NCBI GenBank assembly: GCA_032622095.1
Contig: CP136069.1
Location: 3,747,566-3,811,565, forward strand
DNA length: 64,000 bases
Direction of reading: 5' to 3'
DNA from: Siphonodentalium dalli
Lineage: Eukaryota > Mollusca > Scaphopoda > Gadilida > Siphonodentaliidae
Part shown: piece after piece, positions 1 through 64,000 of the stretch
How positions within the stretch are numbered: the first letter of the stretch is position 1
How the letters are laid out: every line of letters begins with the position of its first letter
Notes under the pieces: generated by a model
Told to the model about the DNA's origin: nothing
Databases searched by the model: none
Seen by the model: the letters and a program-made list of their open reading frames with translations, nothing else
Translations under genes and position numbers: made by a program

Positions 1-1202
1 TGAGTTGGAATATTCATAGGTAATGGTATGCCTCACTTAATTGCAACCTTCTGTTCATTTCTTGTTGAAATATGACTAGAATCCCAGTTGTGATTTTGTT
101 TGTGAAATTTTATAACGCGTTCTGTTAAATCGAATTTTTGAGGGATCACAAGTGGATAGGACTCCAATAATTGCTTATTTAATTGCTCCAATGATCAGTT
201 AATATATAAAATACAAAATAAAGTCATTTTACTGAACCAGTTCCAAACAGCATGAACTGATCTAGAAGATATTTGTGAAAAAATGTCATATTTTCAACTT
301 CCGGCGGCCATTTTGGTGGCCATCTTGGATGGTGAGTTTCAATTTTGGCCCAAAATAGTGTCATTATGTCTTAGCTTCATGAAAATATATACATTTTACT
401 AGATTAGTCATGTGAATTTGCAACAAATTCCAAGCTACTGGTTTTACGTCTGGGAAAAAATTGGGGGGGGGGGGTATACATTTTAGGGCGCTATAAAAAA
501 AATTGCTCAAGGCTGACAGATGGCCAGCCGATAAAATCTTGATGTCGGATACATGAATTTACAAAATCCGCAGAGAAAAAAACTTTATACGCGAAAACAC
601 GCATTCAGATACTTTTTGCTTGGTCTCAATATTCTGTGATGTGTATCATCAGCCAATTTAACATGGTTGGGCATTCGAGTTTCAACTTTCTGAGAAATTT
701 CAGATAGTGAAATTTTCTTCCCGGGACGTTACATATGTGTGTACTGTCTTTGTAGAATTTGCTATATATATGTAGCATAACGCTTCTTTTTTTTGGATAC
801 TAAATGGAATTAAATTGTTTGTTAAAAGGCTAATATATATTGGTTTTGGTCTAAGAAAACCACATGGCACTGCAGAGGTTTGGCTTCTTTTTTTTATTTT
901 AGTTTTGTTTGTGTTATTATTTATTGAGTATAATAGTATTATTTTTAATTTTTTTTGGTATTTTATCTGTGTTATATTATACAAGGTTGCTGTTTTTTTA
1001 TATTCTTTAACAATTTTAACTCTGGTTTTTTTCATTTTTTCTTACATTCTTTAACAATTTCTATATCTTTCTTTCTTACGTTCTTAAACAATTTTTATAA
1101 TGTTTGGTCATCATTTCTTATATTCTTTAACAATTTTGTATTATTTTTTTCATTTTTTCTTACTTTCTTTAACAACTATAAAATAAAATATAAAATTTGT
1201 TA
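1..1202. other. No gene; AT-rich flank of a family A hairpin
   Basis: No coding region is recognisable. There is a G run near 464-474. From about 980 the sequence is T-rich with repeated phrases such as ttctttaacaatttt, which is the spacer normally found between two family A hairpins, so 980-1277 looks like the right half of such an element whose left hairpin is lost. Confidence 0.5.
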
Positions 1203-1277
1203 GGCCAATGCATTCTCTTATATATGCGAGGCGACCTATGGTCGACTCGCATATATACGAGAATACATTGGCACAGG
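1203..1277. repeat. Family A palindrome (single)
   Basis: This is a near-perfect hairpin of about 75 bp. Arms run from GGCCAATGCATTCTC to its complement ending CATTGGCACAGGG, with an inner palindrome CGACCTATGGTCG at the centre. One arm carries small changes (tatacgag, atacattgg), so it is somewhat worn. The same hairpin recurs throughout the window. Confidence 0.85.
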
Positions 1278-1749
1278 GGTGTATATATCGAACGACATGT
1301 GCGGTCGCGAATGGCGACAGGGTGTCTCGGGTTCAACACTCAAATTATAAATGGTAAACCATACATTCAAAATTTTAGTTGTTTTTCAAAAATATGTTTG
1401 ATGGTGTTATTTTTTCACAGTTGTATGTTTTCTTCAAAAACTCCCATAAAATATCGGAATGCTACCATAAATATGAGATCAACGAACGATAATATATAAT
1501 CCATTTATTTTACACAACGAACAATCGATGCGTGAAAATACCCCAACATAAACTATAGACATTCCCAAAATATAATCCAATGTAAATGTCGATTTAATCC
1601 AGCATTTGAATATAAATAGTCTAATTAAAACTTCAGTACAGAGCCAATTCTTTTTCATGCGAAACTAACGATTAGTATTATTTGTAATTTTGCTATATAG
1701 TTCGAACACCCGGAGCGAGTTAAAGGCTATGTAACCGCGTTATTAACAA

Positions 1750-2260
1750 TGGCTGCGGACACACGTACCACAGTAGCGATGGCATAGTAGGTGTGACAAT
1801 TAATTATGGTAGAGTTTGGTGACAATTGGTCAACATAATTTATATTCCATATGGAGTCGTGTCGCGCGCCGCATATTCGCACAGTGAGTCGACTGACCAA
1901 TTAACCCATTGAGTTTCACCAAGGTTGATCTCTACTCATTACGTTAAGCCACATTGTATTCTCTACGATACATAAAATTGCACGACCGATCGTCCAGAAT
2001 TGTCTTGTGTTAGCATTAAAAAGATAACATTGCGTGTTGAGTAACGATCAGCAGCGACAAGACATTCTGTTTGATAAATTATTGAGATGTCGGTCTCGAC
2101 GCTGATAGAGCTTGGAAAAGACTCATTGTGTGAATGTGCGGCGGGCGACATGTCTCACTATGGCACAGGAATATGACGACCAATTGTCACCAAAATTGCA
2201 CCATAATTAATTGTCACACCTACTATGCCATCGCTACTGTGATACGTGTGTCCGCAGCCA
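1750..2260. mobile_element. Non-autonomous element with ~85-bp terminal inverted repeats
   Basis: The left end (1750-1832, beginning TGGCTGCGGACACACGTA) and the right end (2178-2260, ending TCCGCAGCCA) are inverted copies of each other over about 85 bp with few mismatches. The 340 bp between them show no coding potential. No second copy was noticed in the window. The superfamily is unknown because no clear target-site duplication can be read. Confidence 0.75.
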
Positions 2261-2320
2261 ATATCTCAAGGCGCGGCTGCTTTTATTATGAAAGACAAAT
2301 CAAAAAACGTATCCACCCCC

Positions 2321-2615
2321 TGGTCAGTGCTGGTAGGGCAAACTGATGCCGTCATGAAAAAGTACCGTTATTTTTTCTAAAGTTGTCATTTTCGCGGTGT
2401 TTGGCTAATCCGAGAGATTTGAGAAGCCAGTGTGTGTATGAAACATTCAAGAACATATATGTTTTTGAACAATTTGTCAGTGCTGGTATGGCAAACTGAT
2501 GCCGTTATGAAAAAGTACCGTTATTTTTTCTGGAGTTATCATTTTCGCGGGGTTTGAGAAGAATCCAGTGTGTGTATGAAACATTCAAGAACATATATAT
2601 TTTTGAACAATTTAA
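2321..2615. repeat. Two-copy tandem duplication (~150 bp unit)
   Basis: Two adjacent copies start with gtcagtgctggtagggcaa and gtcagtgctggtatggcaa. They share the following text through ttgaacaattt, and copy 2 has lost about 15 bp. A third, inverted and more diverged copy lies at about 3240-3330. Confidence 0.8.
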
Positions 2616-2653
2616 TAACCAGTGTTTTCAAAACGACGTGAATAGCCACCTTA

Positions 2654-2736
2654 ACCCTTTATAGAGCCCCACATAGACTGGAGCAGACGACACTATGCAG
2701 TGCATGCTTCCATCTGTGTGGGGCTCCCTGTGGGAT
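2654..2736. repeat. Family B hairpin element (single)
   Basis: A short element runs from tagagccccacatag to gtggggctccctgtgg. Its ends GAGCCCCA and TGGGGCTC are inverted repeats and the centre carries gagcagacgacact. The same layout recurs more than 15 times in the window, often inside family A pairs. Confidence 0.8.
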
Positions 2737-2747
2737 AAATCTCTTAA

Positions 2748-3123
2748 TTAACCCTTTACCCAACAAACCGGCCAAAACCGCCAAATAAAGCTTCAACAGC
2801 CTAAAATATCTTCGGTCTGTCTCAATAGAACCATACAAATATGGATATCATTGGAACCGGCTCCTTGACCACATTGTGATAGTTACAGTTAGCCCTGTGC
2901 CAATGCATTCTCTTATATATGCGAGTCGACCATAGGTCGCCTCCCATATATAAGAGAATACTCTGGCCTAAAATATGTTTTTAATTTTTTCTTACATTTT
3001 TTAACAATTAATATGTTGTGTTAAGCCAATGCATTCTCTTATATATGCGAGGCGACCTATGGTCGACTCGCATATATAAGAGAATGCATTGGCACAGGGC
3101 CATTCTGTTGGGTAAAGGGTTAA
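2748..3123. mobile_element. Family K element (piggyBac-like ends) with nested family A pair
   Basis: It is bounded by TTAACCCTTTACCCAACA on the left and TGTTGGGTAAAGGGTTAA on the right. TTAA at both outer edges followed by CCC is the pattern of piggyBac-type non-autonomous elements. Positions 2893-3099 hold two family A hairpins facing each other around a short AT-rich spacer. No transposase is present. Confidence 0.8.
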
Positions 3124-3239
3124 TTATAGTCGATTTTCCACAACTAATAACTAATAAAAACAGTATTAAGACATTTCGAAATTAAAAGGGTTTCTGAATT
3201 TGTGATTCACATACTGGCTTTTCCTGGATTTGTTAAGAT

Positions 3240-3330
3240 TATTCGAACACCTCGAAAATGAAAATAAAAAACAAAAATAACGGTACTTTTTCTTAACAGC
3301 ATCAATTTGGCCTACCAACATCATAACACT
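3240..3330 (-). repeat. Inverted copy of the 2321-2615 repeat
   Basis: The stretch around aacggtactttttcttaacagc reads as the complement of part of the duplicated unit at 2321-2615. Together the two sites bracket the B and K elements between them, so this may be the far end of a larger inverted-repeat element interrupted by later insertions. Confidence 0.55.
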
Positions 3331-3606
3331 TCAGCGGGATCACCAGCATTAGCAGGACCACTTGACCAGTGTGGTATCACGGACGTGTTAACGGTGAATT
3401 CACGGCTTCCAAGATCGAGCTCAAAATGCCGTATTCGAATTTTTAAAATCAGGACTTATACATATATATCCACGCAGGGCATTATATATACATGAATACC
3501 AGGAAATTTTGTCGAATTTAAAGCTTCGAGATTATAAATAATGAATCAAAATCGCGACATTTGGATTTATTAAAAAACAACAACGTAAAATAGCCATCAT
3601 GTGTAG

Positions 3607-3689
3607 ACCCGTATGGAGCCCCTCACATACATGAGCAGACGCCACTCAGCAGTAGATGCTTTTATATGTCTGGGGCTCCCAAGAGGATA
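3607..3689. repeat. Family B hairpin element
   Basis: It runs from acccgtatggagcccctcac to tctggggctcccaagagg with the internal gagcagacgccactcag. It is followed 59 bp later by a second copy, so the two form a close direct pair. Confidence 0.8.
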
Positions 3690-3747
3690 AAGCTAATGAA
3701 AACTGCAATGTACTGTCTAGTCAGTAATCTAATCATATGCTGATGCC

Positions 3748-3830
3748 ACCCATATGGAGCCCCTCACAGACATGAGCAGAAGCCACTCAGCAGTAGATGC
3801 TTCTATAGGTGTGGGGCTCCCAAGAGGATA
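3748..3830. repeat. Family B hairpin element (second of a direct pair)
   Basis: It has the same start (acccatatggagcccctcac) and end (gtggggctcccaagagg) as its neighbour at 3607-3689. It differs from that copy at few positions, which suggests a local duplication that included the intervening 59 bp. Confidence 0.8.
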
Positions 3831-3899
3831 CAGCTAATGATATGATATTTTGAGATATTGAGATATTACAAATTCAAGTCTGATATAGTGTATATAGTA

Positions 3900-4345
3900 T
3901 ACAGCGTAACAAAATTCACCCTCATGGGACCTCATTCTACCCAGGCCTCAACTGCTATGAGAGACCTAGGATCAGATTGAAGTTCCCACTTGAAGTTGGT
4001 GATGTTCACCCATTAGTCGATTATGCAATTTATCATCTGAAAATTATGGGATATAGAAACTGAACAGAAGGGAAAAACAAGTAAAACAAAGCTTATTTGA
4101 GACTATACTTCCCAGAAGATGGGGCCTAAGTAGAATGTGGTCCACATAGTGTGAATTTGGTGGCGCTAGCCCTGTGTGGGATAACGTCACTAAATTCACC
4201 ATCTGGGGGACCTCATTCTGCAAATGACAGACACACTATTTCAAAACGTGTGTCGGAAATTAGCAGCATGAGGTCCACAGAGGGAGAATATGACGCTACT
4301 CCACACAGTGGGCTAACATCACTGAATTCACCCTCTGGAAACCCC
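3900..4345. repeat. Diverged family C palindromic repeats
   Basis: Several stretches match the clean family C palindromes at 53441-53635: aaattcaccctcatggg at about 3908, taaattcaccatctggggg at about 4190, and gaattcaccctctgg at about 4324. The text cattctgcaaatgacagaca at about 4214 also follows the C copy near 53632, so both sites come from the same larger repeat. Confidence 0.65.
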
Positions 4346-4369
4346 ACGACGGTTTTGACGTGCGAATGT

Positions 4370-4432
4370 GCGTTGCGGTGGAACTGTCTATAGCGGTGGC
4401 ACTGTCTATAGCGGTGGGCTTCTATAGCGGCT
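4370..4432. repeat. Short tandem repeat (~20-bp unit)
   Basis: About three copies of a unit resembling gcggtggaactgtctata follow one another. There is no coding meaning that I can support. Confidence 0.6.
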
Positions 4433-4544
4433 CATCGGCGGGTAAATAGTTTTCAGCATCGCTCCATAGCGCGTAATTTTTTCCCATAAACAATTTGTTT
4501 TCGAAAAAGCTGTCTTTGGAGCACAAACCGCCATGTGGCTTTGA

Positions 4545-4622
4545 CCCTGTGCCAATGCATTCTCTTATATATGCGAGTCGACCATAGGTCGCCTCGCATA
4601 TATAAGAGAAAGCATTCGCCTA
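4545..4622. repeat. Family A palindrome with AT-rich spacer
   Basis: It starts with ccctgtgccaatgcattctc and ends with agaaagcattcgcctaac. It is followed to about 4815 by the usual spacer text (cttacattctttaacaattt), but no facing hairpin remains. Confidence 0.8.
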
Positions 4623-4815
4623 ACAATTTTTTTGGTCAAATTTTCTTACAATCTTAAAGATATATATATAAAAAAAATTTACATTCTATAACAAAATTTT
4701 AATTTTTTCTTACATTATTTTTCAAATTTTATCATTTTTTATTACATTCTTTATAAAATTTTATCATTTGTTCTTACATTCTTTAACAATTTTTATCATT
4801 ATTTCTTACATTCTT

Positions 4816-6014
4816 GGAATATAAAACGGAAATAGATGAAGTCTCACTCAAAACCACATAGCTGTTTGCCCTCCATAATACATATATAGAATACACCCAT
4901 ACTTTTGGCGAGTGGTTAAAACCACAATACAACGAGTGGTGAAAATTATGCGTGTATTTTATTTATGCCATAATTATTATTTTTGTAATTTTGTTAACGA
5001 ATTCAACTACCCCGCTGTTTACTTTGAATGTGTATCCTCAGCACCCAGAGACACAAACACGACGCTATAAGGAATGTGCGTCACGCGTAGTGATGCTTAC
5101 ATTAACGCCATGACGTCATCCTATTTCTGAGCGATCAGTCACTTGGAATTATCAGTCATATGTTTCCTAGTTAATATAGCACCAGCAAGCTACATTTGAT
5201 TGAAATTCATGCAATTTTCCTCATATCTAATTGATATCATGACAACTTCCAATTTCAAATGAATGTGACATAGGAACTATTTTGCTAACTACGATGTATA
5301 GTTCTACTATGGGTATACACGTTTAACACATGAAATTACGTTTGAAAATTTACACCCACAGTAGAAATTTATACCCACAGTAGGAAGCTGTATACCCACA
5401 GTAGGGTGTAAGGATGAAATTTACAAAATAGGTGTTATACACACAATAGAACAGACAATTATGGTATAAATAATATTATTCGCTTTTGAATTTTTCTCAG
5501 TATCGAAATAGGTCGATACATATCTTAATTGCCTTTCTACGAGCATTCTGTAACCCCAAAAGACGCATTGAAGTAATTAAAAATACAACCATGAACACGG
5601 TGTTTGGGTACCAAACAGAAAACAGCCATTTGCACGACATGGAACAGAAAAGAGAGTCCCGTGGAACTCTATTCCTGATATGGTAGCGAAAAGTTGAAAA
5701 CGGCTGAAAATGGCTGTGTTTTTTAGAGCATATATGCAGCCGGTATATCAATAGTTCGTTCATGTCTATCGTATCCGTCGCTCCAAATTACGTGGGGAAA
5801 AATTGGAGCCATGTCCGTTTAACATCGGTTATAGGCGAAACGAATTAAACAATCCTCGGTGCAATGACTACTATAGATTTGTTCGACAAACGTGTATTAA
5901 TTCTTTGAAAATTGCTGACGTGAAATGCGCGCTTGTCCCAAATATTATACAATTTAAACAAGTTCCGCATATTCAATGCATGCAAGTTTGCAGGCCGATA
6001 TTCATTGTGTCCCT
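4816..6014. other. No gene recognised
   Basis: This is AT-rich single-copy-looking DNA. At 5340-5410 the phrase acccacagtag recurs three times at short spacing, a small degenerate tandem repeat. Two open frames on opposite strands near 5490-5760 overlap and show no family resemblance, so I do not call them. Confidence 0.5.
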
Positions 6015-6473
6015 TTAACCCTTTACCCAACAAAACGGCCAAAAACGCCCAAATAAAGCTTCAACAGCCTAAAATATCTTCGGTCTGTCTCAATAACACC
6101 ATACAAATATGGATATCATTGGAACCGGTTCATTGACCACATTGTGATGGTTATGCCCTGTGCCAATGCATTCTCTTATATATGCGAGTCGACCATAGGT
6201 CGCCTCGCATATATAAGAGAATGCATTGGCCTCAAATCATTCTTTTTTAAACACTTTTTACCATTTTTTCTTACATTCTTTAACAATTTTATAATTCTTT
6301 CTTACATTTTTTAACAATTTGTATAATATTTTTCTACATTCTTTGACAATTTTATCATTTTTAATATGTGTTAAGCCAATGCATTCTCTTATATATGCGA
6401 GGCGACCTATGGTCGACTCGCATATATAAGAGAATGCATTGGCACAGGGCCGTTCTGTTGGGTAAAGGGTTAA
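6015..6473. mobile_element. Family K element with nested family A pair
   Basis: TTAACCCTTTACCCAACA opens the element and TGTTGGGTAAAGGGTTAA closes it. The two family A hairpins (6156-6449) face each other around a spacer longer than in the copy at 2748. The left flank between the K end and the first hairpin (aaagcttcaacagcctaaaa) is shared with the other K copies. Confidence 0.85.
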
Positions 6474-7986
6474 GTTAGCATGATGTTACATCAATGCTCC
6501 GAGACTCATGATTGTGGTGATGCCGCGGGAGCTTGGGTCGAGACGTATTCACGAACTCAATTAGCATTCAATAATTCATTAATTACAGTCGACCGCGTTT
6601 TGTGGTGACAACATAATCCACTCTGTCCATCATCTGCCAAGTAACACGTGATCTCTGGTGACCTCTGGTGACCTTGTCCATCGGTTTTGAGTGAGACTCC
6701 ATCTATTTCCGTTTGATATTTCACTGTGTTTTGCTCGCATCCGAACCAAAGAGAGTGAGTGAGAACACCCTGTGTTAATGCATTATCTTATATTATATGA
6801 TCACTATATATACCTGTGTGTTTGCAACTTATGAAAAGTGCCCCTCAACTCAGCCATATCTCAGGTGACAGGTCACTAATTAGCACACTTTATGTCTTTG
6901 GTATCACAAATCATTTGTGGAATGTTTCATCCAAATCCATCCAATATCTCATAAAATATTACCGAATATATTAGGGGGGGGGGGTATTTCTTTTTTTGAG
7001 GTGTTTTACGTCAGTCGAATATAGTGCTCAGGATTTTAACGTTCAGACTTCAGTGTCAGATTTGTTAATTGAATGTAAAATCGTGTCCACTAAATCATCG
7101 TTAAATTCCGTAACGACCCACTATAATCTCTAACCACCGCGGAATCATCGTTAAATTCCGTAACGACCCACTATAATCTCTAAACACCGCGATTCGAAAT
7201 AATTAGTCGGAAGTTTCTCAAATTAAGTTAAAATCCGGCTATGTGATCTTTACGACACTGACAAGTGAAATCCCGGTATATTCAGACCTGCGCGGGGATA
7301 TTCTCGTTTCTATGACAGAACGCGCTGACGAGCAGCGTCGTGGCGAGAACAGCGCGTGCGTCACAGCGGGAGAATGTTGCTCAATTTAAATAAGGATATC
7401 GTCCAATTCCGCAATAATAAAAGTTATATGTTATTTGGTTAACAACCGGAAAACTCGGTTATGTTGACCATAATAAGTTAACAAAAGAATAGGTCTGCCC
7501 GGAAGCGTCGTTAGCTGTCGTCTGCCCGCTGCGGCCGTGCTCATCAACAGAGGTTCAATGCGCGCGATTGGCAATCAAAGCCGCATGCGCACAAACCACA
7601 TGGTCATAATTCGTAACCAGGGAGACACATAACGAGAACATCATCTTGTATATTATATACGTTTAAGTACACCGACACAGCATGGCGCTTAATAATGAAG
7701 CGTAAGCATTTTTAAATATTACAATTTTATTCGATATTAATTCAAATTTTGAGTAATATTCACAGTCGAGTGACGGTAAACGATGGGTGTGTATTCAGAT
7801 TTGGGTTTTGTTGGTATTTGGGTTTAAAAAAAAGGGATATATTGTATGGTTATAAATGCGCCATTTTGTAACCACGTGCATCTAATGTTGTAACAAGGGG
7901 CAGGTTACTATGGTTACTATTGAATGTTTATTGTTTTTGTGACTCTCGTGTCTGGTTTTTTTTTGGCGCGCAACCATTTTCTCTTG
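6474..7986. other. No gene; contains a ~57-bp tandem duplication
   Basis: No coding region is supported. The phrase aatcatcgttaaattccgta and its continuation appear twice in a row at about 7092-7195, a direct tandem duplication with one mismatch. A G run lies near 6975. The stretch 7300-7660 is richer in CpG than its surroundings but shows no readable gene. Confidence 0.5.
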
Positions 7987-8376
7987 TTAACCCTTTACCC
8001 AACAGAAGGGCCCTGTGCCAATGCATTCTCTTATATATGCGAGTCGACCATAGGTCGCCTCGCATATATAAGAGAATGCATTGGCTTAACACATTAAAAA
8101 TTATAAAATTGTTAAAGAATGTAAGAAAAAATGGTAAAAAAAGATTTTTTTTAGGCCAATGCATTCTCTTATATATGCGAGGCGACCTATGGTCGACTCG
8201 CATATATAAGAGAATGCATTGGCACAGGGCATAACTGTAACTATCACAATGTGGTCAAGGAGCCGGTTCCAATGATATCCATATTTGTATGGTTCTATTG
8301 AGACAGACCGAAGATATTTTAGGCTGTTGAAGCTTTATTTGGCCGGTTTTGGCCGGTTTGTTCGGTAAAGGGTTAA
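7987..8376. mobile_element. Family K element, opposite orientation, with nested family A pair
   Basis: This is the K element in reverse relative to 2748 and 6015. The short arm comes first (ttaaccctttacccaacaga), then two family A hairpins (8011-8229), then the complement of the long shared arm ending ggtaaagggttaa. Both TTAA edges are present. Confidence 0.85.
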
Positions 8377-8442
8377 ATAGATTCGTTCACGGCCCCCATA
8401 CCCACTGTAACCAAATTCTTTTAAAGTCAAAATATATAGAGC

Positions 8443-8579
8443 ATCTACAACGAGTCCCCAGTTCAAAACGAGTCCAGTAAATTAGGTCTGGACCGAGCCT
8501 TTGGCGAGGTCTAGAGTCTAGACCTAATTTATTGGACGAGTTTTGACATTTTACTATAAACTGGGGACGAGTTGTAGAT
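8443..8579. repeat. Palindromic element (~137 bp)
   Basis: The left arm atctacaacgagtccccagt and the right arm ending aactggggacgagttgtaga are inverted. The inner text aaaacgagtccagtaaatta pairs with taatttattggacgagtttt. No other copy was noticed in the window. Confidence 0.75.
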
Positions 8580-9467
8580 TCTATTTATTACATGATCCAA
8601 AACCTCGACAAAACATACTTAAACTAGAATGCACTCACTGGAGCTGCCTATACTTGCGCCCATGACATATTTGGCATGTTTTGTGGTGTCTTGCCAACAA
8701 CAGTTGAGAGATCGATAACAAATCTGGATATCAAATTTCAGTTCATCCATCGCTGAAATATTTGTGTGTACGGACATAATATCTCTGTTATCTCCATGTG
8801 ATCTATTACACTAATGATGGTCTTAGTAATACCGTACGTGTTGTTTGACATATTTATAGAATATGGACATCGCTGATTTGAAGGGTGTGAAGACGATTGG
8901 TTGCCGCGGTGATGCTATATATTATATACCAATGGGTTAAATTACTAGTTTGACTAGAATGATTTGTGTATGCCATTGCACTTCAGCGGCAAAAACCACC
9001 GAAGTCAATTACAAATACCGACACAATTAAATAAAAGACACGTTAGTCTTTGATTAAAAGTGTGTAAATGTGAAGATGCCCTTAGCGACTGATCTACAGT
9101 CATCGGGAACATATAAAATGTCTATTGCGTTGAGAATGAGAAAGCTTGTTTTCCCAGTTAATAAATAAGGCATTTTAATAATCCATGTTTCCACATTCAC
9201 ATTTTTCAGTGTAATTGCTTCTCAATTGAACCATGTGCTCGACTGTTTGGCCGGACATGGTTTATAAATATGCACCAGGATCTTTCTGAAATGTTTTGAA
9301 CTTCGAAGAAAGTTTCCAGAAATATGTTCGCACCTCACTGTCTCTGCGGAAAAAAAAAAGATTCCGCACGCTTTTAGACTTGATCTCAACTCATTTCCCG
9401 AGTTTCAAGTTACATAAAATAGGCTCCTAATGCGCAGTACTATTGCCCACTTTTATTTTCCATGCAG

Positions 9468-9519
<52 letters not shown>

Positions 9520-11560
9520 ATAATTAAACACGAAGTTGTTGGCAGATGGGTCGATTTAGCCTGTAATACGAGTATCAGCTGTCTGGACATCGACGCAATC
9601 GTGTCTGGTGTTTTGCGCGCCCTGTGACGTCCTAATGTGCGTCGTGACGTCATGACGTCTTTATCGGTTTCCAGAAATAAATCTTTCAATATTGTTCTTT
9701 TATGAACGATTTATTACCAAAATAAAACCAGATAACAATGCAATTTAAGTATATATATACGTGGATTTAATTTACAATTGGTGCAACCATTTCATAATAT
9801 GATGGCACGTGACACGTAGTGGAGCAACCACACAAATACATCAAACTATCACAACAATTTCCATCTATATACGTAGTTTCCAACTGTTGCTGTGTCAGTC
9901 ATGAAATTTCAAAATGTTGAATACTTTCACCAAAGTTGGAAGGGCGGATTCCGCGGAACACTACAGTACAACCACCCTGCCACCACGTATCTCGTTAAAA
10001 CAACTCATACACATCCATGCCAAACTAAAGCTAGCAACTTCCCACGTTTATATATGACAAATATAAATGTTTACATGGGCGCTATATCCCAAAATATCAC
10101 TGAGGAAATCTTTCGCGCGAACAGTTTCATGCGCTAGCTAGCTAGCTCTTGTCAATGGAAAGCATCTCTCGTTTGCATCCAGTCTGTATTGTTCTAGAAA
10201 ATGGTCTTTAGAGAAGTCTCTTAATTACATTTAAGTGTATAAAATTATATTGTGGAAGGCAGCCGAATTAGCTCATTGCATGGTCAAAAATTCAAACTGA
10301 TAGTCAAAATGACATTTGAAAACATGATGAAGAATATAATCTTATATGCACTCACTAGTTTTAAAAGAAGAACAAACAAAAAAGGAACAATGAAAACCAA
10401 ACACGTTTGTAGGGAGGGATCCCATATTTATTGTGTGCATATTGTATATAAAATGTCCTTTGGCCATTTTGTATATATAATTGCGTTTAGTCTAGCGATG
10501 TGAAATCGGTGTTTCCGGTAAAGACCAAATGTGTCTGGATTCTGGCCCACAAAACCAACTGACGTAAATGACGTCATGGACCATGTCATGACGTCTTCGC
10601 TGGTTTTCGGTCAGCTAACCAACGAAAATGGTCAAAATGAAACTAATTCATAAGCCTACATAACATAGGAATTGTTCAGAAAAAAGTTGCTAATTTCATA
10701 ACCATCCCACTTGGTCCACTTCCGATTCCGTGATTTCACAATTTGATATTATTGTTCCCAGAATGCTATACAAAAGCGGGGCGGAAGTCACGTGATTTTT
10801 AACCCATTTTTCTTGTCCGGATTTTCATCGCGTCGAAATTCTGTTTCATGGTATTGTAAAAATTAATGACGTCATTCACGCCTAAACTTGAAAAGCAACA
10901 CAGCGCCTGCGGCGCTGTGGTGGTTGCTATTAGCGCATCTGCATTATTTACATTATGTACTTCCGGTATGACGTAACATATTCACGGAAGGACAAATAAA
11001 CAACCGAAAACATTACTTGCGTCCAGAATGTAAGTAAGAAATAAATGTGACTCGAAACAACATGCGATGACGTTTGGTGTAATTAAGCGTTGTTTGCCCG
11101 CGTAAAGAAATAGTCCCAGATAAATAAAGACTCTTTGGCATATTAAATGCGTATATTTAATGACATAACTTTTCAAACTCTTCATTCATTATAGTTTGTT
11201 GGAAAAATATTGGAAACCATAGTATTTTGAGACGTAGCGTGTGGAATGTAAACAGACAACAAACCGGAAGTCAAAGGTCACCTGGCACTATTTCCTGTTA
11301 TTAAACGAACGTTTAGTATCACAATTTATAGAATGGGTTTATCGAATGCAATAAGGGTAGGATCATGTAATAAATAAATATATACGCCAGTTGTTCACGA
11401 AAATGACAGTATGAATGATACCAACCAGTGACTTTTTCCCGAAATTCACGATTTTTGGTAAATCGACCGCTATGGCCAAGTCCTAACTTTTTTTTCAATG
11501 TTCAGTGTTGGTGTTACTACATCATATCATACATCTACTTGAAAGAAGACATCTGTTTGT
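8580..11560. other. No gene recognised; (TA)n microsatellite
   Basis: A TA dinucleotide run spans about 9471-9514. Several TGACGTCA and TGACGTAA sites occur at 9600-9660 and 10560-10610, but nothing nearby looks like a promoter of a readable gene. Open frames here are short and match no family I know. Confidence 0.45.
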
Positions 11561-12026
11561 TAAACCCTTTCAGTGCCAGGGGCCGATCTCATCGGCCCTA
11601 ATTTACGGTCTGTAAAATCGGCCCTAATTTTTTTAATTTTTTTTTAGATTTTTTTGGGTTGAATTTTTTTTGGGTATGCTTAAGCATGCTATAGCGAATT
11701 TAAAAACAAACTGGATAAAACCTTAGGGGCATATTATAACTCAAAACTATCACCAAGTATTCACAGTAATAATTTTGATGCCCATGAAAAACGTAAGATT
11801 CCCTGTCACTAAACCTACAAAATAAGTCCGTTAAAGAATATAAGAAAAAATTATTAAAATTGTAAAAAATTGTAAAAAATAATAACAAATGATGAACAAT
11901 TGTTAGGCCAATGCATTCTCTATATATGCGAGGCGACCCTATGGTCGACTCGCATATATAAGAGAATGCATTAGCACATGGTATATGGTTTGATACAAAA
12001 ATCGGACCTGGCACTGAAAGGGTTAA
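11561..12026. mobile_element. Family L element (piggyBac-like ends) with nested family A hairpin
   Basis: The ends are TTAAACCCTTTCAGTGCCAG and CTGGCACTGAAAGGGTTAA, so the layout resembles family K but the terminal sequence differs after CCCTTT. It holds one family A hairpin (11906-11980) with AT-rich spacer on one side, and the left hairpin is missing. A second L copy is at 26449-26632. Confidence 0.8.
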
Positions 12027-12138
12027 TGTCGATTTTCTGCCACTTGGTATAAACCTCGCATTGTTTATTGAAAAAGCCCAAAATATAACGTCCAACTCAT
12101 TAGCCTTATAATTGAACACCCATGTTTCTTCTATTTTA

Positions 12139-12430
12139 CCCTGTGCCAATGCATTATCTTATATATGCGAGTCGACCTAGGTCGCCTCGCATATATAAGA
12201 GAATGCATTGGCCTAACAATTTTTTACAATTTTTTTTCTTGTATTCTTTATCAATTTTATAATTTCACCCACACAGAGCCCCAGACAAACATGAGCAGAC
12301 GACACTCTGCTGTATGCTTCTATATATGTGTGGGGCTCCATGCAGGGTAATGGATGTTTTTTATTTTATGTCCTAAAAATTGTATGATTTTTATCTAAAC
12401 CCCCTATTTCAAACTAACAATTTTTTTTAA
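12139..12430. mobile_element. Composite A-B element, truncated
   Basis: A family A hairpin (12139-12213) is followed by an AT-rich spacer, a family B hairpin (12262-12348), then the text taatggatgttttttatttt and tcctaaaaattg. In complete copies this is followed by a second, facing A hairpin, which is absent here. Confidence 0.75.
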
Positions 12431-13068
12431 AGTGGTACTGCACAACATTTTGAATAAATTCAGGGTGATAACAACGATCTATTATCGATAATATATAGAA
12501 AACTAAGTAATTTGAGTCGAAGATGTATTATGTAAACTTTCAGGTTAATAGGTTATCTTAAAATCAAAGTTACTAATTTGATATAAATTTAATTTATGGC
12601 TGTGTACAAGACGTAATCAAAATAATTCACGGATAGTGGATGGGGCAACGCGTGGCACACAGGATCGTGTAAAAAAAAATATGTTGATACGGGGCGTAAA
12701 CTCAAGCCACGCACTGACTGGTGACTATTCAATGACTTAAATGAGTATGTGGGACTAGTATGCATATGATATAACATTTATTTGATACATTTGCTAGAAA
12801 ACTGTCCAAAAGTTACCCGACAATGACAATTGGTATTTTTGCATTCCGGATAATCAGCCATCCTTAACATTACTTCGTATACTCAACAGACTTTAAAATA
12901 ATGGAAATCTGGTTACCTTATTCTACGACTCAGAGACTATAGAAACCAACAACATTTCAACATTTGAGTACAGTATCCCTTTAATGACCATCTTTGTCAT
13001 ACTCATATATCTTCATATCCCAAACGACCTATCAAAATACGAGCCATTTGCGAATATATTTTTTTTAC

Positions 13069-13376
13069 CCTGTGCCAATGCATTCTCTTATATGTGCGAG
13101 TCGACCATAGGTCGCCTCGCATATATAAGAGAATGCATTGGCCTAACAATTTTTTACAATTTTAATAATTTTTTCTTGTATTCTTTAATTTTTTTATAAT
13201 TTCACCCATACAGAGCCCCAGACAAACATGAGCAGACGACACTCTTCTATATGCTTCGATATATATGTGTGGGGCTCCCTGCAGGGTAATGGATGTTTTT
13301 TTATTTTATGTCCTAAAAATTGTCAGAAACATTTATTTAAAAGCCAATGCATTCTGTTATATATGCGAGGCGACCT
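13069..13376. mobile_element. Composite A-B element with half of the second A hairpin
   Basis: It contains an A hairpin (13069-13142), spacer, B hairpin (13201-13290) and the beginning of a facing A hairpin that stops after gcgaggcgacc near 13376. The break is at the hairpin centre. The same break is present in the copy at 16615-16945, so it predates the segmental duplication. Confidence 0.8.
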
Positions 13377-13739
13377 CTGACAACGACGTCACAACGTAGA
13401 CTTTTGAGTTATTCAGGGTTTATCGCTTCCAGGATGTATTATGTAATATATATTTATATGAGTGAGTCACTTGATCATTTATAGGTAACTTTATCATATA
13501 TTCTCATATAATCTCATATATTCTCATATATTCTCATATATTCTCTTGTGCAATAATGTTGGCAGACGTCATTGTTTTATGATTTGCTTCAATAAATCTT
13601 ATCTTATCTTATATCATTATATTATATATTTTGTCAAAGACTCTACAGCTAATTGTCTAAGTACACCACGCATGCGCCATGCACTAATGTACATTTGTTT
13701 GAATTGCATTAAAGTGATAAGAAACACTGCGGATAGGTG

Positions 13740-13990
13740 ATAAAATAGAAATGGAGAATAATCTTGCTCAAAGTAGTTATTTTGACAAATAATATATCCA
13801 AATTGGCAACGCACATCGTCATTCTTATATATTAATTAATTGCAGTGATTCTCGAAGGTGAAATCGTTTTCGCTAGTTTATCGCAGAAAGTTGCGTCCCG
13901 AATCGAGTAGTAAATATTTACAATTGAGGGTAGTTCAGACGATGATTTCTATGGAGTGGTAAGCGATCAGCATGAGATTATCGGCGATGT
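13740..13990 (+). repeat. Dispersed repeat F (copy in duplication 1)
   Basis: The stretch from atggagaataatcttgc to ggagtggtaag recurs at 17300-17535 within copy 2. In inverted and more diverged form it is also found at about 52000-52270. The function is unknown. Confidence 0.65.
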
Positions 13991-14116
13991 TACTAAAATG
14001 CTACATTCATCCAGTTGATAGCGCCTGAATGCCAACTTATCAGTTTCACATTCCCGAACAAGTATAATATGTATTTAAAAACACCACGAACTGAAAGGAT
14101 ATGCTCTTTATATTAA

Positions 14117-14953
14117 AGGTCCACTTAATTTTTGAGTCACCAATTATTTTTTTTATAATGACTTGATATACGGATTTAATAACAATCTATGCCATAAAAT
14201 ATGATTAAAATACTATAATTCATCACTATTTGAAACATCTGTGTCTCAGAAGATGCCGACAGAGAAATAGAAAACTGCTGAAAATCCCCCCCCCCCCATC
14301 TGGCACCCAGAATGCAACAGAATTCAAACTTTTTCAATGAAAGGGGAAGAACTCTATCTTTAATATATAGAGTTATTCCCCCTTCATTGAAAATAATAAT
14401 GATTTTTACTTAAATCTTGATAACAAAACGCGTTGGCAACTCAACAAAAACAACATATCCACAGTTTATTACACCGGATAAGTTGATAATACAATCTTTT
14501 GGGGCTTCCTCTTTCAAATGGTATATGATATGGCATATATATTATATAAAGTAATCTGGGGGTTCAATGGTATATATTATATAAAGTAATCTGGGGGTTC
14601 ATGGTATATATTATATAAAGTAATCTGGGGGTTCATGGTATATATTATATAAAGTAATCTGGGGGTTCATGGTATATGATATGGCATATATTATATAAAG
14701 TAATCTGGGGGTTCATGGTATATGATATGGCATATATTATATAAAGTAATCTGGGGGTTCATGGTATATGATATGGCATATATTATATAAAGTAATCTGG
14801 GGGTTCATGGTATATGATATGGCATATATTATATAAAGTAATCTGGGGGTTCATGGTATATATTATATAAAGTAATCTGGGGGTTCATGGTATATATTAT
14901 ATAAAGTAATCTGGGGGTTCATGGTATATATTATATAAAGTAATCTGGGGGTT
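14117..14953 (+). mobile_element. Family D element, right end missing
   Basis: It begins with taaaggtccacttaattttt, the left terminal repeat of family D. Next come a C run, a short internal hairpin (about 14325-14395, ttcaatgaaaggggaagaac), and an array of 34- and 46-bp units from 14515 containing aagtaatctgggggttc. The right inverted end seen in the copy at 17684-18465 is absent here. Confidence 0.75.
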
Positions 14954-16012
14954 GAAATTGATTCAATTATTTCATCAATTTTCAGCTCAGATAAGTAATG
15001 CAGTGAAAAAGTCCTCCAATAATGCTTGTTATACTGTATATATATTTCGTTTTTGTTTCAATGTTTAAACCTGGCATTGCCAGATAGCTACTGTGGCTAT
15101 TGAATGGTTTATTAAAACTTCTATAAAAAAAAAATGTCTTTATATTTGACAATTTAGTTCTTATATTTCACTGGAATGTTCTTCTAAGTTGAGTTGTAAA
15201 ACATACATATTCGATTTACAACATAAAATTCACCCTATGCAATTAGTTTTTGTTGCAATGGTTACGAAATTACCAGTTAATAGCTTTGAACGACATTATT
15301 TTTACAAATTTATCATGCTGACCACGAGTTCGACATGTCAATATTGCATCGATTTTAAACTTCGCGGTTACTAAAATGAAAATAGTAGAACAGCCAATCA
15401 GTGTCCAGTATTCTAATCGAGGTCATTTCACAATGAATATTTAAATGAGGGGCCGTGCGACTTGTAAAAAAAATTAAAAAAAGTTGGAATTATCGACAGA
15501 TTTCTCCTCTATAGAAATTGATTACTGACAATGTGTTGATTTGTATGAGTAAATAAATTATTAGCCGACAAGAAATAACTAAGTTCCAGATATTTAGTTG
15601 ATCGTTTGACCGATTATTAATGATAGTAAACTGTATGGGTGGTGAATTTAGAGACGAGTGGCGTCCATTGCTGCTGAGCCGGATCAAATCGGAAAAATAC
15701 ACTCTCCGGAGACAATATTCGGTGGTTAAAATTTAATCAAATGCAACGTATATGAATGTTTCTGATGGGAGTTTGTGGTATTTATTGAAAGATGAATTCT
15801 TTGCCGATCCATCCGTGTATATATCGTTATCATTACTGGGGTGAATGGGCTAAATTTGTGCGACTCCCGAGCGATGGTGAAACGTTGAATTTCTACAGAG
15901 CCCCTTGTCTATATAATGTTCCATTAACGCGAAGAAGGCGCGTATAGAGGGCGGCGTATATGGGCAATGCAAAAAGGGGGGCGGACAGCGGAGCGCGTTA
16001 CAGGCCCCTGTG
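14954..16012. other. Spacer between duplication copies; no gene recognised
   Basis: This roughly 1.06 kb of sequence separates the two duplicated segments. An A run with upstream attaaaacttctat at about 15110-15135 could be a retrotransposon tail. Open frames are short and unsupported. Confidence 0.45.
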
Positions 16013-18442
16013 ATTCAGGGTGATAACAACGATCTATTATCGATAATATATAGAAAACTAAGTAATTTGAGTCGAAAATGTATTATGTGAACGTTCAGGT
16101 TAATAGGTTATCTTAAAATCAAAGTTACTAATTTGATATAAATTTAATTTATGGCTGTGTACAAGACGTAATCAAAATAATTCACGGATAGTGGATGGGG
16201 CAACGCGTGGCACACAGGATCGTGTAAAAAAAAAAAATGTTGATACGGGCGTAAACTCAAGCCACGCACTGACTGGTGACTATTCAATGACCTAAATGAG
16301 TATGTGGGACTAGTATGCATATAATATAACATTTATTTGATACATTTGCTAGAAAACTGTCCAAAAGTTACCCGACAATGACAATTGGTATTTTTGCATT
16401 CCGGCTAATCAGCCATCCTTAACATTACTTCGTATACTCAACAGACTTTAAAATAATGGAAATCTGGTTACCTTATTCTACGACTCAGAGACTATAGAAA
16501 CCAACAACATTTGAGTACAGTATCCCTTTAATGACCATCTTTGTCATACTCATATATCTTTATATCCCAAACGACCTATAAAAATACGAGCCATTTGCGA
16601 ATATATTTTTTTTACCCTGTGCCAATGCATTCTCTTATATGTGCGAGTCGACCATAGGTCGCCTCGCATATATAAGAGAATGCATTGGCCTAACAATTTT
16701 TTACAATTTTAATAATTTTTTCTTGTATTCTTTAAATTTTTTATAATTTCACCCATACAGAGCCCCAGACAAACATGAGCAGACGACACTCTTCTATATG
16801 CTTCGATATATATGTGTGGGGTTCCCTGCAGGGTAATGGATGTTTTTTTTATTTTATGTCCTAAAAATTGTCAGAAACATTTATTTAAAAAAAATTATAA
16901 AAAATTGTTAGGCCAATGCATTCTCTTATATATGCGAGGCGACCTCTGACAACGACGTCACAACGTAGACTTTTGAGTTATTCAGGGATTATCTCTTCCA
17001 GGATGTATTATGTAATATATATTTATATGAGTGAGTCACTTGATCATTTATTGGTAACTTTATCATATATTCTCATATAATCTCATATATTCTCATATAT
17101 TCTCATATATTCTCTTGTGCAATAATGTTGGCAGACGTCATTGTTTTATGATTTGCTTCAATAAATCTTATCTTATCTTATATCATTATATTATATATTT
17201 TGTCAAAGACTCTACAGCTAATTGTCTAAGTACACCACGCATGCGCCATGCACTAATGTACATTTGTTTGAATTGCATTAAAGTGATAAGAAACACTGCG
17301 GATAGGTGATAAAATAGAAATGGAGAATAATCTTGCTCAAAGTATTTATTTTGACAAATAATATATCCAAATTGGCAACGCACATCGTCATTCTTATATA
17401 TTAATTAATTGCAGTGATTCTCGAAGGTGAAATCGTTTTCGCTAGTTTATCGCAGAAAGTTGCGTCCCGAATCGAGTAGTAAATATTTACAATTGAGGGT
17501 AGTTCAGACGATGATTTCTATGGAGTGGTAAGGTCGATCCGCATGAGATTATCGGCGATGTTACTAAAATGCTACATTCATCCAGTTGATAGCGCCTGAA
17601 TGCCAACTTATCAGTTTCACATTCCCGAACAAGTATAATATGTATTTAAAAACACCACGAACTGAAAGGATATGCTCTTTATATTAAAGGTCCACTTAAT
17701 TTTTGAGTCACCAATTATTTTTTTTATAATGACTTGATATACGGATTCAATAACAATCTATGCCATAAAATATGATTAAAATACTATAATTCATCACTAT
17801 TTGAAACATCTGTGTCTCAGAAGATGCCGACAGAGAAATAGAAAACTGCTGAAAATCCCCCCCCCCATCTGGCACCCAGAATGCAACAGAATTCAAACTT
17901 TTTCAATGAAAGGGGAAGAACTCTATCTTTAATATATAGAGTTATTCCCCCTTCATTGAAAATAATACTGATTTTTACTTAAATCTTGATAACAAAACGC
18001 GTTGGCAACTCAACAAAAACAACATGTCCACAGTTTATTACACCGGATAAGTTGATAATACAATCTTTTGGGGCTTCCTCTTTCAAATGGTATATGATAT
18101 GGCATATATATTATATAAAGTAATCTGGGGGTTCAATGGTATATATTATATAAAGTAATCTGGGGGTTCATGGTATATATTATATAAAGTAATCTGGGGG
18201 TTCATGGTATATATTATATAAAGTAATCTGGGGGTTCATGGTATATGATATGGCATATATTATATAAAGTAATCTGGGGGTTCATGGTATATGATATGGC
18301 ATATATTATATAAAGTAATCTGGGTGTTCATGGTATATGATATGGCATATATTATATAAAGTAATCTGGGGGTTCATGGTATATATTATATAAAGTAATC
18401 TGGGGGTTCATGGTATATATTATATAAAGTAATCTGGGGGTT
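16013..18442 (+). repeat. Segmental duplication, copy 2
   Basis: This is the second copy of the block at 12458-14953. It lacks a 10-bp local duplication present near 12955 and keeps about 15 bp more spacer before the half A hairpin. It has fewer units in its D array. The near identity in intergenic sequence points to a recent event. Confidence 0.92.
16615..16945. mobile_element. Composite A-B element with half of the second A hairpin
   Basis: This is the duplicate of 13069-13376: A hairpin, spacer, B hairpin (16747-16838), then spacer and a facing A hairpin that again ends at gcgaggcgacc. One B-end base differs (gtggggttccc instead of gtggggctccc). Confidence 0.8.
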
Positions 18443-18465
18443 CGAAAATTAAGTGGGCCTTTAAA
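17684..18465 (+). mobile_element. Family D element, complete ends
   Basis: The left end taaaggtccacttaattttt and the right end cgaaaattaagtgggccttt are inverted repeats. The interior carries a C run, an internal hairpin and an array (18092-18442) of 34/46-bp units. No coding sequence is present. This copy defines the family's boundaries in the window. Confidence 0.8.
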
Positions 18466-21193
18466 GAACACCAAGTCGAACACATCACGAGATGTAGGGA
18501 TATGATGTCAATATCATCCGATGTGATATATGGCTGTATAGATACAATGGGTCACAGTCGACTTTGTTAAATATGGACCGTTAGATCAAACCGCGAACCG
18601 ATATCAAATTATTTCTTGGTCTATACAAGGAAGCATTATATATAACAGTGCGAAAATTAACATCCATCGTAAGCTTTGGTATGCATAAATGTAGGATTTG
18701 TCTAATTCAGAGGATTTACGCAATATTCGATTAAACTCAACGCAGAAATGCAGTAACAATGTCGACTATTTGTCAACGCCCAGGTTCGACCTTGACAACG
18801 ACGATTATGCGACTCGTTGAACGGTTTCATTTTAAAGACGTATCTGACATTCAGTCTGATCGGGCAGCTTATTTCTATAGTATATAAGGATGTAAATGGT
18901 TTGGTCAAACACATTGTGGACTGTCCACAATGTCATCAGTGATGATATTAAGAGAATATCAAGAAGTTGAGAATTTCATTTTAATCTTGAGCAAGCAATT
19001 TGGAAATATTCGGGTTTATATATCTTGTATTCTTATATGTTGATATGTCTGGTGTGTAATTGACATATATATGAATCGTTTTCTTCGCATAAAAGCATCA
19101 GAAAGAAATTTTGCTAGATGTCGAGGAAATGAAATTGGCTCAATAAAAGAGTCGTCGATGTGGTCTGTTCTAATCATGTCGCTAATATATATATCTTGGG
19201 ACGGAATTTGAAAGCGATAGCCGGATGTATAAGAAATATCAACCTATTATTGGTGTGAAATTTCAAACTAATGTTGTTTGATGTATGCAATTTCCGACTG
19301 TTGAAAAATGTTAGCTAAGTATTGTTGTTTTTGTGGGGGGGGGGGGGGGGGTGTTGATACGCCGCTAAACTCCCGTGTCGCCAGGTCCCATATCAGTCCC
19401 ATGCACATGATAGACAAACTAAAAACGTATGTGAATGTCTAGCAAGCATGTCAGCATGACCTTCATGACCTTCCCCGGCGCGTGACCTTCAACGGCGAGT
19501 GACCATTCAGGCGATGCTCATAGGATTACCTATAACTAAATCCTTACTCGTTTATGAGAGCTGTTTTCCGAGACTAGTAGAAATATAGTAGAGCCTCTTT
19601 AGAAGGGGAATAAGCTCTGGTTTGCGGATATGTATACGAATGAAACACAGACTGTTGTGTAGAGCGTGTTCCGTGTCCAGTAGAAGATTTTCCGTGTAGA
19701 TGTTCCGAGTTAGAAGAAGTGTACAAATCTTGAGGAATTAGTCGTTTTAATTTGTACATGGATAAACAGATGTAACAGCAGCAACAATATATATATATAC
19801 ACATAACATCTGTCTAGCATATAATGACCCCGCCGGACCGCATAGCATGCAGCCCGACGGGTAAACTTGTCCGACAGCAATCTTCCAAATTCTGAATCTC
19901 TCTAGTGTTTTCTATCTTTGGTTGTTGAGTTGTTTCCGGCCGAAGGCCGGGTAGGATGTTCGGACTGCATTTTGCACGTCCCTTCACCCTTTCTTGGCTT
20001 TTCGATGGAGATCGATCTTGTGGCTGTCGTAGTTACTGTGGTTGGAGGCAAGGCGGCGGAAGCGTGGTGGGTGAGTCTGGTGCTGTCGAGGTTATGTTGG
20101 TCTGTCTGTTTCGTCTAGTTGGAGGATGGACTTCGTCTTTTTCGTGGTGAGTAGGTGGTTTCTAACTTTGAGTTCCAGGAGGAGTGGGCTGTTGTCTAGT
20201 CGGGCTAATGTCATGTTTCTGAGTTTCTATCGTCAATTACCGTAGCTTTTTATATTTTCTTCGATGCAGTTCGCGATTGGTTATAACTGGTGTGATTTCG
20301 TTACCAATCCGTTACCCGTTGTTACAACATAGGTGATTGCGTAATTACACATATGTAGAGAAAGCCGCTAACAATATATTCCCATGAATTATTTGTTTCG
20401 ATAATCTGGATCTTTTTACACAATATATTCTTAATTCGAGCGACTATTCATAAATGGGCTTTTTGCGATAATAACTATGACGCAACGAGACTCCATTGTA
20501 TAATGTTTTAACAGGTTTTAGAAATTTGCCGAAGGCTACCCATTTACGACAATTGTTGTAATTAGCGCTGATTATGTCAAAGTCGACGTACGTGGTATTG
20601 TTATCGGAGCGTGAAATTATCGTACGAGAAATACTCAGTAACGGACTTGTGATAAGTTTGAGCAGGGGGGGATTTATTAACTCTGACACTCGGAAGGGTG
20701 GTTTGATATTGTTTGATACATAATCTCAACCACGTAACCACAATTACATAACATATTGGGATATTTAGAAAGTAACTACGCGCCGCGCAGAAAAGGCGAT
20801 CACGAAATAAGACATAAATTTCAAGACATCCGCTGATAATTTATAAAAAAAAATAGGGTATCGCCCGACAGAAAATGGTGGATTTCACCGATGGTACGCG
20901 CATCGCCATGACGCTATCGACTCAAGCGGCGTAACTCTAAATTTATCACACCACGCTTTTCATCTTTTTACAATGGAAAGAAAGTGACAAATATATATTT
21001 ATTATGAGAAACAATGACCCGAACGCCGTAAAATTAAATTATGTTTTAAACAAAGATAAATGTTGTCTTCCATGAAAACATAACACCTCAAAACCCGCGA
21101 AAAACAGCACCCGATCTGTCATATTGTCACATATTGTTGTATATATCATTTTATGTATGCATCTTTGTTTTTTCCGTATTTCATGCTATACCT
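18466..21193. other. No gene recognised
   Basis: A long G run (about 19337-19352) and a TA run (19788-19798) are present. At about 19820-20150 the sequence is more GC-rich, and on the minus strand it reads as Thr/Ser/Pro-rich for some 60 codons. That could be a decayed exon or LINE ORF1 remnant, but nothing firm can be said. Confidence 0.4.
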
Positions 21194-22452
21194 TAAAGGC
21201 CCACTTAATTTTCGAAACCCCCCCCCTACAGGGAGCCCCACACATATATAGAAGCATGTGTACTGAGTGTCGTCTGCTCATGTTTGTCTGGGGCTCTGTA
21301 TGGGTGAAATTATAAAATTGTTAAAGAATATAAGAATTAAAAAATAAATTGTTATAGAAGGTAAGAACAAATAATAACAAATTTAGGCCAATGCATTCTC
21401 TTATATATGCGAGGCGACCTATGGTCGACTCGCATATATAAGAGAATGCATTGGCACAGGGTATTCCATATTATATACCATCTAACCCCCATATTACATT
21501 ATATAAAATATATGCCATATTATATACCATTGAACCCCCAGATTACATTATATAAAATATATGCCATATTATATACCATTGAACCCCCAGATTACATTAT
21601 ATAAAATATATGCCATATTATATACCATCGAACCCCCAGATTACGTTATATAAAATATATGCCATATTATATACCATCGAACCCCCAGATTACATTATAT
21701 AAAATATATGCCATATTATATACCATCGAACCCCCAGATTACATTATATAAAATATATGCCACATTATATACCATCGAACCCCCAGATTACATTATATAA
21801 AATATATGCCACATTATATACCATTGAACCCTCAGATCACATTATATAAAATATATGCCACATTATATACCATTTGAAAGAGAAAGCTCCAAAACATTGT
21901 ATTATCAACTTATCCGGTGTAATAAACTGAGGACATGTTGTTTTTGTTGAGTTGCCAACGCGTTTTGTCATCAAGATTGAAGTAAAAATCAGTATTATTT
22001 TCAATGCAGGAGTATAACTCTATTTATTAAAGATAGAGTTCTTCCCCTTCCATTAATAAAAATGGTTGAATTCTGTTGCATTCTGGGATCAAGGGGGGGG
22101 GGGGGGTCATTCTAATAAAGCTTTAAATGCCCATTTAATTTTCGAACCCCCAGATCACATCTATAAAATATATGCCATATTATACTATTTGAAAGAGGAA
22201 GCTCCAAAACATTGTATTATCAACTCATCCGGTGTAATAAACTGTGAACATGTTGTTTTTGTTGAGTTACTGACATGTTTTTTCATTTGGATTGCAGTTC
22301 AATTTGAAATATATTCAATTCAGGGGGAATAATTCTAAACCTTAAATGGTGATGAATTATAGTATTTTAATCATATTTTATGTCATAGATTTTTATTAAA
22401 ACCGTATATCGAGGCACAATAAAAACTCGAAAATTAATTGGGCCTTTAACGT
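21194..22452 (-). mobile_element. Two abutting family D elements, inverted, with nested B-A insertion
   Basis: A D end (ttaaaggcccacttaatttt) opens at 21194. A B hairpin plus a facing A hairpin (21231-21461) interrupts it. The D array follows as about eight 49-bp units (21470-21872), then the unique D interior. At about 22119 a second D end (aatgcccatttaattttcga) opens another, shorter D copy that closes with cgaaaattaattgggccttt near 22449. Confidence 0.75.
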
Positions 22453-22456
22453 GTCA

Positions 22457-25400
22457 TGCAATGTCATTATGTATTTCTTTGTAACCTGTCCAGTGTCCAC
22501 ACTTGGATGTTTATTATGTATTTCTTTGTAACCTGTCCAGTGTCCACACTTGGATGTTTATTATGTATTTCTTTGTAACCTGTCCAGTGTCCACACTTGG
22601 ATGTTTATTATGTATTTCTTTGTAACCTGTCCAGTGTCCACACTTGGATGTTTATTATGTATTTCTTTGTAACCTGTCCAGTGTCCACCCTTGGATGTTT
22701 ATTATGTATTTCTTTGTAACCTGTCCAGTGTCCACACTTGGATGTTTATTATGTATTTCTTTGTAACCTGTCCAGTGTCCACACTTGGATGTTTATTTTG
22801 TATTTCTTTGTAACCTGTCCAGTGTCCACACTTGGATGTTTATTATGTATTTCTTTGTAACCTGTCCAGTGTCCACACTTGGATGTTTATTATGTATTTC
22901 TTTGTAACCTGTCCAGTGTCCACACTTGGATGTTCATTATGTATTTCTTTGTAACCTGTCCAGTGTCCACACTTGGATGTTTATTATGTATTTCTTTGTA
23001 ACCTGTCCAGTGTCCACACTTGGATGTTTATTATGTATTTCTTTGTAACCTGTCCAGTGTCCACACTTGGATGTTCATTATGTATTTCTTTGTAACCTGT
23101 CCAGTGTCCACACTTGGATGTTTATTATGTATTTCTTTGTAACCTGTCCAGTGTCCACACTTGGATGTTTATTATGTATTTCTTTGTAACCTGTCCAGTG
23201 TCCACACTTGGATGTTTATTATGTATTTCTTTGTAACCTGTCCAGTGTCCACACTTGGATGTTTATTATGTATTTCTTTGTAACCTGTCCAGTGTCCACA
23301 CTTGGATGTTCATTATGTATTTCTTTGTAACCTGTCCAGTGTCCACACTTGGATGTTTATTATGTATTTCTTTGTAACCTGTACAGTGTCCACACTTGGA
23401 TGTTTATTATGTATTTCTTTGTAACATGTCCAGTGTCCACACTTTGATGTTTATTATGTATTTCTTTGTAACCTGTCCAGTGTCCACACTTGGATGTTTA
23501 TTATGTATTTCTTTGTAACCTGTCCAGTGTCCACACTTGGATGTTTATTTTGTATTTCTTTGTAACCTGTCCAGTGTCCACACTTGGATGTTTATTATGT
23601 ATTTCTTTGTAACCTGTCCAGTGTCCACACTTGGATGTTTATTATGTATTTCTTTGTAACCTGTCCAGTGTCCACACTTGGATGTTCATTATGTATTTCT
23701 TTGTAACCTGTCCAGTGTCCACACTTGGATGTTTATTATGTATTTCTTTGTAACCTGTCCAGTGTCCACACTTGGATGTTTATTATGTATTTCTTTGTAA
23801 CCTGTCCAGTGTCCACACTTGGATGTTCATTATGTATTTCTTTGTAACCTGTCCAGTGTCCACACTTGGATGTTTATTATGTATTTCTTTGTAACCTGTA
23901 CAGTGTCCACACTTGGATGTTTATTATGTATTTCTTTGTAACATGTCCAGTGTCCACACTTTGATGTTTATTATGTATTTCTTTGTAACCTGTCCAGTGT
24001 CCACACTTGGATGTTTATTATGTATTTCTTTGTAACCTGTCCAGTGTCCACACTTGGATGTTTATTATGTATTTCTTTGTAACCTGTCCAGTGTCCACAC
24101 TTGGATGTTTATTATGTATTTCTTTGTAACCTGTCCAGTGTCCACACTTGGATGTTTATTATGTATTTCTTTGTAACCTGTCCAGTGTCCACACTTGGAT
24201 GTTTATTATGTATTTCTTTGTAACCTGTCCAGTGTCCACACTTGGATGTTTATTATGTATTTCTTTGTAACCTGTCCAGTGTCCACCCTTGGATGTTTAT
24301 TATGTATTTCTTTGTAACCTGTCCAGTGTCCACACTTGGATGTTTATTATGTATTTATTTGTAACCTGTCCAGTGTCCACACTTGGATGTTCATTATGTA
24401 TTTCTTTGTAACCTGTCCAGTGTCCACACTTCGATGTTTATTATGTATTTCTTTGTAACCTGTCAAGTGTCCACACTTGGATGTTTATTATGTATTTCTT
24501 TGTAACCTGTCCAGTGTCCACACTTGGATGTTTATTATGTATTTCTTTGTAACCTGTCCAGTGTCCACACTTGGATGTTCATTATGTATTTCTTTGTAAC
24601 CTGTCCAGTGTCCACACTTGGATGTTTATTATGTATTTCTTTGTAACCTGTCCAGTGTCCACACTTGGATGTTTATTATGTATTTCTTTGTAACCTGTCC
24701 AGTGTCCACACTTGGATGTTTATTATGTATTTCTTTGTAACCTGTCCAGTGTCCACACTTGGATGTTTATTATGTATTTCTTTGTAACCTGTCCAGTGTC
24801 CACACTTGGATGTTTATTATGTATTTCTTTGTAACCTGTCCAGTGTCCACACTTGGATGTTTATTATGTATTTCTTTGTAACCTGTCCAGTGTCCACACT
24901 TGGATGTTTATTATGTATTTCTTTGTAACCTGTCCAGTGTCCACACTTGGATGTTTATTATGTATTTCTTTGTAACCTGTCCAGTGTCCACACTTGGATG
25001 TTTATTATGTATTTCTTTGTAACCTGTCCAGTGTCCACACTTGGATGTTTATTATGTATTTCTTTGTAACCTGTCCAGTGTCCACACTTGGATGTTTATT
25101 ATGTATTTCTTTGTAACCTGTCCAGTGTCCACACTTGGATGTTTATTATGTATTTCTTTGTAACCTGTCCAGTGTCCACACTTGGATGTTTATTATGTAT
25201 TTCTTTGTAACCTGTCCAGTGTCCACACTTGGATGTTTATTATGTATTTCTTTGTAACCTGTCCAGTGTCCACACTTGGATGTTTATTATGTATTTCTTT
25301 GTAACCTGTCCAGTGTCCACACTTGGATGTTTATTATGTATTTCTTTGTAACCTGTCCAGTGTCCACACTTGGATGTTTATTATGTTTTTCTTTGTAACC

Positions 25401-26420
25401 TGTCCAGTGTCCACAATTGGATGTTCATTATGTATTTCTTTGTAACCTGTCCAGTGTCCACACTTGGATGTTTATTATGTATTTCTTTGTAACCTGTCCA
25501 GTGTCCACACTTGGATGTTTATTATGTATTTCTTTGTAACCTTTCCAGTGTCCACACTTGGATGTTTATTATGTATTTCTTTGTAACCTGTCCAGTGTCC
25601 ACACTTGGATGTTTATTATGTATTTCTTTGTAACCTGTCCAGTGTCCACACTTGGATGTTTATTATGTATTTCTTTGTAACCTGTCCAGTGTCCACACTT
25701 GGATGTTTATTATGTATTTCTTTGTAACCTGTCCAGTGTCCACACTTGGATGTTTATTATGTATTTCTTTGTAACCTGTCCAGTGTCCACACTTGGATGT
25801 TTATTATGTATTTCTTTGTAACCTGTCCAGTGTCCACACTTGGATGTTTATTATGTATTTCTTTGTAACCTGTCCAGTGTCCACACTTGGATGTTTATTA
25901 TGTATTTCTTTGTAACCTGTCCAGTGTCCACACTTGGATGTTCATTATGTATTTCTTTGTAACCTGTCCAGTGTCCACACTTGGATGTTTATTATGTATT
26001 TCTTTGTAACCTGTCCAGTGTCCACACTTGGATGTTTATTATGTATTTCTTTGTAACCTGTCCAGTGTCCACACTTGGATGTTTATTATGTATTTCTTTG
26101 TAACCTGTCCAGTGTCCACACTTGGATGTTTATTATGTATTTCTTTGTAACCTGTCCAGTGTCCACACTTGGATGTTTATTATGTATTTCTTTGTAACCT
26201 GTCCAGTGTCCACACTTGGATGTTTATTATGTATTTCTTTGTAACCTGTCCAGTGTCCACACTTGGATGTTCATTATGTATTTCTTTGTAACCTGTCCAG
26301 TGTCCACACTTGGATGTTTATTATGTATTTCTTTGTAACCTGTCCAGTGTCCACACTTGGATGTTCATTATGTATTTCTTTGTAACCTGTCCAGTGTCCA
26401 GACTTGGATGTTTATTGCAA
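22457..26420 (+). repeat. Long array of a 47-bp unit (~84 copies)
   Basis: The unit is ATGTATTTCTTTGTAACCTG followed by tccagtgtccacacttggatgtttatt, exactly 47 bp per step. Copies are almost identical, with a recurrent T-to-C change (gttcatt) and rarer variants. A pair of linked variants (cctgtacag followed by aacatgtcc) appears at about 23381 and again at 23898, 517 bp apart, that is, 11 units. The last unit runs into gcaataaagttatctatcta, which looks like the 3' tail of a LINE. Confidence 0.95.
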
Positions 26421-26448
26421 TAAAGTTATCTATCTATCTATCTCTCGT
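26421..26448 (+). repeat. LINE-like 3' tail with (TATC)n
   Basis: The sequence aataaag is followed by tatctatctatc directly after the last array unit. AATAAA plus a short tetranucleotide tail is typical of CR1/L2-like LINE 3' ends, so the 47-bp unit may derive from a LINE 3' untranslated region. Confidence 0.55.
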
Positions 26449-26632
26449 TTAACCCTTTTAGTGCCAGGGGCCGATCCCATCGGCCCTAATTTATGGTCTG
26501 TTTTTGGGTTAGGCCAATGCATTCTCTTATATATGCGAGGCGACCTATGGTCGACTCGCATATATAAGAGAATGCATTGGCACAGGGTATATGGGTCGAT
26601 ACAAAAATCGGATCTGGCACTCAAAGGGTTAA
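26449..26632. mobile_element. Family L element with nested family A hairpin
   Basis: The ends are TTAACCCTTTTAGTGCCAGG and ctggcactcaaagggttaa. It is a compact copy of the L element at 11561 with one A hairpin (26513-26587) and no long spacer. It sits directly behind the tail of the 47-bp array. Confidence 0.85.
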
Positions 26633-27445
26633 ACATATCGCTGTATCTTTCAAATAACTCGGATGTCGGGTGGTGATTGGTTTCAGATACAAATCGATAT
26701 ATTGGGATATGTTATATGATTCTGAACCACACTCCGACACGATCTGTCCACTTGGTGTATATAATGTGTAGTAGGTCCCCCTGGTGTGTATAATGAGTAT
26801 ATTAGGTCCCCGAAACAGTGGAAATTCGTCTTTATCGTTTGGCAGCCCCTTTTTCTAATGTGCCACATGCTTTCGGGAGCCAGCATATACCAATTACCTC
26901 CCTTATAAGTTATATAGATATCATCCCCGTATGTATGAGCCAGCATATACCAACCCCGCTGTATAACCCTCCCTTATAAGTTATATAGATATCATCCCCG
27001 TATGTATGATGTAACTTCATGGAAGTCAACCTGCATGGACTTACAAAGTCTATTCTACAATGAACACAAGAAGAAATCCACTTTGATCGTCTCGATTAAG
27101 TTAAACGCCCCATCTATCTAAGTTTGTCATAAAATATAAAGTATAATACGGTTAATGAAGCGTTTAAGTACTGTTGCACCGTTGTTTTGAAGCCACCGAA
27201 TCATGAAATTGGTCGCTGATTCGTCAGAACGATTGTGTCGTCTTATGCAGTATGTCGTAAGCATGGAATCCTGTTTAACGGAGCGGTAATCAAGCAGAAC
27301 TAATAATTGAACTTCACCTGTAATTCACCTGTATATAGATGTATCGCAGAGAAAGGAATCTTACTGCCAAAAGGTTTACGGAAATCATACACACTCAGGG
27401 TGAGTACACCAGTCAGAAATAATAACAGGTACATGTATATTTTTA
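26633..27445. other. No gene; short tandem duplication
   Basis: The phrases gccagcatataccaa and cccttataagttatatagat recur in order at about 26878-26940 and 26939-27008, a two-copy tandem duplication with a small internal difference. The rest shows no recognisable feature. Confidence 0.5.
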
Positions 27446-27799
27446 CCCTGTGCCAATGCATTCTCTTATATATGCGAGTCGACCATAGGTCGCCTCGCAT
27501 ATATAAGAGAATGCATTGGCCTAAAAAAAAATTATAATTTTTTCTTACAATTTTTAGGACATAAAATAAAAAAACATCCATTACCCTGCAGGGAGCCCCA
27601 CACATATATAGAAGCATATAGAAGAGTGTCGTCTGCTCATGTTTGTCTGGGGCTCTGTATGGGTGAAATTATAAAATTGTTAAAGAATACAAGAAAAATT
27701 ATTAAAATTGTAAAAAATTGATAGGCCACTGCATTCTCTTATATATGCGAGGCGACCTATGGTCTACTCGCATATATAAGAGAATGCATTGGCACAGGG
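27446..27799. mobile_element. Complete composite A-B-A' element
   Basis: This is the clearest full copy. It consists of an A hairpin, spacer with aggacataaaataaaaaaac, an inverted B hairpin (27588-27664), spacer with aagaatacaagaaaaatt, and a facing A hairpin ending ggcacaggg. The element lies between TA dinucleotides (ttttaccctg and cagggtattt), consistent with a TA target duplication. One arm of the second hairpin reads ccactgcattc instead of ccaatgcattc. Confidence 0.85.
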
Positions 27800-28635
27800 T
27801 ATTTACAAGAAAAGGCGTTTGTTCCGTTTTATGTTCCACTTCGATTTTGATCGTGTCCCCCTTCGATTCCGATTTTGAAATGATTTTGGAAGTTGAAAAG
27901 GTGGGAAAACTAGAATAAATGGCTGCGCAGGCGAGTTTCTTAACATGTGTTTTGGTCATTTTTGGGATGATATATGATTATAGCTCATGTCGAACTGTTA
28001 TTTCACTCTTATATTTGCGCTCAAGTGGCATTTCATCTCATTCGTGTGTTATTGCAATGTATAAATGTTGAGTGGATTTCTTGCGAACTAACTGACATAT
28101 CGTAATGGAATCTTCAGATTTATAATAATTGTGTACCTTTGGTTATACATGCGGCAAATCAGCACGTTCTTATAACCGCTTCCATGTGAAAAATGCAGGA
28201 CAATTTCACCCGAAAATGTCCCACTTCTTAGAAGATTTTTGTTTCCATGATCACTTCCTTCTTTGCTGTTCCACTTCTTTAATGATTAATCAAATGTCTG
28301 AGGGCTCAAAACGCATCGGATTCGGTTCCTATTCCCTCCTACTTCAACAAACCGTTATTTGATACACATTAAATTGATTAGAGAGAAAACGGAGCATATT
28401 GGACGGTACAAACTGGAAATCTTATATACACACATGTAACTTAAAATCATTCAAACCTATCCGTTTTCTGTCAGACAATCGACATTGCCCGTGGGAAATT
28501 GTCCCAAAGATAACTGTCGAAGGAACATCAACCAGTCATCCAATATACCGGATTCACGGGGTTCACCAGCCACTTGCGGAATAAGATAACGCATCTCTGT
28601 TATTAACGCCCCCGGTGTATACTGTTCTACAGATT
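27800..28635. other. No gene recognised
   Basis: Short open frames exist (for example 28129-28362), but none shows a family motif, splice context or codon pattern that I can support. Confidence 0.45.
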
Positions 28636-28855
28636 TTAGAAAGCTGTGGTCCGCTGGGCATTTTATAAATAGATAATGGGTTTTTCCCCGGTTATTTTGG
28701 GCGCATTAAAGTTGTACTGCGACCCCCAAGCCCGGTAAAAGCTGTAGTTGGAATTTCAATTTCGTTTATTTATTGTCGTTGATTTTGGTTTGTCATAAGC
28801 TATGCCAATTACAAATAGAAGAAATGAAAAATATAATTTGTAAAATGCGTATGTC
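28636..28855 (+). repeat. Dispersed repeat E (copy 1)
   Basis: The text from attaaagttgtactgcgacc through gccaattacaaatagaagaa matches about 41115-41270 with moderate divergence, and an inverted relative lies at 63181-63425. It contains no open frame of note. Confidence 0.7.
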
Positions 28856-29250
28856 AATTGATAGGTGTTGTCTGAGTGTAGTCTGAGACAGCCGAGTCAG
28901 CCACCGGTTCGTTAATTAGGTGCTGATCGGCGTGACAGTTTGCAGTAGGTCCCCCTATTTGTGGAGATATTTGCGAAAGTCCCCGAATTCGCGGAGGTCC
29001 CCTAAAATGGTCGAAATATGTTGATTTTAATGAGGGAACGGGTGCGTATATCTCAATTGATACGTATTTTAAAGAGGTTAGTCGGATACAGCCGAGTCCG
29101 CAACGGTTCGTTAATTGGTGCTGATCGGTGTGACAATTTGCAGTAGGTCCCTATTTGCGGACGTCCCCGAATTCGCGGAGTTCCCCTAAAATGGTCGAAA
29201 TATGTTGATTTTAATGAGTGTGCGTATATGTCAATTGATAAGCATTTTAA
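28855..29250 (+). repeat. Two-copy tandem duplication (~200 bp unit)
   Basis: Copies share agccgagtc, ggttcgttaatt, ggtgctgatcgg, tttgcagtaggtcccc and the end gtcgaaatatgttgatttta. Copy 2 (from about 29075) has lost about 20 bp. It is non-coding. Confidence 0.8.
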
Positions 29251-29284
29251 ACAAATAACGACACGATCATCATAATAGTGGTTT

Positions 29285-29330
29285 GTTCTATCAATCAAAT
29301 CATCATCTTCATCATCATCATCATAATACG
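29285..29330. repeat. (ATC)n microsatellite
   Basis: A run of tcatcatcatcat interrupted by tt precedes the LINE fragment on the opposite strand. It could be that LINE's 3' tail. Confidence 0.7.
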
Positions 29331-29479
29331 GAACAAGTCTTGCGATTTTTCGTCCAATAACATTATTTGCAATGTTTGTTTACAAATATATGTATCGTCA
29401 TTCGATATTTACTTGTGAGTCACTTGAACATATTACTAACTAATTTTTGTCGTCGAACTCGTATTTTATATAATAGAAG

Positions 29480-29876
29480 AATGAGTCTATGTATATTTTG
29501 AATTGATCGAGTGTTGGAGCCTCAACAGCGAAGCCTGGCAGAGAGTTCCAGCTATTTACCAGCTATTTACCACCCTCTGCGTGAAGAAATATTTTCCTAA
29601 ATCTGTGGCTTTTTTATTATGCCCTCTTGTTCTTCCTGATGATTGTCTTTCTAATAGGTCACAGGCATTGATATTGTAATGACCATTCAACAGTTTATAT
29701 ACCTCGATTAGATCTCCTCTAAATCTTCGATATTTTAAAGACATCAGATTGAGTCTTATCATTCGGTCTCGGTAGCATAGAGTTTTGATTTGACGAACTA
29801 GTTTCGTTGCTTTTCTTTGTATTTCTCTAAGACAATGCTTTGATATTTGTGATGTGGGCTCCATGCAGTCTGGGTG
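29480..29876 (-). mobile_element. 3' fragment of a CR1-like LINE
   Basis: The minus strand encodes the C-terminal end of a non-LTR retrotransposon protein. WSPHHKYQSIVLEK is read in one frame, then in a shifted frame QRKATKLVRQIKTLCYRDRM, YRRFRGDLIEVYKLLNGHY, SGRTRGHNKKATDLGKYFFT and QRVVNSW. The expected NSLPGFAVEAP follows after a small duplication (taaatagctgg, about 29548-29570) that breaks the frame. Only the portion behind the polymerase core remains, as expected of a 5'-truncated LINE copy. It has at least two frame breaks and is inactive. Confidence 0.85.
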
Positions 29877-29958
29877 AACGTCGACTCTATATTTGAAATC
29901 TAGAGTCTGGAGCTAATGTCGCCAAAACCATTTCTATTCAGCGAAGAGCTTCCCCAAA

Positions 29959-30303
29959 ATGACGTCACGGTTTTTAAAAAATACATCGATGATTGACAGG
30001 TGTCCCCACGTGTTATTTGTTGTGCTTCGCAATAGGCCCGTGTCGCGACATAAACTTACAGAAGATAATATTTGTCGTGTGTGCGACTATTCTTTTTCGG
30101 GAGATGAACTCGCTGCATCAACCGGAAAGCTGCATCCGAGAGCAAAAAATAAGGTCGTCATCAAAAATGATGCTTTAGAACTATTTAAAAGCATAAAATT
30201 AAGTCATTTCCTCGGTGTTTAACTTTCAGATGACTTTTTTACGACAAATAATTTGATTTGCAAACCATGTTACAATAAAGTAAATCAAATACACGGACAT
30301 GAG
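29959..30303 (+). pseudogene. Possible decayed exon with CxxC...CxxC zinc-binding pattern
   Basis: From the ATG at 29959 the frame reads 87 residues including NICRVCDYSF. It then meets one TAA (30220-30222) and continues in the same frame as LSDDFFTTNNLICKPCYNKV and NQIHGHE until gagtgagt, a good splice donor at about 30303. The paired CRVC and CKPC motifs about 55 residues apart look like a treble-clef or ZAD-like N-terminal zinc domain found in many transposon-derived and zinc-finger proteins. I do not recognise the exact family. The single stop suggests a pseudogene or an allele, and no partner exon was found nearby. Confidence 0.45.
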
Positions 30304-32049
30304 TGAGTTCTATTTATATTTATGGGAGGCCGAGTTGGTACCATGCGCAGGCCTATCTATCAGGTCTAGCACATCCTTCAAATTAATCCGAATCGTACCG
30401 AATATATAATTTCGAAGCCATTTTTTCTGTCTCTGTTGTATTTGCAAGCATCGCTTTCGATCGGAGAAATACCGACTCTGTTACATTTAGAGGTGACATT
30501 ATGGGAGTCTCCGCCCACTAACACTTGTTTATTAACCCATGCGGTTTCATTGGACGGAAAATAATTTACGCAATCAATCAGATTACGGAATCCCGAGGAC
30601 TTGGAAATGAGATAGCGATGTTATCCGCCAGACCTAATATTCAATGTTGTAATGAATATTTAGGTATGAGTTTACTCAGACTGGGCTCCATGCAGAGTTA
30701 CAGTATGCGATGATAGGTCTCACATGCTTATGTAGAGCGATTAGAAAGTGTCGATGTCCAAGTTCGTGAAAGTTCTATTGACTATGCCGATGATTTGAGA
30801 AGCTTTATTGTTTTAGGATATTGTAGAAAGACCAATCTGGCCGTGTCAAATTGAGCTATAGCGATGGGATATCTCGCAGGACAACACATTTCGGGTTTTC
30901 GTGGGGTGTGTATTCGCTGGATGTCTTATAGTTGCAGTATGTAACTATTATGACCGCGTTAATTGCGTTCGATGTTTAGGTATGAACAATGGCTGGGCCA
31001 TGCACACTTGAAGATTTTATGGCGGTTACACAATTTTTGATCCGCATTTAGAAGTTTTCTGGTTTGGTGAATGATAAACCTGCAGTAATAAGCCGTAGTT
31101 TTTTGTAATAATTTGAAGGATTAGTTGTTTTAACGGAATTCTGAGGCCAATGTAACCAATATATTTTCTATTATATTGGCCAATGTAACCAATATATTTT
31201 CTATTATAATTTATCTTTATGGATAATAATATGATCTTGAGGGCGTTACCATTTCTGACTATGCATGGTTTTCTTGTCACGTGTTACACTTCCCTTGTCG
31301 AATTTTGTATGTCGATACTGACGTCCATATAGCCTCGATTGTGTCATTTTGAATGGAGCCTTTTTACAGTGCACATCTTTCATCGGATGCCTTCACACCC
31401 AATCTCACGGTCCGGTAGAGCGCCCTTCCATTAGTAGACATTACACCATCTTCTTTGATCAGCAAGATATGTAAGATGCACTTCAGTAGCATGGAGATAT
31501 GATGTCTTTGACGACTCGTGCTTCGCGGGGCAGTACACGTAATAACATAGGTAATTATGAATTATGAATTAATATTACCCATAATAATTTGTGGAAATAA
31601 TACACTCTAAATTATGAATATTCAAAAGATATATAAGATGATGAGTGTCTATATCAGTGGGAATATTATGGAGAAAGTTTAATGATATATGGGCAATTTA
31701 CCCAATATTTGTTAGCATTTAGTCACTGTTAAATATCTAACATTTAGTCACTGTTAAATATCTAAATTACTCAAAATCACTAAAACGATCATTTCGAAAG
31801 GATTCCATGTAAAAACTTAATGAATTTCTGTCTTGGACGTAGAACATTTATAACCGATAAGAAGTGGAACGTGCTGGATTTATGGAGCTAAGAAGTGGAA
31901 CCCATGTGGTCCGGCGACACTGTACTCTCTATTGGCCATAAATATAACTCTATAAGAGCCATTTCCACTATTTTGTCGGTCACTGAAAAAAAATGTGAGA
32001 TTTGTTAGTGATCAGTGTCATTGACCACATTGTGATGGTTACAGTTATG
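30304..32049. other. No gene; scattered repeat fragments
   Basis: About 31085-31280 matches dispersed repeat E (aatttgaaggattagttgtt and gagggcgttaccatttctga), the same text that forms the 75-bp array near 62575. A two-copy direct repeat (aatgtaaccaatatattttc) lies at 31150-31208, and another (atttagtcactgttaaatat) at 31718-31765. No coding region is supported. Confidence 0.5.
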
Positions 32050-32278
32050 CCCTGTGCCAATGCATTCTCTTATATATGCGAGTCGACCATAGGTCGCCTC
32101 GCATATATAAGAGAATGCATTGGCCTAAAAAAAATCTTTTTTTAACACTTTTTACCATTTTTTCTCACATTCTTTAACAATTTTATAATTTTGAATGTGT
32201 TAAGCCAATGCATTCTCGTATATATGCGAGGCGACCTATGGTCGACTCGCATATATAAGAGAATGCATTGGCACAGGG
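32050..32278. mobile_element. Family A pair with remnant of a K left arm
   Basis: Two facing A hairpins around an AT-rich spacer. The text before the first hairpin (tgaccacattgtgatggtta) is the inner part of the K element arm, but neither K terminus is present, so this is a K remnant or an A pair that carried K sequence with it. Confidence 0.8.
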
Positions 32279-32589
32279 TAAAATAGATAGTCGTTGAGTA
32301 TTATAAAATCTCACTTCGCTAATTTATTGTCCAGATCACGTGTTTGTGTGCGGCTGCCTCCATCATGTCCAAAAATCGCTAAGAAGGCAGGGGGAGTCGG
32401 AAAAAATTTGCAGGCACGTATGCTGATTTTTGACTTTCGACCCTTGATGGGACCCACCCACCCCCACGTCCAAATTTGTTTCCGTTTTTGGCAGTTTTTT
32501 CCGACCATTTTTGAACCCACCCCCTTTTAACACTAAAACAGAGATTTGCGGGGGAAAATTCACTGTAAACAGCTGTATATGAATTTCTG

Positions 32590-32950
32590 TGCATACTATT
32601 AGTCATGGATGTTAACATTGACATGTAAATAGGAACAAGTCATTTTGGGGTCATTCGGTCAAAAATAACATGGCTGCCAGCAACCATCTTGGATTTCAAA
32701 ATTCAATCCATTAGCATGGGCTACAGGTTATACCGTTTGTCTAATCATCATGAAATTTGTCATTTATGTTAATATTGGCATATAGATGTGTTTTAAGCCA
32801 AACTCATTGCAAAAACAGTCAAAAAGACTTGCAGGAAAACTATTTTTGAGTTGCGGAAAAAAATATTTGTTGGTCCTATCGACCACCCACCACCCCCGGC
32901 ATACGTGACGGGAAAAACTTGTTTCCACCCCCCCCCCCCCGAAGAAGGTA
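32590..32950 (+). repeat. Dispersed repeat G (copy 1)
   Basis: It runs from ataggaacaagtcattttgg through aaccatcttggatttcaaaa to a C run at about 32928-32941. An inverted copy is at 38590-38895. Both contain a gcatacgtg-like site and the long C or G run, so the homopolymer is part of the repeat. Confidence 0.7.
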
Positions 32951-33029
32951 AACAAAAATCATCATCGGAGTGGAACAAAAAAATGGACAGGAATTATCTT
33001 CGGGGAACAGATGAGCAATAGAGAGTATG

Positions 33030-33480
33030 TACAACCATTTGAAAGAGGAAGCTCCAAAACTTTAATTATCAACTTATCCGGTGTAATAAACTGTGGACAT
33101 GTAACTTATCCGGTGTAATAAACTGTGGACATGTAACTTATCCGGTGTAATAAACTGTGGACATGTTGCTTTTGTTGAGTTGCCAACGCGTTTTGTTAAC
33201 TAGATTGCAATAAAAAGCAGTATTATTTTCAATGCAGGGGGAATAACCCATATATATTAAAGATAGAGTGGTTCCCCTTCCATTGAAAAAGTTTGAATTT
33301 TGTTGCATTTTGGGAGGCAACGGGGGAAAGTCATTCTATGATTTCATCAGTTTTCTATTTCTCTGTGAACATCTTCTGAGACACATATGTTTCAAATAGT
33401 GATGAATTATAGTATTTTAGTCATATGTTATGGCATAGATTGTTATTAAAACCGTATATCAACGCATTATAAAACGAGAG
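33030..33480 (-). mobile_element. Family D element, partial, with a local triplication
   Basis: The D interior is recognisable (catttgaaagaggaagctcc, gttgccaacgcgttttgtta). The phrase acttatccggtgtaataaac occurs three times in a row (about 33066-33165), an expansion unique to this copy. The terminal repeats are eroded. Confidence 0.7.
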
Positions 33481-33499
33481 GCCGATCACGATCGGCAGA

Positions 33500-34540
33500 T
33501 GTTTAACCCATACCTTGGCGATAGTGATCAGCTATTTTCAGCTTGGATGATAAAATCCATAAGCCATAACTCCACAATTAGAATTCTAACCGTATTTTGG
33601 GCTGAGAAACTCACATACCAAATTTACATACATCTCAATAAAACGAGATATACCACTGGCAGATGAAAGGCATTTCTGTTAAAGTATCAGGAATGTTGAG
33701 AAGGATTCATTTTTAACTACAAAAATCCATACAAGTGAAGGAGAAACATGGCAATATAAATAGGAGAATGATTACATGAAAAATATACACAGGCATAAAA
33801 TTGATGACCAGGGTTAACAATTTTAACTCTATAAAATTAGGGGACTGTACCACGTTATGTCACTTGAATATTTATTTGATATGCTAAACCAGAGAGCTAT
33901 GCCAGAGTTGATAAACACTGGGCCAACACTGTCCACACACTATGGAAATGCAATAAACAACAGACAGATATTAAAGTCTGCTTAAATTCTAAAAAACATC
34001 ATTACAAATCAAAAATAGACTATTCCAATTTATAGTTTTAGAACTGAATGGGACAGTCTATTGATTCATGAATGGGTTACATCTTACACTGATGGCTAAA
34101 AAATAACTCTAATTCCATAATACAGATTTAACTCTCGTCTCTCTCATAGCTAAACTGATATCACTGGTAATTAATTGTAGACTGCTATTGTTATCCTGTG
34201 AGCCTAACAATCTCAAATCTATTCAATTCTTAGTTGAAAAAGGGCCATAACTCTGGTATAAAATATCGGATCTAACCCATATTCAAACTCGATCTGTATT
34301 TTGAGTTGAGAAACTCACATACATACCTTTGGTTCCTATCAGATGAACAATGGTTGATCTATCGAAGCATGCATGAATTATATGTCAAAGGGCCATAACT
34401 CCTTTAAACAATATCGGATCAAACCGCCAATATGGACCTACTGCAAATTACAGTCATCTTCATTGGTTTTACGGTTTAGTTATTAGTTTTACATTCATCT
34501 CCATTGGTTTTACGGTTTTAGTTCATTATGGTTTTAGTTA
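33500..34540. repeat. Dispersed repeat with AGGGCCATAACTC phrase
   Basis: Diverged units carry aaaagggccataactc (34241), caaagggccataactcc (34387) and gagaaactcacatac (33605 and 34309). I associate this phrase with molluscan interspersed repeats, and no coding sequence is involved. From about 34455 short direct repeats with cattggttttacggttt lead up to the next element. Confidence 0.5.
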
Positions 34541-36150
34541 CCTTACTCGTATTTAAATTCGCGCAGTACTATTTTTCGCGCACCCGTCGGTGCTGCGCGA
34601 ACTTAAAACTGAGCGAAAAATAGTACGACTCGGAATTTGAAATATACCACAGGGAAAACAAGAGAGTTATCTCGATGTATTACATACATTACGAAAAGTT
34701 GGACATTTCATAGACAATTACGCCTATATATGTAGGCCTATGTTATATTCGGTCAACCTATATAAAAAATCAAAACCATCACCCAATGCCAAGCGACGTA
34801 CAAATCATGGTAACGTCGACAATGGTTGAAATGCTTGTAAGAAATGCACATATTCTAGATTGCATGGGCATGAAAGCACACCCCAACAAATTGACCACAT
34901 GGAGTGACAGCGTGACATCCAGTGAGTTAGCTATGTCACCACAACCGGCAACCAAATGTCACCACAACCGGCAACCAAATGTATGTCACCACAACCGGCA
35001 ACCAAATGTATGTCACCACAACCGGCAACCAAATGTATGTCACCACAACCGGCAACCAAATGTATGTCACCACAACCGGCAACCAAATGTATGTCACCAC
35101 AACCGGCAACCAAATGTATGTCACCACAACCGGCAACCAAATGTATGTCACCACAACCGGCAACCAAATGTATGTCACCACAACCGGCAACCAAATGTAT
35201 GTCACCACAACCGGCAACCAAATGTATGTCACCACAACCGGCAACCAAATGTATGTCACCACAACCGGCAACCAAATGTATGTCACCACAACCGGCAACC
35301 AAATGTATGTCACCACAACCGGCAACCAAATGTATGTCACCACAACCGGCAACCAAATGTATGTCACCACAACCGGCAACCAAATGTCACCACAACCGGC
35401 AACCAAATGTTAGCTATGTCACCACAACCGGCAACCAGTCAGTTAGCTATGTCACCACAACCGGCAACCAAATGTATGTCACCACAACCGGCAACCAAAT
35501 GTATGTCACCACAACCGGCAACCAAATGTATGTCACCACAACCGGCAACCAAATGTATGTCACCACAACCGGCAACCAAATGTATGTCACCACAACCGGC
35601 AACCAAATGTATGTCACCACAACCGGCAACCAAATGTCACCACAACCGGCAACCAAATGTTAGCTATGTCACCACAACCGGCAACCAGTCAGTTAGCTAT
35701 GTCACCACAACCGGCAACCAAATGTATGTCACCACAACCGGCAACCAAATGTATGTCACCACAACCGGCAACCAAATGTATGTCACCACAACCGGCAACC
35801 AAATGTTCATTCGCGGTTGTGCTTTTTTCTGTTTTCGAGTTCATTGCATTGATGGCCAGTCCATAACTACTTCAATATAAGAGTCATTACTTGGAGCGTA
35901 TAAACATCAATCATCACAACAAAATGACGAGGCAGTTATGTTTTACACGATATAAATCCATTGTGATCGTGTTTATTGTACATATGTATCTTCAGAAATG
36001 ACTGGGAACTGAAACTGTGATAAGATCCAAGACTTTCACGAAAATAGTTTTGTCAGTTTTGAATTCGCGCAGATAGGTGCGCGAATTTAAAGTGCGCGAA
36101 TTCAAAACTGAGCGAAAAATAGTACTGCGCGAATTTAAATACGAGTAAGG
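34541..36150. mobile_element. 1.6-kb element with ~40-bp terminal inverted repeats and an internal minisatellite
   Basis: The left end CCTTACTCGTATTTAAATTC and its continuation gcgcagtactatttttcgc are mirrored by gcgaaaaatagtactgcgc and GAATTTAAATACGAGTAAGG at the right end. TA flanks both edges (gttaCCTT and AAGGtatt), which would fit a TA target duplication. Each end also has a subterminal hairpin rich in gcgcgaa. No transposase is readable inside. Most of the interior is the 27-bp array. Confidence 0.75.
34933..35806 (+). repeat. Array of a 27-bp unit (~32 copies)
   Basis: The unit is TATGTCACCACAACCGGCAA followed by ccaaatg. Because 27 is a multiple of three, several frames on both strands stay open, giving apparent proteins of up to 364 codons (34786-35880) built of MSPQPATKC repeats. 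A variant block (ttagctatgtcaccac with ccagtcag) occurs at about 35410 and again at 35661, showing a higher-order copy step. I regard the open frames as by-products. Confidence 0.9.
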
Positions 36151-36796
36151 TATTAGTTTTAGTTAATTACGGTTTGAGTTATTAGTTTTACATTCATCTT
36201 CATTCGTTTTACTTCATCTTCATTGGTTTGACAATAAGGTCCATTAGTTTGAATCCGATAATCATTGATCGTGGGAAATCGTCTATTGGTTTGAAATATG
36301 TATATTGATTAAGAAAATATGGCTATTGAAACGGAATGTACGTTTATTGAATATGCGATAGCTGTACTAATTGTTTGTTATTATATATTAGTTGAACAAT
36401 AAATACTATTAAATTAAAATAGAACATTAATTCTGCATCGGTAAACATTGATTATGAATCTATATCTATTAAAACGGAATTCTCTCTTATTGAATCCAAG
36501 AACGACTATTGGTTTGAAAATGGAGACTATTGGTTTGAAATAGATTGCTATTAAAACGGGATAGACTTATATTGAATGTGCGATGCATGTAATTGTTTTC
36601 ACAAACCACCATTAGCTTTTATTTCATGTAATTTCCGACCGAATGGCCGCCCATAAGGGCATCCATCTTTTCTGAACTTTTCGTACGGTTCAATTTCAAA
36701 GGAAGATAATTGATACCTTGATTTAGATGACATGTTTTTGTAAAAGAAAAAAAATCAAGATTATGAGTATAACCCATTTTATGTTAGAATTAATCG
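36151..36796. other. No gene; degenerate short repeats
   Basis: Phrases such as attggtttgaaat and attaaaacgg recur at irregular spacing between 36230 and 36560. This is a degraded tandem repeat without coding content. Confidence 0.5.
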
Positions 36797-37619
36797 ATAG
36801 CCGATGTAAACAGTCGGCGATGTAGAAAGTCGGCGATGTAAACAGTCGGCGGTGTAAACATTCAGCGATATAAACAGTCAGCGATATAAACAGTAGGCGA
36901 TGTAAACAGTCAGCGATGTAAAAATTAAACAGTCAGCGATGTAAAAATTAAAGTCGGCGATGTAAACAGTCGGCGATGTAAACAGTCAGCGATATAAACA
37001 GTCAGCGATGTAAACAGTCGGCGATGTAAACAGTCGGCGATGTCGGCGACGTAAACAGTCGGCGATGTAAACAGTCGGCGATGAAAACAGTCCGCAATGT
37101 AAGCAGTGAGTGATTTAAACAGTCAGCTATGTAAACAGTCAGCGATATAAACAGTCAGCGATATAAACAGTCAGCGATGTAAACCGTCGGCGATGTAAAC
37201 AGTCAGCGATGTAAACAGTCAATGATTTAAACAGTCCGCGATGTAAACAGTCGGTGATGTAAACAGTCGGCGATGTAAACAGTCGGCGATGCAAACAGTC
37301 GGCGATGTAAACAGTCGGCGATGAAAACAGTCGGCGATGTAAACAGTCGGCGATGAAAACGGTCGGCGATGAAAACAGTCGGCGATGTAAATAGTCGGCG
37401 AAGAAAACAGTCAGCGATGTAAACAGTCGGCGATGTAAACAGTCGGTGATGTAAACAGTCGGCGATGTAAACAGTCGGCTATGTAAACAGTCGACGATGT
37501 AAACAGTCGGTGATGTAAACAGTCGGTGATGTAAACAGTCGGCGATGTAAACAGTCGGTGATGTAAACAGTCGGCGATGTAAACAGTCGGTGATGAAAAC
37601 AGTCGGCGATATAAACAGT
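36797..37619 (+). repeat. Array of a 16-bp unit (~50 copies)
   Basis: The unit is AGTCGGCGATGTAAAC, with variants agtcagcgatataaac and agtcggtgatgtaaac. It ends about 250 bp before the first coding exon of the CRAL-TRIO gene. Open frames within it reflect the repeat only. Confidence 0.9.
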
Positions 37620-37869
37620 CTCTTTCAGATCCCATGTTCTTATCCGTGTTATACACACATTGTTAACGTTAGGGGAACCCAGATGACCGGTGGCACACCA
37701 TTGACACATATGCACATAATTAAACTGAGTGGGGTATATTTCGTCCCACATAAGAACCCCCCGTGCGTAAGGATCGAATTTCGGCCGTACACTGGGACGT
37801 ATATTGTCCATATCTGTAATCGTATTCGTGATTTTGCGAAATGTCTCTAATTAACATTTTAATTTTCAG
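37620..37869 (+). other. Sequence upstream of the first coding exon, with a splice acceptor
   Basis: The tract ttaacattttaattttcag at 37851-37869 is a good pyrimidine-rich acceptor only nine bases before the start codon. This implies at least one upstream non-coding exon, which I could not place. Confidence 0.6.
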
Positions 37870-37878
37870 ACAGGCAAC

Positions 37879-38014
37879 ATGGAATCTGGAGGAAAATACA
37901 AATGTACGTTATCGCCGGAGGTAAGGAAGAAAGCAGAGAAGGAACTGAATGAGACGGAAGAGTCAAGGCCGAAGAAAATCAAGGAATTACGCAAGCTAGT
38001 CTTAGGGAACAAGG
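37879..38014 (+). CDS. CRAL-TRIO lipid-transfer protein, coding exon 1
   Basis: This is the first coding exon of an alpha-tocopherol transfer protein/clavesin-like gene, a cytosolic family that carries hydrophobic ligands or phosphoinositides between membranes. The ATG at 37879 has A at -3 and G at +4. It encodes 45 residues: a Lys/Glu-rich helix-forming segment with LSPEVRKKAEKELNE and IKELRKLV, the start of the CRAL-TRIO N-terminal helical domain. I place the donor at G|GTATGT (38014/38015), which leaves one base. Together with CA from exon 2 this gives Ala, keeping phase 1. The donor lies inside the first unit of a 21-bp tandem array, so several near-identical donors follow downstream and the true end could be one or more units later. 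Reading through without splicing gives only repeats of LLGNKGM. Confidence 0.75.
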
Positions 38015-38262
38015 GTATGTTGTTAGGGGAAAATGGTATGTTGCTAGGGAAAGAGGGTATGCTGTTAGGGGACAAGGGTATGTTGTTAGGGAACAAGGGT
38101 GGGTTGTTAGGGAACGATGGTAGGTTGTTAGGGAACAAGGATAGCATGTTAGGGAACAATGGTATGTTGTTAGGGAACAAGGGTGGAATGTTAGGGAACA
38201 AGGGTATGTTGTTAGGGAACACGGGTAGCCTGTTAGGGAACAAGTGTGTGTTGTTATGGAAG
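38001..38262 (+). repeat. Array of a 21-bp unit starting in exon 1 (~12 copies)
   Basis: The unit resembles TTAGGGAACAAGGGTATGTTG. The first unit overlaps the last 14 coding bases of exon 1, and every unit carries a GGTATG or similar donor-like site. Some units have changed bases (ggtaggttg, gatagcatg) that would weaken the site. A shorter copy of the array is at 40095-40250. Confidence 0.85.
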
Positions 38263-38589
38263 TGTAAGCTTGTAATACTTCAATAGCATTCAATAACATG
38301 TTTTGTTTCGTTTTTCCATGCTACTGATGAAATTCAATTCGATTTTTTAAATTGGCACGGTGTTTTGGCACCGTTCAGGATTATTTTCACGTGGCCTACT
38401 GTGCACTTGACTGATTAACATGGAACGTTTCAACTTGTCCTATACCGCCGGTGGGGTGTCTCGAAAACTGCAAGACTTTTTCCAATAAAAGCCGCTCGAC
38501 TATCACGAAATTGACCTAATATAGTTTGGCCACGGTGGCAACGCTAAACACACCACGGTTAAGTAGTGGAGACTTGTTTTGTCCAGCTG

Positions 38590-38895
38590 AATCGGCGGGG
38601 GGGGGGGGGTGAACAAATATTTCCGGCACGTATGCCGGGGTGGGTGGTCAAAACCACCAACAAGCAATTTTTTCTGCAACTAAAAAAAAAAATTCCTGCT
38701 TGTTTATTAGTGTTTTGGCAATGAGTTGGGCTTCAAAACCACTTTGAATGAGAGAAATAATGTAATTCTAACTGATAAACTGACTGCAGGCAGTTATCGT
38801 GTTGTATTTTGTTGCAAATTTTGAAATCCAAGATGGCTTCTGGCAGCCATGTTTTTTTGGCCGAATGACCTCAAAATGACTCATTCCTATTTATA
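38590..38895 (-). repeat. Dispersed repeat G (copy 2, inverted)
   Basis: It matches 32590-32950 on the opposite strand. The G run at 38597-38607 is followed by ccggcacgtatgccggggtg, then tgcaactaaaa, caatgagttggg and atccaagatggc. It lies in intron 1 of the CRAL-TRIO gene. Confidence 0.7.
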
Positions 38896-38913
38896 ATGAC
38901 GCTAAATTATTTA

Positions 38914-40090
38914 AAGGCCCGCTTAATGTTCGAGTCACCGATTATTTTGTATAGTGCCTTGATGTACGGTTTTAACAACAACAATATATGCCATAAAATA
39001 TACAGACATGACAATTGGAACTTATTCCCTATTCCTTATTCCTTATTTTCAAAAATGTCGTTTTCGACCGATTAGACGGCATGGTTGGGTGGCCCGCCCC
39101 AAATACCACCTAGAAACACCCCGACCCCCCACCCATCACCCCCGGGGGGTGCCACCCCGAGGGGGTGAAAATGGGGTGTGGACCATTTTCGAGAACGGTA
39201 AGGATTTCGACCGATTTGACGGCATGGGTGGGTGGCCCGCCCCAAATACCACCTAGAAACACCCCGACCCCCCACCCATCACCCCCGGGGGGTGCCACCC
39301 CGAGGGGGTGAAAATGGGGTGTGGACCATTTTCGAGAACGGTAAGGATTTCGACCGATTTGACGGCATGGGTGGGTGGCCCGCCCCAAATACCATCTAGA
39401 AACACCCCGACCCCCCACCCATTACCCCGGGGGTGCCACCCCGAGGGGGTGAAAATGGGGTGTGGCCCATTTTCGAGAACGGTAAGGATTTCGACCGATT
39501 TGACGGCATGGGTGGGTGGCCCGCCCCAAATACCACCTAGAAACACCCGGACCCCCCACCCATCACCCCCGGGGGTGCCACCCCGAGGGGGTGAAAATGG
39601 GGTGTGGACCATTTTCGAGAACGGTAAGGATTTCGACCGATTTGACGGCATGGTTGGGTGGCCCGCCCCAAATACCACCTAGAAACACCCCGACCCCCCA
39701 CCCATCACCCCCGGGGGGTGCCACCCCGAGGGGGTGAAAATGGGGTGTGGACCATTTTCGAGAACGGTAAGGATTTCGACCGATTTGACGGCATGGGTGG
39801 GTGGCCCGCCCCAAATACCACCTAGAAAAACCCCGACCCCCCACCCATCACCCCCGGGGGGTGCCACCCCGAGGGGGTGAAAATGGGGTGTGGACCATTT
39901 TCGAGAACGGTAAGGATTTCGACCGATTTGACGGCATGGGTGGGTGGCCCGCCCCAAATACCATCTAGAAACACCCCGACCCCCCACCCATCACCCCGGG
40001 GGGTGCCACCCCGAGGGGGTGAAAATGGGGTGTGGACCATTTTCGAGAACGGTAAGGATTTTTGGCTCCCATAATGCAACAGAATTCAAA
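38914..40090 (+). mobile_element. Family D element with a different internal array
   Basis: The D left end (aaaggcccgcttaatgttcg) and first interior part are present to about 39040. A GC-rich 142-bp array then fills the element, and the D text resumes for only about 25 bp (cccataatgcaacagaattc) before it stops at the copied exon 1 array. The right end is missing. Confidence 0.7.
39056..40062 (+). repeat. GC-rich array of a ~142-bp unit (7 copies)
   Basis: The phrase gtaaggatttcgaccgattt recurs at 141-143 bp steps (39198, 39341, 39482, 39624, 39767, 39910, and partly 40052). Each unit contains ggtggcccgccccaaatacc and ccccgagggggtgaaaatgg. It is strikingly GC-rich within AT-rich surroundings, and it produces overlapping open frames on both strands that I do not believe are genes. 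Confidence 0.9.
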
Positions 40091-40094
40091 CTAA

Positions 40095-40250
40095 AGTCTT
40101 AGGGAACAAGGGTATGTTGTTAGGGAAAATGGTATGTTGCTAGGAAAAGAGGGTAGGTTGTTAGGGAACAATGGTAGGTTGTTAGAGAACAAGGATAGCC
40201 TGCTAGGGAACAAGGGTGGAATGTTAGGGAACAAGGGTATGATGTAAGAA
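40095..40250 (+). pseudogene. Duplicated exon 1 end plus donor array
   Basis: It starts with agtcttagggaacaaggg, identical to the last coding bases of exon 1 and its donor, and continues through eight or so 21-bp units in nearly the same order of variants as 38001-38200. The upstream part of exon 1 is absent, so it cannot encode the start of the protein. Confidence 0.7.
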
Positions 40251-40447
40251 GAATATATCATATATGGATGAATCCGTGTCCCATTTCACATAGCATAACA
40301 CATTTCTAAACAGGTGCATGTGCTTAGCTATGCTTCTCCGATATTCCACAAGCTGGTGCAACCGAAATGTCATCGGCAGTGGTTGCATAAGTTGTAACAA
40401 CATAATACCCAGAATGCAACAGCTCGCGGTAATACTTTCATGCAGTA

Positions 40448-40853
40448 CCCTGTGCCAATGCATTCTCTTATATATGCGAGTCGACCATAGGTCGCCTCGC
40501 ATATATAAGAGAATGCATTGGCCTAACAATTTTTTATCTTTTTTTTTTTAATAACAATTTTTAGGACAGAAAATAAAAAACATCCAGAGTGTCAATAACC
40601 CTGCAGGGAGCCCCAAACATATAGAATCATATAGAAGAGTGTCGTCTGCTGATGTTTGTCTGGGGCTCTGTATGGGTGAAATTATAAACTTGTTAAAGAA
40701 TATAAGAAAAAGTTATTAAAATTGTAAAAAATTGTAAAAAATAATAACAAATGCAGACAAATGATAAAAAATTGTTAGGCCAATGAATTCTCTTATATAT
40801 GCGAGGCGACCTATGGTCGACTCGCATATATAAGAGAATGCATTGGCACAGGG
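40448..40853. mobile_element. Composite A-B-A' element
   Basis: A hairpin, spacer, inverted B hairpin (about 40600-40680), longer spacer and a facing A hairpin. TA flanks both ends (cagtaccctg and cagggtatta). The second A hairpin has a changed arm (ccaatgaattctc). Confidence 0.85.
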
Positions 40854-40884
40854 TATTAAACGAATGCCAATTGGTAAAAAAAAT

Positions 40885-41350
40885 GTTTTACTATAGTCAA
40901 ATGTAGCTACAATAGCTACATATAGCTATTATTTCGCGCTCCGCGTGCATACTGTGTCGCTGTTTCTTGGTATACAGTGGACGATGGGGGTTCTATTTAT
41001 AGAATTACAATAGCTACATATAGCTATTATTTCGCGCTCCGCGTGCATACTGTGTCGCCGTTTTTTGGTATACAGTGGGCGATGGGGGCTCTATTTATAG
41101 AATGGCAATTATTGGGACACATTAAAAGTTGTAGTGCGACCCCGATCCGAGCCTGGTGTAGTTGGGAATTTCAATTTAGTTTATTGGCGTTAACATTATT
41201 ATGTCGATAATGTCGATTTTTGGTTTGTGGTAAGATATGCCAATTACAAATAACAGAAATGAAAAAGATTCTATAATTACAATCATGGGTATATAATATA
41301 TGATCTTGAGCGCGTTACCATTTCTGACTATGGTTTTCTTGTAGCTATTA
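40885..41350 (+). repeat. Dispersed repeat E (copy 2) with internal tandem duplication
   Basis: An initial unit (caatagctacatatagctat to gatgggggttctatttatag) is repeated twice at about 40910-41100. The E body matching 28636-28855 follows (attaaaagttgtagtgcgac), and then gagcgcgttaccatttctga, the text that forms the 75-bp array at 62575. Confidence 0.75.
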
Positions 41351-41365
41351 TTGGGAGTTACCAGA

Positions 41366-41432
41366 CCTGTTGATATTTTATCTGATGCTGAGTTATTATA
41401 AGATGAAGGCCGCTACTCGTATTCATTTAATA
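41366..41432 (+). pseudogene. Shard of exon 2 (first half)
   Basis: The text cctgttgatattttatct, which ends the real intron 1, is joined directly to gatgctgagttattataaga and tgaaggccgctactcg from the middle of exon 2. The acceptor and the first 80 or so coding bases are missing. The shard ends at attcatttaata, where an A-B-A' element starts. It cannot be spliced as a normal exon. Confidence 0.8.
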
Positions 41433-41855
41433 CCCTGTGCCAATGCATTCTCTTATATATGCGAGTCGACCATATGTCGCCTCGCATATATAAGAGAATG
41501 CATTGGCCTAACAATTTGTTATCATTTGTTATTATTTTTTACAATTTTTTACAATTTTAATAATTTTTTCTTATATTCTTTAACAATTTTATAATTTCAC
41601 CCATACAGAGCCCCAGACAAACATCAGCAGACGACACTCTTATATATATATGCTTCTATATATGTTTGGGGCTCCCTGCAGGGTTATTGACACTCTGGAT
41701 GTTTTTTTATTTTATGTTCTAAAAATTGTTAAAGAATGTAAGACAAATTTATATAAAAAAAAATGAAAAACAATTGTTAGGCCAATGCATTCTCTTATAT
41801 ATGCGATGCGACCTATGGTCGACTCGCATATATAAGAGAATGCATTGGCACAGGG
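41433..41855. mobile_element. Composite A-B-A' element inside a duplicated exon 2
   Basis: A hairpin, spacer, B hairpin (about 41600-41685), spacer and facing A hairpin, with TA at both edges. It lies between the two halves of the exon 2 duplicate at 41366-41432 and 41926-41985. The 45 bp to its right (tatgcagtctctccgaatac) recur, inverted, beside the relative at 59171. Confidence 0.8.
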
Positions 41856-41925
41856 TATACTAGTAGTATGCAGTCTCTCCGAATACCTATTGAGGTGATA
41901 TAGTCTTACATCACAAGCAGGAGTA

Positions 41926-41985
41926 TTAGCATGCGGCCGAACACAGTTAAGATGGTTTTCGAGGATATCTGCCGCCTTAGATTCT
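41926..41985 (+). pseudogene. Shard of exon 2 (second half)
   Basis: The sequence agcatgcggccgaacacagt, followed by taagatggttttcgaggata and tctgccgccttagattct, matches the second half of exon 2 with a deletion of about seven bases and several changes. It then runs into repeat E text (gagcgcgttaccaattctga). Confidence 0.8.
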
Positions 41986-42015
41986 TGAGCGCGTTACCAA
42001 TTCTGACTATGGTTT

Positions 42016-42118
42016 TCTTGTAGCTATTATTGGGAATAACCAGACCTGTTGATATTTTATCTACCAACTGATGCTGAATTATTATAAGATGAAGGCCGCT
42101 ACTCGTATTCATTTAATA
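42016..42118 (+). pseudogene. Second shard of exon 2 (first half)
   Basis: This is nearly the same sequence as 41340-41432: ttgggaataaccagacctgt, then ttatctaccaactgatgctg and aattattataagatgaaggc, ending at the same attcatttaata junction with an A element. The block including the A element junction was therefore duplicated after the A insertion. Confidence 0.75.
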
Positions 42119-42456
42119 CCCTGTGCCAATGCATTCCATTATATATGCGAGTGGACCATATGTCGTCTCGCATATATAAGAGAATGCATTGGCCTAACAA
42201 TTTTTTATCAATTTGTTTTTTTATAAATTTGTCTTACATTCTTTAACAATTTTTAGGACATAAAATAAAAAACATCCAGAGTGTCAATAACCCTACAGGG
42301 AGCCCCAGACATATATATAAGCATATAGAAGAGTGTCGTCTGCTGATGTTTGTCTGGGGCTCTGTATGGGTGAAATTATAAAATTGTTAAAGAATATAAG
42401 AAAAAATTATTAAATTGTAAAAAATTGTAAAAAATAATTACAAATGATAAAAAATT
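42119..42456. mobile_element. Composite A-B element, second A hairpin missing
   Basis: A hairpin with worn centre (gagtggaccatatgtcgtc), spacer, inverted B hairpin (42295-42370) and spacer to aaaaattg. The facing A hairpin is lost. Its right edge lies only about 40 bp before the real exon 2. Confidence 0.8.
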
Positions 42457-42496
42457 GCACATCACAAGCAGACCTGTTGATATTTTATCTTTTCAG

Positions 42497-42730
42497 CATT
42501 GGAAACGCGAACAGACGACGTCTTTCTCTTACGATTTTTAAGAGCGCGAAAATTTGAAACACAACATGCCTACGAAATGATGCTGAATTATTATAGAATG
42601 AAGGCCGCCACTCCAAATATATTCGGGAACATGCGGCCGAACACCGTTAAGATGGTTTTCGAGGACGGGGTATCTGCTGCCTTAGATTCTAGAGACAGGA
42701 ACGGATCCAGTGTAGCCGTGCTTCGAATGG
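42497..42730 (+). CDS. CRAL-TRIO lipid-transfer protein, coding exon 2
   Basis: It follows the acceptor tatcttttcag and encodes 77 whole codons after a split Ala. The sequence LETRTDDVFLLRFLRARKFE carries the LRFLRARKF signature of the CRAL-TRIO N-terminal domain (residues about 57-65). It is followed by the AYEMMLNYYRMK helix and, near the end, DSRDRNGSSVAVLRM, the first strand of the lipid-binding domain as in tocopherol transfer protein. The donor G|GTATGA leaves one base that joins exon 3 to make Gly of GKWD. A CT-rich microsatellite starts about 20 bp after the donor. Three shards of this exon lie upstream in intron 1. Confidence 0.9.
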
Positions 42731-42751
42731 GTATGACCTTATTAATTGTCC

Positions 42752-42875
42752 TCTCTCAATCTCAATCTCAATCTCTATTTATCAATATCTCTCTCTCAAT
42801 CTCTATTTATCAATATCTCTCTCTCTCTCTCAATCTCTCTCTCAATATATATATCTCCCTCTCTCTCTCTCCAGA
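42752..42875 (+). repeat. (TC/TCAA)n microsatellite
   Basis: Runs of ctctctcaatctcaatctc with atttatcaatat interruptions follow exon 2's donor almost directly. It produces a Ser/Leu-rich open frame of no meaning. Confidence 0.85.
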
Positions 42876-43799
42876 CCCTTTTCACATTTATTACGTATTT
42901 GGGCTTAAGCGCAAATATTTCCGCTTAAACGTAAACAATTGCCATGCCATTAAGCGTAAATAATTCGCTCGTAAGCATAAAAATTAATTGCACTTAAACG
43001 TAATTGTAACTACTATATATCCTACCCATAAACTATTGGCGTAACCTGGTGTAGGGAAATCGCACGTCGAGTTGGTTTAATGGTTTTTAGTATTTATATG
43101 ATATAGAGAGGCCAACAGAACGATAACAAATATATACTATATGCTACTGCATCCAAGTTGGGTTTATAGTTTTGTGGTTATGAGAGCTCATTTCCCCCTG
43201 ATTTCTGCTCCATGTGTGGTCTTCTTCTTCTATCTGATTTCAAACAGGGGATATCCCCGACGCAGGGGCTATACCGGGTTGACCATTATTATATCTTTAT
43301 ATACATAAAAGAGGTATGGCGTTGATACTAACAAATAAGTACATATCTTCTAACGTTTACATATCAGGAATATGGTCATATAGGGAAGGTTTGTGCTGTT
43401 TAAGTTACTCAAAAGGGGGTTGGAATGGGTTGTGTTGTGTTGGGAGCGGTGAACTCGTCAAGTCGACGTTCGTCTTATAATACTCGCTTAATTGTAGGAC
43501 AGTCACATTGTTGGAGTTTAATAGGAGAACAAAACGGTATGTACTAGGATTCTCGGTCAATGAAACTGGTATATTTCGTCTACGTAAGGAACTCCAGTAA
43601 TTACATTCCATTAAGTGGTGATATTCGTCACCTATAATGAATTAGTCCTACATAAGTTACAATATCTTTTATTCTTGTCAATGTTAAGCCATGATCCTGT
43701 TTCTATTGGCAGGCGATGGTTTCTACAGCGATATCTCATTAAAGTAATCACATCGTTTCTAGTTAACTTATATAAGTAAGGTTCAGTACCAAATTATTT
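42876..43799. other. Intron 2, no feature recognised
   Basis: This is AT-rich intronic sequence. Phrases like cgcttaagcgcaaata at 42900-42990 recur near 50830-50890 (gcgcttaagcacaaataatt), which suggests a small dispersed repeat. Confidence 0.45.
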
Positions 43800-44165
43800 T
43801 TTGTAAATTCTATAGGTCGAACATTTACCAAGTGAGTTCACCTTTAATTTCCAATCGTAGATAAATTTTTCAGTTAAGGTTCGTTTGACTGATTCTTTAA
43901 CATGCGCTGGTTCGAATTCTTCGGTGCCCTGTATAATCCAATAAAAAGATAAACCCGTGATATTCAGAATAGCTTCTATATGACTTAACCAGGGGTGACT
44001 CCATTCTTTTGAATACTTGCTAAGTAAATAGTAGTATAGTGTTTGCGTTATCTTAGGTTTGTTCGAATTAATTAATTTTACCCAGTAGTAAACCATTCTG
44101 GTGTCGATTTCAATCACCAGAGGAATAACACCTGTTTCACTGTATACCATGACGTTTGGAGTCTA
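43800..44165 (-). mobile_element. 3' fragment of a second LINE type
   Basis: The minus strand reads TPNVMVYSETGVIPLVIEI, then RMVYYWVKLI, then TQTLYYYLLSKYSKEWSHPW, FIYDWKLKVN and KCSTYRIYKK. This is the conserved C-terminal region seen in many marine-invertebrate LINE proteins (GxxPL, WxKL/I, LY..LL, PWL, W...... YRIyK). The frame is open for 118 codons, with a stop just upstream of TPNVM. The polymerase part is absent, so this is a 5'-truncated or broken copy within intron 2. Confidence 0.75.
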
Positions 44166-45866
44166 CGGGGGTATACCTATCCCTCCCAGACAGAAATATC
44201 GCCGGTAAGGTTTGAGAGCCGCGCCTATCGTCTGTATTAATTAAATAACAGTTTGCCCCCGATGCAGTGTTGTTTTAACATGCCACCTGAATGCGTTTCA
44301 AATGAGTCGTCGTCAGATGGGTGATTTTCATGTTCACTCAGTGAAATAGTAGTAAACTGTTGTTTTGTAACTGGATTTTTCGGGATCGGTCATTCACCAT
44401 ATCTGGTCCATTATTATGGAACCGTCTCCGAGATAACTGATCAATTTATACAATTTGATGAATTTAAATCTGGAATAAAGACTCATTTATATGAAAGAGT
44501 TTTTAAACATAGTCTAAAATGTAACTGTAAAGATAAATGGAAATTGCAAATATAAATAGTTTGGAAATAAGGACAAAATGTATTTATCTGTGTACGTAGA
44601 AGCTCACATGCATGCACGTATTTATTGTAAGGCCAGAGGGCACAAGTTTGTGGAAACCTGGCTCTAAACTATATTAGAACCTGGTTTTCAAGGACTTCAT
44701 ATTCTGCATCAACTCACGTCGATCCGAAAAATGTCCATTTGGGTGTATTGTAAGAATGAATGTGGTGCCCACATCAACAGAAAGAACGACAGATTGTTCT
44801 GCAAAGAATCAACATATATTGTAATCATCTAGCTGCTTCCGAACAGGTATCACACACACATTCTTATAAAGAGCGTCGATTCTTCGGGGGGAAAAAACAA
44901 AAACGCCAAACCATAAGGAGCGTTCCATTTGATAATATTAATTATTTAGTCTTTGATATCCGTATGATATCCAAACATGATCCATCACATTAAGAAAGAG
45001 CAGGCATACACAGAAGTGACAGAATCAACCATACTGCAACTTACTGCATGGTGGCGGCAGAGTATTCAATGAGAACCAGATTAGCATTCTAGAATAATCG
45101 GTACAAACACACTGTGTATACGATACAATTTTGACTTGATGACCATAAAATAAAAGATAGCGGTTACTCCAACAGAACATGCATGCGCACTCCAGTTAAA
45201 ATTATCCATAATTCACTTCACTATACCAGGGGCTCCCAATGGGTTATACATTATTTTCAGGCTATCAGATTATTTATATTTTCAACAACATATTATTACA
45301 CCGGTGACTTTAAGTTTACAATTTCAGCCTGTCCTGACTCTATCGATACGATTGAGTCATATTTTCAAAAACATATTATACACCGGTGGCGTTAACGTTA
45401 CAATTTCAGCATCTACGTGATTTTATCGGTACGATTGAGTAAAGTACAAAAACAAATCTCCCACAATGCATTCGCCCAGTGGCGTAATAATTGGATTCTA
45501 TGGCTGAACTAGTTCGCCATTGAGCTTTTCGTTAAACTATTGTCGTGTATTTGCTATGGCTGTTATCACCTTGTATATATTTTATTAACTATTTTGCAAA
45601 AATAAATAAATATATAAATAAATAAATAAAACATGACACAGATTATTTCCTAACGCCAACATTGAATCAGCCCCAAAGTTTCAAAACCCCAAATGTGACA
45701 AACCATTAAATCCCCAAAAGAAATGAGGAATAGACTATAAGCGGCAAACGATTGAAGTAAGGGATTATCGACACCTCGTGCAGGTATCCATGGAAACATT
45801 ATCCGTCGGCAGATCGAGATGCTCCCGCAGCCCCGTGTCTCCACCCCGGGTGCCACCCAACATAAT
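44166..45866. other. Intron 2, no gene; short tandem duplication
   Basis: A two-copy repeat (attacaccggtgactttaag and attatacaccggtggcgtta, with acaatttcagc and tacgattgagt) lies at 45288-45440. An AAAT-rich run lies at 45600-45632. Nothing coding is supported. Confidence 0.5.
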
Positions 45867-46314
45867 TTAACCCTTTACCCAACAAACCGGCCAAAAACGC
45901 CCAAATAAAGCTTCAACAGCCTAAAATATCTTCGGTCTGTCTCAATAACACCATACAAATATGGATATCATTGGAACCGGTTCATTGACCACATTGTGAT
46001 GGTTACAGTTATGCCCTGTGCCAATGCATTCTCTTATATATGCGAGTCGACCATAGGTCGCCTCGCATATATAAGAGAATGCATTGGCCTAACACTTTTT
46101 ACCATTTTTTCTTACATTCTTTAACAATTTTATAATTTTTTCTTACATTTTTAAACAATTTTTATAATATTTTTCTACATTCTTTGACAATTTTATCATT
46201 TTTAATATGTGTTAAGCCAATGCATTCTCTTATATATGCGAGGCGACATATGGTCGACTCGCATATATAAGAGAATGCATTGGCACAGGGCCGTTCTGTT
46301 GGGTAAAGGGTTAA
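45867..46314. mobile_element. Family K element with nested family A pair
   Basis: It opens with ttaaccctttacccaacaaa and closes with gttgggtaaagggttaa. Facing A hairpins lie at 46014-46290. It is in the same orientation as 2748 and 6015 and very similar to the 6015 copy, including the spacer text ttctacattctttgacaatt. Confidence 0.85.
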
Positions 46315-47340
46315 TATCAATGAGTTCTCGTCTTCAGTGAATTCAAGACCGCGCTCTTAGCATGGGGTGCCAAGCAGGGACGTGTCGACAGTGGTGGTTA
46401 TGCAGGGGTCTTACCCCCCCCCCCAAACTGTAGTCAAACTTAATGCAACATTAATTGGAAAATTCACCCCAAAATTAGGTCGAAATTGTTCTCGTAGTTA
46501 GATTTTCCAACAATTTCTTTGTGACGAACTTGTTGTTTTTAGACCAACATTTGAATATTTCCCTTTCATTTGCAAAATTCTGGACTGAAATGGCAATCAG
46601 TTGGCAATTAAGGACCTAAGGGTGAGTGTCAGGTTAACATTTTCCCATAATTGAAAAGCGAGAGGCCAGTCTAGATTTTTCTTGTTCAGATATTCAAAAT
46701 GTTCTTACATCGGGCCTAACCATAAGCCGACAGTGTGTTCTATGCCCTTGTTACTTGCTTAGTGATTTAAGAAAAAATAAATCGGGATGTAAATTTGTCT
46801 GACGTTATACCACTAGATGTTAGGATTTTTTAATCTCATACAGGGCCGAACCATCCTGTTCACCCCCCCCCCCCCATGCATGGCCAGTGGATACAATACT
46901 ACTGGTCTATTTGGAATAGGCTAACATCTAGTCTGTGAGGGACCATTTGGGGAAAATCAAAGCACCGCGGGGGGGGGGGGGGGGGAGATAGTGCACATTG
47001 AATTACGCAAACTAGTGAGTTTGGCGTGGTTCAATGGAGTGGGTGCAGTTGGAAATTCCAAGGTGGAGACTACCCCAACGAAAACCCTCTAGCCAAGTCC
47101 AGAGTGCCAAATATCCCAGACTCAACCATGCAGGGGTGCCCCTCGAGACTTAGTTTCAGCTTTCGGCATAAAGGCCTATTTGTTTTCTATCCGAGAATAC
47201 ACTGCACCGGCGGCAATATATATTGACCATACCCTGAATGAAAACGCTTCCGTTGCGATCACACGGTAACGTCGTGCTGCAAGTCAGACGATAATTGTGT
47301 TGTAGAAATGATACGGAAGACCGATTGTCAAAAAATGCAA
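46315..47340. other. Intron 2, no gene; several C and G runs
   Basis: Homopolymer runs lie at about 46412-46423 (C), 46862-46875 (C) and 46970-46985 (G). The intervening sequence shows no recognisable family. A short frame from 47026 is unsupported. Confidence 0.45.
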
Positions 47341-49904
47341 CATCAAACTAAACAGGGCAAGGCTTATCAATCAAACTGTGGAGTGTGTTTTCCTTATGTA
47401 TTTCATCAAACTAAACAGGGCAAGGCTTATCAATCAAACTGTGGAGTGTGTTTTCCTTATGTATATCATCAAACTAAACAGGGCAAGGCTTATCAATCAA
47501 ACGGTGGAGTGTGTTTTCCTTATGTATTTCATCAAACTAAACAGGGCAAGGCTTATCAATCAAACTGTGGAGTGTGTTTTCCTTATGTATTTCATCAAAC
47601 TAAACAGGGCAAGGCTTATCAATCAAACTGTGGAGTGTGTTTTCATTATGTATTTCACAAGGCTTATCAATCAAACTGTGGAGTGTGTTTTCCTTATGTA
47701 TTTCACAAGGCTTATCAATCAAACTGTGGAGTGTGTTTTCCTTATGTATTCCACAAGGCTTATCAATCAAACTGTGGAGTGTGTTTTCATTATGTATTTC
47801 ACAAGGCTTATCAATCAAACTGTGGAGTGTGTTTTCCTTATGTATTTCAACAAACTAAACAGGACAAGGCTTATCAATCAAACTGTGGAGTGTGTTTTCC
47901 TTATGTATTTCATCAAACTAAACAGGGCAAGGCTTATCAATCAAACTGGAGTGTGTTTTCCTTATGTATTTCATCAAACTAAACAGGGCAAGGCTTATCA
48001 ATCAAACTGTGGAGTGTGTTTTCCTTATGTATATCATCAAACTAAACAGGGCAAGGCTTATCAATCAAACGGTGGAGTGTGTTTTCCTTATGTATTTCAT
48101 CAAACTAAACAGGGCAAGGCTTATCAATCAAACTGTGGAGTGTGTTTTCCTTATGTATTTCATCAAACTAAACAGGGCAAGGCTTATCAATCAAACTGTG
48201 GAGTGTGTTTTCATTATGTATTTCACAAGGCTTATCAATCAAACTGTGGAGTGTGTTTTCCTTATGTATTTCACAAGGCTTATCAATCAAACTGTGGAGT
48301 GTGTTTTCCTTATGTATTCCACAAGGCTTATCAATCAAACTGTGGAGTGTGTTTTCATTATGTATTTCACAAGGCTTATCAATCAAACTGTGGAGTGTGT
48401 TTTCCTTATGTATTTCATCAAACTAAACAGGACAAGGCTTATCAATCAAACTGTGGAGTGTGTTTTCCTTATGTATTTCATCAAACTAAACAGGGCAAGG
48501 CTTATCAATCAAACTGTGGAGTGTGTTTTCCTTATGTATTTCATCAAACTAAACAGGGCAAGGCTTATCAATCAAACTGTGGAGTGTGTTTTCCTTATGT
48601 ATTTCACAAGGCTTATCAATCAAACTGTGGAGTGTGTTTTCCTTATGTATTTCACAAGGCTTATCAATCAAACTGTGGAGTATGTTTTCCCTATGTATTT
48701 CACAAGGCTTATCAATCAAACTGTGGAGTGTGTTTTCCTTATGTATTCCACAAGGCTTATCAATCAAACTGTGGAGTGTGTTTTCCTTATGCATTTCACA
48801 AGGCTTATCAATCAAACTATGGAGTGTGTTTTCCTTATGTATTTCACAAGGCTTATCAATCAAACTGTGGAGTGTGTTTTCCTTATGTATTTCACAAGGC
48901 ATATCAATCAAACTGTGGAGTGTGTTTTCCTTATGTATTGCACAAGGCTTATCGATCCAACTGTGGAGTGTGTTTTCCTTATGTATTTCACAAGGCTTAT
49001 CAATCAAACTGTGGAGTGTGTTTTCCTTATGTATTTCACAAGGCTTATCAATCAAACTGTGGTGTGTGTTTTCCTTATGTATTCCACAAGGCTTATCAAT
49101 CAAACTGTGGAGTGTGTTTTCCTTATGTATTTCACAAGGCTTATCGATCCAACTGTGGAGTGTGTTTTCCTTATGTATTTCACAAGGCTTATCAATCAAA
49201 CTGTGGAGTGTGTTTTCCTTATGTATTTCACAAGGCTTATCAATCAAACTGTGGTGTGTGTTTTCCTTATGTATTCCACAAGGCTTATCAATCAAACTGT
49301 GGAGTGTGTTTTCCTTATGTATTTCACAAGGCTTATCGATCCAACGGTGGAGTGTGTTTTCCTTATGTATTTCACAAGGCTTATCAATCAAACTGTGGAG
49401 TGTGTTTTCCTTATGTATTTCACAAGGCTTATCAATCAAACTGTGGAGTGTGTTTTCCTTATGTATTCCACAAGGCTTATCAATCAAACTGTGGAGTGTG
49501 TTTTCATTATGTATTTCACAAGGCTTATCAATCAAACTGTGGAGTGTGTTTTCCTTATGTATTTCATAAGGCTTATCAATCAAACTGTGGAGTGTGTTTT
49601 CCTTATGTATTTCACAAGGCTTATCGATCAAACTGTGGAGTGTGTCTTCCTTATGTATTTCACAAGGCTTATCAATCAAACTGTGGAGTGTGTTTTCCTT
49701 ATGTATTTCACAAGGCTTATCGATCCAACTGTGGAGTATGTTTTCCTTATGTATTTCACAAGGCTTATCAATCAAACTGTGGAGTGTGTTTTCCTTATGT
49801 ATTTCACAAGGCTTATCAATCAAACTGTGGAGTGTGTTTTCCTTATATATTTCACAAGGCTTATCAATCAAACTGTGGAGTGTGTTTTCCTTATGTATTT
49901 CTCA
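47341..49904 (+). repeat. Array of 48- and 63-bp units (~50 copies) with long open frames
   Basis: The core unit is CACAAGGCTTATCAATCAAA followed by ctgtggagtgtgttttccttatgtattt (48 bp). A longer form with catcaaactaaacagggcaa is 63 bp. Both are multiples of three, so three or more frames stay open, the longest for 847 codons (47378-49921) made of GVCFPYVFHKAYQSNC repeats. A block of about 568 bp (47341-47945) is repeated at 47970-48545, and one unit lacks two bases, which shifts frame. The minus strand is also open for 440 codons, which argues against a selected protein. Confidence 0.9.
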
Positions 49905-50357
49905 CCCACGGTTATATATAAACGAACTACGAGCATCTGACCGCAGTATTTTTTTTATATTTTTTTTAAAGTATTGTTTGCACATATTTGCTTGGGCCAT
50001 TGCTTTATATGGTCGTATAGCTTGAACGTGGTGTCACTGCATGAGGACTTACTTACCTCATATGGTGTACTTGTTGACTTAAATTAGGGAAGAAACCCTA
50101 TTTTCATATTATCATAATCCCTGTTCCAAAAAATTGTGTTTCATTCCTGGAGCTTTTGGTGTCTCAGACCTCGAGCTCTAGTATTTTTTTAAAATCAAAA
50201 TCTCTTGCACGGATCTATAGTATTTGCATGCGGTCATATAGCGTGAATGCGGTGTTACCGAGGGTTTGTTTTCCTCGCCTGTATATAATTGAAAAAAATT
50301 CAAAGACGCCCGGACTAATACAGAAGGTAACATAATGGTATCACGAGACGATCCAAC
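49905..50357. other. Intron 2, no feature recognised
   Basis: This is AT-rich. Two diverged copies of a short segment (cttgaacgtggtgtcac and gcgtgaatgcggtgttacc) occur at about 50020 and 50240. Confidence 0.45.
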
Positions 50358-50746
50358 TTAACCCTTTACCCAACAAAGCGGCCAAAAACGCCCAAATAAA
50401 GCTTCAACCGCCTAAAATATCTTCGGTCTGTCTCAATAACACCATACACATATGGATAGCATTGCAACCGGTTCATTGGCCACATTGTGATGGTTACAGT
50501 TATGCCATGTGCCAATGCATTCTCTTATATATGCGAGTCGACCATAGGTCGCCTCGCATATATAAGAGAATGCATTGGCCTAAAAAACATTTTGTATAAT
50601 ATTTTTCTACATTCTTTGACAATTTTATCATTTTAAATATGTGTTAAGCCAATGCGTTCTCTTATATATGCGAGGCGACCTATGGTGGACTCGCATATAT
50701 AAGAGAATGCATTGGCACAGGGCCGTTCTGTTGGGTAAAGGGTTAA
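50358..50746. mobile_element. Family K element with nested family A pair
   Basis: TTAA-bounded, in the same orientation as 45867. A hairpins lie at 50503-50722 with a shortened spacer. It carries scattered changes (aaccgcctaaaatatc, catgtgccaatgcattctc, aatgcgttctc), so it is older than the 45867 copy. Confidence 0.85.
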
Positions 50747-50929
50747 ACAGAAGATAGTGCTATCACGGGTCGGCCATTTTGATAAAGAAGTAAACCTTTT
50801 TATTCACAGGGGCGTTTAGTTACTTATAACCATGAATTGCGCTTAAGCACAAATAATTACGCTCAAGTGCAAATAATTACGCTTAAGCACAATTGACAGT
50901 ATAAAACAGGGTAAACGTAAAAAAACGTT

Positions 50930-51990
50930 ACCAGGACACCCGGACGACTTCCAGCTGGTCTTCTTCTCTTGGATTTGACTACACCATCACGTCAGCCATC
51001 CCTATATGGAGCAGCCCGGACTCCGGATACCATCCAGCAGGAGTCAACCATCACCGCCACCGACGAGGCAACAACACCTGCTGGGGAACTGCAGCTACCA
51101 TCAACCTACAGTCAGTACAGTGTTCCATGGGGCTAAACACCCCTCGTCTGGATTCCATGCACGGAAACAAGAAGAAATTTGTCTAAAAAAAAATCCTTCT
51201 TCCCTTTTTTTACTTTAAAAAAAACGTATTTTATAAATAAAGGCAAAACACATGAGGAGTGAAGGAAAGGGTTTATCGGCCCTTTCGACCATCCCGGGGC
51301 TAGCACCCCCCCCCAACACTCCGTATAATTAATCGGATTATGCTATTCTCGATCCGGTCACTCGTCGGGACAGTCACTCGCTGCACTAAGCCCTTGAGTG
51401 GCCGTCAGTTTTTTTGTCGAAGGCTCGGTGGACAATGGATTCTACTTTAATCCCTACTCAGCTTTTACATGCGCTGAGCGGTTTCCAGTCGGCCCATTGT
51501 GTTAGCTGGACTCTCACATGGGTCGGCTGGAAGTGGTTTTGGATATCCAGGTAACTCCGGTCGAACCCTCTACCGGCCGTGGCCTGGATGGGCCGACCGG
51601 AATCCACCGGTCCGGGGCTTACGAGACCAAGAAAACCACCGAGAAGAAGAAGACACAATCAAGACGCCACAGGGACACCGACAGGAGGACCAAGTGGAAA
51701 CGGGGAATAGAGAGAAGCCCATGCAGACCACTTTACCACCAGCGGAAGCAGGGACGCCGAAATCACACCGGACGTCCCTGCCGTCGACGTTGGAAGCCGA
51801 AACAGGGACACCGATGTCACCCTGTACGTCCCAGCCACTGTCTTGGATGTGGAGTTGACAACACCACCTAGCCATCCAGGTATTAAATCTCCATGTATAC
51901 TCCCGATGTTTCCGAAGATAATTAAAGACACAGTATGTACTTGTTCGGGTGCGTGAAACTGACCAGTTAGCATCCAGGCGCTATGCCAAC
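50930..51990 (+). other. GC-rich segment with coding-like fragments, unclassified
   Basis: Base composition changes sharply to GC-rich with CCG- and GAC-rich text. A plus-strand frame at about 51720-51950 reads SGSRDAEITPDVPAVDVGSR, then NRDTDVTLYVPATVLDVELT, which has two similar halves; overlapping frames from 51499 and 51518 are also open. An A-rich tract (51184-51225) and aataaaggcaaaac precede it. It may be the remnant of a retroelement or a captured exon. I recognise no family and no intact gene. Confidence 0.35.
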
Positions 51991-51999
51991 TGGAGGAAT

Positions 52000-52270
52000 G
52001 TACCATTCTACTAACATCGCCGAAAATTTGAAGCAAATCGACCGTACCACTCCATAGAAAACATTGTCTGAACTACGCTCAAATGTAAATATTTACGACT
52101 CAATTCGGGACGCATCTATTGGCGATAAACTAATGAAAATTATTTCGCCATCGAGAGTCACTGCATTTAATTAATATATAAGAATGAAGGTGTGTGTTGT
52201 CAATTTGGATATAATATTTGTAAAAATTACTACTTTGAAAAGATTATTCTCCATTTATATTTGACCGCCC
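52000..52270 (-). repeat. Dispersed repeat F (inverted, diverged)
   Basis: It matches 13740-13990 and 17300-17535 on the opposite strand, for example cactccatagaaaacattgtc, attcgggacgcatc, taattaatatataagaatga and agattattctccattta. It lies in intron 2. Confidence 0.65.
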
Positions 52271-52484
52271 TACAGGAGTGTTTCACATCACTTTAAGTGG
52301 GATTTCAGCATAGCTATAACTATAGCGGCTAAATTTAGAGCTTGACTTTCTAAAGTTTTCTTGATACAATGGAATCATCGATCTGTATGCTGTACATAAT
52401 AATTCCGATAGACATTCATGAAAGGGTCTAGCTTTTTCTGTTGTCCGATGGTCTATAATTACCCATTGGATATAACCCGTAGCG

Positions 52485-52556
52485 AGCCTCACACAGATAG
52501 AAGGATCTATTCCTGAGTGTCGTCTGCTCATGTCTGTGAGGGGTACCATGTGGGTG
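52485..52556. repeat. Family B hairpin, worn copy
   Basis: Here gagcctcacacagatagaag is followed by gagtgtcgtctgctcatgtc and tgaggggtaccatgtgggt. The terminal GAGCCCC has become GAGCCTC with a matching change on the other arm (GAGGGG), which keeps partial pairing. Confidence 0.65.
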
Positions 52557-52603
52557 GTACAACACAGTCGTCTGAATATAGTTTAATTGTACATGGTATT
52601 ATC

Positions 52604-53034
52604 TTAAAGGTACTCAGTCCGATCAGACGGTCCCCATATCATCAAGATACAACAACAACAACAACAACAACAACATTTCTTCAAAATACGCTTTTGTTAT
52701 CAGAATCGATTTATTGCAACAAAATAATGCTAACCACTGCCAAATATGGCATCATATTTCCTAAAACGTGTTATTTATCAACATTTAAAACAAAATATGG
52801 CCGTATTATCACCTAAGTATCACGAAATTTGGCCGTATACATACCGTCCGTTTTGGTCATGTTTTTCTGGGCCACAATATATTGCATATCTCGAGAAATA
52901 ACAAACTTCAAAAATCGATATCTGATCACTCTGAGCTTTGATGGGTGTGTTCCTCGACTCAAATGAAATATTTTTCACCCCCGAAGCCAAAGAAATAGTA
53001 ATTTAGGAGGGTCTGATCGAATTGAGTACCTTTA
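52604..53034. mobile_element. Family J element
   Basis: The left end ttaaaggtactcagtccgat and the right end atcgaattgagtacctttaa are inverted repeats. The interior holds a (CAA)n run (52651-52672) and the phrase aaaatcgatatctgatcact. A partial relative lies at 54683, and the last 40 bp of the window match its interior. TTAA at both edges is noted but the superfamily is not assigned. Confidence 0.7.
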
Positions 53035-53285
53035 ATACACTGTGCCAATGCATTCTCTTATATATGCGAGTCGACCATAGGTCGCCTCGCATATATACGA
53101 GAATGCATTGGCCTAACAATTTTTTATCATTTGTTATTATTTTTTACAATTTTTTACAATTTTAATAATTTTTTCTTATAATCTTTAACAATTTTATAAT
53201 TTCACCCATACAGAGCCCCAGACAAACATGAGCAGCCGACACTCTTCTATGTGCTTCTATATATGTGTGTGGCTCCCTGCAGGGT
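53035..53285. mobile_element. Composite A-B element, directly abutting family J
   Basis: An A hairpin starting tacactgtgccaatgcattc follows the J right end without a gap. Then come spacer and a B hairpin (53205-53285, one arm worn: gtgtgtggctccc). No facing A hairpin is present. Confidence 0.75.
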
Positions 53286-53440
53286 AATGGATAATTCGGA
53301 TAATGCATCTTTAAGTCATGACTTCGCGTTTCTAGGTAAATTCCGTAAAAGTGCATGCGCGCCTCATTAATGAGTAGTATCGGTATGTGAAACGCCCCAA
53401 ACATACCGCTCAAGCCTTGAAATAGTTTGTCTCTCAATTG

Positions 53441-53531
53441 CAGAATGAGGTCCCCAGAGGGTGAATTTAGTGATGCTACCCCACATAGCGGGTTAGCATC
53501 ACCAAATTCACCCTCTGGGGACCTCATTCTG
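53441..53531. repeat. Family C palindrome (copy 1 of a close pair)
   Basis: The left arm cagaatgaggtccccagagg and right arm cctctggggacctcattctg pair perfectly over about 35 bp, with the inner tagtgatgctaccc pairing with gggttagcatcacca. The whole 90-bp element is one hairpin. Confidence 0.88.
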
Positions 53532-53540
53532 CTTACACAT

Positions 53541-53635
53541 CAGCAGAATGAGGTTACCAGAGGGTGAATTTGGTGATGCTAGCCCGCTATGCGGGGTAGC
53601 ATCACTAAATTTACCCTCTGGGGAACTCATTCTGC
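53541..53635. repeat. Family C palindrome (copy 2)
   Basis: Arms are cagaatgaggttaccagagg and cctctggggaactcattctg. It differs from the first copy by a few bases, and its centre is inverted relative to copy 1 (gctagcccgctatgcggggtagc). A 10-bp spacer separates the two hairpins. Confidence 0.88.
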
Positions 53636-54682
53636 AAATGACAGACACACTATTTCAAGGCTTGCTACCGCTACTGCACAATGTCATCGGTGTGTTGTTT
53701 GATTTAAATTATGTATTCACTCCTCGTTCGAACCTGATACGTCATCCATTGATATTATGTAATTTATTGAATTTATCATCCATGCTAACGCATACAATCT
53801 AATGCCTCGGTAATCTTACTGAAAAGGAAACATATCTTCGGACAATCTTTGTTCCTTTGATCATGTGTAAATTTTGAAATTCTATACAATCTTGATAACA
53901 TTATATTAAGATGGAGATGCACGTTGTTCATAAATACAGCCAAATATGGCAAGAGATTTTCAACAAAGAATTTCTCTGGATCTATCTGGCGAAAAATCTT
54001 GTTTTCACTTATCATTGTTTGCAGAATCTGAGCAATTATTAACATGTGACAAAAAATGGATTATTATACATTTGAGAGGTTGAAACTATTATGTTCTTTG
54101 TTGTCCCTTTGTTGTTCTTTGTTATACTGCTTGAATAATTAATAATTTCACACAACACCCCAATCACCAAACAGCTTATTGTCTTGGCTCCATGAGAGGA
54201 GGCTTCATTTGTATCGTTATGTGGAGTTAGATTTTAAATTGCATAATATAGTGTCATACCCCCATGTATTATAATGAAGAATAAAGCAGTCACAAATATT
54301 CCAGCCCAAAGAAAACAATTGTTGATATGCAGAGTGGTCCACCCAAGCAGGGAGCAATCAACAGAAATTAGGCCACAATGTTAAAAGATATGGTGGCCAG
54401 CTTCAACTTGGTTATGAACCCATGACACAGAACGCATCTCAGCCCAATTTTTCATTGAACACCACGAATGACATGAAAATTCTCAAATATGGAAAATTGT
54501 TTGTGGGTAGATTCTAAGTGAAAATAAACATAAAATTTCATGAATCAAGAAAAATTAAGTCCCCTCTCATGATCTTCAGAATTTCAGATATGATATCATC
54601 GATATATGGCATGCACTTTTGAAACAAACAAAATTTACAGAAGTTTACGGTGAAATTTTAAATATTTTCCATGACATAAAAG
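53636..54682. other. Intron 2, no feature recognised
   Basis: This is AT-rich sequence with no readable gene. The first 30 bp match repeat text near 4214-4243. Confidence 0.45.
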
Positions 54683-55020
54683 TTAAAGGTACTCAATTCA
54701 ATTAAGCACCCCTAAATTACTATTTCTTTGGCTTTGGGGGTAAACAATATTTGATTCGAGTCGAAGAACCCACCCTTCAAAGCTCAGAGTGATCAGATAT
54801 CGATTTTTGAAGTTTATTGGTTATAATAAATAGTAACCACTTGATTTTCGAGTTATCCATCTTACAACCGCAATTTGTCCGTTTGAGCACGTGGAAGTAG
54901 TCCACATCTCCAAAATTTAACAAACTTCAAAAATCGATATCTGATCACTCTGATATTTGAAGGGTGGGTTTCTCGACTCGAATCAAATATTTGTTTACCT
55001 CCAGTGCCAAAGAAAGGACT
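54683..55020. mobile_element. Family J element, rearranged
   Basis: The left end ttaaaggtactcaattcaat is followed by actatttctttggctttggg, then a pair of inverted interior segments (agctcagagtgatcagatat and atatctgatcactctgatat). The right J end is missing, and the element stops at agtgccaaagaaagg. The inner inverted pair makes the centre itself palindromic. Confidence 0.65.
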
Positions 55021-55174
55021 GTAGACAGATAATTTGGTTTTGTTCCGTGGGAAGGACATCGAAAGGTATCCTCTCCTATAAAACCATGCATTTAGAAGTC
55101 CTATTATTCTAGTGCTCTGACTAATCCAAAATAACATTATGAACCTGATATATACAGTAATAGCTTGTTTTTTA

Positions 55175-55945
55175 CCCTGTGCCAATGCATTGTCTTATAT
55201 ATGCGAGTCGACCATAGGTCGCCTCGCATATATAAGAGAATGCATTGGCCTAACATTTTTTAATAATTTGTTTTACAATTTTAATAAATTTTTTCTTATA
55301 TTCTTTAACAATTTTATAATTTCACCCATACAGAGCCCCAGACAAACATGAGCAGACGACACTCTTCTATATGTTTCTTTATATGTGTGGGGCTCCCTGC
55401 AGGGAAATCTAAGTTTTATAATTTATAATTTCACCCATACAGATCCCCACACAAACCGAGCAGACGACTCTCAGTACATATGCTTCTTTATATGTGTAGG
55501 CCGCCTAGTATATATAATGCATTGGTTTAACAATTTTTTATAATTTTTTTTATAAATGTTTAGGGCATAAAATAAAAACCATCCAGAGTGTCAATAACCC
55601 TGCAGGGAGCTCCAAACATATATAGAAGCATATAGAAGAGTGTCGTCTGCTCCTGCCTGTGTTAGGCTCTATATGGGTTATATTTAGGACATAAAATAAA
55701 AAACATCCAGAGTGTTAATAATCCTGCAGGGAGCCCCAAGCATACATAGAAGCATGTGTACTGAGTGTCGTCTGCTCATGTTTGTCTGAGGCTCTGTATG
55801 GGTGAAATTATAAAATTGTTAAAGAATATAAGAAAAAATTATTAAAATTGTGAAAAATTGTAAACAATATTAACAAATGATAAAACATTGTTAGGCCAAT
55901 GCATTCTCTTATATATGCGAGGCGACCTATACATTGGCACAGGAT
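55175..55945. mobile_element. Complex cluster of A and B hairpins
   Basis: In order: an A hairpin (55175-55250), a B hairpin (about 55325-55402), a second B (55430-55500, worn), a remnant of A centre text (ccgcctagtatatataatg), an inverted B (55600-55675), another inverted B (55720-55800), and half of a facing A hairpin ending acattggcacagg. The alternating direct and inverted B copies suggest repeated insertion or unequal exchange inside one A-B-A' element. Confidence 0.7.
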
Positions 55946-56378
55946 ATTACTATTCTTCCAACTTTCATAAAACATCAAACATGTGCATCATCAGTTATTT
56001 AGTATTGAACCTGTCAATTAATCTCAATTGTGAAGCTTTCTAGTTTGAGTTGTCAATGGAATTCAGAATAAAAACATTTAAATGTTTATTTTACCTACCT
56101 ACCATAATTATTTTAGATCATGTAACCCTAAACACAGGTATTATTTACTTTATGGCCTAAAGACTACGTACAGTCATAATATATGCTATTATTTGGAACG
56201 ATACGGAAAAATAACCAATATTAATATGCATTAATATCGATCAATTTCGGTGAATTACACTGCCTTCATGTGCACATGTATATTTCGTCTTAAAAATAGT
56301 CCAGAGACTCCAGACGCCAATTTAACATGAGACAAGCAGTCCAATAAAAGATCATAAATATATTTTAAATGCTTCCAG
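55946..56378 (+). other. Intron 2 end, no feature recognised
   Basis: Single-copy-looking AT-rich sequence leads to the acceptor attttaaatgcttccag at exon 3. The pyrimidine tract is weak, but the phase fits exactly. Confidence 0.5.
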
Positions 56379-56455
56379 GTAAATGGGACACGGGACGATA
56401 CGGAATGGAAACATTAACGAAAGCTAATGTCCTCACATTCCACAAACTTATCGAG
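56379..56455 (+). CDS. CRAL-TRIO lipid-transfer protein, coding exon 3
   Basis: GT completes the codon begun in exon 2, so the first residues are GKWD, the conserved turn of the CRAL-TRIO domain (GKWDPKKY in clavesins and similar proteins). It continues as TGRYGMETLTKANVLTFHKL and IE, the helix that follows. The exon ends at GAG|GTACGT in phase 0, matching exon 4. It is only 77 bp and would be missed by a length-based search. A 70-bp tandem array begins within 50 bp of the donor. Confidence 0.88.
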
Positions 56456-56465
56456 GTACGTTCCA

Positions 56466-57755
56466 TTTACTAGGTCCATGTACCTACATATAGTACATAA
56501 TTATACGTCACTAATACGTCACTAATGTAATATATAAACTGTCGCTTCGGATGTTCAGGTACCTACACAATTATACGTCACTAATACGTCACTAATGTAA
56601 TATATAAACTGTCGCTTGGGATGTTCAGGTACCTACACAATTATACGTCACTAATGTAATATATCAACTGTCGCTTCGGATATTGAGGTACCTACATAAT
56701 TATACGTCACTAATACGTTACTAATGTAATATATAAACTGTCGCTTGGGATGTTCAGGTACCTACATAATTATACGTCACTAATATGTCACTAATGTAAT
56801 ATATAAACTGTCGCTTCTGATGTTCAGGTACCTACACAATTATACGTCACTAATGTAATATATAAACTGTCGCTTGGGATGTTCAGGTACCTACATAATT
56901 ATACGTCACTAATACGTCACTAATGTAATATATAAACTGTCGCTTGGGATGTTCAGGTACCTACACAATTATACGTCACTAATACGTCACTAATGTAATA
57001 TATAAACTGTCGCTTCTGATGTTCAGGTACCTACACAATTATACGTCACTAATACGCCACAAATGTAATATATAAACTGTCGCTTCAGATGTTCAGGTAC
57101 CTACATAATTATACCTCACTAATACGTCACTAATGTAATATATAAACTGTCGCTTCAGATGTTCGGGTACCTACATAATTATACGTCACTAATACGTCAC
57201 TAATGTAATATATAAACTGTCGCTTCAGATGTTCAGGTACCTACACAATTATACGTCACTAATGTAATATATAAACTGTCGTTTCGGATGTTCAGGTACC
57301 TACACAATTATACGCCACTAATACGTCACTAATGTAATATATAAACTGTCGCTTCGGATGTTCAGGTACCTACACAATTATACGTCACTAATATGTCACT
57401 AATGTAATATATAAACTGTCGCTTGGGATGTTCAGGTACCTACACAATTATACGTCACTAATACGTCACTGATGTAATATCTAAACTGTCGCTTCGGATG
57501 TTCAGGTACCTACACAATTATACGTCACTAATGTAATATCTAAACTGTCGCTTCGGATGCTCAGGTACCTATATAATTATATGTCTCAAATATGTCCCTG
57601 GTAGGCCTACGTCACTAATGTAATATCTAAACTGTCGCTTCTAATATGTCCGTGATAGGCCTACGTCACAAATGTAATATATAAACTGTCGCTTCAGATG
57701 CTCAGGTACCTACAAAATTATACGTCACTAATACGTCACTAATATAATATGTAAT
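56466..57755 (+). repeat. Array of 70- and 60-bp units (~19 copies)
   Basis: The unit is CAGGTACCTACACAATTATA followed by cgtcactaatacgtcactaatgtaatatataaactgtcgcttcggatgtt. Shorter units lack one of the two cgtcactaata modules. Each unit carries caggtacct, a splice-donor-like word. A stray unit survives at about 58009-58052 beyond 250 bp of unrelated sequence. Confidence 0.92.
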
Positions 57756-58656
57756 CTGTCGCTTAAACTCGTCTGTACATCATAATATTAATATACCATC
57801 ATTTGTTAAACCTATTGTTTCTCGAACTTTGCCACTTGCCATTCGCGCTTTCTTTATTTCTACAATCTTTCTGCTTGTCTGAGGAAATAACTCAACAAAA
57901 GCAGACATCGATCTGCTTGCTGCTAGATCCTCTTCCACTTTTCTATTCTACTTATGTTTCCATCATTAAAATGTAATATTAATTGGGTCAAATAATTATT
58001 GTTTAAATCAAACTGTCGCTTCGGATGTTCAGGTACCTACACAATTATTCGTGGAATTAGTTTTATGAATAAAGTTGAAAAATTGGGCACAAACACATCG
58101 GGTGAAATAAAAACGACATGGGTGGCTTCCGACTGACCTGCGGAACATATATAAGCATTTATAGGTTATGTCATCGCGTTTAAGTACACGTTCGCGGCAA
58201 ATTATTGCTCGAAAATATCGATTTTATAACTAGGTCAAATGCCACTGAGTGGACAGGGCGATTGACCTCCCGATTTCTTGGTTAGATTTGGTTAGCTCGT
58301 TCAATTTCGCCGAGTTATAAGTCAAATAAAAGCGAACTTTATTGCCAGTAAGACACACCTGAGTATATTTTGGATGCAATTATCGATTTCTATAATTTAT
58401 TAGGGTTTTTATGGTTGGTGCGTCTTTAGCCAAAATCGACCATTGGAAACTTTACACTGGTATAGTCTATATTGGTATTTTAGTAATTTTCCCCAGGGGC
58501 TGCGCTGACATGGACTGTTACCATGGTAACATCCGTTTCTGTGGGTTTCAGTATTTAAAAAATTTGACACCAGAATGGACGTTGTTGCAGACGACCATGC
58601 ATATCAGGGTGGACCACTCTACCTTGTGATTCGAACATTATTCTGCATTTTCACAG
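57756..58656 (+). other. Intron 3, no gene recognised
   Basis: Contains the stray 70-bp-array unit at 58009 and otherwise AT-rich sequence up to the acceptor ttctgcattttcacag. A frame from 58411 runs toward the exon but is in a different context and is not supported. Confidence 0.5.
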
Positions 58657-58773
58657 GATGAAGCAGCGCAAGTGAATGGCCTCGTTCTGATCCTAGACAT
58701 GAAGAACATGGGGTGGCATCATGGAATGCACTTGAATCCATTTGTCGCACGGAATATCGCAGCAATTTATCAG
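58657..58773 (+). CDS. CRAL-TRIO lipid-transfer protein, coding exon 4
   Basis: The 39 codons begin DEAAQVNGLVLILDMKNMGW, the QVNG..LI.D strand that is a hallmark of the CRAL-TRIO lipid-binding fold, and continue HHGMHLNPFVARNIAAIYQ, the helix that lines the ligand pocket. Both introns are phase 0. The acceptor is ttttcacag and the donor CAG|GTAATA. The order and spacing match tocopherol transfer protein and clavesin. A worn family B hairpin begins 20 bp after the donor. Confidence 0.92.
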
Positions 58774-58792
58774 GTAATAGATCATGAATCCC

Positions 58793-58872
58793 CCGTAGAG
58801 AGCCCCACACAGATAGAAGGATCGACTACTGGATGTCATCTGGTCGTGTCTGTGGGGGCACCATATTGGTGT
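58793..58872. repeat. Family B hairpin, worn copy
   Basis: gagagccccacacagataga, then gatgtcatctggtcgtgtct and gtgggggcaccatattgg. It lies just downstream of exon 4's donor and resembles the B copies at 52485 and 63463 more than those inside A-B-A' composites. Confidence 0.7.
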
Positions 58873-59170
58873 TCAGTAGAGCTAATTGGGTCGTTGTCTT
58901 ATACATAGACACACACCGTCTGCATTTCTGTATACATAAATTTGGTGGAATTTATACACAAATAATTTCAATACTCAACCAGATGATGTATTATCCAGAA
59001 TCAGAGATCGAATTGAAAGGACAAACGTTCAATCCATTCTCTAAAAAAACAGATTCAAATACTGTATTGAATAGTTTGCAGTATAGGTCTGTTTAACTAG
59101 ATCATTTACGAGATGTCTGTGGTGTATAGGTATATGTGAATAGGTATTCGGAGAGACTGCATACTAGTAT
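58873..59170. other. Intron 4, no gene recognised
   Basis: The last 40 bp (gaataggtattcggagagac) are the inverted counterpart of the flank at 41860-41905 in intron 1. Confidence 0.5.
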
Positions 59171-59440
59171 ACCCTGTGCCAATGCATTGCCTAACAATTT
59201 TTTATCATTTAAAAAAAAAATTCTTACATTCTTTAACAATTTTTAGGTCATAAAATAAAAAACTTCCAGAGTGCCAATAACCCTAAGGGAGCCCCAAACA
59301 TATATAGAAGCATATAGAAGAGTGTCGTCTGCTCATGTTTGTCTGGGGCTCTGTATGGGTGAAATTATAAAATTGTTAAAGAATATAAGAAAAAATTGTA
59401 AAAAATAATAACAAATGATAAAAAATGGTTAGGCCAATGC
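59171..59440. mobile_element. A-B-A' composite with both A hairpins reduced
   Basis: The left end ccctgtgccaatgcattg jumps straight to cctaacaattttt, so the A hairpin has lost its body. An inverted B hairpin (59285-59362) is intact. The right end keeps only ggccaatgcat. Loss of both hairpins but not the middle is notable. Confidence 0.7.
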
Positions 59441-59987
59441 ATGTGGAAGTGAAGTTCTGGTATGGTCCCATAAATGTCAGGATTTAGTGAACAGTCCCCC
59501 TTTAAGGCAATGTTGCAATTGGAGAGGCCCCCCCCCCCCTGGAATACGAAATACCACTTAACACAGAGGTTGGAATATGGCCATAACAGCCATATGGATT
59601 TTCAGGATAAATTTTCTATTGCCGTACGAACGCCGGCCATCCCGCAGTGTCCACGTCTAAAATGATCTAAAATGACGATGATCGACAATCTGTATGTTAA
59701 ACCGGGAATTTATTGTGACATAAATCACATTTATATTATTATTATGATCATTTTTTGGAAAGTGTCGAAGGTCGGCATACGAATACCGGTATTTTTGGAA
59801 TACCGAAAAACCTCCTCTAACAGAGGGGCCGGAATACGGCGTACCTCATAACAGGGCATGGAATACGGCGTACGAAAGGGGTGTGGGGGGGGGCTCATTG
59901 GAGTTATTCTTGGTGTAAATTAGTTATTATGAATGATAACACCCGTATGGCTTAGTCAAAGTGATTCCAAATGATTGTGACTAACCC
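59441..59987. other. Intron 4, no gene; C and G runs
   Basis: A C run lies at about 59529-59539 and a G run at 59884-59893. A diverged pair of segments (gaatacgg, cgtacgaa) between 59560 and 59880 hints at an old duplication. Confidence 0.4.
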
Positions 59988-60143
59988 TAACTTAGGCTGA
60001 ATAGGTCATTGTCGCATGGTTTCTGTCAAAAAGACACCCAGGATCTCTTAAACTGTCAAAAAGACACCCAGGATCTCAAAGTCTCACCAAACAACGGGAA
60101 TTTTGTTTAGTCATCTGCTATTAATATTGGTCCAACTATCAAT

Positions 60144-61670
60144 GATGCGGAATTGCGCTGTCAGTCAGACTCAGACGGTATCCCAAACTCCATCCTAAAG
60201 AAGTACGCAAAACAACTGGCACCTGCCTTCAGGCTCATATTCCAACTATCATTAGACACAGGCACATTGCCAAGGGACTGGCGCAGCGCCAACATAGCCT
60301 CAGTCTACAAAAAAGGAGATCGACATCAAGCGGAAAACTATCGTCCTGTGTCCCTAACATCAGTACCGTGCAAGCTACTAGAACACCTCATATGCCGCCA
60401 TATCCATGAACATCTGGAGAAGCACAACATACTAACAAAGCTCAACCATGGCTTTAGAAGGGGATATTCCTGCGAAACACAACTAGCAGTGACAACACAA
60501 GACATCCTACAATCATTTGACAACAAGAAGCAGATCGACGTGGCCATCCTTGATTTCTCCAAAGCTTTCGACACTGTGCCACACGACAGCCTATTGACCA
60601 AACTAAATCACTACGGTATCACAGGCCCGGTCAACAGATGGCTAGCATCCTTTCTGAAAGAAAGAAAGATGAGAGTTGCACTCGAGGGATACTACTCAGA
60701 AGAAGTTGACGTGTTATCAGGAGTACCACAGGGAGCAGTATTGGGACCGCTGCTCTTTCTCTGTCACATAAATGACCTACCGGACACAGTAACATCACAA
60801 GTCCGCCTATTCGCAGATGACTGCCTCCTGTACCGCCAGATAAACACCTACAAAGACCACGAAATATTGCAACAAGACCTACGCAAACTGGAACAATGGG
60901 CCACCACATGGGGGATGCGCTTTAATCCAACTAAGTGCTACATTATGAGCCTAAAGCAGAAGACACAACGATTTTACCAACTGGCAGGGCAGATACTCCA
61001 AGAAGTCACAAACAACCCGTACCTTGGCGTCCAATTCTCCAATGACATGCAGTGGCATCATCACATCGAGTCCACCACGAAGAAGGCAAACTCCACCCTC
61101 GGCTTCCTTCGGCGTAATCTCAGGTACTGCCAAATGGATCTTAGAAAAACGGCATACATAGCATTAGTCCGCCCTCAGCTAGAGTATGCAGCAACAATCT
61201 TGGATCCTCACTATGAAAAGGACAAGACAAAGCTGGAGAAGGTGCAACGCAAAGGAGCAAGATTTATAAAACAGGACTACCGAACGAGAGAGAAAGGCTG
61301 TGTAACATCAATGCTAAGTGAACTTCAACTACCATCCCTAGAAGCAAGAAGAAAGGAACAGAGACTGACACTATTTTACAAAGTGGTAAAGGGATCAGCC
61401 CCGGGTATCAACTCCGAACACTACCTAAGAAACTACCGCCCAAAGAGGAAAAAGAAACCCACAAAATTCAAGGACTTTGTTAGTGACAACATCGTGGAGA
61501 AACTAACCACAAATAACGAAAGTGCCTACGAACCAATTCATACAAACACAGACCAATACAGATATTCCTTCTTCCCGAGGACTGTACTTGACTGGAACAA
61601 ACTGGACAACAGCACAGTCAATGCCGCCGACCTAGAAACATTCAAGGCGGCTCTGGGAGAACAAAAATAG
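60144..61670 (+). CDS. Non-LTR reverse transcriptase (Jockey/CR1-like group), N-terminally truncated
   Basis: The open frame runs without a stop for just over 500 codons but has no ATG at its beginning. Numbering from TTG at 60153, NYRPVSLTS is at 62-70, motif A LDFSKAFD at 133-140, motif B SGVPQGAVLGP at 189-199 and the catalytic motif C FADD at 220-223; FNPTKC and YLGVQFS (motifs D and E) follow. The C-terminal part (LEKVQRKGARF, SFFPRTVLDWNKLDN) matches the region behind the polymerase in Jockey/CR1-like LINEs. The N-terminal endonuclease is missing. The enzyme would copy its own RNA at a nick during insertion, but without endonuclease and promoter this copy is dead. The intact frame suggests a recent insertion. 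It lies in intron 4, in the same direction as the host gene. Confidence 0.92.
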   Translation, partial: DAELRCQSDSDGIPNSILKKYAKQLAPAFRLIFQLSLDTGTLPRDWRSANIASVYKKGDRHQAENYRPVSLTSVPCKLLEHLICRHIHEHLEKHNILTKLNHGFRRGYSCETQLAVTTQDILQSFDNKKQIDVAILDFSKAFDTVPHDSLLTKLNHYGITGPVNRWLASFLKERKMRVALEGYYSEEVDVLSGVPQGAVLGPLLFLCHINDLPDTVTSQVRLFADDCLLYRQINTYKDHEILQQDLRKLEQWATTWGMRFNPTKCYIMSLKQKTQRFYQLAGQILQEVTNNPYLGVQFSNDMQWHHHIESTTKKANSTLGFLRRNLRYCQMDLRKTAYIALVRPQLEYAATILDPHYEKDKTKLEKVQRKGARFIKQDYRTREKGCVTSMLSELQLPSLEARRKEQRLTLFYKVVKGSAPGINSEHYLRNYRPKRKKKPTKFKDFVSDNIVEKLTTNNESAYEPIHTNTDQYRYSFFPRTVLDWNKLDNSTVNAADLETFKAALGEQK

Positions 61671-61793
61671 CGCTCCTCACACCGTCCTGTAAAAGCCAGC
61701 TTTGGTCACTAGGACGTAACAACTACAGATACAGAAAGCCGAATTAAATTTCGTTGATATTTCACTCCGATCCCAAACAAATAATTATCAAAA
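60144..61793 (+). mobile_element. 5'-truncated LINE inserted in the foldback centre
   Basis: The insertion is bounded by the 7-bp repeat TATCAAT (60137-60143 and 61794-61800), which I read as the target-site duplication. The LINE begins inside its coding region and ends about 120 bp after the stop codon. The tail is ataattatcaaaa, with no clear long A tract. The endonuclease is absent, as in most 5'-truncated copies. Confidence 0.75.
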
Positions 61794-61959
61794 TATCAAT
61801 AGCATGAGCAGACGACTAAACAAAATTCCCGTTGTTTGGCGAGACTTTGAGATCCTGTGTGTCTTTTTGACAGTTTTCGAGATCCCGGGTGTCTTTTTGA
61901 CAGTTTAAGAGATCCTGGGTGTCTTTTTGCCAGAAACCATGCGACAATGACCTATTCAG

Positions 61960-62350
61960 CCTAAGTTAGGCTGAAATGGTCACTGTCACCCACTTTCGTT
62001 CAGTTGGGTACCCAGCTTTTTAAAAATTTACATTTGGGTACCCAGCTTTTTCAATTCTCACACAGAGCGTGATTTAATTAGTGATTGCAGTCAGTGATTG
62101 CTAAATGAACCTGGTAAATTTGTGAATTCTTGTTTACATATGAATTATGATGTCTATTCGTCACGATGCTTCAAAAATAATAACTGAGAAGAATTGTATA
62201 CATAAGACATTGGTACTGCAGATCAACTGCTCATAAAGCTGGGAATCCAAATGAAAATTTTATAAAAGCTGGGTACCCAACTGAAAATTTAAAAAGCTGG
62301 GTACCAACTGAACGAAAGGGGGTGACAATGACCATTTCAGCCTAAGTTAG
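61960..62350. mobile_element. Second foldback element, sharing ends with its neighbour
   Basis: The left arm CCTAAGTTAGGCTGAAATGG and the right arm CCATTTCAGCCTAAGTTAG are inverted. Inside each arm ttgggtacccagctttt is repeated two or three times. The first roughly 26 bases match the ends of the element at 59988, but the inner modules differ. The two elements share the nine bases cctaagtta. The right edge lies 55 bp before exon 5. Confidence 0.82.
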
Positions 62351-62405
62351 TCATATTGGCCCTAAAGTTTTCTCAGTTTAAGGTATAAGATCACTTATTT
62401 TTCAG

Positions 62406-62516
62406 GGATGTTTTCCGGCAAGATTCAAAGCCTACCATGCAGTATTCGAACCAATTTTCTTTGATGTCATGTTAGGAATCATGAAGGTTTTCATGAAACA
62501 GAAGATGATCGATCGA
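62406..62516 (+). CDS. CRAL-TRIO lipid-transfer protein, coding exon 5
   Basis: After acceptor cacttatttttcag the 37 codons read GCFPARFKAYHAVFEPIFFD, then VMLGIMKVFMKQKMIDR, corresponding to the FP.R.. ...N.P..F...... ..PFL..K...R segment of the lipid-binding domain. GCFPARF parallels DSFPARF of clavesins. A Cys sits where Ser or Asp is usual, and His-Ala-Val-Phe-Glu-Pro replaces the usual N-E/Q-P. The donor CGA|GTAAGT is phase 0. The remaining part of the domain, including the usual HGN motif and the C-terminus, must lie to the right of this window. Confidence 0.9.
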
Positions 62517-62574
62517 GTAAGTAAAATTCAGGTTCAACAGGTGACAGTTACACTCTTAGAACAAGTATGTACAA

Positions 62575-63180
62575 AAAAAGCAATGTCAGAAATGGTAATG
62601 CGCTCCAGATCATATATTATATACCCATGATTGTAATTATAGAATACAAGAAAAGCAATGTCAGAAATGGTAACGCGCTCCAGATCATATATTATATACC
62701 CATGGTTGTAATTATAGAATCCAAGAAAAGCAATGTCAGAAATGGTAACGCGCTCCAGATCATATATTATATACCCATGATTGTAATTATAGAATACAAG
62801 AAAAGTAATGTCAGAAATGGTAACGCGCTCAAGATCATATATTTTATATACCCATGATTGTAATTATAGAATACAAAAAAAGCAATGTCAGAAATGGTAA
62901 CGCGCTCCAGATCATATATTATAAACCCATGATTGTAATTATAGAATACAAGAAAAGCAATGTCAGAAATTGTAACGCGCTCAAAATCATATATTTTATA
63001 CCCATGATTGTAATTATAGAATACAAGAAAAGCAATGTCAGAAATGGTAACGCGCTCAAAATCATATATTATATACCCATGATTGTAATTATAGAATACA
63101 AGAAAAGCAATGTCAGAAATGGTAACGCGCTCAAAATCATATATTTTATATACCCATGATTGTAATTATAGAATATAAAA
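62575..63180 (-). repeat. Array of a 75-bp unit (8 copies)
   Basis: Each unit contains aagcaatgtcagaaatggta, acgcgctc, agatcatatattatataccc and atgattgtaattatagaata. The complement of this text is part of dispersed repeat E at 31205-31270 and 41265-41335, so the array grew from an E copy that continues at 63181. 75 is a multiple of three, and the open frames here are by-products. Confidence 0.9.
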
Positions 63181-63425
63181 TATATTAGTTTCACGAATGA
63201 CCAACTCATAATTCCGTTAAAACAACTAATCCTTCAAATTATTACAACAACTATATACGGCTTATCACTGAAGGTTTCTCGTGCATCTCAACAGAATTCC
63301 CAACTACAACTTTTACCGGACTCGGCCTCCGGGTCGCACTTCTATAAATAAAACGCCCATGGCCGATGTATACCAAGAATCAGCGAAACATTATATACGC
63401 GGAGCGCGAAATAATTTCTACACAA
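63181..63425 (-). repeat. Dispersed repeat E (copy 3, inverted)
   Basis: Matches include aacaactaatccttcaaatt (complement at about 31115), acaacttttaccgga with cgggtcgcacttctataaat (complement at about 28690), and tataccaagaatcagcgaaa with gcggagcgcgaaataa (complement near 40935). It joins the segments found separately elsewhere and so shows the element's full order. Confidence 0.7.
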
Positions 63426-63462
63426 TGTTTTAATTTTGATCTTAAAGATGCATAATCGGAAT

Positions 63463-63568
63463 TAACCCTGCAGGGAGCCCCACACATACATGGAAACATA
63501 TAACAGACACAAGCAGACGACATTCAGTAATAGATCCTTCTATCTGTGTGGGGCTCACTATGGGAGTT
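63463..63568. repeat. Family B hairpin, longer variant
   Basis: It runs from ccctgcagggagccccacac to tctgtgtggggctcactatg, about 25 bp longer than most copies, with gacacaagcagacgacattc in the centre. Confidence 0.75.
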
Positions 63569-63576
63569 AACCATAT

Positions 63577-63963
63577 TAACCCTTTACCCAACAGAAGGGC
63601 CCTGTGCCAATGCATTCTCTTATATATGCGAGTCGACCATAGGTCGCCTCGCATATATAAGAGAATGCATTGGCTTAACACATTAAAAATTATAAAATTG
63701 TTAAAGAATGTAAGAAAAAATGGTAAAAAGTTTTTTTTTAGGCCAATGCATTCTCTTATATATGCGAGGCGACCTATGGTCGACTCGCATATATAAGAGA
63801 ATGCATTGGCACAGGGTATAACTGTAACTATCACAATGTGGTCAAGGAGCCGGTTCCAATGATATCCATATGTGTATGGTTCTATTGAGACAGACCGAAG
63901 ATATTTTAGGCTGTTGAAGCTTTATTTGGCCGGTTTTGGCCGTTTTGTTGGGTAAAGGGTTAA
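63577..63963. mobile_element. Family K element, opposite orientation, with nested family A pair
   Basis: It is nearly the same as 7987-8376: a short arm, facing A hairpins (63600-63819), then the complement of the long arm ending tgttgggtaaagggttaa. One difference is that the second A hairpin is followed by tataactg instead of cataactg. Confidence 0.87.
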
Positions 63964-64000
63964 CACTCGCAAATTACTATTTCCTTGGCTTCTGGGGTCA
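63964..64000. repeat. Interior of a family J element, cut by the window edge
   Basis: The text aaattactatttccttggct matches the J interior near 54717-54737. The K element at 63577 therefore probably sits within or beside a J copy. Confidence 0.5.

Follow-up and report, generated by a model that had tools for sequence, protein, structure and literature searches.

A minisatellite that copies a splice donor has been described in human ABCA7, where an intron-18 VNTR with a 25-bp unit includes the exon-18 donor and one unit is retained in 2 ± 1% of transcripts (PMC5954066). The transcripts that retain a unit are reported there to be targets of nonsense-mediated decay (PMC5954066). The array described below resembles this case in that a minisatellite begins at an exon's donor and repeats that donor (PMC5954066). 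We do not count the miR-137 VNTR as a precedent, since its new donors are reported to sit in the pre-miRNA. Among the open-licence PMC papers listed in our searches we found no case of a donor array that preserves the reading frame.

A 21-bp array across an exon border of a CRAL-TRIO gene

The window analysed here is a stretch of 64,000 nucleotides from the scaphopod Siphonodentalium dalli (CP136069.1, positions 3,747,566 to 3,811,565), located in contig C9 of a nine-contig, 2.23-Gb assembly. Tandem Repeats Finder placed an array at 38002-38261 on the + strand (period 21, 12.4 copies, 79% matches, 0% indels, consensus TTAGGGAACAAGGGTATGTTG), comprising 12 units and a partial 13th. The array straddles the border between the first coding exon and intron 1 of a seven-exon CRAL-TRIO gene, and its unit, TTAGGGAACAAGG|GTATGTTG, consists of exactly the last 13 exon bases and the first 8 intron bases. 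It includes the donor of the exon and repeats that donor, a feature shared with donor-containing VNTRs of the ABCA7 kind. An earlier sequence-only reading had proposed an array beginning in the last codons of exon 1, and this is borne out, as the repeat starts at 38002 and exon 1 ends at 38014. The same reading had given the unit the donor context AAGG|GTATGT. The GT is kept in 11 of the 12 units, unit 7 reading AT (38141..38142, +), but the exact context occurs in only three (units 1, 4 and 10).

Adjacent units match at 79%, units two or four apart at 85%, and units three, five and six apart at 80%, 78% and 82%; the sequence hints that the array may have grown by 42-bp pairs. The array RNA is predicted to fold somewhat more stably than shuffled sequences (z = −2.22, 1 of 100 shuffles as good), a result that repeats may give trivially.

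The gene that carries the array is apparently intact and working, judged from its sequence, and of the kind of CRALBP and alpha-tocopherol transfer protein (carriers of retinal and vitamin E). Ended by donor 1, the first coding exon spans 37870..38014 (+, 145 nt) with its ATG at 37879 and codes for MESGGKYKCTLSPEVRKKAEKELNETEESRPKKIKELRKLVLGNK plus one base. Coding exon 2 lies at 42497..42730 (+), follows the phase-1 acceptor ttttcag|CATTGG and encodes the CRAL_TRIO_N domain; exons 3, 4 and 5 lie at 56379..56455, 58657..58773 and 62406..62516 (all +), and the last two, exons 6 and 7, are found just past the end of the window, in L031 (at 3482-3583 and from 4933, respectively). The seven exons have matching phases and GT/AG intron borders, and together encode a predicted protein of 307 residues. 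Both domains of CRAL-TRIO lipid carriers of the CRALBP/TTPA kind exceed their Pfam cut-offs in this protein (PF00650 CRAL_TRIO, E = 2.3e-26, 92.9 bits, cut-off 22.6; PF03765 CRAL_TRIO_N, E = 2.8e-8, 34.3 bits, cut-off 23). The best PDB match is CRALBP (E = 2.4e-45) and the next protein is alpha-tocopherol transfer protein (E = 1.4e-38).

Upstream of the first coding exon there is an acceptor-like tttaattttcag|acaggcaacATG, conserved in the paralog, and the exon is therefore probably not the first of the transcript. The label "exon 1" in the sequence-only reading is thus right for the coding sequence and probably wrong for the transcript. We also observed a 519-codon open frame at 60111-61670 whose translation reads like the reverse transcriptase of a non-LTR element.

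A single-copy counterpart and the origin of the array

Searching the genome with the exon-1 peptide brought up 8 more matches, and searching it with exon 2 brought up 10. Eight of these 10 have a partner among the exon-1 matches; the remaining two are a distant relative (33% identity) and a match at chance level (E = 9.9). The exon-1 protein is 84% identical to that of the paralog. Over exons 1 and 2, comparison with the closest paralog, on contig C2, gave a dN of 0.119 and a dS of 0.493, which makes constraint on the gene probable. The matching phases of the seven exons and a dN well below dS give no support to a pseudogene.

All nine family members compared end exon 1 in NK plus one base. 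The next bases at this border are G|GT in eight of the nine, the window gene included, and T|GT in one (L045), where the junction would code Ser in place of Ala. No array crosses the exon-1 donor in any of the eight other family members examined in the genome; three of these (L047-L049) have a run of G starting a few bases inside the intron. The border reads TTTTAGGGAATAAGG|GTATATGTTGTTCG in the C2 paralog and CTTAGGGAACAAGG|GTATGTTGTTAGGG in the window, and the array unit corresponds to the paralog's exon-1 border, present there in one copy, with differences of one base and a 2-base gap.

A DNA search found the unit at 2 places. In a 2.23-Gb scan the exact 17-base core TTAGGGAANAAGGGTAT occurred at no fewer than 5 places, at least once at the exon-1 donor of the paralog and twice in each of two arrays of the window intron, with the caveat that such whole-genome counts may be lower bounds for repeats; the reversed control of this core had 0 matches in the same scan. 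Since exact core matches were found only at the paralog donor and in the two arrays, and the eight other genes lack the array, it was made in place from the border. The firmest result of this analysis, as read from these sequence comparisons, is that the junction is old and the array is new, formed where it stands by repeated tandem copying of a 21-bp border stretch. The added units bring their own donor in the same phase.

Two other sources for the repeat were considered. A dispersed satellite or mobile repeat does not fit, as the exact core matches listed all lie in the intron's two arrays or at the paralog donor. A telomere-derived repeat (the unit holds TTAGGG) was rejected for the same restricted set of exact core matches, and because TTAGGG is also present in the paralog exon. 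The alignment of the array's right flank with the intron of the paralog scored like shuffled sequence (the end-anchored score was attained by 124 of 500 shuffles; the local score was 15.0, and 60 shuffles averaged 15.4), and therefore does not fix where the original insertion ended on the right.

A second array in the same intron, about 2.1 kb downstream (40099..40239, +, 6.8 units), is 86% identical to the first over 152 bp, and its frame is broken by a 1-bp deletion. Read by eye, its order of units is that of array 1 without units 4, 5 and 8; a MAFFT alignment instead sets it against the first units of array 1, without gaps at 4, 5 and 8. On the by-eye reading, made in one assembly, the number of units has not stayed constant over time. 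Fragments of exon 2 are duplicated within intron 1, at 41375..41418 (+), 41930-41989 and 42061-42104 (families D9, D13 and D14), which makes it probable that part of the stretch from the array to exon 2 was once duplicated and then decayed. Near-identical intron-1 stretches (41304-41383 and 41983-42062, 96%) lead into the damaged exon-2 pieces at 41375-41418 and 42061-42104.

Several other repeats were observed in the gene. Seven GC-rich 143-bp tandem units occupy 39062-40061, between the two 21-bp arrays, and with these units seven moderately scoring donor-like ACGGTAAGG sites are repeated as well. A palindromic element (CCAATGCATTCTCTTATATATGCGAG...CTCGCATATATAAGAGAATGCATTGG), which may be a small mobile element with inverted repeats, occurs five times in intron 1 (40434-42202) and, judging by translations, elsewhere in the window. 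Introns 2, 3 and 5 contain tandem arrays at 42752, 56494 and 62570, beginning 22-54 bp past the donor; introns 4 and 6 do not.

Donor strength, reading frame and donor choice

We scored donors with a matrix built from 46 donors of the same genome (27 from CCT chaperonin genes, 8 from paralog exon 1, 9 from family exon 2 and 2 from the window gene), the chaperonin donors having been chosen by eye from 31 fetched stretches, of which 4 were dropped. Donor 1, the ancestral site (AGG|GTATGT, 38015..38022, +), is at the 93rd percentile of the 46. Donors 2-6 (38036..38127, +; GT at 38036, 38057, 38078, 38099 and 38120) are at percentiles 80, 78, 93, 54 and 65, donors 8-10 (38162..38211, +; GT at 38162, 38183 and 38204) at percentiles 80, 2 (weak) and 93, and donors 11 and 12 (38225..38253, +; GT at 38225 and 38246) at the 4th percentile by this matrix. 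Eight of the 12 units exceed the reference median, and at least some 96% of the reference donors outscore each of units 7, 9, 11 and 12. The dozen near-copies of the donor that had been anticipated exist as 12 units, eight of them good, but unit 7 lacks the GT and units 9, 11 and 12 are weak. Donor 10 has the same nine bases as donor 1. Units 1, 4 and 10 (score 10.06) are joint best, with one site of array 2, among the 264 GT sites of the exon and intron 1.

The two measures of strength conflict. By U1 pairing energy, units 5, 6 and 11 (−9.3, −8.8 and −7.0 kcal/mol) stand above unit 1 (−6.2 kcal/mol), whereas the matrix puts units 1, 4 and 10 first. The U1 5′ end has the standard sequence ATACTTACCTG in 8/8 loci read, of 42 U1 matches listed. 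A donor-like GAG|GTAAGG at 37921, inside the first coding exon, beats every unit in pairing (score 8.62, U1 −10.1); it is not present in the C2 paralog and by count is out of phase with exon 2. A row of 17 U1 snRNA genes, mostly about 2.15 kb apart, was seen on contig C1 (103842444-103879156).

The frame from the ATG at 37879 is open through all array units, and the first in-frame stop past the array lies at 38284..38286 (+), ending the ORF at 38286. At donor 1 the exon end AAG G|GT joins the exon 2 start tttcag|CA TTG, and G+CA codes for Ala; the open frame that contains exon 2 matches CRAL_TRIO_N (E = 5.5e-8). An exon ended at any of the 12 units would stay in open frame with exon 2, so that each later donor would add 7 residues; the earlier proposal that later donors add LGNKGML-type heptads without a frame shift agrees with this, all 12 exon ends being in phase. 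In the alignment with the predicted protein, CRALBP carries 8+3 extra residues just past the point of the exon-1 junction, so extra residues near the insert point do occur in a relative. We infer that the insert site is a loop in which heptads may be tolerated.

We found no sign of constraint at the protein level, as 3 of the 28 changes from the consensus unit are synonymous, against an expectation of 12 in 59 non-stop single changes, and the frame stayed open in 29% of arrays in a neutral simulation with 28 substitutions. Neither the codon-position analysis nor this simulation supports selection for a coding array.

These figures, with 25 of the 28 changes non-synonymous, also speak for a silent intronic minisatellite, in which the first donor alone would be meaningfully used and units 2-12 would drift freely, always spliced away with the intron. 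The junction after NK common to the nine family members fits this reading, as do the arrays in three of the five other introns examined, which show that an array close to a donor is nothing unusual here; the upstream donor may also be favoured by the 12 UAGGG motifs. The strength of the copies speaks the other way, since seven later donors are above the reference median, two of them sharing donor 1's nine bases, and a comparable second donor in ABCA7 is reportedly used at about 2%. We regard such a silent array as somewhat unlikely.

The junction shared by the family, taken with the low use of the second donor reported for ABCA7, suggests that the first donor remains the main one. A dominant late donor, for example that of unit 10, would instead make the array constitutively coding, with an invariant insert of LGNKGML-like heptads that could reach some 63 residues. 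Donor 10 scores the same as donor 1, SRSF1 is reportedly able to favour the donor closest to the acceptor, and array 1 has 0% indels by Tandem Repeats Finder against 1% in the frame-broken array 2. The lack of any sign of constraint on the heptad and the absence of the array from eight paralogs argue against such an insert, as does the exon read through the array, which matched no CRAL-TRIO model and whose sole Pfam match was a beta-roll below the cut-off (E = 0.083). We consider this very unlikely. Slimmer still is the chance that the donor of one unit is joined to an acceptor-like AG of a later unit (TTAG or CTAG in each), removing a short intron inside the array. The order within the unit, G|GTATGTTGTTAG|GG, would permit this, and introns can reportedly arise from tandem duplications (PMC4974935), but the unit has no clear pyrimidine tract, and the longest such intron would by arithmetic be 222 nt and most far shorter.

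All 12 units contain UAGGG, and intron 1 has no copy beyond the two arrays; the longer TAGGGA is found 10 times. UAGGG is reported to be the core of UAGGGA/U, the motif of mammalian hnRNP A1. An excess of hnRNP A1 in mammals is reported to shift splicing to the distal donor, here the upstream one, and an excess of SRSF1 to the proximal donor. If the animal's hnRNP A1 homologue binds UAGGG, donor choice should be pushed back towards the upstream donor, and the rung used would depend on how hnRNP A-type and SR proteins are balanced. As the motif is native to the exon and present in the paralog too, its presence does not have to reflect adaptation.

Many strong in-phase sites and the ABCA7 precedent argue against silence; the ancestral first donor, the 25 of 28 non-synonymous changes and the 29% of neutral arrays with an open frame argue against a large role. 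Weighing both sides together with a UAGGG in every unit, we expect most splicing to use donor 1, beside a minor and perhaps regulated ladder. For the array that arose in place, we hold it to be rather probable that the ancestral donor 1 yields most of the mRNA and the 307-residue protein, and that some of the seven good later donors are used at a low or regulated level. Their use would give an in-frame ladder of proteins, lengthened in steps of 7 residues where a relative likewise carries additional ones, and the hnRNP A/SR balance would choose the rung. We also considered a more far-reaching version, a heritable and tunable length dial in which the number of units caps the linker, hnRNP A-type and SR proteins acting on UAGGG pick the donor and the 21-bp period keeps the frame. 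If true, it would provide graded lipid-carrier proteins differing among tissues and individuals, but we think it unlikely.

Comparison with known systems

With many near-identical, evenly spaced, in-phase donors at one exon end, the locus could serve as a clean natural test of donor choice, for which the one-copy state kept in the paralog is the reference. Use of the rungs would show the relative weight of position, donor strength and UAGGG motifs. The locus also suggests that a minisatellite on an exon border may be harmless, perhaps useful, if its period is a multiple of three, the 25-bp ABCA7 unit being one that shifts the frame.

By domain content the window gene is a full-length CRAL-TRIO member like CRALBP (RLBP1) and alpha-tocopherol transfer protein; it differs from the eight close members examined in the genome, all of which lack a repeat across the exon-1 donor. 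Tandem splice donors (GYNGYN and similar; PMC1779574, PMC2423196) are alike in that neighbouring donors are reported to yield slightly different protein lengths. Those sites are described as close together, whereas here eight good donors stand at 21-bp multiples over 189 bp. In the reported gain of introns by tandem duplication, a duplication across an exon-intron border likewise copies the splice signals (PMC4974935). One duplication there makes a new intron, whereas here about a dozen donor copies lie at the end of an existing exon.

As described, the ABCA7 unit is 25 bp long, its first two bases are the GT of the donor, making the repeat intronic, and an extra unit shifts the frame (PMC5954066). 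The window unit is 21 bp long and straddles the border (13 exon bases and 8 intron bases), keeping the frame with no stop. Donor use is measured in ABCA7; in the window array it is predicted from sequence. It is because the unit straddles the border with a period of 21 that all outcomes are in frame. A donor turned minisatellite was already known from ABCA7; what differs here is the border-straddling unit, the period of 21 and the preserved single-copy counterpart.
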